NCBI GenBank assembly: GCA_028684815.1
Contig: JAQUFE010000019.1
Location: 1 to 45,399, forward strand
From: Sulfurimonas sp.
GTDB lineage: Bacteria > Campylobacterota > Campylobacteria > Campylobacterales > Sulfurimonadaceae
Direction of reading: 5' to 3'
Length of the DNA: 45,399 bases
Part shown: positions 1 through 45,399 of the stretch, in pieces
How positions within the stretch are numbered: position 1 is the first letter of the stretch
Layout: every line of letters starts with the position of its first letter
Made by a program: the position numbers and the translations under genes
Notes under the pieces: generated by a model
Told to the model about the DNA's origin: nothing
The model's database searches: none
The model's input: only the letters and a program-made list of their open reading frames with translations

Positions 1-51
1 TGTATTATAATTCAGGTATGTATCAGTTCCAACGCAGAGCATTGGAACTAG
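1..51. repeat. Partial copy of composite palindromic repeat (family A)
   Basis: Bases 25-51 read agttccaacgcagagcattg and onward to ctag. They equal the reverse complement of the left arm of the composite repeat at 28474-28557 and nearly that at 33434-33517. The bases before position 25 also resemble the AT-rich centre of that composite (ataa-tcag-tat pattern), so the copy probably continues beyond the window edge. The open frame ending at 110 runs through this repeat and is therefore not called as a gene. Confidence 0.75.
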
Positions 52-167
52 TGAGTGAAAATATTAAAGCTTTGCATAATGAAGTTTATGGTGGGAATGA
101 CATTGGTTAGTGTTTCTAGGAGTATCGCGATTGAATCTGTTGCCAATATTTAAAAAGTACTAAACTC

Positions 168-950
168 TTACGACCAACTATGAAGATGGTAGTGTTTATG
201 TTTTACATCTTCGTGATTATGTTTATGCTTATGGACTAATTGGGCTTTTATGAGCGTTGGCATATCATCTAGTAGTGCTTCTACACTTGCGTCATAAATT
301 ATCTCATGATTAGCACCTATAACTATAGCCCTATCTGCTAACTCCTTCACTAAACTAATGTTGTGAGTTGAGATAAGGGCTGTGACATCTAGTGAGTCCA
401 AAAACTCTACTAGCCAGCCTGTTGTTGGCGGGTCTAGATGCGCTGTTGGTTCATCTAGTAGTAAGACCTCAGGTTCTACGCAAAGCAGAGATGCTAAAAG
501 GACTTTTTGTTTTTCTCCACCGCTGAGTGAGAGAGGACTTGACTTTAAAATACTCTCTATCTCAAACATTTTTGCGTAGTGATGCACTCTCTCCTCTACG
601 CTATCAAAGCCAAAATGCTTCAGTCCAAAAGCTATCTCATCATAAACACTTGGATTAAAAAGCATAGAAGATGGGTCTTGCATCGCAAGGCAGATGCTTT
701 TTCTAAAATCTTTTGAGTTTGCTTTTAGGTATTTTTTATTTACAAGACTCTCTTTAAAGTAAAACTCTCCACTTTTTGCATAAAGAAGTCCATTTAAAAG
801 CTTAAGTAGTGTTGATTTTCCTGAGCCATTTATACCAAGTAGAAGTACTTTCTCGCCCTTATCTATCTTAAAACTAATATCTTTTAAAACTTCTATTGTC
901 TTTAGTTGAAAATCTTGGTAGCTGTAAGAGAGATTTTTACACTCAATCAT
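168..950 (-). CDS. nikO: Energy-coupling factor nickel/cobalt transporter ATP-binding protein
   Basis: Cytoplasmic ATPase that should power metal import through the NikM/NikQ membrane complex. In 260 residues it shows a Walker A motif (GINGSGKST, about 39-47), an ABC signature (LSGGEKQK, about 143), a Walker B motif (VLLLDEPTAHLD, about 160-171) and an H-loop (STHN). The C-terminal tail of roughly 20 residues carries eight histidines, which suggests metal binding or storage. It is the last gene of the operon and its start overlaps the nikQ end by 8 bases. Its neighbours, rather than its own sequence, favour nickel over cobalt. The CbiO family assignment is firm; the metal is inferred. Confidence 0.9.
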   Translation of the reverse strand: MIECKNLSYSYQDFQLKTIEVLKDISFKIDKGEKVLLLGINGSGKSTLLKLLNGLLYAKSGEFYFKESLVNKKYLKANSKDFRKSICLAMQDPSSMLFNPSVYDEIAFGLKHFGFDSVEERVHHYAKMFEIESILKSSPLSLSGGEKQKVLLASLLCVEPEVLLLDEPTAHLDPPTTGWLVEFLDSLDVTALISTHNISLVKELADRAIVIGANHEIIYDASVEALLDDMPTLIKAQLVHKHKHNHEDVKHKHYHLHSWS

Positions 951-1497
951 CTATTAGTCCTCTTGAGCGTAGTCCCATGCTTTGCTCACTTGATTTATGG
1001 AGCATTGTAGCGAAAAGAGTTATTAAAAGTGGTTGGAGCTGTTTTTTTGTAATCTTCATACTCAGCGATGCTCCTCTGCTTTTGAGCCCTTCATAGTAAC
1101 TTTGTAACATATTTTTAAGCAGTATGATTTGTGCGTAGGTAAAACCATATAAAATGACTAAAACCTTGCTAAACTCTAGTGCTTTGTGCAAGTTTATTCG
1201 TCTAACGAGAGTAAATGTAAGTAGCGTAATCGCAAAAGCTCTAAGGTTTATAAGAACAAGAGCAAAAATATCTACAGGAGTAAAAAAGCTATAGATTATG
1301 TAAGATAGTGAGATGCTAAGATTAAAAAGAGCGATGACAAGTAGTGCTTTTGTAAAGATTTTAAACCTAGCTTTGCCTCCAAGTGCCATTGTAATGAAGA
1401 TGCTAAAGAGCATAATGTATTCATTATGGACAAAGCCTAAAGTTATTACCACAGCTAGATAGACAAATAACCAAGCTCTATCACTCACCAAAAACAC
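943..1497 (-). CDS. nikQ: Energy-coupling factor transporter transmembrane (T) component, CbiQ/NikQ type
   Basis: Integral membrane T-component that couples ATP hydrolysis by NikO to the substrate-binding subunit NikM. The first half is strongly hydrophobic, with several likely membrane helices. Two Arg-Gly coupling motifs typical of EcfT/CbiQ proteins appear near the C-terminus (LKSRG and LRSRG), about 35 residues apart. At 184 residues it is shorter than the usual 220-260 for CbiQ, with the C-terminus ending just after the second motif. It overlaps nikM by 17 bases and nikO by 8 bases, indicating translational coupling. Confidence 0.85.
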   Translation of the reverse strand: MFLVSDRAWLFVYLAVVITLGFVHNEYIMLFSIFITMALGGKARFKIFTKALLVIALFNLSISLSYIIYSFFTPVDIFALVLINLRAFAITLLTFTLVRRINLHKALEFSKVLVILYGFTYAQIILLKNMLQSYYEGLKSRGASLSMKITKKQLQPLLITLFATMLHKSSEQSMGLRSRGLIDD

Positions 1498-2122
1498 TCC
1501 TAAACTGAGTTCGTAAAAACTTTACACTACTTAGTGTAACTAAACCCTCAATTATAGCTATAAAAATGTGTGGAATAACTACAGATGGAAGCGTAACGCT
1601 AAGTCCAAAAGGAAAGTAGAGTGGAGTTCCATCAACAGATGCTACAAGTGGTTGGATGCCAAGAACAATAGCGATTATGATTGATGGGAAAAATATGCTT
1701 GTCCAACCAGCCATAAAGATAGCTATGTTTTTTGAGCGATATGCAAAGAGTTTATAAAACCAGTAAGAGCTAAAACTTCCTACAAATGCCATCGCTATGA
1801 TATTTATAGGGTATGAAGTGATGCCTCCTTCTCCAAACAAAAGTGCTTGAATGAGCAAAACCAAAGAGATAGAACTAAAAGCTATCCATGGCCCAAAAAG
1901 TAGAGATATTATGGCTATTCCACTTAGATGCATAGTAGTTCCGCCAGGGAAGGGGATGGCTATTAGCATCATCACAAAAGAGATGGCACTAACTCCTGCA
2001 ATAAGAGGAATCTTCTCTGCATCTAGGTCTATTTTTTTGTATGCGATTGCCAAAAGTGCTGCACCGATGGCAATAGAGGGGATATATGTTTGAGGTGATA
2101 TAAAGCCATCAGGTATATGCAC
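1481..2122 (-). CDS. nikM: Nickel/cobalt ECF transporter substrate-specific component (CbiM/NikM)
   Basis: Substrate-capturing membrane subunit of a group I ECF metal transporter. The protein starts MHIPDGFISP, the hallmark N-terminus of CbiM/NikM in which the extreme N-terminal residues including His2 coordinate the metal. The internal segment GGTTMHLSG (about residue 65) would supply a further His ligand. It is 213 residues with about six membrane helices. The start is fixed by the MHIPDG motif. The next gene upstream ends 9 bases before it. Nickel is preferred as substrate because DUF4198-type nikK and nikL lie in the same operon; cobalt remains possible. Confidence 0.9.
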   Translation of the reverse strand: MHIPDGFISPQTYIPSIAIGAALLAIAYKKIDLDAEKIPLIAGVSAISFVMMLIAIPFPGGTTMHLSGIAIISLLFGPWIAFSSISLVLLIQALLFGEGGITSYPINIIAMAFVGSFSSYWFYKLFAYRSKNIAIFMAGWTSIFFPSIIIAIVLGIQPLVASVDGTPLYFPFGLSVTLPSVVIPHIFIAIIEGLVTLSSVKFLRTQFRSVFGE

Positions 2123-2131
2123 TTTGACTTC

Positions 2132-3103
2132 TTAAAAGAGTGCGCTAAATGTAAATAGAAGTCTATAATCCTCTTTACCCTCAGCGCCCTGTTGTAGATT
2201 TTCTTCATTTAGATTTGTCCATGTTGGAACTTTGACACCAACTGCAACGGATGTAGTTTTGTAAGAGAGTCTTGCTCCTGGAGTTAGATATATCATCTCG
2301 CCACCTGTTGCTTCAGCTCCGCTACCATTTTCTATATCTCGCCCAAGATACATATAATTTGCTTCCATAATAAAGTCAAAGCGTAATTTGTTCGCTGGTT
2401 TTGAGTAGAGCATATAAACTAAAGCAGTATTAACCCTCACTTCATCTCCAAAGCGCACCTTAGAGCCATCACTATATGTTTCTTCTAGAAATCTATTATA
2501 TGACATATCTCCTACTAGAGTCCAGTCATTTCCAAACCATTTTGTAGCACTAACTCCAAACATAAAAGATGGCTTTCCAAAACCAGTTTGCATACCTGGA
2601 TCTATGAGCGTGCCATCGGGCATTGTTGCATTTGATTTTCCTGTTGGCAGGGTAAAGCTAAACGATGTTGTAAAGTGCCAATCTTGCATATCATCTAAAC
2701 TTTCATTGCTTGGAGTAAGCATCAGACCATCATCGTATTTCATGCCTAAAACAAACTGAAATGAGATATCGTGAAAGCCAGATGTTTTAAAAGCGTCATC
2801 CTGAGTTTTTGTATAGTAAGGAACAAACATATAGGCACTAAAATAAGAACTAAACCCATAACCAAGACCATATGTAAAATATTCACTTGACTCGGCTTCT
2901 CCGTCTCTTGCATGAGTGTATGTTTTGTACTTTGCATGATCAACTTTCATATACCCAAGCAAAGAGCCCTCTGGCAGAGTGGCAGATGAAGTTGTCTCAA
3001 GTGGTGCACCAGGGCCTTCTACTCCTGCTAAACTGATAGATGGGACTCCATGATGTGCGAAGAGAGTCGTTGTGAGTGCTAAAAGCATACTATATTTTTT
3101 CAT
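2132..3103 (-). CDS. Predicted outer-membrane beta-barrel protein of the nickel operon
   Basis: A 323-residue exported protein. An N-terminal signal peptide (KKYSMLLALTTTLFA) is followed by a mature start AHHGVPS. The remainder is rich in alternating aromatic and polar strands (for example YFTYGLGYGFSSYFSAYMF) and ends in phenylalanine, which suits a barrel. It resembles proteins annotated as MetA-pathway/phenol-degradation-type or transporter-like outer-membrane proteins. It sits between nikL (14-base overlap) and nikM (9-base gap), so it is probably a metal-specific outer-membrane channel or sensor for the same uptake route. The beta-barrel and operon membership rest on sequence; the channel role is inferred. 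Confidence 0.65.
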   Translation of the reverse strand: MKKYSMLLALTTTLFAHHGVPSISLAGVEGPGAPLETTSSATLPEGSLLGYMKVDHAKYKTYTHARDGEAESSEYFTYGLGYGFSSYFSAYMFVPYYTKTQDDAFKTSGFHDISFQFVLGMKYDDGLMLTPSNESLDDMQDWHFTTSFSFTLPTGKSNATMPDGTLIDPGMQTGFGKPSFMFGVSATKWFGNDWTLVGDMSYNRFLEETYSDGSKVRFGDEVRVNTALVYMLYSKPANKLRFDFIMEANYMYLGRDIENGSGAEATGGEMIYLTPGARLSYKTTSVAVGVKVPTWTNLNEENLQQGAEGKEDYRLLFTFSALF

Positions 3104-3515
3104 TTTTCTTATCCTTTTTTTTAATGTATATTAGTCCAAAAATCCCTAGAAGTATCATGATACCTATGAGCGTTTTTGTAAATGTATTGTTGCTATTTAC
3201 ATCCACTGGTACTAGCATATTTTCATCAACTTCTATGTCAACAATTTTCCCGTGACCATCCTCAGAAAATGCTTTTACTCTCCATTTCCCTCCAGTATTT
3301 GGTAAAAAAGATACTCGTGAATATGCATCCGTTCTACCAACAGCAAATGGAATCTCGCTACTTGGCGCATAAACCTCATAATTTTGAAATGAGAAGTCTT
3401 CCTTTTGTGAAAAAGAAAAGGAGACAACTACACTCTGTTCCTTCGAGACACTATGCATAAGGTTATGAGAAAAAAGCAGAGTTGCAAATACAACTAGTAA
3501 AGAGATTATCTTCAT
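3090..3515 (-). CDS. nikL: NikL-like accessory protein of nickel ECF transporter
   Basis: A 141-residue protein with a signal peptide (MKIISLLVVFATLLFS), a mature N-terminus beginning HNLMHSV, and a small beta-rich periplasmic domain that looks like a carboxypeptidase-regulatory or DUF4198-like fold. A C-terminal membrane helix (TLIGIMILLGIFGLIYI, about 114-130) is followed by a lysine-rich cytoplasmic tail. This architecture and the order nikK-nikL-nikM-Q-O match the NikKLMQO type of nickel transporter, in which NikK and NikL replace the small membrane subunit NikN. It overlaps nikK by 4 bases and the barrel gene by 14. Confidence 0.65.
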   Translation of the reverse strand: MKIISLLVVFATLLFSHNLMHSVSKEQSVVVSFSFSQKEDFSFQNYEVYAPSSEIPFAVGRTDAYSRVSFLPNTGGKWRVKAFSEDGHGKIVDIEVDENMLVPVDVNSNNTFTKTLIGIMILLGIFGLIYIKKKDKKNEKI

Positions 3516-4168
3516 TTTAAAACTTTTATATTTAGTGTGCTAGAGTGTATAATCTCATCACTTTTAATACCGTCATCTTTAAGTGTCAGAGATGCTTTTA
3601 TATTTTGAAGTCCAGCTTCTTGGATTCGTATATTTATCCTTCCATCTTTATCGCTAACACCTCTAACCTTGTCTGAATAGGCTACACTTACGCTAGGTAT
3701 AGCTTTACCATCATAAGTAACTAACAACCTCGCTTTATCTCCTACTTTTATATTAGAGAGTTTATTAGTTAGACTTAACTCTAGCCCTTTGTTGAAAATT
3801 TGCCCAGAGTCATCACTATTTATCCTTTTAACAGACTCTATACTCTTGAAGCTACTTATTGCCATCTTAGTCTCATCTTTTGATTGTTTTTTTGTGCCAT
3901 AGGGTGTTTTTGTATAGTAGGCTTCATTCAAGATTACAAAGAGTGTGTCGCATTTAGCACTAAGTTCCTTGCTCTGGACCTCAAAAATATCTGAATTTGC
4001 AGAGCAAAAAACCTTATTGATATCCTCTTTCTTTATCTCTTTTTCTTCGCCATGTGAATCTTTCATGTGCATATGTCCGCAGTGAAGGACTTGTGCATCA
4101 TCTATCCACATATCATGAGCGAAGAGAGATAAGATAAGTACCTGTGTTATTATTATTTTTTTTATCAT
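3512..4168 (-). CDS. nikK: Periplasmic DUF4198-family nickel-uptake protein (NikK-like)
   Basis: A 218-residue exported protein. The start at 4168 (MIKKIIITQVLILSLFA) is preferred over an in-frame ATG at 4201 because it gives a clean signal peptide. The predicted mature protein begins HDMWIDD, the pattern typical of DUF4198 proteins, and a further His-rich stretch (HCGHMHMKDSHG) follows at about residues 30-41. A C-terminal beta-sandwich domain (about 130-218) would be expected. DUF4198 proteins are associated with NikM-type transporters, so it may deliver or gate nickel on the periplasmic side. It is the first gene of the operon, opposite the transposase-like gene. Confidence 0.75.
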   Translation of the reverse strand: MIKKIIITQVLILSLFAHDMWIDDAQVLHCGHMHMKDSHGEEKEIKKEDINKVFCSANSDIFEVQSKELSAKCDTLFVILNEAYYTKTPYGTKKQSKDETKMAISSFKSIESVKRINSDDSGQIFNKGLELSLTNKLSNIKVGDKARLLVTYDGKAIPSVSVAYSDKVRGVSDKDGRINIRIQEAGLQNIKASLTLKDDGIKSDEIIHSSTLNIKVLK

Positions 4169-4229
4169 GGCGAGATTATGGGATATATATGTTAAAATCA
4201 TTCTAAAAAAAAGGTTATCTTATCTAAAT
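4169..4229. promoter_or_regulatory. Divergent promoter region between nikK and the transposase-like gene
   Basis: Only 61 bases separate the preferred starts of two divergent genes, so both promoters must sit here or inside the flanking coding sequence. The interval is AT-rich, with a tatatatg block near 4184-4191 and an A-tract near 4204-4211. No convincing metal-regulator operator palindrome was found by eye. Confidence 0.4.
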
Positions 4230-4928
4230 ATGGAACAAGAAGTATGTTTTTACTGTAATTGCAGGCTATATCAGCTTAAAAATAGGATGGTAAAATGCTC
4301 TTCATGTGCAAAAAAGTATAGCCTTTTAAAACTACAACGCGATTTTGATGTGCTAGATGCATTCATAGACTCGGCTACAGCAAAAGCGTGTGCTACAAAA
4401 CTAAACCTTAGTTACCAAGTAGTTTTTAATAGATATGAGCATATAAGAAAGCTACTTATTCGCCATTCACATGACTATTATGAGTACAAAAGAGAGAGGC
4501 TAGATGAGTTTGAAGAGTATATGTATATCTGTAAAAGTAAAAAAAAAGATTACACTAGCATCATAGAGTCACAAAATTTCGTGACTTTTGCATATCAGGA
4601 AAAAGTATATAATTTTTTACTTCCATCTTTAAAGAGGTTTCAAACTAAAGTTGACTCAAAAAGCTTAGAAATATCAAGTGGCAATGAGTTCAAAAAATTC
4701 ATGTTAACCAACCGAATATCTAAACTAAAAACTATTGAAAGTACAATTACAAAATTTTGGAGTTTTTTTGAAAGGTTTATAACACCATATAAGGGTGTAA
4801 AAAGTGAATATTTTTTGAGCTATTTAAAAGAAGCAGAGTTTAAATTTAACTATACAAAAAAAGAGCAAAAAGAAATTTTGCTTTATCTGTGGAGATTGCA
4901 ATCTACTCCTAAGAAACTTATATTTTAA
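4230..4928 (+). CDS. IS1595-like transposase-derived protein, apparently catalytically inactive
   Basis: A 232-residue protein (start taken at MEQEVCF; an upstream in-frame ATG at 4167 would run into nikK). It has an N-terminal zinc ribbon (CFYC then CSSC), a probable helix-turn-helix (about 50-75) and a C-terminal region resembling the ISXO2/IS1595 DDE domain. A DEFEEY segment matches the first catalytic Asp region. TKFWSFFERFITPYKGVKSE and the following LKEAEFKFNY match the family's FWS and KE.E.R.N blocks. The second catalytic Asp block is not recognisable, and the usual N-x-I-E before FWS reads S-T-I-T. No terminal inverted repeats were seen. It may be a domesticated DNA-binding protein, possibly a regulator. 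Family resemblance is moderate, and function is unknown. Confidence 0.6.
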   Translation: MEQEVCFYCNCRLYQLKNRMVKCSSCAKKYSLLKLQRDFDVLDAFIDSATAKACATKLNLSYQVVFNRYEHIRKLLIRHSHDYYEYKRERLDEFEEYMYICKSKKKDYTSIIESQNFVTFAYQEKVYNFLLPSLKRFQTKVDSKSLEISSGNEFKKFMLTNRISKLKTIESTITKFWSFFERFITPYKGVKSEYFLSYLKEAEFKFNYTKKEQKEILLYLWRLQSTPKKLIF

Positions 4929-5011
4929 AAGCAGCTTTTATATTGTTAATGATTTTTTTGATTAAATAGAGGGTTTAATGAATTGAATGTTCTGAAGAAG
5001 TATTAAATCGG

Positions 5012-5032
5012 ATCCTGAATCAAGTTCAGGAT
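5012..5032. repeat. Short palindrome (family B repeat region)
   Basis: An 8-base perfect stem (atcctgaa / ttcaggat) flanks a 5-base loop. It is followed by gac and further copies of related short motifs. There is no T-tract, so it is not a classical terminator. It belongs to the same non-coding cluster as the repeats at 5069-5180. Confidence 0.7.
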
Positions 5033-5068
5033 GACAGCTTGTTTGTTCGGAATGATGGTTTGTTTGTT

Positions 5069-5180
5069 CAGTATGACGCGAGTCTTGTCATTCCGTGCTT
5101 GACACGGAATCTAGTTTATGGCTTAATCATCAGTATGACGCATGTCCCGCCATTCCGTGCTTGACACGGAATCTAGTTTA
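5069..5180. repeat. Tandem pair of palindromic interspersed repeats (family B)
   Basis: Two copies of a unit starting cagtatgacgc and ending ggaatctagttta, offset by 62 bases (about 5069-5118 and 5131-5180). Each contains the perfect hairpin attccgtg-cttga-cacggaat (5090-5110 and 5152-5172). Similar palindromes are common interspersed repeats in many bacterial genomes. The cluster lies just past the aat stop codon, between convergent genes. Translations through this region are artefacts of the repeat. Confidence 0.85.
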
Positions 5181-5184
5181 TTGA

Positions 5185-5868
5185 TTAATGAGGGGGTTCT
5201 ATTTTCCATATATTATCAATATGACGCATATTTGATTTTTTTAACATTTGCAAGAAAAGCTCTCTTGAGACCTCTTTTGCACCTAAGCTTTTTAGATGCT
5301 CTGTTGGAACTTGAGCGTCAATAAAATCAAAACCCCACTCTTTTAAATGTTTAACTAAAATTGCAAATGCTGACTTAGATGCGTCGCTTTTATGGCTAAA
5401 CATAGACTCCCCACAAAAAACTCCACCAACAACGACACCATAAAGCCCTCCAACTAACTTCCCCTCATAATAAGTCTCAACAGAGTGCGCTAAACCTAAG
5501 TGATGTAGTTCCTCGTAAGCTTCTATGATTTCCTCTTGTATCCAAGTATCTTCTTGAGATTTTCGTGGAGTTTTTGCACAGTGCATCATTACATCTCTAA
5601 AATTTGTATCAAATCTATACTCATACTTTTTCATACTTTTTTTAAGTGATTTACTTAGTCTGAAATCATCTAACTCTAAGATAAGTCTAGGATTTGTTGA
5701 CCACCAGATAATGGGATCATTTTTGCTATACCATGGGAATATTCCGTTTTGATAGGCTCTAATGAGTCTTGAAGGATTTAGATCACCTCCCCACGCTACG
5801 ATGCCATCTTCGTTGGCATCTCTAGCATCTGGGAAGTCTAGAGTATATTTATTTAGCTTTGGAATCAT
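5185..5868 (-). CDS. aat: Leucyl/phenylalanyl-tRNA--protein transferase
   Basis: Cytoplasmic aminoacyl transferase that adds Leu or Phe from tRNA onto proteins with N-terminal Lys or Arg, creating a primary N-degron. At 227 residues it has the normal family length. Diagnostic blocks include GIFPWY (about 43), WWSTNPR (about 55), GLYGVVVGGVFCGESMFS (about 142-159) and FIDAQVPTEHL near the C-terminus. It overlaps the end of clpA by 20 bases and is downstream of clpS and clpA, so tagging enzyme, adaptor and unfoldase are co-transcribed. Confidence 0.95.
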   Translation of the reverse strand: MIPKLNKYTLDFPDARDANEDGIVAWGGDLNPSRLIRAYQNGIFPWYSKNDPIIWWSTNPRLILELDDFRLSKSLKKSMKKYEYRFDTNFRDVMMHCAKTPRKSQEDTWIQEEIIEAYEELHHLGLAHSVETYYEGKLVGGLYGVVVGGVFCGESMFSHKSDASKSAFAILVKHLKEWGFDFIDAQVPTEHLKSLGAKEVSRELFLQMLKKSNMRHIDNIWKIEPPH

Positions 5869-8038
5869 CTAGTTGTTTAAATCTTAGTATGAGCCTGTCT
5901 TTAGCGCCAACTTCAACCTTACCACCATTTTTTAGTTTACCAAAGAGGATTTCATCACTTAGTTTATTTGTGATGTTGTCTTGTATATATCTCTTTAGTG
6001 GTCTAGCTCCCATCTCTGCTGAGTAAGCACTTTTTGCTATAAGTTTTGTAGCATTATCTGAGATGCTAATAGTCACTTTTTTCTTTTTTAAGTCGCTATT
6101 TAACTCATCTATAAACTTCATAACTACGCGCTCAACCGTCTCGATGCTTAGTTGTTCAAACTCAACTATGGCATCTAGTCTGTTTCTAAATTCAGGAGTG
6201 AAAAAAGACTTTAACTCTTCATTTTTAGACATTGAGCTATCTTTGTTAAATCCCATAACGCCTCTCGCACTCGCCCCAATATTTGAGGTCATAATAAGTA
6301 TAACATTTTGAAAATCTGCCTTGTAACCGTTGTTGTCAGTTAGAGTTGCATTGTCCATGATTTGAAGTAAAATATTTACCAAATCAGGATGGGCTTTTTC
6401 TATCTCATCTAGCAGTAAAACAGTGTAAGGATGTTTCTTTATAACTTCGGTAAGTAGTCCACCTTGCTCATATCCAACATATCCTGGAGGTGCTCCAACT
6501 AGCCTTGAGAGAGCATGTTTTTCCATATATTCACTCATATCAAATCTCTCAAAATTAACGCCTAAAACCTTGCTTAGTGATACTGCAAGCTCAGTTTTAC
6601 CAACTCCTGTTGGGCCTGAGAAAAGAAATGAGGCTATTGGTTTGTTTGCTGGAGTGAGTCCTGCTTTAGAGATTTTTATAGCTTTTGCAACCTCTGCTAC
6701 GGCCCTGTCTTGCCCTATGACTTTTAGTTTTAGCTCGCTCTCTAAGTTTAGGAGCTCATTTGTCTCATCTTTACTTACTTTAGAGTTTGAGATGCCTACA
6801 ATTTTCGAGATGGTTTTTTCTATATCGTAAGCTGTTATTTTCCTATTTTTTTTGTTGCTCAAGTGAAAAGATGCAGCTGTTTCATCTATAATATCTATCG
6901 CCTTATCAGGTAAAAATCTATCTGTGATATATCTCTTTGACAGATCAACTGCACTCTTTAGTGCTTTTTGCGTATAAGTGACATTGTGATGCTCTTCGTA
7001 TTTACCTTTTAGACCTTGAAGTATCTTGTAGGTCACTTTTGCTGATGGCTCATCAATATCTACCTTAGAAAACCTTCTACTAAGTGCCTTGTCTTTTTCA
7101 AAACTGTTTCTATATTCTGCAAATGTTGTAGCGCCCATACATGTAAGCTCGCCAGATGCTAGAGCTGGTTTTAGCTGGTTTGCCGCGTCCATTGTTCCAC
7201 TAGTCGAACCTGCTCCTATTAGAGTGTGGATCTCATCTATAAAAAGGATTGCATTCGGATGTACTTTTAACTCATCCATCACGCCTTTTAGCCTTTTTTC
7301 AAAGTCGCCTCTATACTTTGTTCCAGCTAGCATCGCACTAAGGTCAAGTGCGAAAAGTTCAGCCTCTTTTATAATATCTGGTACATCCCCGCTTACGATG
7401 CTAAGAGCTAAGCCCTCAGCAATTGCAGTCTTTCCAACTCCAGCCTCACCAACTAAGATAGGATTGTTTTTTTTGCGTCTGCAAAGTATCTGAATGACTC
7501 TGTTTATCTCTTTATCTCGCCCAATTACAGGGTCGATTTTGCCATCTTTTGCTTTTTGAAGAAGATTTATAGAATATTTACTCAGATATGACTCATCGTT
7601 CTTAGTCTCTTTATCATCTCTGTGAGAGATGAGCTCTAAAATATCTAGTTTTGATATCCCGTGCTTTGTTAGAAGTGTGTAACTAAAACTCTTTTGTTCA
7701 TCAAAAATAGCTGCTAGTAAATCTCCAACATCTGCATTTTGCTGCTGCGCACTTTGAAGATGGATAATCATATTGTCAATGAGTCTTGAGAGCGCTACAG
7801 TCTCATAAGGATCTTGATCGATACTTAAAGGTAGAGGTTCTATGCTAGCTGCGATATAGATGCCAAGAGCCTCTTTCATCGCCTCAATATCTCCGCCACA
7901 AGCTCGTATGATGTCTGAGCCCTCTTTTGAGTTTAGTAGTATAAAAAAAACATGCTCGATTGTGAGATATTCATGTCTTAAACTTTTTGCATATAAAATT
8001 GATTTTTGAAATATATCATTTAAACTTGTACTTATCAT
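5849..8038 (-). CDS. clpA: ATP-dependent Clp protease ATP-binding subunit ClpA
   Basis: AAA+ unfoldase that feeds substrates to ClpP. The 729-residue protein has the Clp N-domain (ISTSLNDIFQKSILYAKSL at the start) and two AAA modules. The first Walker A is GEAGVGKT (about 197) with Walker B LFIDEIHTLIG; the second Walker A is GPTGVGKT (about 475) with Walker B VLLLDEIEKAH. The ClpP-docking loop that usually reads IGF or IGL appears here as MGF in the segment GVMGFNKDSS. No coiled-coil M-domain of the ClpB type is present. It lies one base downstream of clpS and overlaps aat. Confidence 0.95.
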   Translation of the reverse strand: MISTSLNDIFQKSILYAKSLRHEYLTIEHVFFILLNSKEGSDIIRACGGDIEAMKEALGIYIAASIEPLPLSIDQDPYETVALSRLIDNMIIHLQSAQQQNADVGDLLAAIFDEQKSFSYTLLTKHGISKLDILELISHRDDKETKNDESYLSKYSINLLQKAKDGKIDPVIGRDKEINRVIQILCRRKKNNPILVGEAGVGKTAIAEGLALSIVSGDVPDIIKEAELFALDLSAMLAGTKYRGDFEKRLKGVMDELKVHPNAILFIDEIHTLIGAGSTSGTMDAANQLKPALASGELTCMGATTFAEYRNSFEKDKALSRRFSKVDIDEPSAKVTYKILQGLKGKYEEHHNVTYTQKALKSAVDLSKRYITDRFLPDKAIDIIDETAASFHLSNKKNRKITAYDIEKTISKIVGISNSKVSKDETNELLNLESELKLKVIGQDRAVAEVAKAIKISKAGLTPANKPIASFLFSGPTGVGKTELAVSLSKVLGVNFERFDMSEYMEKHALSRLVGAPPGYVGYEQGGLLTEVIKKHPYTVLLLDEIEKAHPDLVNILLQIMDNATLTDNNGYKADFQNVILIMTSNIGASARGVMGFNKDSSMSKNEELKSFFTPEFRNRLDAIVEFEQLSIETVERVVMKFIDELNSDLKKKKVTISISDNATKLIAKSAYSAEMGARPLKRYIQDNITNKLSDEILFGKLKNGGKVEVGAKDRLILRFKQLDDSKAK

Positions 8039-8039
8039 T

Positions 8040-8339
8040 TTATTCTTCTTCCATTACTGCTTTTAGTGGAAAACCACTCTCTTTTGCTTTTCTATGCACT
8101 TGCATAAGCTTTGTCTCGGCTATCTCATGAGTGAAAATGCCGCAAAGACCTCTCTCTTTTTTGTGGATTTCAAGCATAGTCTCTTGTGCATCTGAGAGAC
8201 TTTTGTGAAATATGCTCATGAGAATATCGACCACAAAGTCCATTGAAGTATAGTCATCATTTAGTAAATAGACCTTGTATTTTTTAGGATATCTAACTTC
8301 TACTATAGTTTCTTGCTCTAAATCAGTTCTTGTAGCCAT
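8040..8339 (-). CDS. clpS: ATP-dependent Clp protease adaptor ClpS
   Basis: A 99-residue adaptor that recognises N-degron substrates and hands them to ClpA. The core motif LLNDDYTSMDFV carries the two acidic residues that bind the substrate alpha-amino group, and the His in MLEIHKKERG matches the third pocket residue (His66 of the E. coli protein). GIFTHEIAETK is the conserved strand-helix segment. It sits directly upstream of clpA (1-base gap) and 2 bases downstream of the metY-like gene. Confidence 0.95.
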   Translation of the reverse strand: MATRTDLEQETIVEVRYPKKYKVYLLNDDYTSMDFVVDILMSIFHKSLSDAQETMLEIHKKERGLCGIFTHEIAETKLMQVHRKAKESGFPLKAVMEEE

Positions 8340-8341
8340 CT

Positions 8342-9577
8342 CTATCTGCTCGCCGCTATAAAATCTTTTATAATATCTTGTGGGTTTTCTAAGCCCATAG
8401 AGATGCGCACAAGTCCATCAGAGATACCTAAAAATTCTCTCGTCTCTTCATCGAAATCTCTATATATAGTAGATGCCATGTGAAGAGCTAGTGTTCTGCT
8501 GTCGCCGATATTTGCAGTTAGAGTAGCTAGTTTTGTTTTGTTTAAAAATTCAAATGCTTTTTCTTTACTCTTAAAGTCGATAGTAAACAAAGAGCCACAA
8601 CCATTTTTAAAATCACTCAGATATCTTTGATGATGCTCGTGTGAGCTAAGTGATGGATGATTTATAAGAAGTCCATTTTTACTTAGTTCTAAAGCCACTA
8701 TCTCTATACTTTGCGACACTCTTAAGAGCCTAAGTGGAAGTGTTTCTAAGCCTAGTAGAGTCAGATAACTCGCATATGCATTTGCACTCATTCCAAAATC
8801 TCTTAGCGCTCTTTTTTTAGCATTTGCAAAGAGAGCCATCTCTTTAGCACCTTTGATGAATTTTTGTAAAAACTCATATCTTGGAGATTTTAGTTTATCT
8901 TCGCCATCACTAATAGCGCGAAAAACTGCACAGCCACCGAGTGCGGAGGAGTTTCCAGAGATGATTTTTGTAGTTGAATAGACGCTAATGTCAGCTCCGA
9001 GTTTTATAGGAGAGACGCTAAGAGGGGTTGTAGTGTTATCTACAATGAGCACAACCCCATATTTGTCTGCAATAGCAGCTATTTTTTTGATATCTGGGAG
9101 CTTCATATTTGGGTTACCAACGCTCTCTAAAAAGATGATTTTTGTCTTCTCATTTATCGCGCTCTCAATTGAGTCAAAGTCATCAACATCAAAGAAATGT
9201 GGCTTAATGCCAAAGCGAGATAGAGTCTCTGAGAAAAAAGCGTAGGTTCCGCCAAATAGTCCACCTATAGAGATGATTTCATCGCCCATTGATACAATAG
9301 ACATAACGGCAAGTGTTGTAGCTCCCATGCCTGAGCTTGTGGCAATAGCGCCGACTCCAGAGTCCATCTCTGCCATGATGGATTCTAGCCTTGCGTTTGT
9401 TGGATTTCCCATGCGAGCATAGAGTGGTTTTTTCACACTTCCATCAAAGATGCCCTCGGCCATCTCTGGCGTAGAGTAGGAAAAAGATGCAGAAGAGACT
9501 ATGGCAGGGCTGACAGCTCCATCTTTACTTCCTACTGCTTGGACAAATTTGGTACAATACTCTTCAAAATGATTCAT
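8342..9577 (-). CDS. Cys/Met-metabolism PLP-dependent enzyme, O-acetylhomoserine sulfhydrylase-like
   Basis: A 411-residue enzyme of the trans-sulfuration family, likely making homocysteine from O-acetyl- or O-succinylhomoserine with sulfide or a thiol donor. It shows the YARMGNPTNARLE block (about 52-64), the ATSSGMGATT cofactor loop and the PLP lysine in VYSTTKIISGNSSALGG. The usual family motif after the lysine contains GGH, here replaced by SGN, so substrate preference should not be assumed; MetY, MetZ and gamma-synthase or lyase roles are all open. It is the first gene of the operon with clpS-clpA-aat, with the start 49 bases from the divergent bioD start. Confidence 0.8.
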   Translation of the reverse strand: MNHFEEYCTKFVQAVGSKDGAVSPAIVSSASFSYSTPEMAEGIFDGSVKKPLYARMGNPTNARLESIMAEMDSGVGAIATSSGMGATTLAVMSIVSMGDEIISIGGLFGGTYAFFSETLSRFGIKPHFFDVDDFDSIESAINEKTKIIFLESVGNPNMKLPDIKKIAAIADKYGVVLIVDNTTTPLSVSPIKLGADISVYSTTKIISGNSSALGGCAVFRAISDGEDKLKSPRYEFLQKFIKGAKEMALFANAKKRALRDFGMSANAYASYLTLLGLETLPLRLLRVSQSIEIVALELSKNGLLINHPSLSSHEHHQRYLSDFKNGCGSLFTIDFKSKEKAFEFLNKTKLATLTANIGDSRTLALHMASTIYRDFDEETREFLGISDGLVRISMGLENPQDIIKDFIAASR

Positions 9578-9626
9578 TAATATGCCTTATATAATAATAA
9601 GGGATTATACCAAAGTAGAGATAAAT

Positions 9627-10274
9627 GTGAAAAAAAGAATTTTTGTTACAGCCACAAACACAGATATTGGTAAGACTTACACAACAAAACTACTTTTAAG
9701 AGAGTTTGCATCTCGTGGTTTTAGAGTTGGAGCTATCAAGCCAATAGAGAGTGGAGTGATAGAAGCAGATGCCAAAGATGCCAAAGAGTTATTAACTCTT
9801 CTAAGAGAACTTAATTGTGAGTTTAAAGAGATATCGTTAGAAGACATCGTTCCCATTACTTATGAAATGCCAGCATCTCCCTTTGTTGCATCTGGGGGTA
9901 AAAAACTAGATTTAAAAAAGATTGAAAAAGCTATAGAGAAGCTTGAGAAGCATTGTGACGTTCTTATCATTGAGGGAGCTGGTGGGCTTTTTGTGCCTGT
10001 AGATAGCGAGCTAATGATGGTGGACTTGATAGCTCTTTTTAACTCTTCAGCACTTTTAGTTACTCACTGCTCACTTGGATGCATAAACGACACACTTTTG
10101 AGTAAAAAAGTTTTAGAAGATGCAAAGATAAAACATCAAGTTGCGTTTAATTGTCGCGAGGAAGATTCGAGTTTTGAGACGATATCTCTGCCTTACTTTT
10201 TAAAGAGTGGATTTGAGGTTATGAAAGTTAGCAAAAATATTGACACTATTTGTGATGTCTTGTATAATCTCTAA
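9627..10274 (+). CDS. bioD: ATP-dependent dethiobiotin synthetase
   Basis: Forms the ureido ring of dethiobiotin from 7,8-diaminopelargonate, CO2 and ATP, the penultimate step in biotin synthesis. A GTG start at 9627 (VKKRIFVTAT) is chosen because an agaga ribosome site precedes it and homologues begin just before the P-loop. An upstream ATG at 9582 would add 15 non-conserved residues inside the promoter spacer. Motifs are a P-loop (TATNTDIGKT), the KPIESG substrate loop, and IIEGAGGLFVP. The length of 215 residues is normal. No other bio genes are in the window. Confidence 0.85.
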   Translation: MKKRIFVTATNTDIGKTYTTKLLLREFASRGFRVGAIKPIESGVIEADAKDAKELLTLLRELNCEFKEISLEDIVPITYEMPASPFVASGGKKLDLKKIEKAIEKLEKHCDVLIIEGAGGLFVPVDSELMMVDLIALFNSSALLVTHCSLGCINDTLLSKKVLEDAKIKHQVAFNCREEDSSFETISLPYFLKSGFEVMKVSKNIDTICDVLYNL

Positions 10275-10289
10275 ACTTTATTTTAAAAG

Positions 10290-11171
10290 ATGAGCATGCA
10301 ACATTTAATACGCACAGATGATTTTACCACAGATGAGATAGAGGCTCTCTTTGCAGATGCAAGAGAGTTTAACAAAGGCGGATTTGAGAGAATTTTGCAA
10401 GACAAAATCGTAATAACACTCTTTTTTGAAAACTCAACTAGAACTAGAAGTTCTTTTGAGATAGCAGCAAAGAGGCTTGGTGCCGAGGTTGTTCATCTTG
10501 ATGTTGCAAAAAGCTCAACACAAAAGGGCGAGACCTTAGTAGATACTGCGATGAACTTAGATGCCATGAATCCTCACGCTATGATAGTTCGCCACCAAAA
10601 TGCAGGTGTACCAAAAATCCTCTCAAAGCATACAAAATCAGCCATTATAAACGCAGGTGACGGCGCTCACGCTCACCCAACTCAAGCTCTTCTTGATCTT
10701 TTTACACTAAGGGAGCATTTTAAAGATGTAAGGGGTAAAAAAATAGCCATAGTTGGGGATATAAAAAATTCCAGAGTTGCAAACTCAAATATAGAGCTTC
10801 TAACTCGCTTTGGCATGGAAGTTATCTTGGTTGCACCACCTCATTTTTTACCAAAAACAAAACTAAGAACTACACACTTTTTAAAAGAGATTATAGATGA
10901 GGTTGATGTTATTATGAGTCTTAGAACTCAAACGGAGAGACACTCATCACAAAGTTATGCTTCCCTAAAAGACTATGCTAGTGACTTTTGCATCTCCACG
11001 AATTTAGTAGGAGACAGAGATATAGTGTTACTTCACCCTGGTCCAGTTCATAGAAATATAGATATCTGCGATGCACTTCTTGAAGATAAGAGATGTAAGG
11101 TCTTAGAGCAAGTTACAAACGGTGTCTCTATCAGAATGGCGGTTTTAAAAAAACTTATCTACAATGTTTGA
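10290..11171 (+). CDS. pyrB: Aspartate carbamoyltransferase catalytic subunit
   Basis: Catalyses carbamoyl phosphate plus aspartate to carbamoyl aspartate, the committed step of pyrimidine synthesis. The carbamoyl-phosphate signature [13 protein letters not shown] lies near residues 48-60. [14 protein letters not shown] (about 130) and [11 protein letters not shown] (about 250) bind substrates. At 293 residues it is typical. There are two possible ATG starts, 10290 and 10296, and the second has slightly better spacing. No regulatory subunit gene is adjacent. It overlaps pabB by 8 bases. Confidence 0.93.
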
Positions 11172-12099
11172 CAAACTAAATAATTTAGGAAAAAAAAGAG
11201 AACCTTTCTTAGTTATAAGTGACTTTTTGGCTTTAAAAGTTGAAGTTATAAGCTTAGGTGAATTGCATCTTCACGATATAGAATTTTCTATAGATGAAGA
11301 TTATACTTTTAAAAAACACAATGAACTCTTTATAAAAGAAGAGCCAGACTTTGGGGCTTATAAAGAGAAATTTGACAAAGTTATAGAGCAGATAAAATCT
11401 GGCAATACCTACCTTTTAAACTTAACCGCACCCACTAAAATATCCTCAAAACTCAGTTTAAAAGAGATATATAAAATCGCTAATGCAAAGTATAAACTAA
11501 GATATAAAGATGAGTTTGTCTGCTTTTCGCCTGAGAAATTTGTTGGCATTAAAGACTCACTTATAGAAACTTACCCCATGAAAGGGACTATAGATGCATC
11601 TATAGTAGATGCTAAAGAGAAAATTTTGAGTGATAAAAAAGAGTTGGCTGAACATACTATGATAGTTGATTTGTTAAGAAATGACCTCTCTATGGTTGCA
11701 CAAGATATCAAAGTTAAGAAGTTTAGATTTGTCCAAAGAGTAGAAGCTGGTACAAAAGAGCTATTGCAAGTAAGTTCACACATTAGTGGTTTTGTGGGAG
11801 ATAACTGGCATGAGAGAGTTGGAGATATACTTCAAAAACTCCTACCAGCTGGGAGTATAAGTGGTGCGCCTAAGAGAAAGACTTTAGAGATTATAGAAGA
11901 AGTGGAGTCTTATGAGAGAGGTTTTTATAGTGGTGTTTTTGGTATTTATGATGGGAATAGTTTTAATAGTGCTGTGATGATTCGATTTGTAGAGAAGAGT
12001 AAAGAGGGCTATATCTATAAGAGTGGTGGTGGCATCACGCTTGATAGTGAGGCGAGATTAGAGTATGATGAGCTTAGAGACAAGGTCTATCTTCCTTAA
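11164..12099 (+). CDS. pabB: Aminodeoxychorismate synthase component I
   Basis: Converts chorismate to 4-amino-4-deoxychorismate for folate synthesis, in partnership with a glutaminase (pabA, not in this window). The chorismate-binding domain is clear: ETYPMKGT carries the lysine distinguishing PabB from Trp[13 protein letters not shown] is the family signature, and [16 protein letters not shown] closes the active site. The protein is 311 residues, shorter than enterobacterial PabB (about 450), because the N-terminal subdomain is abbreviated. It overlaps pyrB by 8 bases. Confidence 0.9.
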
Positions 12100-12103
12100 G
12101 TTT

Positions 12104-12490
12104 ATGAAAAATTTCATACAAAATTTTATCTGTTTTTTAATTTTAATAGTCCTGCATCTAAGCTTATTGCATCTCTTTGTTTTGGGATTTTATGCTCTTT
12201 ATTTTGTACTACTGTTTTTTATCTCTTATGGAATTTACAAATATTTTAAAAATATCTCCTATGGGGTTCTTTTTTCACTCTTAGTTGTAGTACTAATCTT
12301 TATAAATACTCAAATTTACGAAGAGTTACTCTTTGAGATATATCTACATTTCAACGTAACGCATCTAAGAATCTTTGTAGATAGTGAAGTTTTGTACGCG
12401 CTTTTGGCACTTCATCTTATTGTTTTTATTAATTTAAAAAAGTTTGACAAGATTTGGGCTATAATAGATAAATTTTTTTTCAGGAACTAG
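12104..12490 (+). CDS. Small hydrophobic membrane protein, function unknown
   Basis: A 128-residue protein with about four predicted membrane helices (for example LFVLGFYALYFVLLFFISYG) and short charged loops, ending KFFFRN. The start at 12104 (MKNFIQNF), 4 bases past the pabB stop, is preferred over an ATG at 12065 inside pabB. No family motif was recognised. It is sandwiched between pabB and tal in a tightly spaced run, so it is probably co-transcribed with them, but the context does not suggest a function. Confidence 0.6.
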   Translation: MKNFIQNFICFLILIVLHLSLLHLFVLGFYALYFVLLFFISYGIYKYFKNISYGVLFSLLVVVLIFINTQIYEELLFEIYLHFNVTHLRIFVDSEVLYALLALHLIVFINLKKFDKIWAIIDKFFFRN

Positions 12491-12491
12491 T

Positions 12492-13472
12492 ATGTATATA
12501 GAAGAGTTAAAATTTTCACTATGGGCAGATTTTATAGAGAGAGACTACCTTGATTGTGAGTTTAAAGAGTTAATAAATCGTGGCATCATCAACGGAGCTA
12601 CATCAAACCCCGCTATATTTAAGAGTGCAATTTTAACCTCTGGTGCATATAAAGAGCAACTCGCATCGCTAGAGGGTTTAAGCCCTAAAGCCAAGTATGA
12701 AGCAGTTGCGATATTTGACATTCAAAAAGCGGCAGACATATTAAAACCGCTATACGACAGAGGTGATGATGGATATGTAAGCATTGAAGTGGATCCATTT
12801 TTTTGCGACGATGCAGTGGCTACTTTAGAAGAGGGCAAGAGACTCTTTAGAGAAATAGGTAGAGAAAATGTAATGATAAAAGTACCAGCTACAACTGCTG
12901 GATATATCGCAATAGAGGGTTTAATCGCAGAAGGTATCCCAGTAAACGCAACTCTTATCTTTAAAAAAGAGCAGGCTATCTCTTGTGCTAAGGCCATAAA
13001 GAGAGGGCTAAAAAAGTCTAATAAAAAAGTTGATAGTGTTATTAGCATCTTTGTAAGTAGAGTTGACCGTGCCATAGATGCAAGACTTAGTGAAGCTGGA
13101 GTTGAGACCTCTCTTAGTGGCATCTACAACACGGCTGATATCTATAGTGCCATACAAGAGATGAATGTTGATGGTTGTAGAGCTCTTTTTGCAAGTACTG
13201 GAGTAAAAGATGACTCGCTTGAGGCTTCTTACTATGTGGATAAACTGCTCGGATTTAACTGCGTAAATACAGCTCCAATAGATACCATAAAAGCTTTTGA
13301 TGAAAATGAGATAAAAGAGCAGACTTTGCCAATAGATGCAGCTCTAATCAAAGAACATTTTAAAAAAGTAAAAGCTGCTGGAATTGATCTTGATGAAGTA
13401 CTTGATGGACAGATTGAAGATGGGCTTGAGGCGTTTAAAGATGCATTTAAAGAGATACTGGACGCGTTATGA
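12492..13472 (+). CDS. tal: Transaldolase
   Basis: Transfers a dihydroxyacetone unit between sugar phosphates in the non-oxidative pentose phosphate pathway. The N-terminal GATSNPAIFKSAI block and MIKVPATTAGYIAIEGL, which contains the Schiff-base lysine, are diagnostic, as are ISIFVSRVDRAID and the RALFASTG substrate loop. The protein is 326 residues, normal for the family. It ends in an ATGA overlap with pilT. Confidence 0.93.
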   Translation: MYIEELKFSLWADFIERDYLDCEFKELINRGIINGATSNPAIFKSAILTSGAYKEQLASLEGLSPKAKYEAVAIFDIQKAADILKPLYDRGDDGYVSIEVDPFFCDDAVATLEEGKRLFREIGRENVMIKVPATTAGYIAIEGLIAEGIPVNATLIFKKEQAISCAKAIKRGLKKSNKKVDSVISIFVSRVDRAIDARLSEAGVETSLSGIYNTADIYSAIQEMNVDGCRALFASTGVKDDSLEASYYVDKLLGFNCVNTAPIDTIKAFDENEIKEQTLPIDAALIKEHFKKVKAAGIDLDEVLDGQIEDGLEAFKDAFKEILDAL

Positions 13473-14656
13473 AAAATCAGGTAGATGTTTCAAAACTAAC
13501 CTTTGCTCAGGTAAATAAGATAAGAACATATCTTAAAAAGATGATAGAGCTAAAGGGAAGTGACCTTCATGTAAAAGCAAACTCAGCTATAAGAGCTAGG
13601 ATAAATGGAAATATAGTTCAGTTTGCTGGAGATATATTTTCCAAAGAAGATGCTCTTACCTTTGCAAAAGAGCTTTTAAAGGGAAGATTTGGAGAGTTGG
13701 TTGAAAATAAAGAGGTTGATTTAGTCTATCCGTTTGATGAGAGAAATCGTTTTCGTGTAAATGTTTTTTTTCAGATGGATGGAGTCTCTGCTGTTTTTCG
13801 TGCTATTCCTATCGCTATTCCAACCTTAACAGATCTGCATCTCCCAGAAATTGTAAGGAAGCTTGCAAACAAAGAGAGAGGACTTGTCTTAGTTACTGGC
13901 GTGACGGGTAGTGGTAAGTCAACTACACTTGCGGCTCTGATAAATGAGATAAATTTAACAAAGAAAAAACACATAATCACGATTGAAGATCCCATAGAGT
14001 TTGTTCATAAAGATAAGGGTTGCATCATAAATCAGCGCTCAGTAGGTCAAGATACCCTCTCTTTTGATAAGGCTCTTCGCGCAGCACTAAGAGAGGATCC
14101 AGACATAATTTTAGTAGGAGAGATGCGAGACCGTGAGACAATAAATCTAGCTCTGCATGCTGCAGATACAGGTCATTTAGTCTTCTCAACTCTTCACACA
14201 GTAGATGCAAAAGAGACCATAAATCGTATAATTTCAAGCTTTAATACAGATGAACAAAACCGTGTAAGACTATCTCTTTCAAGCGTCATACAAGGCATAA
14301 TCACACAAAGGCTTATCCCAACAATAGATGGAGGAAGAAGAGCTGCGATGGAAATTTTAGTTCGTACTCCAACTATTGAAAAGCTTATTATGGAAAACCG
14401 TGATTATGAAATCAAAGATGCGATAGAAAAGGGAAAAGAACACTATGGATCTCAAAGTTTTGATCAGCACATCTTAGAGCTTTATAATGAGGGCATCATA
14501 ACAAAAGCAAAAGCAAAAGATTATGCAACAAGTCCATCTGATTTGGAGCTTAGAATGAGTGGTTTAAGCTCTTCAAAGACAGCAAAAAATACAAATTTAG
14601 CAAAAAATAGAGAAATAGATTTAGATCAAGAAGAGGATATTTTTGATTTAAAGTAG
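13469..14656 (+). CDS. pilT: Type IV pilus retraction ATPase, PilT/PilU family
   Basis: Hexameric secretion ATPase that would drive pilus disassembly at the inner membrane. It has an N-terminal PAS-like domain with the SDLHV motif, Walker A (GVTGSGKST, about 143-151), an Asp box (ITIEDPIEF), Walker B (ILVGEMRDRETI) and a His box (GHLVFSTLHT). The C-terminal part, with AIEKGKEHYGSQSFDQHIL, looks somewhat closer to PilU, so PilT versus PilU is unsettled. No other pilus genes are present here. Length is 395 residues; the start overlaps the tal stop. Confidence 0.85.
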   Translation: MKNQVDVSKLTFAQVNKIRTYLKKMIELKGSDLHVKANSAIRARINGNIVQFAGDIFSKEDALTFAKELLKGRFGELVENKEVDLVYPFDERNRFRVNVFFQMDGVSAVFRAIPIAIPTLTDLHLPEIVRKLANKERGLVLVTGVTGSGKSTTLAALINEINLTKKKHIITIEDPIEFVHKDKGCIINQRSVGQDTLSFDKALRAALREDPDIILVGEMRDRETINLALHAADTGHLVFSTLHTVDAKETINRIISSFNTDEQNRVRLSLSSVIQGIITQRLIPTIDGGRRAAMEILVRTPTIEKLIMENRDYEIKDAIEKGKEHYGSQSFDQHILELYNEGIITKAKAKDYATSPSDLELRMSGLSSSKTAKNTNLAKNREIDLDQEEDIFDLK

Positions 14657-14675
14657 AATTTAATTCTAGCTTGTG

Positions 14676-14681
14676 TATAAT
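14676..14681 (+). promoter_or_regulatory. Probable -10 promoter element of rplY
   Basis: A perfect TATAAT lies 30 bases upstream of the rplY start, with an aagga ribosome site between them (14700-14704). The preceding 25 bases are AT-rich without a clear -35 box, which is usual for this phylum. It would allow rplY to be transcribed separately from pilT. Confidence 0.5.
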
Positions 14682-14710
14682 TCCAAACATTTTTTAATTA
14701 AGGATTTAAT

Positions 14711-15247
14711 ATGTTAGAAGGCATTATTAGAGAGAGTATTGGCAAAAAGGGCACTAAAGCACTGCGTCGTGATGGATATCTAATTGCTAACATCTACGGA
14801 AAAGGGCTTGAGAATATCAACGCTGCATTCAAAATGAATGAATATATCCGTACTGTTCGCAACAAAGATACTTTAGCATTCCCTATTTCGGTTGGTGGTA
14901 AAGAGATGAATGTTGTAGTTCAATCATATGAAGCACATCCTGTGACAGGTATTTTACTACATGTTGATTTGATGGTAGCACAACCAGGTGTAGTAACTAC
15001 TTACAATGTACCAGTAGTGACTGTAGGTGATGCAATAGGTCTTAAAAACAAAGGTCTTGTCCACAAAGCTAAACCTCGTTTAACTGTAAAAGGAGCAATA
15101 GAGAATGTTCCAAGTAAGTTTGAGATAGATGTTACTAAGATGGACGTTGGCGATTCTAAGCTAGTTCGTGATTTAATAGCTATTCCTAATGTTATCATGC
15201 GTGATGCTGATCGTGTTGCAGTAGTTAGTATTATCAAGGCTAAGTAA
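14711..15247 (+). CDS. rplY: 50S ribosomal protein L25/general stress protein Ctc
   Basis: Binds 5S rRNA in the large ribosomal subunit. The 178-residue protein has an N-terminal L25 domain ([20 protein letters not shown], a typical start) followed by the C-terminal TL5/Ctc domain, so it is the long CTC form rather than the short E. coli form. A good ribosome site (aagga) precedes the ATG. It begins the conserved rplY-pth-lptF/G-lysA series. Confidence 0.93.
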
Positions 15248-15260
15248 CACCATGTTAAAC

Positions 15261-15287
15261 ACTATAATGAGCAAAGCCCATTATAGT
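15261..15287. repeat. Hairpin following rplY (family C copy 1)
   Basis: A perfect 9-base stem (actataatg / cattatagt) encloses agcaaagcc. The core ataatgagcaaagcccatta recurs after lysA at 18364-18386. There is no T-tract, so it is not a typical intrinsic terminator, though it could protect mRNA 3' ends. Confidence 0.6.
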
Positions 15288-15290
15288 GGC

Positions 15291-15306
15291 AGGGACATTT
15301 GTCCCT
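15291..15306. repeat. Second hairpin following rplY
   Basis: An agggac-attt-gtccct hairpin starts 3 bases after the family C palindrome. The two stem-loops fill the spacer between rplY and pth and may form a Rho-dependent or RNA-stabilising structure. No T-run follows. Confidence 0.55.
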
Positions 15307-15388
15307 ACAACCCCCTGAAACTACAAAACAAGAGTATCATTCGCGTAGCGATGTTTCCTGAAAAAAAAAGTTTCTTTGAGATTTTACA

Positions 15389-15937
15389 ATGTTAATAGTC
15401 GGACTTGGTAACCCAGGTCCCTCTTACTCCAAAAATCGCCACAATATCGGTTTTATGGTTATAGATGAGCTTGTTCGTAGAAACGGTGCTCAAAAATTAT
15501 CCTCTTCATCATTTAAGGGTGAACTTTTTAAGTACTCAAATCATTTTTTATTAAAACCACTTACATTTATGAACCTCTCAGGTGAATCAATACAAGCTGT
15601 GAAAAACTTCTATAAGATAGATGAAGTAGTTGTAATACATGATGATTTAGATCTGCCTTTTGGTGCGGTTCGCTTTAAGCGAGGTGGTGGCCATGGTGGG
15701 CATAATGGGCTTAAATCTACTGATGAGAAAATCTCAAAAGAGTATGTAAGGGTTAGACTCGGGATAGGAAAACCAGACCATAAAGGTGAAGTTTCATCTT
15801 ATGTTTTGAGTGATTTTAATGATGAAGAAGCTAAACATTTATCTAGCTGGGTAGCTCACGCTTGTGAAGCTATTGAGCATTTAGAGACTTCTTCGCTTGA
15901 AGATGTAAGTTCAAAGTTCTCAGTTAAGCAATTTTAG
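15389..15937 (+). CDS. pth: Peptidyl-tRNA hydrolase
   Basis: Recycles peptidyl-tRNAs released from stalled ribosomes by cleaving the ester bond. VGLGNPGPSYSKNRHNIGF at the N-terminus contains the conserved Asn and catalytic His, and IHDDLDLPFG supplies the catalytic Asp. GGHGGHNGLKS and RLGIGKPDHKGEVSSYVL are further family signatures. It is 182 residues, full length. Gene order with rplY before and lptF/G and lysA after is conserved in the phylum. Confidence 0.95.
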   Translation: MLIVGLGNPGPSYSKNRHNIGFMVIDELVRRNGAQKLSSSSFKGELFKYSNHFLLKPLTFMNLSGESIQAVKNFYKIDEVVVIHDDLDLPFGAVRFKRGGGHGGHNGLKSTDEKISKEYVRVRLGIGKPDHKGEVSSYVLSDFNDEEAKHLSSWVAHACEAIEHLETSSLEDVSSKFSVKQF

Positions 15938-16003
15938 ATAAAATAAGACTCAATTTTTAATACTTTTAGCTCATTTTGTTGAGATTTTGTGAGAAGGAAC
16001 AGT

Positions 16004-17074
16004 TTGTTACTATTTAAATATATCTCTTTTCATTATTTGAAATTTTTCTTTGTAATACTGAGCGCTTTAGTGATGTTTTTGGTTGGATTTGACTATATCG
16101 ATAATGCGGAGGCGCTCTCTGCATCTGCTAACTTATTGCTTATCTACCTTGTATATAAAGTTTTTTTTGCCATAGATATGCTTCTGCCACTCTCTTTAAT
16201 CTTCGCAATGATATCTACAAAAATATTTCTTATTCGCTCAAATGCTTTAGTCTCCTTTTACTCGCTAGGCTACTCCCGAATCGATGTGTTAAAGCCTTTT
16301 GTGGTAGTCTCAACTATTGTAATAATTTTATTTATCTCACTTCACTCCCTTTCAAGTTTTTCTCGTGCAGAAGAGTTTTCTAAAAATATCCGAAAAAACT
16401 CAGCATATCTAAGCCCTACAAAAGATCTCTTTTTTACATATAAAGATAAGTATATCTACTTCTCTGAGATGCTGCCTCTGCAAGAGAGAGCCGAGGGAAT
16501 TAGAGTCTTTACTATCAAAGACAATATCCTAAAAGAGGTCATAGTAGCATCTTCGGCTATATATCGAAATGACTCTTGGTTTATAGGCAATGCAGATATC
16601 ATCACAAAGCCAGACGATATGAGTTATGACTCTCCTGGCATAAAGATAAAAGAGGGTGAGGGCTTAAATATATTAGAGGGTTTTAGACCTAAGATGCTAG
16701 ACCAAGTATATGAGGGAAAAGTAAACTTTACTATAAAAAATGCTATAGATGCACTACTCTTGCTCAGAGACCAAAATGTAAATACCAGCGCCATAAAAGG
16801 GGCTCTTTATAAGATTTTTATATATCCTTTTTTTGTTCCTTGTTTGGTTGTTATTATCTTTTTCTTTGTTCCAATTAGTGTAAGGTTTTTAAATGTCTCT
16901 CTATTTAGTTTTGGAGCGATTCTTGCGACCCTACTTTTTTGGGGAGTTTTGTTTATGCTTATACAGCTATCAAACAATAAAACAATACCTAGTGAAATTG
17001 GAGTTGTAACACCAGTAGTTATACTCTTTTTCATAGCTGCTCGGCAGTGGCGAAAATATCGCGTAAGAAGATGA
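16004..17074 (+). CDS. LptF/LptG-family lipopolysaccharide export permease
   Basis: Inner-membrane subunit of the LPS transport ABC exporter. There are three N-terminal membrane helices, a periplasmic beta-jellyroll-like region (about 130-260) and three C-terminal helices (for example FFVPCLVVIIFFFVPISV), the typical LptF/G layout. A TTG start at 16004 is preferred because agaagga ends 5 bases before it; a GTG at 15989 in the same frame would add five residues and place this ribosome site inside the gene. The result is 356 residues. LptF versus LptG cannot be decided here. Confidence 0.8.
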   Translation: MLLFKYISFHYLKFFFVILSALVMFLVGFDYIDNAEALSASANLLLIYLVYKVFFAIDMLLPLSLIFAMISTKIFLIRSNALVSFYSLGYSRIDVLKPFVVVSTIVIILFISLHSLSSFSRAEEFSKNIRKNSAYLSPTKDLFFTYKDKYIYFSEMLPLQERAEGIRVFTIKDNILKEVIVASSAIYRNDSWFIGNADIITKPDDMSYDSPGIKIKEGEGLNILEGFRPKMLDQVYEGKVNFTIKNAIDALLLLRDQNVNTSAIKGALYKIFIYPFFVPCLVVIIFFFVPISVRFLNVSLFSFGAILATLLFWGVLFMLIQLSNNKTIPSEIGVVTPVVILFFIAARQWRKYRVRR

Positions 17075-17152
17075 TGTAATAGATAGTTTGCTATAACAAA
17101 AACATAAGCACTTATTGGATAAAATCTCTTAAAAATTATTTGGATATTTTAT

Positions 17153-18355
17153 ATGAACTTTGAACAATTGGCTAAAAAATACAAAACTCCGCTCTATGTC
17201 TATAATCTTGACAATATGAGCCAGAGATATGAAGAGTTAAAAGAGGCATTTAAAGGTAGAAAATCAATCCTAGCTTACGCTGTAAAAGCAAACTCAAATC
17301 TTAGCGTGGTTAAGCACTTTGGAGATTTAGGAAGTGGGGCGGATTGTGTCTCTATTGGCGAAGTTCGCCGTGCTCTCTTGGCTGGGATCCCTCATTATAA
17401 GGTGATTTTCTCAGGTGTTGGAAAGAGTGATGATGAGATTCATGAAGCGATTTTAAGTGATATCCTCTATATAAATGTTGAGAGTGAAGCTGAGCTTTTG
17501 CGTGTTGAGCAGATCGCAAAAGAGTTGGGCAAAATCTCTCGTATAAGCGTGAGAGTAAATCCAAATATAGACCCAAAAACCCATCCATACATCTCAACAG
17601 GACTTCATGATAACAAGTTTGGTGTAGATATAAATAGTGCTAAAAGGATGTATATCTTAGCTAAAAACTCAGCATCTCTTGACCCTGTTGGCATTCATTT
17701 CCACATAGGCTCACAACTAACACACTTAGAGCCAATCTATGAGTCAGCGGTCATTGTAGCTGATATGGTTCGCTCGCTTGAAGCGATAGATATAGAATTA
17801 AAATTTTTTGATATTGGTGGTGGGCTTGGTGTTACTTATGATGCTGAGGTAACGATAAAACCTTATGATTATGCACAAGCAATTTTAGGTGCTATAAAAG
17901 GTCTTGATTTGACTATCATTTGTGAGCCAGGTAGATTTCTGACTGCAAATGCAGGGTACTTTTTAACTAAGGTTTTGTATGAGAAACAAAATGGAGATAA
18001 GAAGTTTGTTGTAGTTGATGGCGCTATGAATGATCTGCTTCGTCCGAGCCTTTACAACGCTTACCATAAGATAGAAGCACTAGTAGATGACAAGAGTAAA
18101 ACTAAAGTAGTAGATATTGTCGGTCCAGTTTGTGAAAGTGGTGATTTTTTTGCGAAAAACTATGAACTTCCAGAAGTAAAAAGAAATGATTTGCTAGTAA
18201 TCCATAGTGCTGGAGCCTATGGTTTTGGTATGGGAAGTAACTACAACACCAGAGGTAGAAGTGCAGAAGTGGCAGTAAAAGGCGGCGAGGACAGACTTAT
18301 AAGAAAGCGAGAAGAGTTTGAAGATATCATAGCTCTTGAGAAAGACTTTATTTGA
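17153..18355 (+). CDS. lysA: Diaminopimelate decarboxylase
   Basis: PLP enzyme that decarboxylates meso-diaminopimelate to lysine. AYAVKANSNLSV (about 42-53) holds the PLP lysine. HFHIGSQL, DIGGGLGV, CEPGRFLTANAGY and the C-terminal GPVCESGDFF, with the catalytic cysteine, are all present in order. It is 400 residues, normal. A family C hairpin lies just past the stop. Confidence 0.95.
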   Translation: MNFEQLAKKYKTPLYVYNLDNMSQRYEELKEAFKGRKSILAYAVKANSNLSVVKHFGDLGSGADCVSIGEVRRALLAGIPHYKVIFSGVGKSDDEIHEAILSDILYINVESEAELLRVEQIAKELGKISRISVRVNPNIDPKTHPYISTGLHDNKFGVDINSAKRMYILAKNSASLDPVGIHFHIGSQLTHLEPIYESAVIVADMVRSLEAIDIELKFFDIGGGLGVTYDAEVTIKPYDYAQAILGAIKGLDLTIICEPGRFLTANAGYFLTKVLYEKQNGDKKFVVVDGAMNDLLRPSLYNAYHKIEALVDDKSKTKVVDIVGPVCESGDFFAKNYELPEVKRNDLLVIHSAGAYGFGMGSNYNTRGRSAEVAVKGGEDRLIRKREEFEDIIALEKDFI

Positions 18356-18363
18356 TTTATACA

Positions 18364-18386
18364 GATAATGAGCAAAGCCCATTATC
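18364..18386. repeat. Hairpin following lysA (family C copy 2)
   Basis: A gataatg / cattatc 7-base stem around agcaaagcc. The loop and inner stem are identical to the hairpin after rplY at 15261-15287, while the outer stem bases differ but still pair, which suggests the structure itself is maintained. No T-tract follows. Confidence 0.6.
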
Positions 18387-18479
18387 TTATGCTAAGTTTT
18401 CTCACAGAGAGTCTTACGACAGCTTCAGCAGAAGGCTCACGCACAGAGACCGTGCTTAAAAATATAAAAGGAGACCAAC

Positions 18480-19256
18480 TTGTATTTTATTGATGTTCAA
18501 GGCACCCTTATAAGCGACGATGATAAGTCACCGATTCGTGGAAGTAGAGAGTTTATAAAGAGATGCAATACAAAAAATATCCCATATATGGTTGTAACAA
18601 ACAACACTAAGAAGGCATCAAAGGATTTTTACAATTTTTTGATCTCACAAGGGTTTGAATTTGGTTTTGATAAGTACCTTGACCCACTTATGATACTTGA
18701 GTCTCATGTAGAAAAAGACTCTGTAGCTGCTTATGGCGCTGATGAGTTTTTAAAAACCCTCTCTTCTATGGGCTACAACTTAGACTATATAAATCCAAAA
18801 ACAGTTTTAGTGGCTATAAAAGAGGATTTTACTAACGAAGACTATGCGCAGATGATAGAGTTTTTACTCCTTGGTGCAACTCTAGTTGGTATGCATGAGA
18901 CTTCCATTTATGCTAAAAACTCTAAAAGATATCCTGGTGTTGGAGCAATTTTAAAGATGCTAGAGTTTGCAACTTCAACTAGTTATAAGGTTGTTGGAAA
19001 GCCAAGTATTGCTTTTTATGAGGAGTCTTTAAGAGCTTTAAGAAAACAGAGTCCTGAGGCTCTTTTTACTGATATTACAATGATAAGTGATGATGTTAAA
19101 GGTGATTTGGGTGGAGCAAAAGAGATGGGGATAAAGACTTTTTTTGTAACGAGTGGAAAATATAAAAATGAAGCAGAGATAGTGCCATTTTTAGATCCAG
19201 AGTTAAGACCAGATGCCGTTTATGCTGATATGCAAGAGATTTTGGAGGAGTTATGA
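18480..19256 (+). CDS. HAD-superfamily NagD-like protein with altered motif I
   Basis: A 258-residue HAD protein with a NagD-type (IIA) layout. The TTG start follows an ideal aaggag site. Motif I reads FIDVQGTLI: the nucleophile Asp5 is kept but the general acid/base position, normally Asp, is Gln7. Motif II is VTNNT, motif III Lys is in VGKPS, and motif IV is ISDDVKGD. Phosphotransfer chemistry may be slow or changed, so a phosphatase role should not be assumed. A HAD gene occupies this place between lysA and pheA in Campylobacter. It overlaps pheA by 4 bases. Confidence 0.85.
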   Translation: MYFIDVQGTLISDDDKSPIRGSREFIKRCNTKNIPYMVVTNNTKKASKDFYNFLISQGFEFGFDKYLDPLMILESHVEKDSVAAYGADEFLKTLSSMGYNLDYINPKTVLVAIKEDFTNEDYAQMIEFLLLGATLVGMHETSIYAKNSKRYPGVGAILKMLEFATSTSYKVVGKPSIAFYEESLRALRKQSPEALFTDITMISDDVKGDLGGAKEMGIKTFFVTSGKYKNEAEIVPFLDPELRPDAVYADMQEILEEL

Positions 19257-20341
19257 AGAGCTTAGATGATTGCAGAATAGCCATCGACAAACTAGACTCG
19301 CAGATGCTAGATTTGCTAAATGAGAGGATGAGAGTAGTGCATCGTGTGGGCGAGATAAAAAAAGAGTCTGGCGGTGCTATTTATAGACCTGAGAGAGAAA
19401 AAGCTATCATCGATAGGCTTGAGGCTCAAAGTAGAGAAAATGGTGGACTTTTAAACAAAAGTGCAATTGCAGCTATCTTTTTAGAGATTTTTGCAGTCTC
19501 AAGAAACCTAGAAAAGCCTGAACTTATAGCATATCTGGGGCCTGAGGGAACATTTACACATCAAGCTGCAGAGAGCCGTTTTGGTGCAATGAGTGACTAT
19601 CTCTCATTAGGTTCTATCAACGCAGTTTTTAAAACTCTTGAAGCAAAGAGAGCTAAGTTTGGAGTAGTCCCAATTGAGAACTCAAAAGATGGAATAGTTG
19701 GAGAGACACTTGATTTGCTTGCCAAAAGCAGTGTAAAAATTGTAGCGGAACTCTATATGCCCATACATATGTCTTTTGTTACAAAGGCCTCAAAGCTTAG
19801 TGATGTTAAGAGAATCTACTCAAAAGATAAAGGTTTTGGGCAGTGTAGAGAGTTTTTATCTGAGCATGGACTGGTAAATGTTGAGTTGATTCCAGTTGAC
19901 TCAACGGCAAAGGCTGCCATCTTAGCTGCACAAGACCCTAGCTCAGCTGCCATCTGTTCACACATAGCTGCGAAACTCTACAGTGTTCCAACTATGTTTG
20001 AAAACATTGAAGATGAGCACGATAGCTCTACTCGTTTTGTAATTTTAAGTGACTTTAAAAATGCAATAAGTGGAGATGATAAAACTTCGATTTTAGTTAA
20101 ACTCGAAGATGCAAAAGAGGCAGGTTCACTAGTACATTTTCTAAAAGATTTTGATGATGAGAAGATAAATCTCTCAAAGATTGAGTCTCGTCCATCAAAG
20201 GGTAATGTAGGTTTTGGATACTGGTTTTATATTGATTTTTATGGGCATATTGATGAGGCTCATATTCAAAAAGTGCTATCAAAGCACGATGCCGAGGTGA
20301 CTTGGCTTGGAAGTTATGTAAAGGGTGAAGATGAAATTTAA
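19253..20341 (+). CDS. pheA: Bifunctional chorismate mutase/prephenate dehydratase
   Basis: Converts chorismate through prephenate to phenylpyruvate for phenylalanine synthesis. There is an N-terminal AroQ-type chorismate mutase (about 1-90, with LDSQMLDLLNERM), a prephenate dehydratase domain (YLGPEGTFTHQAA; VPIENSKDGIVGET; the catalytic Thr in DSSTRFVIL) and a C-terminal ACT domain (ESRPSKGNVGFGYWFYID) for feedback control by phenylalanine. It is 362 residues, complete. It overlaps both neighbours. Confidence 0.95.
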   Translation: MKSLDDCRIAIDKLDSQMLDLLNERMRVVHRVGEIKKESGGAIYRPEREKAIIDRLEAQSRENGGLLNKSAIAAIFLEIFAVSRNLEKPELIAYLGPEGTFTHQAAESRFGAMSDYLSLGSINAVFKTLEAKRAKFGVVPIENSKDGIVGETLDLLAKSSVKIVAELYMPIHMSFVTKASKLSDVKRIYSKDKGFGQCREFLSEHGLVNVELIPVDSTAKAAILAAQDPSSAAICSHIAAKLYSVPTMFENIEDEHDSSTRFVILSDFKNAISGDDKTSILVKLEDAKEAGSLVHFLKDFDDEKINLSKIESRPSKGNVGFGYWFYIDFYGHIDEAHIQKVLSKHDAEVTWLGSYVKGEDEI

Positions 20342-21425
20342 TGCTAAGATAAAAGATATTAAAACATATGAAGCTGGAAAGCCAATCGAGCTTGTAGTTC
20401 GTGAGTTTGGCATCGAGCCAAAGGATATAGTAAAGCTTGCATCTAATGAAAATCCTTATGGATGTTCTAGTAGAGTAACAGAGTCGATTTCAAAAATTTT
20501 AACAAAGATGTCTCTCTATCCAGATGATTCTATGATGGATTTAAAGGCTGCACTTGCAAAAAGATTTGAGCTTAAAGATGAGAATGTAATCATTGGCTCA
20601 GGAAGTGATCAAGTCATAGAGTTTTTAATCCATGCTAAAGCAGAGCAGGGTACAAAAATATTAATGAATTCAATTACATTTGCTATGTATGAAATCTACG
20701 CAAAACATGTAGGTGCTGAAATTTTACGCACAACCTCGCAAGAGCATGATTTAGATGAGTTTTATGAGGTTTACAAAAAGGAAAATCCAGCTATTATCTT
20801 TATCTGTACACCAAATAATCCAACAGGTGATGCCATAGATGCACAAAAGCTCTTTGACTTTTTAAAGAAGATTGATAGTGATACTTTAGTGGTAATTGAT
20901 GGTGCTTATATGGAGTATGCAATTGCTAAAGATGCAAGCAAAGAGGTAAAACCAAAAGAACTAATAGAGAGTTTTGAAAATGTAATCTACCTTGGAACTT
21001 TCTCAAAAGCTTATGGGCTTGGTGGTATGAGAGTTGGTTATGGATTAGCTCCAGCTGCAATTATAAAAGAGTTATATAAACTAAGACCCCCATTTAATAT
21101 TACAACACTCTCACTTGAAGCTGCAAAAGTTGCTCTTAGTGATGAAGAGTTTGTTAAAAATAGTGTAGTTAACAATTTTAGTGAGATGAAACGCTATGAA
21201 GAGTTTGCAAAGAAGCAAAAAATAGATATAATTGAGAGCTATACAAATTTTGTTACTTTATGTCTAAATCCGAGCCAAAATTCTTCACAAATTGCAAGCC
21301 TTCTTTTGAAAAAGGGAATGATTGTAAGAGATTTAAGTAGTTATAACATGAATGCTATTAGGGTGACAGTTGGAACAAAAGAGCAAAATAGTCGCTTTTT
21401 TGAGCTAATGCAAGAGATATTATAA
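20331..21425 (+). CDS. hisC: Histidinol-phosphate aminotransferase
   Basis: PLP-dependent aminotransferase of histidine synthesis; members of this family may also act on aromatic amino acids, which would suit its place behind pheA. LASNENPYG, FICTPNNPTGD, YLGTFSKAYGLGGMRVGYG (PLP lysine) and the C-terminal IRVTVGT arginine block are present. The ATG at 20331 with aaggg 5 bases upstream is preferred to a GTG at 20325. Length is 364 residues. It overlaps pheA by 11 bases. Confidence 0.93.
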   Translation: MKFNAKIKDIKTYEAGKPIELVVREFGIEPKDIVKLASNENPYGCSSRVTESISKILTKMSLYPDDSMMDLKAALAKRFELKDENVIIGSGSDQVIEFLIHAKAEQGTKILMNSITFAMYEIYAKHVGAEILRTTSQEHDLDEFYEVYKKENPAIIFICTPNNPTGDAIDAQKLFDFLKKIDSDTLVVIDGAYMEYAIAKDASKEVKPKELIESFENVIYLGTFSKAYGLGGMRVGYGLAPAAIIKELYKLRPPFNITTLSLEAAKVALSDEEFVKNSVVNNFSEMKRYEEFAKKQKIDIIESYTNFVTLCLNPSQNSSQIASLLLKKGMIVRDLSSYNMNAIRVTVGTKEQNSRFFELMQEIL

Positions 21426-21436
21426 ACGGGAAATAG

Positions 21437-23152
21437 ATGGATTTTAAGGTACTTTTTTCTCAGCTAGTTGTTCTTTACACAAAGCTTACTAAGCAGCAAA
21501 GAGCTATTATTGCAATGGCTGTTATTGGAATAGTCGCTTTTTTGATTTTTTTGGTAGTTTTTACTGCTAAAAAAAAGACGGATGATGATTATGAGATTTT
21601 ATTTAACTCTCTAAGTTCACAAGATGCTGCAAAGATAGTTGATCAGTTAGAAAAAGATGGAATATCTTATAAACTAGAAGATAATAACATCATAAAAGTA
21701 CCAAAAGAGGTAGTTTATAAAGAACGAATAACCATAGCATCTATGGGCATACCTAAAAATACTGGTGTTGGGTTTGAACTCTTTGACACACAAGAGTTTG
21801 GGGCTACAAGTTTTGATCAAAACATCAAATATCTCCGTGCTCTAGAGGGTGAACTCTCAAGAACCATCAACGCATTAGCCCCAATAGAGTCAGCAAGTGT
21901 TAGCCTGGCAATTCCAAAAGACACACTATTTATCGCCAAACAAGTAGATCCTAGCGCATCTGTTATGGTAACTCTAGTAGAGGGCAGAAAGCTCTCCTCA
22001 AAACAGATTAGAGGTATAAAAAACCTTGTGGCATCTGCTGTACCAAAAATGAAGTCAACAAATGTGATGCTTGTAAATTCTGATGGTGAGACGCTAGGTG
22101 ATGAGGATGAGATGGCTCAAATGGGCGAACTCTCAGTTGTTCAACAGCAGTACAAAGCAAAAGAAGAGAAAAAAAGACAGATAAAAATCATGCAAGTAAT
22201 TGCTCCTTTTGTAGGTGGACAAGAGAAAGTTGTAGCTCAGGTAAATATAGACTTTGATTTTTCTATCAAAAACTCTACATCTGAGACATTTGATCCTGAA
22301 AATGTTGTTAGAAGTGAGCAGTCAAGTGAAGAAAAAAGAGAGGGAAGCACTCCAGTAGAAGTTGGAGGAGTGCCTGGAACTGTAAGCAATATAGGTCCAG
22401 TTGAGGGATTAACAAGTAATCAAACTAGTGAGAAGTATGAGAAAAATACAGGTACTACTAACTATGAGGTTGGTAAAACAGTCTCAACTACAAAGTCAGA
22501 ATTTGCCCGTATAAAAAAGATTAGCGCAGCAGTTATAGTTGATGGCAAGTATAAGTATAAGCTAGATGAAAATAATAAGCCAACAAAAGAGCTTGAATAT
22601 TTGGCACTTCAAGATAGTGATCTTGATGCTCTCTCTTCGCTTGTCAGCCGCTCTATTGGCATAGATGAGGCAAGAGGCGATCAGGTAAGCGTTAAAAATC
22701 TTCAGTTTAAAAGAGATGCATCTTTAGGTGAGATCGATGGAGTCTCAAGGGCTTTAACTTTCTCCCAAACTTATTTGGCACCATTTTCTGGGTTATTTAA
22801 ATATCTTTTTGTTCTTATTTTACTTTTGATACTTTACAAAAAAGTTATCTCTCCATTTGCACTTAGAATGCTTGAAGTATCAAAAGAAGATGATGAATTA
22901 ACTCGACCATCACTAGATATTGAAGATGATGAAGAGGAAGATCTAGTTGAAAAAGTTCAGCAGATGCGTAAAAAAGTTGAGAGCCAACTAGGTGTTGGTG
23001 AGGGCTTTAATGAAGATGAACTAAAACATGAGGTTCTTCTAGAAAAAGTTAGAAACATGGCAGAAGATGCACCAGAAGAGATAGCGGCTCTTCTGCAATC
23101 TCTTCTAGTTGGTGAAGATGAACAACCTTACACAAGAGAAAGAGGTAGATAG
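21437..23152 (+). CDS. fliF: Flagellar MS-ring protein FliF
   Basis: Builds the MS ring of the flagellar basal body in the inner membrane. Of 571 residues, there is an N-terminal membrane helix (about 23-45), ring-building motifs (YEILFNSLSSQDAAKIVDQL, and VGFELFDTQEFG), a long periplasmic region, a second helix (LFKYLFVLILLLILY, about 455) and an acidic C-terminal tail that should bind FliG. It is followed 2 bases later by fliG. Gene order hisC-fliF-fliG-fliH-dxs is characteristic of Campylobacterota. Confidence 0.95.
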   Translation: MDFKVLFSQLVVLYTKLTKQQRAIIAMAVIGIVAFLIFLVVFTAKKKTDDDYEILFNSLSSQDAAKIVDQLEKDGISYKLEDNNIIKVPKEVVYKERITIASMGIPKNTGVGFELFDTQEFGATSFDQNIKYLRALEGELSRTINALAPIESASVSLAIPKDTLFIAKQVDPSASVMVTLVEGRKLSSKQIRGIKNLVASAVPKMKSTNVMLVNSDGETLGDEDEMAQMGELSVVQQQYKAKEEKKRQIKIMQVIAPFVGGQEKVVAQVNIDFDFSIKNSTSETFDPENVVRSEQSSEEKREGSTPVEVGGVPGTVSNIGPVEGLTSNQTSEKYEKNTGTTNYEVGKTVSTTKSEFARIKKISAAVIVDGKYKYKLDENNKPTKELEYLALQDSDLDALSSLVSRSIGIDEARGDQVSVKNLQFKRDASLGEIDGVSRALTFSQTYLAPFSGLFKYLFVLILLLILYKKVISPFALRMLEVSKEDDELTRPSLDIEDDEEEDLVEKVQQMRKKVESQLGVGEGFNEDELKHEVLLEKVRNMAEDAPEEIAALLQSLLVGEDEQPYTRERGR

Positions 23153-23154
23153 TT

Positions 23155-24180
23155 ATGAGTTTAAACCCAACCCAACAAGCAAAATTAGATGAAATGAGTA
23201 TGGCTGAAAAAATCTCTATACTTCTTATGCAGTTAGGTGAAGAGCCAACAGCTGCAATTTTTTCAAATATGAATGTAGATGCTATAACTGAAGTGTCAAA
23301 ATACATTGCTGGAAATAGGAGTGTTGAAAAAGCGATAGCTACTGTTATACTTGAAGAGTTTCATGCAATATTTCAGTCAGGACAGTTTATTACGTCTGGT
23401 GGTATGGAGTATGCAAGAGAGCTTCTATATAGAACACTAGGCCCTGAAGAGGCTAAGAAAGTTTTAGATAAGTTATCAAAGAGCATGCAAAATATTCAAA
23501 ACTTCTCTTATCTATCAAAAATCAAGCCTCAGCAGCTCTCAGACTTTATTGTAAACGAGCATCCACAAACCATAGCGCTAATTTTAGCTCATATGGATCC
23601 AACAGAAGCTGCAGATACTCTTCAGTTTTTTCCAGATGATTTGCGCTCAGAAGTAGCTATGAGAATGGCTAGGCTTGGAGATATCTCTCCTTCTGTTATC
23701 AAGAGAGTCTCAGCGGTACTAGAGTCTAAACTAGAGTCTTTAGCATCTTACAAAGTCGAAGTTGGTGGACCTCGCGCAGTTGCTGATATCTTTAACCGCC
23801 TAGGTGCAAAGAGTGCAAAAGCTACGCTATCTCAGGTTGAGCAGATAGATGAAGAGCTTGCAACTCAGATAAAAGAGATGATGTTTACCTTTGAGGATAT
23901 TGTCACTCTTGATAAGTCTGCAATTACAGAAATACTTAAAGCGGTTGATAAAAAAGAACTTATGCTTGCTCTTAAGAGTGCGCCAGAAGAGCTAAAAGAG
24001 AAATTCTTCTCTGGAATGAGTGAGAGAGCTAAAGAGGCATTTGATGAAGAGATGCAGTTTTTGGGTGCTGTTAAGATGAAAGATGTTGAGAATGCTCAAA
24101 GACAGATTGTTGAACTTGTAAATGGGTTAGCGGAGGCTGGAACTATACAGATGGGCTCAAACGATGAGATGGTAGAGTAA
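23155..24180 (+). CDS. fliG: Flagellar motor switch protein FliG
   Basis: Rotor protein that links the MS ring to the stator and sets rotation direction. In 341 residues it has the N-terminal FliF-binding domain (AEKISILLMQLGEEPTAAIF), the middle domain with NEHPQTIALILAHMDP (the EHPQ motif), and the charged C-terminal torque domain ending near ELVNGLAEAGTI. It is complete and tightly spaced between fliF and fliH. Confidence 0.95.
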   Translation: MSLNPTQQAKLDEMSMAEKISILLMQLGEEPTAAIFSNMNVDAITEVSKYIAGNRSVEKAIATVILEEFHAIFQSGQFITSGGMEYARELLYRTLGPEEAKKVLDKLSKSMQNIQNFSYLSKIKPQQLSDFIVNEHPQTIALILAHMDPTEAADTLQFFPDDLRSEVAMRMARLGDISPSVIKRVSAVLESKLESLASYKVEVGGPRAVADIFNRLGAKSAKATLSQVEQIDEELATQIKEMMFTFEDIVTLDKSAITEILKAVDKKELMLALKSAPEELKEKFFSGMSERAKEAFDEEMQFLGAVKMKDVENAQRQIVELVNGLAEAGTIQMGSNDEMVE

Positions 24181-24184
24181 GGCA

Positions 24185-24970
24185 ATGGCAACTGTAATCT
24201 CAAACGATAAACTGATGAAGCACAATGTAGATAAGTATACCTTTAAAGTCTTGGCTATGGGGCCAACGACAGATACTAATGTACAAAAAAATGCTTCACA
24301 AATAAGTGAACCTAGAGAGCCAGAAAAACCTCAAGCTAGCGTAGATTCAAGCGCAATAAGTAGAAGTTCTAAAGATTCACTTATAGAGTCTTTGATGAAA
24401 AAAACTGATGAGATGTCCTCTAACTTTATAAAGTTACAGATGAAGCTAGAAGCTATGAGTGAAGATCATAAAAAAGAGATTGAGAAGGTAAGAGCAGAAT
24501 CGTTTGAGCAAGGAGCTATATCTGGTAAAGAGCAGGCCCTAAAAGAGGAACAAGGAAGTGTTAAAAACTCTTTAGAGCAGTTTATAAATTCTATAAAAAC
24601 GCTAGAAAGTAGTGCATCTGAATATGAGAAAGCCTTAGAGGGAATAAAATCAGAGTTAGTTAGCGCTGCTCTTGATATCTCAAAAGAGGTTATAAGTGCA
24701 GAGTTATCAACAAACTCAAGTGCAATAGCTGATGGTTTATCGCGAGAACTTATAAAAGAGCTCCAAAGTGCATCTAAGATAAAGCTAAAAGTAAACCCTA
24801 AAAACCATGGAGATTTATCAAAAAGTCTAGGCTCGCTAGAACATGTTGAGATTGTGTCAGATGGTGCAGTTAGCGAGGGTGGAGTCATCGCCATTAGTGA
24901 TGTGGGAAATATAGATGCACAGATTTCTAAGAGATTTGAGAGAGTGAAAAAAGCAGCATTAAGTGAATAA
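24185..24970 (+). CDS. fliH: Flagellar assembly protein FliH
   Basis: Stator-like regulator of the FliI export ATPase in the flagellar type III apparatus. The 261-residue protein is low-complexity and Ser/Lys/Glu-rich at the N-terminus, with a long helical central region (about 70-150, including SFEQGAISGKEQALKEEQ) and a conserved C-terminal FliH/HrpE-like domain (LDISKEVISAELSTNS, KLKVNPKNHGDL, and VIAISDVGNIDAQISKRFER). Position behind fliG supports the call. The stop is 3 bases before dxs. Confidence 0.9.
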   Translation: MATVISNDKLMKHNVDKYTFKVLAMGPTTDTNVQKNASQISEPREPEKPQASVDSSAISRSSKDSLIESLMKKTDEMSSNFIKLQMKLEAMSEDHKKEIEKVRAESFEQGAISGKEQALKEEQGSVKNSLEQFINSIKTLESSASEYEKALEGIKSELVSAALDISKEVISAELSTNSSAIADGLSRELIKELQSASKIKLKVNPKNHGDLSKSLGSLEHVEIVSDGAVSEGGVIAISDVGNIDAQISKRFERVKKAALSE

Positions 24971-24973
24971 AAA

Positions 24974-26797
24974 ATGATAAATGTAAAAGAAAAAAGTATA
25001 AAAGAGTTAGAAGTTCTTTGCCAAGATATAAGAGAAGAGATTTTAAGAGTCGTTAGCAAAAACGGAGGACATCTTAGTTCAACTCTTGGTGCAACAGAAC
25101 TGATTGTAGCTATGCACAAAGTTTTTGATGTAAGCAAAGACCCCTTTATTTTTGATGTATCGCATCAATCATACGCACATAAACTACTAACAAAGAGATG
25201 GGAAAATTTTGAGACGCTTCGTCAGTTTGGGGGCACTTGTGGATATACAAAACCAAGTGAATCAGAGTTTGATTACTTTGTAGCTGGTCATAGTTCCACT
25301 TCTATCTCTCTAGGAGTAGGCGCTGCAAAGGCGATAAAACTAAAAGGTGAGCAAAGAGAAAGAATCCCTGTAGTTATGATAGGCGATGGCTCAATGACAG
25401 CTGGAATGGTTTATGAAGCATTAAATGAGTTAGGAGATAGAAAATATCCTCTTGTAATCATCTTAAATGACAATGAGATGAGCATCGCAAAACCAATAGG
25501 TGCAATTAGCAGAATGTTAAGCTCAGCGATGGCATCTCCACTTTACCAAAAGTTTAAAAAACATACTGAAAATTTTGTAGATAACTTCGGTGAGAGCGGA
25601 CACTACATAGCAAAAAGGATGGAAGAGTCTCTTAAACTTATCACTCCAGGGGTTTTGTTTGAAGAGATGGGTATAAACTACATAGGGCCTGTTGATGGGC
25701 ACAATCTCTCTCAACTTATAGAGATTATGCAGACTGCCAAAAATCTTAAACAACCAGTTATTATCCACGCTCAAACCATAAAAGGCAAGGGCTATGAGAT
25801 AGCTGAGGGCAAAGAAGAGAAGTGGCACGGTGTTGGTCCTTTTGACCTAAATGATGGCACAGCTACTAAAAAAGCCTCTTCTAAGAGTGCTACACAAATC
25901 TATACAGAAGCTCTTATGCATCTAGCAAAAAACAATGAAAAAATTGTTGGTGCCACTGCTGCAATGCCTAGCGGAACTGGGCTTAGTGAACTGATGCAAG
26001 CTTATCCTGATAGATTTTGGGATGTTGCTATTGCTGAGCAACATGCAGTTACATCTATGGCAGCGCTAGCTAAAGAGGGATTTAAACCTTTTTGTACTAT
26101 CTACTCAACTTTTTTACAACGCGCTTATGACCAAGTTATTCATGACACATGTTTGATGGATCTGCCTGTTGTTTTTGCACTTGATAGGGCTGGAATAGTT
26201 GGTGAAGATGGAGAGACACATCAGGGTGCCTTTGATATCAGTTTTTTAAGAGCTATCCCAAATATGACACTCTTTGCTCCAAGAGATGAGAAGTCATTTC
26301 ATCAAGCCCTAGGTTTTGCTGCAGAGTATAATCATCCATGCTCACTTAGATATCCAAGAGGCTCTTTTACTGAGACAGATCTTCCTGAGTCAGCTCCTTT
26401 TGAGCTAGCAAAATCTCAATTACTGCGCTCAAATAAGGGAGAGATATTATTTGTTGGTTATGGAAATGGAGTGGGGCGGGCTTACGAGACAGCTGAGCTA
26501 CTTAAAGTTGAGGTTAGCATACTAGATTTAAGATTTGTAAAGCCTCTTGATGAGGAGATGCTACTTGATTTATCAAAGAAACATAAAAAATGGTTTATCT
26601 TTAGTGATAGCTCTAAGATGGGTGGTGTTGGTTCTGCTATCTTAGAATTTTTCTCACAAGAAAAAATCTTTGATGTAGAGCTAGTGAGTTTTGAGTACGA
26701 GGATAAGTTTATAACCCATGGAAATACAAAACAAGTAGAAGAGTCATTAGGACTTCTGCCTAAGCAATTAGCTAAGAGAGTTGAAATCCTCTCTTAG
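24974..26797 (+). CDS. dxs: 1-deoxy-D-xylulose-5-phosphate synthase
   Basis: Thiamine-diphosphate enzyme that condenses pyruvate and glyceraldehyde 3-phosphate in the first step of the MEP isoprenoid pathway. In 607 residues it shows GHLSSTLGATELI near the N-terminus, the ThDP/Mg site GDGSMTAGMVYEALN, FEEMGINYIGPVDGH, the transketolase-like AIAEQHAV block and LDRAGIVGEDGETHQG. It is complete, and ends the flagellar/isoprenoid run with no clear terminator. Confidence 0.95.
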   Translation: MINVKEKSIKELEVLCQDIREEILRVVSKNGGHLSSTLGATELIVAMHKVFDVSKDPFIFDVSHQSYAHKLLTKRWENFETLRQFGGTCGYTKPSESEFDYFVAGHSSTSISLGVGAAKAIKLKGEQRERIPVVMIGDGSMTAGMVYEALNELGDRKYPLVIILNDNEMSIAKPIGAISRMLSSAMASPLYQKFKKHTENFVDNFGESGHYIAKRMEESLKLITPGVLFEEMGINYIGPVDGHNLSQLIEIMQTAKNLKQPVIIHAQTIKGKGYEIAEGKEEKWHGVGPFDLNDGTATKKASSKSATQIYTEALMHLAKNNEKIVGATAAMPSGTGLSELMQAYPDRFWDVAIAEQHAVTSMAALAKEGFKPFCTIYSTFLQRAYDQVIHDTCLMDLPVVFALDRAGIVGEDGETHQGAFDISFLRAIPNMTLFAPRDEKSFHQALGFAAEYNHPCSLRYPRGSFTETDLPESAPFELAKSQLLRSNKGEILFVGYGNGVGRAYETAELLKVEVSILDLRFVKPLDEEMLLDLSKKHKKWFIFSDSSKMGGVGSAILEFFSQEKIFDVELVSFEYEDKFITHGNTKQVEESLGLLPKQLAKRVEILS

Positions 26798-26908
26798 TTA
26801 ATTAATAATTCCTCCCTAATAACTCCGATGCTTTTATGATAACTAAAAAGCCAAAATCAAATTTGAGATGTTATAATAATTTACTACAAAAAATGAGCAC
26901 AAATAAAA

Positions 26909-26930
26909 GTTGTTAGTGAATTATAACAAC
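26909..26930. promoter_or_regulatory. Inverted repeat upstream of the AMMECR1-like gene
   Basis: Perfect 7-base arms gttgtta / taacaac are separated by 8 AT-rich bases, 45 bases before the next start codon, in a 178-base spacer after dxs. The spacing would suit a dimeric repressor or activator site. No specific regulator can be named. The rest of the spacer contains only AT-rich sequence and a good aaggag ribosome site at the gene. Confidence 0.35.
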
Positions 26931-26975
26931 ACTTATAGATGCTACTTTATATGAGTAAAAATTAAGGAGTACAAT

Positions 26976-27548
26976 ATGTTAGATGCTATCGTTTTATCTC
27001 TTGCAAAAACAACCCTTTTACATCACTTCTCTAAAGATCAAGGTTTAGATAGGGATAAACTTTTGGTACTTCACCCACAACTCGCGCAAAAAGGAGCTTC
27101 TTTTGTTACTCTAAACAAAAATGGCAATCTTCGTGGATGCATAGGTTCGATAATTGCCCATAGAATACTCTATGATGATATAGTCTCAAACACCCTTATG
27201 AGTGCCTTTAGAGATGGTAGATTTTCACCACTTCAAGAAGAAGAACTAAGTGAACTCACTCTTGAAGTCTCAATTTTAAGTGCCCCAGAGGAGATAGAGT
27301 ATAAGAGTTATGAAGAACTTTTGAAAAAGATTATTCCTCATAAAGATGGACTTATTTTAGAACATGGCCCTTATCATGGTACTTTTTTACCTCAAGTGTG
27401 GCAGCAGCTTCCAAAGACAGAAGATTTTTTAGAGCATCTAAGTTTTAAATCTGGTTCAAATCCCTCTATCTATGCGCAAAATCCAAAGATTTCAAGATAT
27501 AGAGTAGAATCCCTAGAAGCAAGGTTTGATGAGATAAAAACGCTATAA
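26976..27548 (+). CDS. AMMECR1-domain protein (AmmeMemoRadiSam system protein A)
   Basis: A 190-residue AMMECR1 domain protein. The family hallmark NLRGCIGSI (about 50-58) is intact, and SAFRDGRFSPLQEEEL and TLEVSILSAPEEI follow as in homologues. Its biochemical role is not established. In many bacteria and archaea it is encoded with a Memo-like protein and a radical SAM protein. The Memo-like gene follows 60 bases downstream, but no radical SAM gene is present nearby. An aaggag ribosome site precedes the ATG. Confidence 0.88.
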   Translation: MLDAIVLSLAKTTLLHHFSKDQGLDRDKLLVLHPQLAQKGASFVTLNKNGNLRGCIGSIIAHRILYDDIVSNTLMSAFRDGRFSPLQEEELSELTLEVSILSAPEEIEYKSYEELLKKIIPHKDGLILEHGPYHGTFLPQVWQQLPKTEDFLEHLSFKSGSNPSIYAQNPKISRYRVESLEARFDEIKTL

Positions 27549-27608
27549 AAGTGTAGTTTTGATAGTTTTATATGTAGATTATTAAAATAAAATTATTAGG
27601 AGAATGAG

Positions 27609-28391
27609 ATGAGACGAGAGATGAGTGTGGCTGGTACTTTTTATCCAAGAGATGCAGGCGAGATTTTAAAATATTTCAATAGTTTTAGCAGTTTGTTTGA
27701 TAAAAGCTCTTCACAAATCCAAGTAAAAACAAGGGCTGTAATAGTTCCTCATGCTGGATATGTTTTCTCAGGATATAGTGCAAACATCGCTTATAGAGTC
27801 TTAGCAAAGAGTGGTGTAAAAAACTTTGTGCTTATTGGTCCATCACATAGAGTTGCGTTTGATGGAGTGAGTATGTGTGGCTCTTTAGAGTATCTAACTC
27901 CTTTTGGTCCGATAGAAAAAAGCGAACTTATCTATAAAACCCTAGAGAAAAATTTTGGTCTGACTCAGATAATAACTCATAGAGAACACTCAACTGAGGT
28001 GCAGTTTCCTTTTATAAAGCACTATATGAAGGATGCAAAGATTGTTGAGTTAGTTTATGGAAGGGCTAATGCTTCATCTTTATCTAAGATTATAGATATG
28101 GTACTGAGTTTAGAAGATTGTGGAGTTATAATCAGTACAGATTTGAGCCATTTTTATAATGAAGAGTATGCCAATAGACTTGACAATATCTGCATAGATG
28201 CTATCAAAAAACTTGACACCTCACTTTTACATCAGGGCTGTGAAGCTTGTGGGATTTTGGGAGTTGAGGCAATGATGCTAAGTGCAAAGATGCAAAAGCT
28301 TAATCCCATCATACTTGACTATAGAACAAGTAGTGATGCTAGTGGAGATGAGAGTAGCGTGGTTGGCTATATGAGCGCTTGTTTTGTTTAG
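27609..28391 (+). CDS. Memo-like protein (AmmeMemoRadiSam system protein B)
   Basis: A 260-residue member of the Memo family, structurally related to class III extradiol dioxygenases and reported to bind metal (iron or copper) in eukaryotic Memo1. The VPHAGYVFSG (about 46), LIGPSHR (about 76), EHSTEVQFPF, ISTDLSHFYN and EACGILGVEA segments supply the expected metal-site histidines and cysteine. It probably forms a functional pair with the AMMECR1-like protein just upstream. An aggag ribosome site is present. The actual reaction is unknown. Confidence 0.88.
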   Translation: MRREMSVAGTFYPRDAGEILKYFNSFSSLFDKSSSQIQVKTRAVIVPHAGYVFSGYSANIAYRVLAKSGVKNFVLIGPSHRVAFDGVSMCGSLEYLTPFGPIEKSELIYKTLEKNFGLTQIITHREHSTEVQFPFIKHYMKDAKIVELVYGRANASSLSKIIDMVLSLEDCGVIISTDLSHFYNEEYANRLDNICIDAIKKLDTSLLHQGCEACGILGVEAMMLSAKMQKLNPIILDYRTSSDASGDESSVVGYMSACFV

Positions 28392-28473
28392 GAAGACTTT
28401 TGATGGAATAACGAACTTCAGGGATGCTAACCGATGGCATTTTTCACGATGTTTCGAGGCTGTTGGGTTTTCT

Positions 28474-28557
28474 CTAGTTCCAATGCTCTGCGTTGGAACT
28501 CATATATATCTGAGTTGTAGTATATATATAAACTCCCACGCGGAGCATGGGAGCTAG
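28474..28557. repeat. Composite inverted palindromic repeat (family A, full copy)
   Basis: The left arm, ctagttccaatgctctgcgt plus tggaact (28474-28500), and right arm, aactcccacgcggagcatgg plus gagctag (28531-28557), are diverged inverted copies of one hairpin-forming motif. They are joined by an AT-rich centre rich in tatata. Each arm is itself a palindrome. A near-identical element is at 33434-33517. The pattern resembles REP/MITE-type elements mobilised by IS200-like (RAYT) transposases, none of which is encoded here. It lies between convergent genes (Memo-like and pgeF). Confidence 0.85.
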
Positions 28558-28583
28558 ATGAGCTTTATCTCCACTGTGAGGCT

Positions 28584-29330
28584 TTAACGCATCATAATAA
28601 CACCAGCAAATCTTCCAGTTATCTTAGAGGCTCTATAGGAGAAGTATTTGCTATCTTTGCAACAACTACACTCCTTGCTTATCTCGATATTTTGCTCTTT
28701 TATGCCAGATGCTAGGAGTTGAGACTTTAAAATCTTACTAATATCTAAAAAAATGGCATCACCTCTTTGCTTTATCGCAAACTCGAGTCCTAACTCCTCT
28801 GCTTTTGTCTTAATCCCAACTTCATAACAACAAACACCTATACTCGCCCCTATAGTTACAAAAATATCTCTTGCATCTGAGCCAAAATCATCTACAAAGC
28901 TCTTAACTACATTTTTTACAATATTTTTAAATGCACCCTCTCTCCCTGCGTGAGCTACGGCGATAACTCTTTTTTTATCATCATAAAAAAGCAGAGGGCT
29001 ACAATCTGCTACCATAACCATAAGTGGGATGCCTGTTTTATCAGTTATGAGTGCATCACAGGTTGGAGGATTTGAAAAGTTATCTTTAGCATCTACGATA
29101 TGAACTAAATTAGAGTGAATCTGCTTCATATGAACAAGCGTTTCTCTTTTGTAGTTTAGATGAGAGGCTAAAATATCATGATTTTGTAAAACTGCTTCTT
29201 CTTTGTCGCCTACATGAAAGGCTAGATTTAGCGAGTTAAATGGGGCGAGACTTACTCCGCCATCTCTTAACGAAAATGCGTGAATGAGTTTTGCTTGGTT
29301 CTTTAATCTTGGGCTTTGATGAATTTTCAT
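28584..29330 (-). CDS. pgeF: Multicopper-polyphenol-oxidase/laccase-domain protein (PgeF/YfiH family)
   Basis: Cytoplasmic protein of the YfiH family. Members have been described as editing enzymes in peptidoglycan synthesis (PgeF) or purine nucleoside phosphorylases, despite the laccase name. Metal-site residues are present: His in HMKQIHSNLVH, Cys in VADCSPLLF and His in AHAGREGAFKNIV. A C-terminal FSYR segment is typical. The start at 29330 (MKIHQSPRLKNQ) is preferred over an ATG at 29351, giving 248 residues. It is divergent from ovoA with only 32 bases between them. Confidence 0.88.
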   Translation of the reverse strand: MKIHQSPRLKNQAKLIHAFSLRDGGVSLAPFNSLNLAFHVGDKEEAVLQNHDILASHLNYKRETLVHMKQIHSNLVHIVDAKDNFSNPPTCDALITDKTGIPLMVMVADCSPLLFYDDKKRVIAVAHAGREGAFKNIVKNVVKSFVDDFGSDARDIFVTIGASIGVCCYEVGIKTKAEELGLEFAIKQRGDAIFLDISKILKSQLLASGIKEQNIEISKECSCCKDSKYFSYRASKITGRFAGVIMMR

Positions 29331-29362
29331 ATAATAATTATAGCAAAACAAAAGGGCTTAAC

Positions 29363-31477
29363 TTGAACAATCTTAGCATATATCCTCCTACACTTGATGA
29401 GGGAACTATAGAGAATAAACGACAAGAAATACTAGAATATTTTAACAACACTTACACACTTTTTGAGAAAGTTTTTAAGACTCTTATAAGTGATGAGGTC
29501 TTTTACAAAAAGTCAGAACCATCAAGACATCCGATGATATTTTACTTCGGTCACACCGCAACTTTTTTTATAAACAAACTTTTACTTATGAAGATAATAG
29601 ACAAAAGAGTAGATGCGAATTTTGAGTCCATCTTTGCAGTAGGCGTTGATGAGATGGCGTGGGATGATGTGGAGTCTAAAAATTATGCATGGCCAAGGGT
29701 TGATGAGGTAAGAGAGTATAGAGCGAAGGTAAGAGAAATAGTGAGTAAGCTTATTATGAGCCTTGAATTTGAGCTTCCCATCAGACAAAATTCTCCTATG
29801 TGGGTAATTCTTATGGGTATTGAGCATGAGAGGATTCATATAGAGACCTCACTTGTGCTTCATCGTCAGATGCCACTAGAGTTTGTAAAAAATGTAGAGG
29901 AGTTTAAAATCTGCTCACACAGCTCAAAAGCTCCAAAAAATGAGATGATAAAGATAGCATCACAGCAGGTAAAACTAGGAAAAAGCACAACTCACAATCT
30001 CTATGGTTGGGATAATGAGTATGGACATTATGAAGAAGAAGTTGGTGAATTTAAGGCTTCAAAATATCTTGTAAGTAATGCTGAGTTTTTGGAGTTTGTG
30101 GAGAGTGGCGGTTATGAGAGTGATGAGTTTTGGGATGAAGAGGGACAAGAATATCTGAAAAACTCAAAGGCAAGACACCCTGTTTTTTGGGTTTATGAAG
30201 ATGGAGTTTATAGATATAGAGCTCTTTGTGAAGTTATAGAGATGCCACTTGATTGGCCAGTTGATGTAAATGCACTAGAGGCTGAGGCATTTTGTAGATA
30301 TAAGAGTAAAAAAGATGAGATGCTTTATCTTCTTCCTAGTGAGGCTGAACATAGGGCTATTTATGAGCAGACAAATATAGAAGATTTACCTGCTTTTCAT
30401 CAAAGTCGCGCAAATCTTAACTTCTATCACTACGCTAGCTCATGCCCTGTAAATGAGTTTGGTTTTCATACAAAGAGCGGCGAATCCATCTTTGATGTGG
30501 TGGGAAATGTTTGGCAGTGGAGCAGAACGCCTATGCGTCCCTTTGAAGGTTTTGAAGTTCACGAGGCTTATGATGACTTTACAGCTCCAACTTTTGATGA
30601 AAAACATGCACTAATCTTTGGCTCATCATGGGCTAGTAGTGGAAACCTTATTATGAAGCACTCTCGCTATGCTTTTAGAAAACACTTTCCTCAAAATGCA
30701 GGGTTTAGATATGTGATATCTAGCAATCAAGATGAGAGTAAATCAGATATATATGAGAGTGATGAGCTAGTTTCGCAGTATTGTGAATTTCAATACGGCA
30801 AAAGCTATTTTGGAGTTAAAAACTTTGCAAAAGAGTGTGCAAAGATAGCAGTAGAGTTTAGTACCAACAAAACAAAAGCACTAGATTTGGGATGTGCCAC
30901 TACAAGGGCTAGTTTTGAGCTTGCAAAGGAGTTTGATGAGGTTGAGGGTGTTGACTTCTCGGCTCGTTTTATTCAAGTGGGAGTGAAGTTAAAAGAGAGA
31001 GGATATGTTGCCTTTGCATCTAAACTAGAGGGCGATTTGGTGCAAAACAAAAAGGTAAGCATTGAAGAGTTAGGCTATAGGGATATTGCCCACAAGGTCT
31101 CATTTTGGCAAGGAGATGCTTGTAATCTAAAACCAAACCTAAACTCATACGACTTAGTGATGGCAACAAACCTAATAGACAGACTCTACAATCCTAAGCT
31201 CTTTTTAGAAACTATCCATGAAAGGCTAAATAGCGAGGGTACACTTATGATAACCTCTCCATACACATGGCAAGAGAGCTCAACTCAAAAAGAGCATTGG
31301 CTAGGCGGTTTTATAGATGCCGATGGTAATGAAGTAAGGACACTTGATAGCTTAAAAGAGATTTTAAGCGAGCATTTTGAGCTTGTGCATCTTAGAGATA
31401 TAGAGTTTGTTATAAAAGAGACAGCAAGGAAGTTTCAGCACACTATTGCACAGTGTAGCATCTGGAAAAAGAAGTGA
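29363..31477 (+). CDS. ovoA: 5-histidylcysteine sulfoxide synthase/4-mercaptohistidine N1-methyltransferase (OvoA)
   Basis: Iron enzyme for the first and last steps of ovothiol A synthesis: oxidative coupling of cysteine to histidine C5, then N1-methylation of the mercaptohistidine. The 704-residue protein has an N-terminal DinB-like domain with the iron ligands H-x3-H-x-E (HERIHIE, His155, His159, Glu161), a central FGE-sulfatase-like domain (DVVGNVWQWSRTPMRPFEG; GSSWAS; FRKHFPQNAGFRYV) and a C-terminal SAM methyltransferase (ALDLGCATTRASFELA). A TTG start at 29363 after aaaggg is preferred to an ATG at 29291 inside pgeF. The stop overlaps the next gene by 4 bases (GTGA). Confidence 0.9.
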   Translation: MNNLSIYPPTLDEGTIENKRQEILEYFNNTYTLFEKVFKTLISDEVFYKKSEPSRHPMIFYFGHTATFFINKLLLMKIIDKRVDANFESIFAVGVDEMAWDDVESKNYAWPRVDEVREYRAKVREIVSKLIMSLEFELPIRQNSPMWVILMGIEHERIHIETSLVLHRQMPLEFVKNVEEFKICSHSSKAPKNEMIKIASQQVKLGKSTTHNLYGWDNEYGHYEEEVGEFKASKYLVSNAEFLEFVESGGYESDEFWDEEGQEYLKNSKARHPVFWVYEDGVYRYRALCEVIEMPLDWPVDVNALEAEAFCRYKSKKDEMLYLLPSEAEHRAIYEQTNIEDLPAFHQSRANLNFYHYASSCPVNEFGFHTKSGESIFDVVGNVWQWSRTPMRPFEGFEVHEAYDDFTAPTFDEKHALIFGSSWASSGNLIMKHSRYAFRKHFPQNAGFRYVISSNQDESKSDIYESDELVSQYCEFQYGKSYFGVKNFAKECAKIAVEFSTNKTKALDLGCATTRASFELAKEFDEVEGVDFSARFIQVGVKLKERGYVAFASKLEGDLVQNKKVSIEELGYRDIAHKVSFWQGDACNLKPNLNSYDLVMATNLIDRLYNPKLFLETIHERLNSEGTLMITSPYTWQESSTQKEHWLGGFIDADGNEVRTLDSLKEILSEHFELVHLRDIEFVIKETARKFQHTIAQCSIWKKK

Positions 31478-32658
31478 GGTATGACTTTAGTACACATTCA
31501 GATAGAGAAAATTCTAGGGCTGAGAAATACACTCTAAGAGAAGAACTTTTTGGGACAGAAGATGTGCTTCCTGCTTGGGTTGCTGATATGAATATAAACA
31601 CACCAGAGTTTGTTTTAGATGCGGTCAAAAAAAGGTTAGAGCATCCTATAATTGGTTATGAGACAATGCCGCAAAGTGCTTTTGAAGCACAGATAGAGTG
31701 GATGAAACGAGAGCATGGTATCTCTTATGAGTTAGAAGATTTGCTCTACTCTCACTCCGTTGTGGCATCTATGGATTTGGCAATCGATGCTTTTAGTGAG
31801 ATAGGTGATAAAGTGATAGTTCAAACTCCAATCTATCCTCCTTTTTTAGCAAGCCTAAGAGAGCAAAAAAGAGAAGTTTTGAAAAATCCTCTAAAACAAG
31901 GAAGTGATGGAAGATATCTTTTTGATATAGAAGATTTAAGAGCAAAAATAGATGATAAAACTAAGCTCTTGCTTCTTTGTTCGCCTCATAATCCTGTTGG
32001 CAGAGTTTGGAGACGAGAAGAGTTAGAGGAGATTTTAGAACTCTGTTTGGAGCACAATATTGTAGTCTTTAGTGATGAGATTCACTCAGATTTAGTCTAT
32101 GCACCAAACAGACACATCCCTTTTGTAACTCTAAGTCAAAAAGCAAGAGATATCACTATAACAGCCATAGGAGTTGGAAAAACTTTTAATATGGCAGGCT
32201 TTGCGATGAGTAGCGTGGCTATAGCAAACAAGGCTCTGCGAGAGAGGTTTTTACAGAGCTATAGAAGAGTTCATATTGGGCATGGTAGTGTCTTGTCGCA
32301 AGTGGCTTTTGAAGCTGCTTATAGAGAGGGTAGAGAGTGGCTAGAGGAGTTAAAGGTTCATCTTTTTGGTAACTATGAGCTACTTGAGGAAGTTTGCAAA
32401 AAACATAACAATATCATAAAACCAGTACCTATAGAAGCTACATATCTTGCGTGGGTTGATTGTAGAGGTTTAGGATTAAACAATAGAGCCATAAAAGATT
32501 TTTTTATCCAAGATGCAAAGTTAGGTCTAAACAATGGACTTAGTTTTTCAAAAGAGGGGAGTGGTTTTATGAGGCTAAACTTTGGAGTGAGTCGTGATGA
32601 GATGCAAGAGATTGTAAGAAGAATTGACAGAGCCTTATCAGAGTTTAAAGATGAGTGA
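31474..32658 (+). CDS. MalY/PatB-type PLP C-S lyase, candidate OvoB
   Basis: A 394-residue fold-type I PLP enzyme of the cystathionine beta-lyase/PatB group. Key blocks are LPAWVADMNINTPEFVLDAV, TPIYPPF, LCSPHNPVGRVW, FSDEIHSDLVY and the PLP lysine in GVGKTFNMAGF. PatB enzymes cleave C-S bonds of cysteine conjugates. Ovothiol synthesis needs a PLP sulfoxide lyase (OvoB) to split 5-histidylcysteine sulfoxide, and the GTGA overlap with ovoA makes this the natural candidate. The family is firm, the OvoB role is inferred. A general cystathionine beta-lyase is the alternative. Confidence 0.8.
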   Translation: MRYDFSTHSDRENSRAEKYTLREELFGTEDVLPAWVADMNINTPEFVLDAVKKRLEHPIIGYETMPQSAFEAQIEWMKREHGISYELEDLLYSHSVVASMDLAIDAFSEIGDKVIVQTPIYPPFLASLREQKREVLKNPLKQGSDGRYLFDIEDLRAKIDDKTKLLLLCSPHNPVGRVWRREELEEILELCLEHNIVVFSDEIHSDLVYAPNRHIPFVTLSQKARDITITAIGVGKTFNMAGFAMSSVAIANKALRERFLQSYRRVHIGHGSVLSQVAFEAAYREGREWLEELKVHLFGNYELLEEVCKKHNNIIKPVPIEATYLAWVDCRGLGLNNRAIKDFFIQDAKLGLNNGLSFSKEGSGFMRLNFGVSRDEMQEIVRRIDRALSEFKDE

Positions 32659-33061
32659 TTTAGAAAAAATAGAGGCTTTTATAGAGAAGCATCACGTTCT
32701 AAGTTTAGCCACTTCTGATGGCGATGAGCTTAGTGTTTGTAGCCTCTTTTATGCCTATAATGGACTCACATTTGTAGTGGCTAGTAGCGAAGATACTACA
32801 CATATAAAGCATGTTTTGAAAAATCAAAAAGTAGCTGGAAATATTCTTTTAGAGACAAAAGAGATAGGTAAAATCCAAGGCTTGCAGTTTAGAGGAATCT
32901 TTACAACTCTTGATGAGGGCAAACTCAAAAAACTATACTTTAAAAGATTTCCCTATGCACTTGCAATGAGGGCAAAACTATGGAAGGTAGAAGTTGATTA
33001 TTTTAAGCTAACTGACAATAGGCTAGGGTTTGGCAAAAAGCTTATTTGGCAGGGGTCTTAA
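32651..33061 (+). CDS. Pyridoxamine-phosphate-oxidase-like split-barrel protein (UPF0306/YhbP type)
   Basis: A 136-residue protein with a predicted FMN-binding split barrel: HHVLSLATSDGDELSVCSLF, YNGLTFVVASSEDTTHIKHV and GLQFRGIF follow the fold's strand pattern, and LWKVEVDYFKLTDN near the C-terminus resembles YhbP. The start at 32651 (MSDLEKIEAF) overlaps the PLP enzyme by 8 bases, so it should be part of the ovothiol operon. Flavin binding is expected from the fold but no catalytic residues can be named. A redox role linked to thiols is inference. Confidence 0.7.
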   Translation: MSDLEKIEAFIEKHHVLSLATSDGDELSVCSLFYAYNGLTFVVASSEDTTHIKHVLKNQKVAGNILLETKEIGKIQGLQFRGIFTTLDEGKLKKLYFKRFPYALAMRAKLWKVEVDYFKLTDNRLGFGKKLIWQGS

Positions 33062-33215
33062 GTTCAAAGAGAGAGCATTCGCTCCCACTACTTTGAAAAA
33101 CTACAATAGATGGGAGTTGAGCTGATTTAAAACCATAAGCCTTGCATCCATGAGGTTTATCTTTTTCCCAAGTAACATAATAAAATTTGCATCTTCTACA
33201 GTTTATTCTTTTCAT
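33042..33215 (-). CDS. Small four-cysteine protein, 57 residues, unknown function
   Basis: An intact reading frame MKRINCRRCKFYYVTWEKDK continuing to ELKTPAK and a TAA stop. An agagag ribosome site precedes the ATG. Cysteines at 6, 9, 24 and 47 (a CxxC plus CKAYGF and ECSLF) suggest a zinc-binding fold. From memory, similar short proteins exist in related bacteria, sometimes labelled as uracil-DNA glycosylase without basis. It overlaps the 3' end of the split-barrel gene by 20 bases in convergent orientation. The inverted repeat at 33257-33279 lies about 42 bases upstream. Function is unknown. Confidence 0.75.
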   Translation of the reverse strand: MKRINCRRCKFYYVTWEKDKPHGCKAYGFKSAQLPSIVVFQSSGSECSLFELKTPAK

Positions 33216-33256
33216 CTCTCTTTTCTTTGTTTAAGTAAGGAATTCTAGCATATTAG

Positions 33257-33279
33257 GTAAAATAAACAACTTATTTTAC
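33257..33279. promoter_or_regulatory. Perfect inverted repeat, possible operator
   Basis: The 9-base arms gtaaaataa / ttattttac are exact and separated by acaac. It is positioned upstream of the minus-strand four-cysteine gene and is not part of repeat family A. It could be an operator or a weak hairpin. No regulator can be assigned. Confidence 0.4.
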
Positions 33280-33334
33280 AATTATTAGAAAATATAGTGT
33301 GAGGGTTAAGTTTTAAAGTAATAGCATGTATATA

Positions 33335-33361
33335 AACTCCCACGCGGAGCATGGGAGCTAG
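33335..33361. repeat. Half copy of repeat family A
   Basis: aactcccacgcggagcatgg followed by gagctag is identical to the right arm at 28531-28557 and 33491-33517. The left arm is missing; a short tgtatata tract precedes it, like the centre of the full copies. Confidence 0.85.
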
Positions 33362-33433
33362 AAAGATTGACAAGATATCCCAAGAGGCACAAGTGCCGAG
33401 GGCTTTTGCCTAGGAAAACCAAGCGTTCCCTCC

Positions 33434-33517
33434 CTAGTTCCTACGCTCTGCGTTGGAACTCATATATATCTGAGTTATAGCATATATATAAACTCCCACG
33501 CGGAGCATGGGAGCTAG
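33434..33517. repeat. Composite inverted palindromic repeat (family A, full copy)
   Basis: Same length (84 bases) and architecture as 28474-28557, with only a few base differences in the left arm and centre (for example tacgct for aatgct). Together with the half copy 73 bases upstream it brackets a spacer with two small palindromes, as if two insertions, or one insertion and a deletion, had occurred. Confidence 0.85.
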
Positions 33518-33568
33518 GAAGAAGATGGAATGAGAGAGATAGTATAAATAAATTAAAGGAAAATAAAC

Positions 33569-34261
33569 TTGGACAAAATATTATTGATGTTACAGCTTCA
33601 AGCACAATTAAACGATGCAACAAATGGAGAAAATTGGGTTAAGGGTATAACCAAAGATGCTAAAGAGATAGATTGGAAGAGATGCATCTATATGGAGTGT
33701 GCGGAGATGATCGATAGTTTTTCATGGAAACATTGGAAGAACATCAAACAAGAACCAGACTGGGCAAACTTGCAGGTAGAAGTAGTTGATGTATGGCACT
33801 TTGTAATGAGTTTGGCTATTGAGAACTATAGTAAAACTCTAAGGGGTGGTATAGAAGATTTGGCTATCAATATATCTAACTTAGATAGTTTTTCTAAGAT
33901 AGATACAAAAAGTGATGACTTTGCGCCACAAAAGAAGATTATGCTAAAGGTTGAAGATATTATGCGCGAGGTTTTAAGTCAAGATGAGCTTGACCTTGAA
34001 GCTCTCCTTGCAAGTTTTTTTGACCTAGTTGTTTTTAGTGGATTAGATTTAGAAACTCTTTATAGACTCTATGTTGGTAAAAATATCTTAAATCAGTTTC
34101 GCCAAGATCATGGTTACAAAGAGGGCACTTATATTAAAGTTTGGGCAGGGAAAGAGGATAATGTTATTATGAAGAGAATTTGGGAAGAGAATGTAGATAT
34201 AGCGCCAGATGAACTCTATAATGAGCTTACAAAACTATACCTCTCAATGACTAAGAGCTAA
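33569..34261 (+). CDS. dut: Dimeric dUTP diphosphatase
   Basis: Hydrolyses dUTP to dUMP, keeping uracil out of DNA. The sequence is of the all-alpha dimeric type known from Campylobacter, not the trimeric type. IYMECAEMIDSFSWKHWK carries the acidic metal-binding E-x2-x2-D pattern, and QVEVVDVWHFVMSLAIE the second E-x3-D motif. KNILNQFRQDHGYKEGTY near residue 175 is conserved. The TTG start follows aaagga with good spacing. It is 230 residues. An ABC ATPase gene follows 4 bases later. Confidence 0.9.
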   Translation: MDKILLMLQLQAQLNDATNGENWVKGITKDAKEIDWKRCIYMECAEMIDSFSWKHWKNIKQEPDWANLQVEVVDVWHFVMSLAIENYSKTLRGGIEDLAINISNLDSFSKIDTKSDDFAPQKKIMLKVEDIMREVLSQDELDLEALLASFFDLVVFSGLDLETLYRLYVGKNILNQFRQDHGYKEGTYIKVWAGKEDNVIMKRIWEENVDIAPDELYNELTKLYLSMTKS

Positions 34262-34265
34262 ATAA

Positions 34266-34835
34266 TTGAGCACCATTTTAGAAGTTAAAAATCTATCTTT
34301 TGGTTATAAAAAAGACTTTTTACTTTTTAATGACCTCTCTTTTAGCCTAAAAAAAGGTGAGATCAAGGTTATAGTTGGAGCTAGTGGAACTGGAAAGAGC
34401 ACACTTTTTGAGTTGATTTTAGGAAATTTAATACCGCTTAGCGGAAGCATTAAATGTAAAAGAGCATCTGAGGTTTTTCAAGACCCATACAGCTCTTTTC
34501 ATCCAAGTTATAGCCTTCTAAATCAGATAAAAGATGTGGCATCTGTTGATGAGGTTGAGGGATATTTAAGTAAATTAAATCTAGATTATGAGCTACTCTT
34601 AAAACTCCCTCATGAACTCTCAGGCGGACAACTCCAACGCGCTTCCATACTTAGAGCTATGCTTATGAAGAGTGAGATTTTACTGCTAGATGAGCCAACT
34701 TCTGCGCTTGATAATGTTATACAACTAGAAGTTATGAAGATGCTACTTGGTTCGCTTGGTGAGATGGGAATGCTTATAATCACGCATGATTTAGAACTTG
34801 CTAAGTGGTGTGGGGATGAGATTATAGAAATCTAG
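34266..34835 (+). CDS. Short orphan ABC transporter ATP-binding protein, Opp/Nik-like
   Basis: A 189-residue ATPase with Walker A (GASGTGKST, about 38-46), a peptide/nickel-type Q-loop segment (FQDPYSSFHPSYSL), the signature LSGGQLQRASILRAM and Walker B (ILLLDEPTSALD), followed by ITHD. It stops soon after the H-loop, lacking the C-terminal oligopeptide-binding tail of OppD/OppF (300 or more residues). No permease or binding protein genes are near. The TTG start lacks a clear ribosome site. Its stop overlaps the crcB stop tail-to-tail, sharing ctag. Confidence 0.75.
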   Translation: MSTILEVKNLSFGYKKDFLLFNDLSFSLKKGEIKVIVGASGTGKSTLFELILGNLIPLSGSIKCKRASEVFQDPYSSFHPSYSLLNQIKDVASVDEVEGYLSKLNLDYELLLKLPHELSGGQLQRASILRAMLMKSEILLLDEPTSALDNVIQLEVMKMLLGSLGEMGMLIITHDLELAKWCGDEIIEI

Positions 34836-35230
34836 GACTGAGTTAAAAAATATTTAGTGATATAAAAACCACAACCAGCCATAAAAACAGTTCCAAAGGC
34901 ATTTAGTGAGATATTTGCTAAGGCTAAAATAATATAACCACCCTCTAAGAGAAAAAAACTCTCTATTGCAAAAGCTGAATATGTTGTCAAAGCTCCTAAA
35001 ATCCCAGTGGAGAGGAATGATTTTACATGCATAGAAAAGAGTGTAGTATACATAAAGTAAGCTACTAAAATTCCCATAATAAAGCTTCCAATAAGATTTA
35101 CTCCAAGAGTTCCAAAGGGGAGTTCATGGGTAACATTACTAGAGATTAGACCGTTTAGGTATACCCTTAATATTGCGCCGATAAAGCCGCCACTACCTAC
35201 TGCTAGGATTGTTTGATAGCTCATCATCAT
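34832..35230 (-). CDS. crcB: Fluoride ion channel CrcB/Fluc
   Basis: Dual-topology membrane channel that exports toxic fluoride. Four membrane helices in 132 residues, with GSGGFIGAILRVYL, FGTLGVNLIGSFIMG and TGILGALTTYSAFAIES, the last being the conserved pore threonine/phenylalanine segment. Three consecutive in-frame ATGs (35230, 35227, 35224) are possible starts, all inside the end of plsC (overlap up to 38 bases). No fluoride riboswitch was seen; transcription should come from the plsC side. Confidence 0.93.
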   Translation of the reverse strand: MMMSYQTILAVGSGGFIGAILRVYLNGLISSNVTHELPFGTLGVNLIGSFIMGILVAYFMYTTLFSMHVKSFLSTGILGALTTYSAFAIESFFLLEGGYIILALANISLNAFGTVFMAGCGFYITKYFLTQS

Positions 35231-35891
35231 ATACTTTTTGCATTTTTATTCTTAGGTTAGATAACCAATCTTTATCTTCTTTATCTGCTATAAAAGAATC
35301 AAGAAAAATGACTTTTATACGACCAGGTTTGTAGTAAAACTTTTTTATATTGTAGTACTTTGCACTCTCCATAATAACGACAGGTTGGACGCAAAGTTCA
35401 TACTTATCTGCTAACATCTTTGCTCCTGCTTTAAATGGTAGCATCTTGGATTTTGTAGAGCGAGTCCCCTCTGGAAACATTGTGATAACTCTACCCTTAT
35501 CTAACCTATCTTTAGCATCTTTGAGTAGTTTAAGAAGAGATGTTTTACTCTCTCTTGTTACTGCAATATCTTCTGGCAGTCTTAGAGCTAAACCAAAAAA
35601 AGGTATATCAAATAGCTCTTTTTTTGCAACCCAAGCTAAGTCTTTACTTGTTATTGTCTCCATAACACAGATGTCTAAATCACTCTGATGGTTGATTAAG
35701 AACATCTGAGCATCTTTGCTCTCTTCGCCTTTAACATCAACTGTAAAAAATGTAGTAAGTCTAATAAGCCAAGCAGATATTTTTCTAGCATAGGGCTTGG
35801 GGAGTATATAGTAGAAAATTATCATCATCGCTAAAGAGGATAGAATAACTATAGTTGCAAAAAGCCAACTAATCTTTGCAAATATCTTCAT
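35193..35891 (-). CDS. plsC: 1-acyl-sn-glycerol-3-phosphate acyltransferase
   Basis: Makes phosphatidic acid from lysophosphatidic acid at the inner membrane. Two N-terminal hydrophobic stretches precede the catalytic NHQSDLD motif (NHx4D, about 67-73). The second motif FPEGTRS (about 140-146) binds the acceptor. It is 232 residues, standard length. It overlaps the SH3-protein gene upstream by 23 bases and crcB downstream. Confidence 0.93.
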   Translation of the reverse strand: MKIFAKISWLFATIVILSSLAMMIIFYYILPKPYARKISAWLIRLTTFFTVDVKGEESKDAQMFLINHQSDLDICVMETITSKDLAWVAKKELFDIPFFGLALRLPEDIAVTRESKTSLLKLLKDAKDRLDKGRVITMFPEGTRSTKSKMLPFKAGAKMLADKYELCVQPVVIMESAKYYNIKKFYYKPGRIKVIFLDSFIADKEDKDWLSNLRIKMQKVYDDELSNNPSSR

Positions 35892-36972
35892 TTTTAACCC
35901 AACCTATCTTTTCATTTTTTAGTTTAACTTTTACAAAGTCTTCTACGCTTCCCTCTTTTTGTAAGTAGTAAATAGTATTTGTTTTTTCAAAAATAGTTCC
36001 ATTATGAACTGGAAGTAGATATATATTAGAGCCTACTTTTATGCAAACTTCTTTTGATGGGATAGCTATGTAAATTACATAAGCTAAAGGGATTAGTATA
36101 AAAACTAAGTATATATATTTTTTTCTCCATAAAATCAGTAAAAAAGCAATTAAAGCTATAAGTGATGCAAGAAGAATCTTTACTCTATCGTGAGACTGAT
36201 CTTTTGGCTTTAAATCTGTTTGCGTAGTCACACTATCATCATCTACAATGATAGGAATATTTAAGCCTAAAAAGTTATTATGTAAAAGGTTGAAGTAGGT
36301 AAAAGAGAGGTTTTCTACCTCTTTTTTTATAACCCCATAGTAAACCAACTTAGAGTTAAAGGGAGATTCGGTTATGGACTCTATCCCTTGTTTATAAGCG
36401 TCCTTTAGCTTAAATGAGGCTATATCGCAGTTTTTAGCAGTGGCTACAAAGACTACGATATTATGGTTGTCATCATAGGCAGTTGTTTTAAACTCTAAGA
36501 GCTCAAAATTATCTGCTACGATATTTGCAAAGTTATTTTTAGGGTTTAGGGTGACTACATTTAGTTTAAAGCCTTCTAGCGTGGTATCTCTGTAGAGAGT
36601 ATCATCAAATCCTCTTACAGTCGCTTTAAAGTCAGGTACATTTGCATTGCTATGCGTTGTTACAAAATAGAAGGTATCATAAAAATATTTGGAATCTTTT
36701 TCTCTATAAGGTGTTTCATTTAGAAGTTTTAAACCCTCGTAATTTAAGAGTTCATAAGTAATGCTTGAGAACTCTTTAACAGTAGAGAGAGTCTTTATTG
36801 TTATGGGGAAAATCTCTCCTTTTATAACTCTATGAGGAGTTGATTTAAAGTTAAGATATAAAACTTTTGGCAAAGAACTCTCTATAGATATATTCTCATC
36901 TTGAGTTGAGTTTACTTCATTTGCACTTAGGGTTGCTAAAAATAACAGCCCTAAAAAGATTAGACGAATCAC
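35869..36972 (-). CDS. Exported protein with two membrane helices and a C-terminal SH3-like domain
   Basis: A 367-residue protein: signal peptide (MIRLIFLGLLFLATLSANE), a periplasmic beta-rich region (about 30-255) reminiscent of BatD-type domains, two membrane helices (about 264-282 and 286-304) and a bacterial SH3-like domain (about 310-367, ending GWVKNEDICKD). A homologous gene sits between purQ and plsC in Campylobacter (recalled as the Cj0515 position). Function unknown; envelope or cell-wall association is inferred from the SH3 domain. It overlaps purQ by 4 bases and plsC by 23. Confidence 0.7.
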   Translation of the reverse strand: MIRLIFLGLLFLATLSANEVNSTQDENISIESSLPKVLYLNFKSTPHRVIKGEIFPITIKTLSTVKEFSSITYELLNYEGLKLLNETPYREKDSKYFYDTFYFVTTHSNANVPDFKATVRGFDDTLYRDTTLEGFKLNVVTLNPKNNFANIVADNFELLEFKTTAYDDNHNIVVFVATAKNCDIASFKLKDAYKQGIESITESPFNSKLVYYGVIKKEVENLSFTYFNLLHNNFLGLNIPIIVDDDSVTTQTDLKPKDQSHDRVKILLASLIALIAFLLILWRKKYIYLVFILIPLAYVIYIAIPSKEVCIKVGSNIYLLPVHNGTIFEKTNTIYYLQKEGSVEDFVKVKLKNEKIGWVKNEDICKD

Positions 36973-37646
36973 GCTTTTAAAAATCCTTGAAGCATAGCTA
37001 CTCCATCATCGCTTCCTAGAATAACTTCCATTGCTCTCTCAGGATGCGGCATAAGACCAAAAACATTTTTCTCTTTATTACAGATGCCAGCAATTGAATC
37101 AAGGCTACCATTTGGATTTTCTACATTTCCATTTGCATCTGAGTATCTAAGGAGTATTTGGTCGTTGTCTTCTAGCTCTTGAAGCCCAGCATCATCTATA
37201 AAATAGTTTCCATCATGATGAGCTATTGGGATATTAATAACGTCACCAACACTTAGATTTTTTAAAAAATCATTATTATTGTTTATAACTTTTAGATAGT
37301 GATATTTTGATAAAAAGTGCAGATTTTCATTTCTTTTTAATGCGCCCGGAAGAAGATTTGTCTCAGTTAAAACTTGAAAACCATTACAGATGCCAAGGAC
37401 TTTTCCGCCAGCCTTAGCATAAGCCTCAACAGCTTTCATAACAGGAGAAAATTTTGCAATAGCTCCACTTCTTAGATAGTCTCCATAAGAAAATCCACCA
37501 GGTATAACTAAGAGGTCAGTATCTTCTGGAACCTTGTCTGCTTTGTGCCAAAGTATCTCAGTGTTAGCACCGAGTTTCTCAAATGCATACTTTGTATCAT
37601 ACTCACAATTGGTTCCAGGAAACTGTAAAATTGTTACCTTTTTCAT
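36969..37646 (-). CDS. purQ: Phosphoribosylformylglycinamidine synthase subunit PurQ (glutaminase)
   Basis: Class I glutamine amidotransferase that supplies ammonia to PurL in the fourth step of purine synthesis. FPGTNCEYDT at the start, GGFSYGDYLRSGAIA, the nucleophile cysteine in LGICNGFQVL (about 89) and the catalytic HPE of MPHPERAME near the C-terminus are present. It is 225 residues. It overlaps the purS stop by 1 base; purL is not in this window. Confidence 0.95.
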   Translation of the reverse strand: MKKVTILQFPGTNCEYDTKYAFEKLGANTEILWHKADKVPEDTDLLVIPGGFSYGDYLRSGAIAKFSPVMKAVEAYAKAGGKVLGICNGFQVLTETNLLPGALKRNENLHFLSKYHYLKVINNNNDFLKNLSVGDVINIPIAHHDGNYFIDDAGLQELEDNDQILLRYSDANGNVENPNGSLDSIAGICNKEKNVFGLMPHPERAMEVILGSDDGVAMLQGFLKA

Positions 37647-37888
37647 TATACTAACTCTATCTCATAATCTTCAATAACAGTGTTAGCTAAAAGGTCTTCA
37701 CACATCTTAGTAACATCAGCTAAGGCTGCTTTTTTATCGTTACCATCTAGTTGTAAAACTATCTGTTTTCCAACACGAACATCTTTAACATTATTAAAAT
37801 GCAACGACTCCAGTGCGTGAAGTACTGCCTTTCCTTGAGAATCTAATACACCTGCTTTTAAAGATACGTTTACTACTGCTTTTATCAT
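37646..37888 (-). CDS. purS: Phosphoribosylformylglycinamidine synthase subunit PurS
   Basis: Small bridging subunit of the PurLQS complex. The start at 37888 (MIKAVVNVSLKAGVLD) with an aggaaa site upstream is preferred over an ATG at 37918, giving 80 residues, normal for PurS. DSQGKAVLHALESLHFNNVKDVRVGK is the family core. The 118-base gap to purC contains no recognisable gene and only an imperfect hairpin. Confidence 0.92.
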   Translation of the reverse strand: MIKAVVNVSLKAGVLDSQGKAVLHALESLHFNNVKDVRVGKQIVLQLDGNDKKAALADVTKMCEDLLANTVIEDYEIELV

Positions 37889-38006
37889 TTTTATTTTCCT
37901 AAAATTATTGTTTTTCATGGCGAAAAAAGTAATTTTTCCACCTACGTTAATAGCGCATTATACTTAGTTGGGCACGCTTTGGTTTTGCTCGCCCACAGCG
38001 CTAGTG

Positions 38007-38720
38007 CTATTTAGAGAGAATTCTATTTAAAACCTGCTCATAAGCCACCCTTAGGCCGCCTAAACCTTGACGAAATCTATCTTTGTCCATCTTCTCACCA
38101 CTTGTCACATCCCAAAAACGACAGTTATCAGGAGATATTTCATCGACAAGGATGATATTTCCACTACTATCTTTTCCAAACTCTAGTTTAAAATCTACTA
38201 AGTTTAAACCTTTTTCAAAGAAGTAAGGACGAAGGATGTCGTTTACTTGTCTTGCCATTCTACGAAGCTTATCAAGCTCATCTTGATACTCAACAAGACC
38301 TAAGATAAGAGCGTGTTGATCATTTAGTTTTGGGTCACCAAGTTCATCATTTTTATAATCAAACTCAACTAGAGTGAATGGAAGAGGCGTACCATCTTTT
38401 ATACCAAGATTTCTAGTTAAACTTCCAGTTGCAATATTGCGAACAATAACCTCAATAAGGATAACATCAACTTTTTTGTGAAGCATATGATTATCATCTA
38501 GCATCTCTACAAAGTGTGTCTGAATACCATTTGCCTCTAGTAGTTTAAATAGCTCAGTTGAAATCTTGTTGTTAAGTGTACCTTTGCCAGCCTCACTTGA
38601 CTTTTTTTCACCATTAAATGCTGTCAAATCATCTTTAAACTCTGAAATGACTAAATCCTTATCATCTGTTAAATAAAGTCTTTTAGCCTTACCTTCATAG
38701 AGTAATTCTCTTTTTTGCAT
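38007..38720 (-). CDS. purC: Phosphoribosylaminoimidazole-succinocarboxamide synthase
   Basis: Condenses CAIR with aspartate in purine synthesis, using ATP. The [15 protein letters not shown] start, [31 protein letters not shown] and [23 protein letters not shown] blocks are all intact. It is 237 residues and complete. It begins 8 bases after ctpA, so a single transcript probably reads ctpA-purC-purS-purQ-SH3 protein-plsC-crcB. Confidence 0.95.
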
Positions 38721-38728
38721 CTGTATGT

Positions 38729-40048
38729 TTATCCTTTTACTATGATTAATGCTCTTATGATATCAACACTCTCTTTTAGTTGAATGTCTTGATATAGTTG
38801 TTCTTTTGAAATTATATCTTTTTTATCGCCATTTTCTTTTGCTTTTTTGGCTTTAACTTCTTTTGTATCAGTTTTTACAAGCTCTTCTTCTAGATGCTTC
38901 TTAAGATCGGCTTCTTTTATGGAAAAACCATTTTCATCTCTTTGCACAGTTCCAGGGAAAACTTCTATATCTGGTTGAACACCTAGTGCTTGAATAGTTC
39001 TTCCACTTGGGAGATAATATCTCGCAATAGTGAGTTTAATAGCCTCATCTTTTGTGATTGGAAGAACAACTTGTACGCTTCCTTTTCCAAAAGTATTTTC
39101 TCCAACTACAATAGCTCTTTTGTGGTCTTGCAGAGCACCACTTACAATCTCAGATGCTGAAGCACTTCCACCATTTACGAGAACTACAACAGGAACTTTT
39201 GTCATTGTGGTTGAACTCTTAGCACTATAGATTAGGTCATCTGAAGATTTACGACCTTTTTGAGATACTATATTGCCTTTATCAACAAAGAGATCAACTA
39301 AACCAACAGCTTGGTCAAGCAGACCGCCAGGATTGTTTCTTAAATCTAAGATAATTCCCTTTGTCATTGCTTTTTTCTTATTTATAGCCTTAGAGACATC
39401 TTCTACAACTTTTTTATCAAAACTTGTAACTCTGACATATAAAATATCATCACTTATAGTTTTTGTATATACAGACTCAATCGTAATAACGCCTCTTACT
39501 ATCTTAATAAGAAGTGGCTTTGTCTCTCCCTTTCTTACAATGGTAATCTCAATAGGCTCACCAACTTTTCCTCTCATGCGTGAGACTGCTTCATCTATAG
39601 TCATGCTTAGAGTTGATTCGTTATTTATTTTCAAGATGATATCGCCAGCTTTTACGCCAGCTTTATCGGCAGGAGTTCCCTCAATAGGAGATATTACAGT
39701 TAAAGCTCCATCTTTGATTCCTACAGTAATGCCTAAACCTCCAAACTCCCCATCTGTTTGAACTTTAAGTCTTTTATAATCTTTTTGTGTTAAAAAACTT
39801 GAGTGAGCGTCCAGATTTGTCATCATGCCTTGGAGCGCCTTATCCATAAGTTCTTCGATAGTTACATCATCAACACTGTATTGCTCGACTATACTTATGA
39901 CTTTTGTAAACTTTGCAAGAGCTTCAAGTCTTGAAGCTTCTTTTTTGTCAGTCTCTGCAGTTTTTGCAAAAAGATTTGCAGAAAAAAGTATCGTCAATGC
40001 TACTGCTATAGTGGTAAAACCTAGTGTTATATATCTTTTGTTGCTCAT
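38729..40048 (-). CDS. ctpA: C-terminal processing serine protease, S41 family
   Basis: Periplasmic tail-specific protease. The 439-residue protein has an N-terminal signal anchor ([20 protein letters not shown]), a PDZ domain (about 90-175, with GLGITVG and [19 protein letters not shown]) and an S41 catalytic domain with the Ser in [15 protein letters not shown] and the Lys about 25 residues later in FGKGSVQ. The C-terminal region is Lys/Glu-rich. It heads the conserved purine/lipid operon. Confidence 0.93.
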
Positions 40049-40145
40049 ATGTTTCCCTATTGTTTTTAAAGAAGGACATTATAGTAAAAAGATGGTTAAA
40101 TAACAAATTATTGATTTGTGAGAGAAAATTTTCAGTTTTTTTTTA

Positions 40146-40151
40146 TATAAT
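40146..40151 (+). promoter_or_regulatory. Probable -10 promoter element of the hemerythrin gene
   Basis: A perfect TATAAT is preceded by a ten-base T-tract (40135-40144), a pattern typical of promoters in this phylum, which often lack a -35 box. It lies 46 bases before the ATG. An ttgttacaa palindrome (40173-40181) between promoter and gene may be an operator, but no regulator can be named. Confidence 0.45.
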
Positions 40152-40196
40152 ACAAAAAATTTATAACATAAATTGTTACAAAACAAGGAAAACAAA

Positions 40197-40637
40197 ATGA
40201 GTTCAATAAAAGAGTATTTATCACAAGATCACACTAGATGCGATGAGTTGTTTGCAAAGATGGAAGATAGAGCAAGTAAATCTTTAGATAATGCAAAAGA
40301 GAGCTACGAAGAGTTTGCTAAAGCTACTGAGAGACATTTCCAAATGGAAGAGAGAGTTATGTTTTTAGAGTTTGAGGCAAAAACTGGAATGACTGAGGGT
40401 CCAACTTCGATGATGAGACATGAACATGCTCAAATGAGAAGCCTTATAAAGCAGATGGGTGAAGCTATCGAGGCCCAAAATAGTGATAAGTTTTTTGGAC
40501 TATCTGAAACTCTAATGATACTAATGCAACAGCACAATATGAAAGAAGAGCAGATGCTCTACACAATGGCACAGCAACACTTAAGTGCAGAGGCTCCGAG
40601 AGTAGTTGATATGATGGAATCTATGATTGTTGAGTAG
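40197..40637 (+). CDS. Hemerythrin-domain protein
   Basis: A 146-residue four-helix protein with the non-haem diiron ligands of hemerythrins: His12, the His47-x3-Glu51 pair, His75 or His77, and the His113-x4-Glu118 pair. It may bind O2 or NO or sense iron. The start at 40197 is set by an aagga site and the SSIKEYLSQDH family start; an ATG at 40173 lacks this. The next gene begins 5 bases after the stop, so a joint function with the membrane protein is likely. Confidence 0.85.
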   Translation: MSSIKEYLSQDHTRCDELFAKMEDRASKSLDNAKESYEEFAKATERHFQMEERVMFLEFEAKTGMTEGPTSMMRHEHAQMRSLIKQMGEAIEAQNSDKFFGLSETLMILMQQHNMKEEQMLYTMAQQHLSAEAPRVVDMMESMIVE

Positions 40638-40642
40638 AAAAA

Positions 40643-41923
40643 GTGCAGTTTAATGGTCTCTCTTTAGAGCAAGCTCCTCCAATTTCAGCACCGCTTAGAT
40701 TTTATCTCACAGCTCCACTCTTTGCTATTTTAGCTGGAATTTTGTTGCTACTAAGTGATGCAAGTGCCCTGCAAAGCAGGTATTCTATAGATTCTATAGT
40801 CATAACGCACGCTATAACTATTGGTTTTATGAGTTTTATAATGCTAGGCTCCCTCACTCAGATGCTACCAGTCTTAGCTGGAGTGAAGATGTATAGAGTT
40901 GATCTCATCACAAAAGCCTCCCATCTAGCCTTAGTTTTTGGGACTCTTTTTATGATAATGGGTCTAAAGTTTGAGATGCCACTACTAAATACTCTAGCTA
41001 TTATCTTGCTTGCATCTGGATTTTTTGCGATGATAATCGTGATATTTATGGCTATAAAAAAAGTTAAAAACTTTACTCCAACAGTTACAGGAATGAGTGT
41101 AAGTTTAATTTTTGCTCTTTTTAGTGTTTTGATGGGACTCTTTTTACTCTTTAGTTACATAGATGCAGATGCCGCAATCTATAGAAACATAGTCGCAAAT
41201 ACCCATAGTGTTTGGGCTATCTTTGGTTTTGCTGGGGTTTTGATCGTTGGTGTAACTTTTCAAGTTTTACCAATGTTTTATGTAGCACCAAAGTTTAAAG
41301 ATTTTTATCAAAAAAGAGTAATTTTATTTATCTCTCTCTCACTTGTTTTATGGATGATAACAAGCTTGTTTTATGAGGCTTACTCGGTTGTTGCAAAACT
41401 CTGGTTAGTTCTATTTTTTGCTTCGTTTGCAGCGATTTTTTTGCAAAAGATAAAAAATAGAAAAAGAAAAGTTAGTGATATCACACTTCTATACTATAAA
41501 ACATCAAGCGTTTTTTTAGCTCTTGGCTCTATTTTTTGGATAGTAGATGAGTATTATTTTAGCGAGCATATCGTTGTGACCTCAATCTTAATTGGCGGTT
41601 TTATACTCTCTATTATGATAGGGATGCTTTATAAAATAGTTCCATTTTTAATTTGGTTTCATCTTAATGGGATGGGTTATATGAGCATCCCAACTATGAA
41701 TGAGATGATAGATAAAAAGTGGGCGCGAATTCAATTTGCTCTTTTTGTAGCATCTCTTATGGGTTTTGTGTTCTCTTACTATGTAGATGCATATTTGAGC
41801 CTATTTGCTTTAGCTTTTATCATTAGTATGGTAATCTTGCAATACAATATCATCACGGCAGTTTTGATATATAAAAGAGTTAAAAAAACAAAACCAGACT
41901 TTGATATGAGTGCGTTTGCCTGA
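40643..41923 (+). CDS. Polytopic membrane protein, NnrS/haem-copper-oxidase-subunit-I-like
   Basis: A 426-residue membrane protein with roughly twelve hydrophobic segments and a GTG start. Conserved-looking histidines sit in helices (ITHAITIGFM; NTHSVWAIFG; IWFHLNGMG), and the pattern APLRFYLTAPLFAILAG at the N-terminus resembles NnrS and related subunit-I-like proteins tied to nitric-oxide metabolism. Haem or copper binding is possible but not proven by the sequence. It is co-directional with and 5 bases from the hemerythrin gene, which fits a gas-ligand or NO response. Confidence 0.6.
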   Translation: MQFNGLSLEQAPPISAPLRFYLTAPLFAILAGILLLLSDASALQSRYSIDSIVITHAITIGFMSFIMLGSLTQMLPVLAGVKMYRVDLITKASHLALVFGTLFMIMGLKFEMPLLNTLAIILLASGFFAMIIVIFMAIKKVKNFTPTVTGMSVSLIFALFSVLMGLFLLFSYIDADAAIYRNIVANTHSVWAIFGFAGVLIVGVTFQVLPMFYVAPKFKDFYQKRVILFISLSLVLWMITSLFYEAYSVVAKLWLVLFFASFAAIFLQKIKNRKRKVSDITLLYYKTSSVFLALGSIFWIVDEYYFSEHIVVTSILIGGFILSIMIGMLYKIVPFLIWFHLNGMGYMSIPTMNEMIDKKWARIQFALFVASLMGFVFSYYVDAYLSLFALAFIISMVILQYNIITAVLIYKRVKKTKPDFDMSAFA

Positions 41924-41960
41924 TATCTAAAGTTTAAGTTTAGAAGTAAAGGTCAAATGG

Positions 41961-42485
41961 ATGCTAAAGAGTAATAACATAGTTTTGATAGGATTTATGG
42001 GAGTAGGAAAGGGTAGTGTGGCTCGTGAAGTTATAAAGCACTCTGACTATATAACCCTTGATACTGATGATATGATTGAGAGTATGCAAAACAAAAAAAT
42101 CAAAGATATTTTTGAACAAGATGGTGAAAGCTACTTTAGAAAACTAGAGAGTGATGTAGCAAAATGGTTAGAGAGTAGTGTGAAAAACACTCTTATCTCA
42201 ACGGGCGGGGGTTTTTATAAACAAGAAAACCTTAAAAAAATAGGTATAGTTGTTTTGCTAGATTCTCCTTTTGAGAAGATAATAAAGAGAATCAAACACC
42301 ATCCAAACGCTATGAAAAAACTAAAAAAAAGACCACTTCTAAGAGATCTTAAAAAAGCAAAAGAGCTTTATGATGAGCGTCGACCTGAGTATTTAAAAAT
42401 AGCAGATATAGTTATAGATGTAACAAAAAAGAGCGTACTAGAATGCTCAAAAGAACTTCTTAAAAAGGTAAAAGCACATGCGTAA
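41961..42485 (+). CDS. aroK: Shikimate kinase
   Basis: Phosphorylates shikimate in aromatic amino acid synthesis. Family blocks include LDTDDMIE (about 33-40), ESYFRKLE, STGGGFY and RPLLRDLKKAKELYDERRPEYLKIAD. The P-loop reads GFMGVGKGS (residues 11-19), so the residue after the lysine is Gly18 rather than Ser/Thr, a form otherwise typical of adenylate kinases; Ser19 may coordinate Mg. It is 174 residues. It overlaps the thioredoxin-like gene by 8 bases. Confidence 0.9.
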   Translation: MLKSNNIVLIGFMGVGKGSVAREVIKHSDYITLDTDDMIESMQNKKIKDIFEQDGESYFRKLESDVAKWLESSVKNTLISTGGGFYKQENLKKIGIVVLLDSPFEKIIKRIKHHPNAMKKLKKRPLLRDLKKAKELYDERRPEYLKIADIVIDVTKKSVLECSKELLKKVKAHA

Positions 42486-42903
42486 AATAATAATATACTT
42501 AACACTTCTTTTTGCTACTTCTTTGATGGCATCAGAGGTAAATTGGACAAAAGATTATGATGCTGGAATAAAAGAAGCAGCTAGGTTTGTAAAACCAGTA
42601 TTATTCATATCTTCAAGACATTCATGCAAGTTTTGTGTCATCCTAGATGAGACAACCTTAAAAGATGAAAGAGTTGTAAAAGCGCTAAATAAGGATTTTA
42701 TCTCTGTAATCTCATATAGCGATGATAATGACTATATGCCACAAAAACTCTATCATCCTGGAACTCCAGCTATCTGGTTTTTACTTCCAAATGGTGAGCC
42801 TATGTATCAGCCAATTATGGGTGCAATAACGGCAGATAATTTTATTGAGGCACTAGGTGTTGTAAAACGAGAGTTTGATGAGTATATAAAAGCGGGAAAA
42901 TAA
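42478..42903 (+). CDS. Exported thioredoxin-fold protein with CKFC motif
   Basis: A 141-residue protein with a signal peptide (MRKIIIYLTLLFATSLMASE), a Cys50-Lys-Phe-Cys53 redox motif after VLFISSRHS, and the cis-proline loop GTPAIWF. It should be a periplasmic disulfide reductase or oxidase, similar to SoxW/thioredoxin-like proteins; the partner is unknown. It lies between aroK (8-base overlap) and hisD (1-base gap). Confidence 0.8.
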   Translation: MRKIIIYLTLLFATSLMASEVNWTKDYDAGIKEAARFVKPVLFISSRHSCKFCVILDETTLKDERVVKALNKDFISVISYSDDNDYMPQKLYHPGTPAIWFLLPNGEPMYQPIMGAITADNFIEALGVVKREFDEYIKAGK

Positions 42904-42904
42904 G

Positions 42905-44197
42905 ATGATATTTACAAATACAAAAAATGGTGATTTTGCTAAGAGTTTTGATGAACTTTTGCAAAGAGGAAAGATGGACATTGCAGAAGTTAGTGCAACA
43001 GTCCAAAATATTATAGATGAAATAAAGCTTGATAAAAACGAAGCTTTAAAAAAACATATAGCAAAGTTTGACAACTGGACTCCAAAGAGCGATGCAGAGC
43101 TAAAAATCTCAACTGAATCGATGAGCAAAGCTTATGATAACTTAGATGCAAAGCTTAGAGACTCTTTGCATCTAGCATATGATAGAATCAAAGCTTATCA
43201 TGAGAAACAAAAACCAAAGTCGTGGTTTGATACAGAATCAAATGGAACAATTTTAGGTCAAAAAGTAACTCCAGTTGATAGTGCAGGACTCTATATCCCA
43301 GGTGGTAAAGCTGCATATCCATCTTCACTTTTGATGAATGTTATCCCAGCTCAAGTAGCAGGTGTACAGAAGATAATAGTAACTACTCCAACTCCAAATA
43401 ACGAACCAAATGAGCTTTTATTAGCTGCTTGTCACCTTTGTGGTGTTAGCGAAGTTTATAAGGTTGGTGGAGCTAGTGCTATCGCTGCAATGGCTTATGG
43501 GACACAGAGCATTCCAAAGGTTGATGTTATTACAGGCCCTGGAAATATCTTTGTTGCAACTGCAAAAAAAATGGTTTTTGGTGAAGTAAACATTGATATG
43601 ATAGCAGGGCCTAGCGAGATAGGAATCCTAGCTGATGATAGTGCAAATCCTAGCCACTTAGCAGTAGATATGCTATCTCAAGCTGAACATGACGAGATGG
43701 CAAGTTCTATACTTATAACTCCATCACAAACTCTAGCAGATGCTGTAAAAGTAGAGATAGAAGTGTGGCTTAAAAAACTCTCAAGAGAAGAGATAGCAAG
43801 AAAGTCTATAGAAGCTAGAGGCGCTATTATCGTTACAAAAGATATGGATGAGGCTATAGAGCTTATGAATTTGGTCGCACCTGAGCATCTTGAAGTTGCA
43901 ACTGATAACGCTTTTGAATATCTAGCTTATATAAAGCACGCTGGGGCGATATTTCTAGGGCATAACACTCCTGAAGCTATTGGTGATTATGTGGCTGGAC
44001 CAAACCACACTCTGCCAACAGGAGGGACTGCTAAATTTTTCTCCCCACTTGGAGTTGAAAACTTTATGAAAAAGACTTCTATAATCTCCTTTTCTAAAAA
44101 AGCCATTAACGAAATAGGCGAAGAGTGTGCACTAATAGCAAGTATAGAGGGATTGACTGCACATGAGCAGTCTGTGAGAGTCAGACTAGATAGATAG
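42905..44197 (+). CDS. hisD: Histidinol dehydrogenase
   Basis: Zinc enzyme that oxidises histidinol to histidine in two NAD-dependent steps. Blocks GLYIPGGKAAYPSSLLMNVI, VGGASAIAAMAYGTQSIPKV, GPGNIFVATAKK, LSQAEHDEMA (zinc ligands) and the catalytic Glu-His of APEHLEVATD are all present. It is 430 residues, complete. It is the last gene before the terminator at 44255. Confidence 0.95.
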   Translation: MIFTNTKNGDFAKSFDELLQRGKMDIAEVSATVQNIIDEIKLDKNEALKKHIAKFDNWTPKSDAELKISTESMSKAYDNLDAKLRDSLHLAYDRIKAYHEKQKPKSWFDTESNGTILGQKVTPVDSAGLYIPGGKAAYPSSLLMNVIPAQVAGVQKIIVTTPTPNNEPNELLLAACHLCGVSEVYKVGGASAIAAMAYGTQSIPKVDVITGPGNIFVATAKKMVFGEVNIDMIAGPSEIGILADDSANPSHLAVDMLSQAEHDEMASSILITPSQTLADAVKVEIEVWLKKLSREEIARKSIEARGAIIVTKDMDEAIELMNLVAPEHLEVATDNAFEYLAYIKHAGAIFLGHNTPEAIGDYVAGPNHTLPTGGTAKFFSPLGVENFMKKTSIISFSKKAINEIGEECALIASIEGLTAHEQSVRVRLDR

Positions 44198-44254
44198 ATA
44201 TTCTAAAGATACAAATTTGATAAAGCTAATATTGTATCACAATCAGGACTTTAA

Positions 44255-44295
44255 AGAACTATCATCTATATAAATGATAGTTCTATTTTAAGTTT
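44255..44295 (+). terminator. Hairpin terminator after hisD
   Basis: A perfect 11-base stem agaactatcat / atgatagttct with an 8-base loop (44255-44284) is followed by attttaagttt. It is AT-rich but long. It lies 57 bases past the hisD stop, and no gene continues immediately after it. Confidence 0.7.
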
Positions 44296-44457
44296 CTGAT
44301 TATTTACTAAAAATAATTTTTTTAATTTCCTCGCTAAAACTCTTTAAACGAATATAAGTTTATGAGAAGCTTACACCTATCCACACTAAAAAATGCTACC
44401 TAAAATAAAAGTCTATGATTTTATAAAGTTTTTTTTATTTAAGAATTATAATTAATA

Positions 44458-44485
44458 CTTAATATTGATTATTCTTAATCTTGAT
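44458..44485. promoter_or_regulatory. 12-base direct repeat upstream of the ferredoxin gene
   Basis: cttaatattgat (44458-44469) and cttaatcttgat (44474-44485) are 11/12 identical with a 16-base period, about 190 bases upstream of the ferredoxin gene. Direct repeats of this sort can be response-regulator sites, but in AT-rich DNA chance similarity is possible. Confidence 0.3.
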
Positions 44486-44675
44486 AACAAAATTACCCAG
44501 CAAAAGCTATTTATCAAAATATTATCACTTATTTATAACAAATTTAAGGTTACTTTGATACTATTTTTCATGCGTAAAAGAGCCTAGTTTAGCACTATAA
44601 TGGCTTCTTTTTAAGTGTATTAGTTATTGTTATGAATAGAAAATGTCCTAAATGATTTAGGCAAAAGGAGAGTAT

Positions 44676-45314
44676 ATGCAATTAGGTTTCCTGGTTGATT
44701 TGCATCTGTGTATGGGATGTAAAGGATGTGAGATCGCATGTAAAGTGGAAAATGAAGTACCACTTAGTACATGGAGACTTCGTGTTAAGTATGTGGATGT
44801 GGGAACCTTCCCAGAGACAAAAAGAACTTTTACACCTCTTAGATGTAATCACTGTGAGAATGCACCTTGTGTGAGGATTTGTCCAGTTAGTGCTCTGCAT
44901 TATTTGGAAAATGGGATTGTCAATATTGATAAAGAACGCTGTATCGGCTGTGCAGGCTGTGTTATGGCTTGTCCTTATGGTGCGATATACATCGACCCTC
45001 AAACACAAACCGCAGATAAGTGTACTTACTGTGCACACCGCGTTGCATCTTCAATGATGCCATCATGTGTAGTTGCTTGTCCAGTTCAGGCAAATATTTT
45101 TGGTGACTTAGATGATCCAACATCAAACATCTCTAAATATATCCAAAAAAATCAAAGTAATGTTCAGGTTAGAAAACCAGAAAAAGGTACAAACCCTCAT
45201 CACTTCTATGTAAATGGCGGCAATGTTAGCTTAAATCCTCTTGCTTCAAAAAGAGAAGAAGGTTTTTCACTATTTAACAATATAACTACACTTCCAGTAG
45301 GAGGAGCACACTAA
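44676..45314 (+). CDS. Four-cluster [4Fe-4S] electron-transfer subunit (PsrB/NrfC/TtrB-like)
   Basis: A 212-residue ferredoxin-type subunit of a molybdopterin or related respiratory reductase complex. Four Cys groups are clear: CMGCKGCEIAC, CNHCENAPCVRICP, CIGCAGCVMACP, and CTYC with the later CVVACP. There is no TAT signal on the protein itself. It should carry electrons between an NrfD-type membrane anchor (next gene, sharing one base) and a catalytic subunit outside the window. Polysulfide or thiosulfate reductase is likely for a sulfur-metabolising relative, but the substrate cannot be told here. Confidence 0.88.
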   Translation: MQLGFLVDLHLCMGCKGCEIACKVENEVPLSTWRLRVKYVDVGTFPETKRTFTPLRCNHCENAPCVRICPVSALHYLENGIVNIDKERCIGCAGCVMACPYGAIYIDPQTQTADKCTYCAHRVASSMMPSCVVACPVQANIFGDLDDPTSNISKYIQKNQSNVQVRKPEKGTNPHHFYVNGGNVSLNPLASKREEGFSLFNNITTLPVGGAH

Positions 45315-45399
45315 TGGCGGCACATGAAATTTTAGCAGCAACAAATGCTGTAGTTACTTTGGATGCGGCACTTCCTGGAATTGTTTGGCCTTGGCTAGT
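45314..45399 (+). CDS. Start of NrfD/PsrC-type membrane anchor subunit (partial)
   Basis: The ATG at 45314 overlaps the previous stop by one base (TAATG). The reading frame runs open to the window edge for 28 codons: MAAHEILAATNAVVTLDAAL, then a short stretch ending WPWLA. Position directly behind a four-cluster ferredoxin subunit is characteristic of the NrfD/PsrC quinone-interacting subunit. Only the N-terminus is visible, so family and function rest on gene order. Confidence 0.6.
   Translation, partial: MAAHEILAATNAVVTLDAALPGIVWPWL

Follow-up and report, generated by a model that had tools for sequence, protein, structure and literature searches.

The stretch of DNA analysed here (the window; 45,399 nucleotides of contig JAQUFE010000019.1 in Sulfurimonas sp. 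assembly GCA_028684815.1) carries an ovoA gene, a PatB-type lyase gene and a yhbP-like gene in overlapping succession, and the question is whether all three serve synthesis of the antioxidant ovothiol. Near relatives place the genome in Sulfurimonas, and the organism is a sulfur-oxidising bacterium. An initial annotation, made from the sequence alone, had described them as a compact three-gene ovothiol cluster, the third gene being a potential redox partner. The reading preferred here, held at a probability of roughly 0.84, is that ovothiol A is made by a unit of two translationally overlapping genes, ovoA and ovoB, beside which the yhbP-like gene is co-located without being specific to ovothiol. 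The features of the locus are as follows.

28584..29330, minus strand: pgeF (peptidoglycan editing factor), divergent and upstream of ovoA (TIGR00726, 180 bits)
29363..31477, plus strand: ovoA, 5-histidylcysteine sulfoxide synthase fused to 5-thiohistidine N-methyltransferase, 704 aa (TIGR04344, TIGR04345, PDB 8khq)
29552..29554, plus strand: codon of OvoA His64, putative Fe ligand 1 (aligned with His71 of the 8khq chain)
29825..29839, plus strand: codons containing OvoA His155 and His159 (HERIH), putative Fe ligands 2 and 3 (8khq His162 and His166)
30752..31471, plus strand: C-terminal methyltransferase domain of OvoA (TIGR04345; SAM motif DLGCA)
31474..32658, plus strand: ovoB candidate, PatB-type PLP C-S lyase, 394 aa (TIGR04350; PDB 6qp3; within the clade of the family's OvoB)
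32179..32181, plus strand: codon of lyase Lys236, putative PLP Schiff-base lysine (GKTFN, against SKTFN of PatB 6qp3)
32651..33061, plus strand: yhbP-like split-barrel protein, 136 aa, part of a yhbP-dUTPase block (profiles, predicted fold, synteny)
33042..33215, minus strand: 57-aa Cys-rich small protein, convergent with yhbP (homologues behind yhbP in most Sulfurimonas)
33569..34261, plus strand: dUTPase, a neighbour of yhbP conserved across the phylum (profile match; gene order in relatives)

The ovoA reading frame is already open from position 29291, and its start was placed at the TTG at 29363 because relatives agree on it and because it leaves a 32-bp spacing to the start of the divergent pgeF, which holds the same position in most Sulfurimonas. 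As initially annotated, the lyase gene starts (GTG, 31474) inside the GTGA of the ovoA stop, and the third gene starts (ATG, 32651) 8 bases before the lyase gene ends at 32658. Among relatives, the position that overlaps the ovoA stop holds ATG, GTG or TTG, or in some a non-start codon, with TTG, ATG, GTG or CTG twelve bases upstream; start codons thus vary at this junction, so that the tight overlap is conserved if nothing has been inserted and the exact start is not. The yhbP-like gene is probably co-transcribed with ovoA-ovoB in the window. Promoter and terminator scans gave sites no more numerous than in shuffled sequences, and an Rfam search of the window returned zero matches. The 57-aa Cys-rich protein shows the pattern CRRC...HGC and had no match in Pfam or NCBIfam. 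A palindromic repeat, CTCCCACGCGGAGCATGGGAG, was seen at 28533, 33337 and 33493, two of these copies sitting inside a 50-base repeat; when up to 2 mismatches were allowed, 60 copies, often paired, were counted in the genome, and the reversed control gave 0.

The N-terminal DinB/FGE sulfoxide-synthase module of OvoA scored 645 bits against TIGR04344 (equivalog cut-off 400), and the C-terminal mercaptohistidine N-methyltransferase scored 326-330 bits against TIGR04345 (cut-off 170) with all 242 positions covered and the SAM motif DLGCA at residue 508. As both profiles are above cut-off, two modules are present, and with the HxxxHxE motif at residues 155-161 the initial description of an iron domain joined to a methyltransferase was borne out. 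PDB entry 8khq, which we take to be OvoA Th2 of Hydrogenimonas thermophila, aligned at 818 bits across residues 2-703, with His64, His155, His159 and Tyr403 opposite His71, His162, His166 and Tyr406; the three aligned histidines are presumably the Fe ligands. OvoA Th2 is, like the window OvoA, a full-length two-module enzyme (about 53% identity over the N-terminal 502 aligned residues) and shares these histidines and the active-site tyrosine, although the genus differs. This enzyme, also from the Campylobacterota, has been characterised (Wang et al. 2023, ACS Catal, doi 10.1021/acscatal.3c04026, as cited in PMC11677154). With the roles of OvoA assigned by orthology with characterised enzymes, its iron centre would convert histidine (at C5), cysteine and O2 to 5-histidylcysteine sulfoxide, and its C-terminal domain would carry out SAM-dependent methylation of the imidazole N-pi; between these steps, the PatB-type lyase would use PLP to cleave the sulfoxide to 5-thiohistidine, pyruvate and ammonia.

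Variants of OvoA were observed among relatives. In genus g5 of the window's family, OvoA mostly lacks the methyltransferase domain; in one genome (G390, L252:390-2238) a TIGR04345 methyltransferase is encoded separately, 22 bp behind a gene of the ADP-ribosylglycohydrolase family, and in another (G176, L251:391-2232) the two are fused in a single 613-aa frame. In seven other g5 genomes the methyltransferase was not above cut-off, OvoA of G217 retaining a partial one, and G333 and G122 carry the ADP-ribosylglycohydrolase-family gene alongside a full OvoA. The closest ovoA in the contig search (79%; L062) belongs to a MAG that bears the label Aliarcobacter and sits there on a contig of 3.5 kb; mis-binning or transfer is possible. 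A review of a bacterial survey states that OvoA-like proteins without methyltransferase exist, and mentions two anaerobic species with ovothiol genes, one of them referenced to the genome paper of Sulfurimonas hongkongensis.

The second gene product scored 527 bits against TIGR04350 (cut-off 340) and 302 bits against PatB (PDB 6qp3), and has GKTFN, the motif of the PLP lysine, at residue 235. The PLP motif is the same in PatB-family C-S lyases (TIGR04350; PDB 6qp3, 4dgt), from which the window lyase would differ by its expected physiological substrate, histidyl-cysteine sulfoxide. Among 397 Campylobacterota genomes, of which 119 have ovoA above cut-off and 278 do not, a PatB lyase above the curated cut-off was found in 119/119 ovoA-bearing vs 74/278 ovoA-less genomes. 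Within the window's family (f1) the lyase was present in 49/49 ovoA-bearing vs 0/3 ovoA-less genomes (G010, G015 and G027; p 4.5e-5), Fisher p-values being illustrative only, as they overstate independence among genomes that share ancestry. Joint loss and joint relocation of ovoA and the lyase gene are stronger points than these p-values: in G311 the ovoA-ovoB pair has been relocated as a pair, leaving yhbP between pgeF and dUTPase. Direct adjacency was found in five Campylobacterota families (f1, f4, f7, f8 and f11), with lyases from adjacent pairs down to 35-45% identity with the window lyase, and also in an annotated Sulfurovum mangrovi record; side-by-side ovoA-ovoB is ordinary among relatives of this Sulfurimonas. 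About 15 other genera have ovoA without PatB next to it, and no PatB match was found near ovoA in gammaproteobacterial plasmid records (Rahnella, Ewingella, Photobacterium and Aeromonas; four loci), so that confirmation of the operon does not extend to these outside loci.

In the lyase tree, the f1 lyases formed one supported clade, plus two outside rows (one from G381), with the long-branched g3 lyase outside the clade and the g6 genomes, which have the lyase gene near yhbP and ovoA elsewhere, inside it. The OvoB of G381 (L218, family f7) branched within the Sulfurimonas clade of f1, a placement that suggests transfer or mis-binning. The ovoA-ovoB junction was also observed to be a repeated insertion site in Sulfurimonas (L160, L068, L070, L124 and others), the inserts comprising NgoPII-type restriction-modification, other DNA methylase, KilA-N and ORF6N genes.

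The ovoA-ovoB reading is well supported, and family, motif, co-occurrence and gene order together point to a role for the lyase as OvoB. It was nevertheless considered whether the lyase might be a general cystathionine or cysteine-conjugate beta-lyase that happens to lie beside ovoA, another PLP enzyme performing the ovothiol step. Enzymes of the PatB family act on a wide range of C-S bonds, such a lyase occurs in 74 genomes that have no ovoA, and the nearest solved structure is annotated as cystathionine beta-lyase PatB; against this, the complete co-occurrence, joint absence in f1, joint relocation and adjacency in five families make such an arrangement unlikely. As OvoB has been described as a broad-specificity beta-lyase (PMC12631010), the two ideas are also not exclusive. 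The synthase itself could in principle be an ergothioneine-type (EgtB-IV) or selenium-type enzyme, given that related folds were matched (EgtB-IV at 339 bits, OvsA at 63 bits), but the OvoA structure 8khq scored far higher and the protein is fused to a 4-mercaptohistidine N1-methyltransferase domain (326 bits). Moreover, the best EgtD score in the genome was 19.7 bits vs a cut-off of 290.9; with no EgtD above cut-off, the pathway is not that of ergothioneine, and this reading was rejected, an enzyme of either other type being extremely improbable.

The third gene product was compared with the YhbP/UPF0306 and pyridoxamine-phosphate-oxidase-like split-barrel proteins, which it resembles in profile (NF002900 YhbP, 111 bits) and in predicted fold, although it falls under the curated cut-offs of both NF002900 (equivalog, 176) and PNPOx_N (27.8 vs 28.1 bits). 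Its AlphaFold2 model is a confident split barrel (pLDDT 94) with 153 PDB matches at E < 0.001 and TM up to 0.83, including plant and mycobacterial heme-binding proteins, HugZ, HutZ, PNPOx-like and F420-binding entries. The model suggests a flavin or heme split-barrel protein; the split barrel of the initial annotation therefore stood, and its flavin became one possible cofactor among others. This fold, the 8-base overlap with ovoB and an ovoB-yhbP order that is common in Sulfurimonas, g4 and g5 loci would all suit a three-gene ovothiol operon in which the YhbP-like protein is a dedicated redox partner that would reduce, for example, the sulfenic acid product of the lyase or the disulfide form of ovothiol. 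The distribution of the gene argues otherwise. It was found in 70/119 ovoA-bearing vs 164/278 ovoA-less genomes (odds ratio 0.99, p 1.0), with an odds ratio of 0.32 outside the window's family; none of the 48 ovoA-bearing genomes in f4, f7 and f11 has it, nor does it occur in any ovoA locus outside f1. It is retained in the f1 genomes without ovoA (G015, G027 and G010), and it lies beside or near dUTPase both in ovoA-less loci of f1 and other families (L220, L222, L226, L228, L229, L235 and L239) and in f10 genomes with ovoA elsewhere (L232, L233 and L237). A redox partner of this kind, as had been proposed initially, is thus quite unlikely and was rejected on co-occurrence, loss, relocation and synteny, the gene staying in place when ovoA-ovoB is lost or moved; the function of the yhbP-like gene is probably not ovothiol-specific. 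The proposed cluster was accordingly reduced to its first two genes, and conservation of the neighbours with ovoA in relatives held for the lyase gene only.

The yhbP-like gene adjoins the ovoA-ovoB unit because of old gene order, and the simplest history is that yhbP and dUTPase already formed a block when, in the ancestry of the family, ovoA-ovoB was placed next to it in a single event. The compactness of the three genes in the window results from the absence of a small gene (S73) between ovoB and yhbP. This family-specific gene, encoding a 73-80 aa five-helix protein directly before yhbP (for example L107:6039-6263), was found in 29 genomes (most Sulfurimonas, one g2 and two g4); neither the window nor G254, its nearest relative, has it. 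For the 73-80 aa protein, Pfam and NCBIfam gave nothing above cut-off, and a fold search with the 73-aa protein gave no PDB match. A role as an ovothiol gene was not supported, since the small gene goes with yhbP and is absent from the window; in G010 and G311 it lies beside yhbP with ovoA not adjacent. The order ovoB-(S73)-yhbP was kept in 27/30 Sulfurimonas panel loci, 4/4 g4 and 7/9 g5 loci, and it is intact in the 7/29 Sulfurimonas genomes in which inserted genes split ovoA from ovoB. Judging by these split loci and by g6, ovoB is linked to yhbP no less closely than to ovoA. As ovoB and yhbP stay together despite the insertions, there is a small chance that the old yhbP was recruited in the Sulfurimonadaceae after the arrival of ovoAB and that its split-barrel protein would now act on ovothiol or on OvoB's sulfenic acid product. 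Such recruitment is considered very unlikely; if true, it would explain the cohesion of ovoB and yhbP despite inserts between ovoA and ovoB.

The three enzymatic steps of ovothiol synthesis, OvoB and the methyltransferase activity of OvoA have already been described (PMC9103826, PMC12631010). PMC9103826 describes the Erwinia tasmaniensis OvoB (Naowarojna et al. 2018) as a PLP C-S lyase assigned to sulfoxide cleavage, and the window candidate is likened to it by this description. For the Campylobacterota, the Sulfurimonas locus provides a clean comparative case for calling PatB-type lyases OvoB. Hardly any protein is known to sense 5-thiohistidines or to use them (PMC12631010), and a genuine third ovothiol gene would matter; this locus supplies none. 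It instead provides a caution that gene overlap alone can be misleading where a gene pair has been newly placed next to an old syntenic block.
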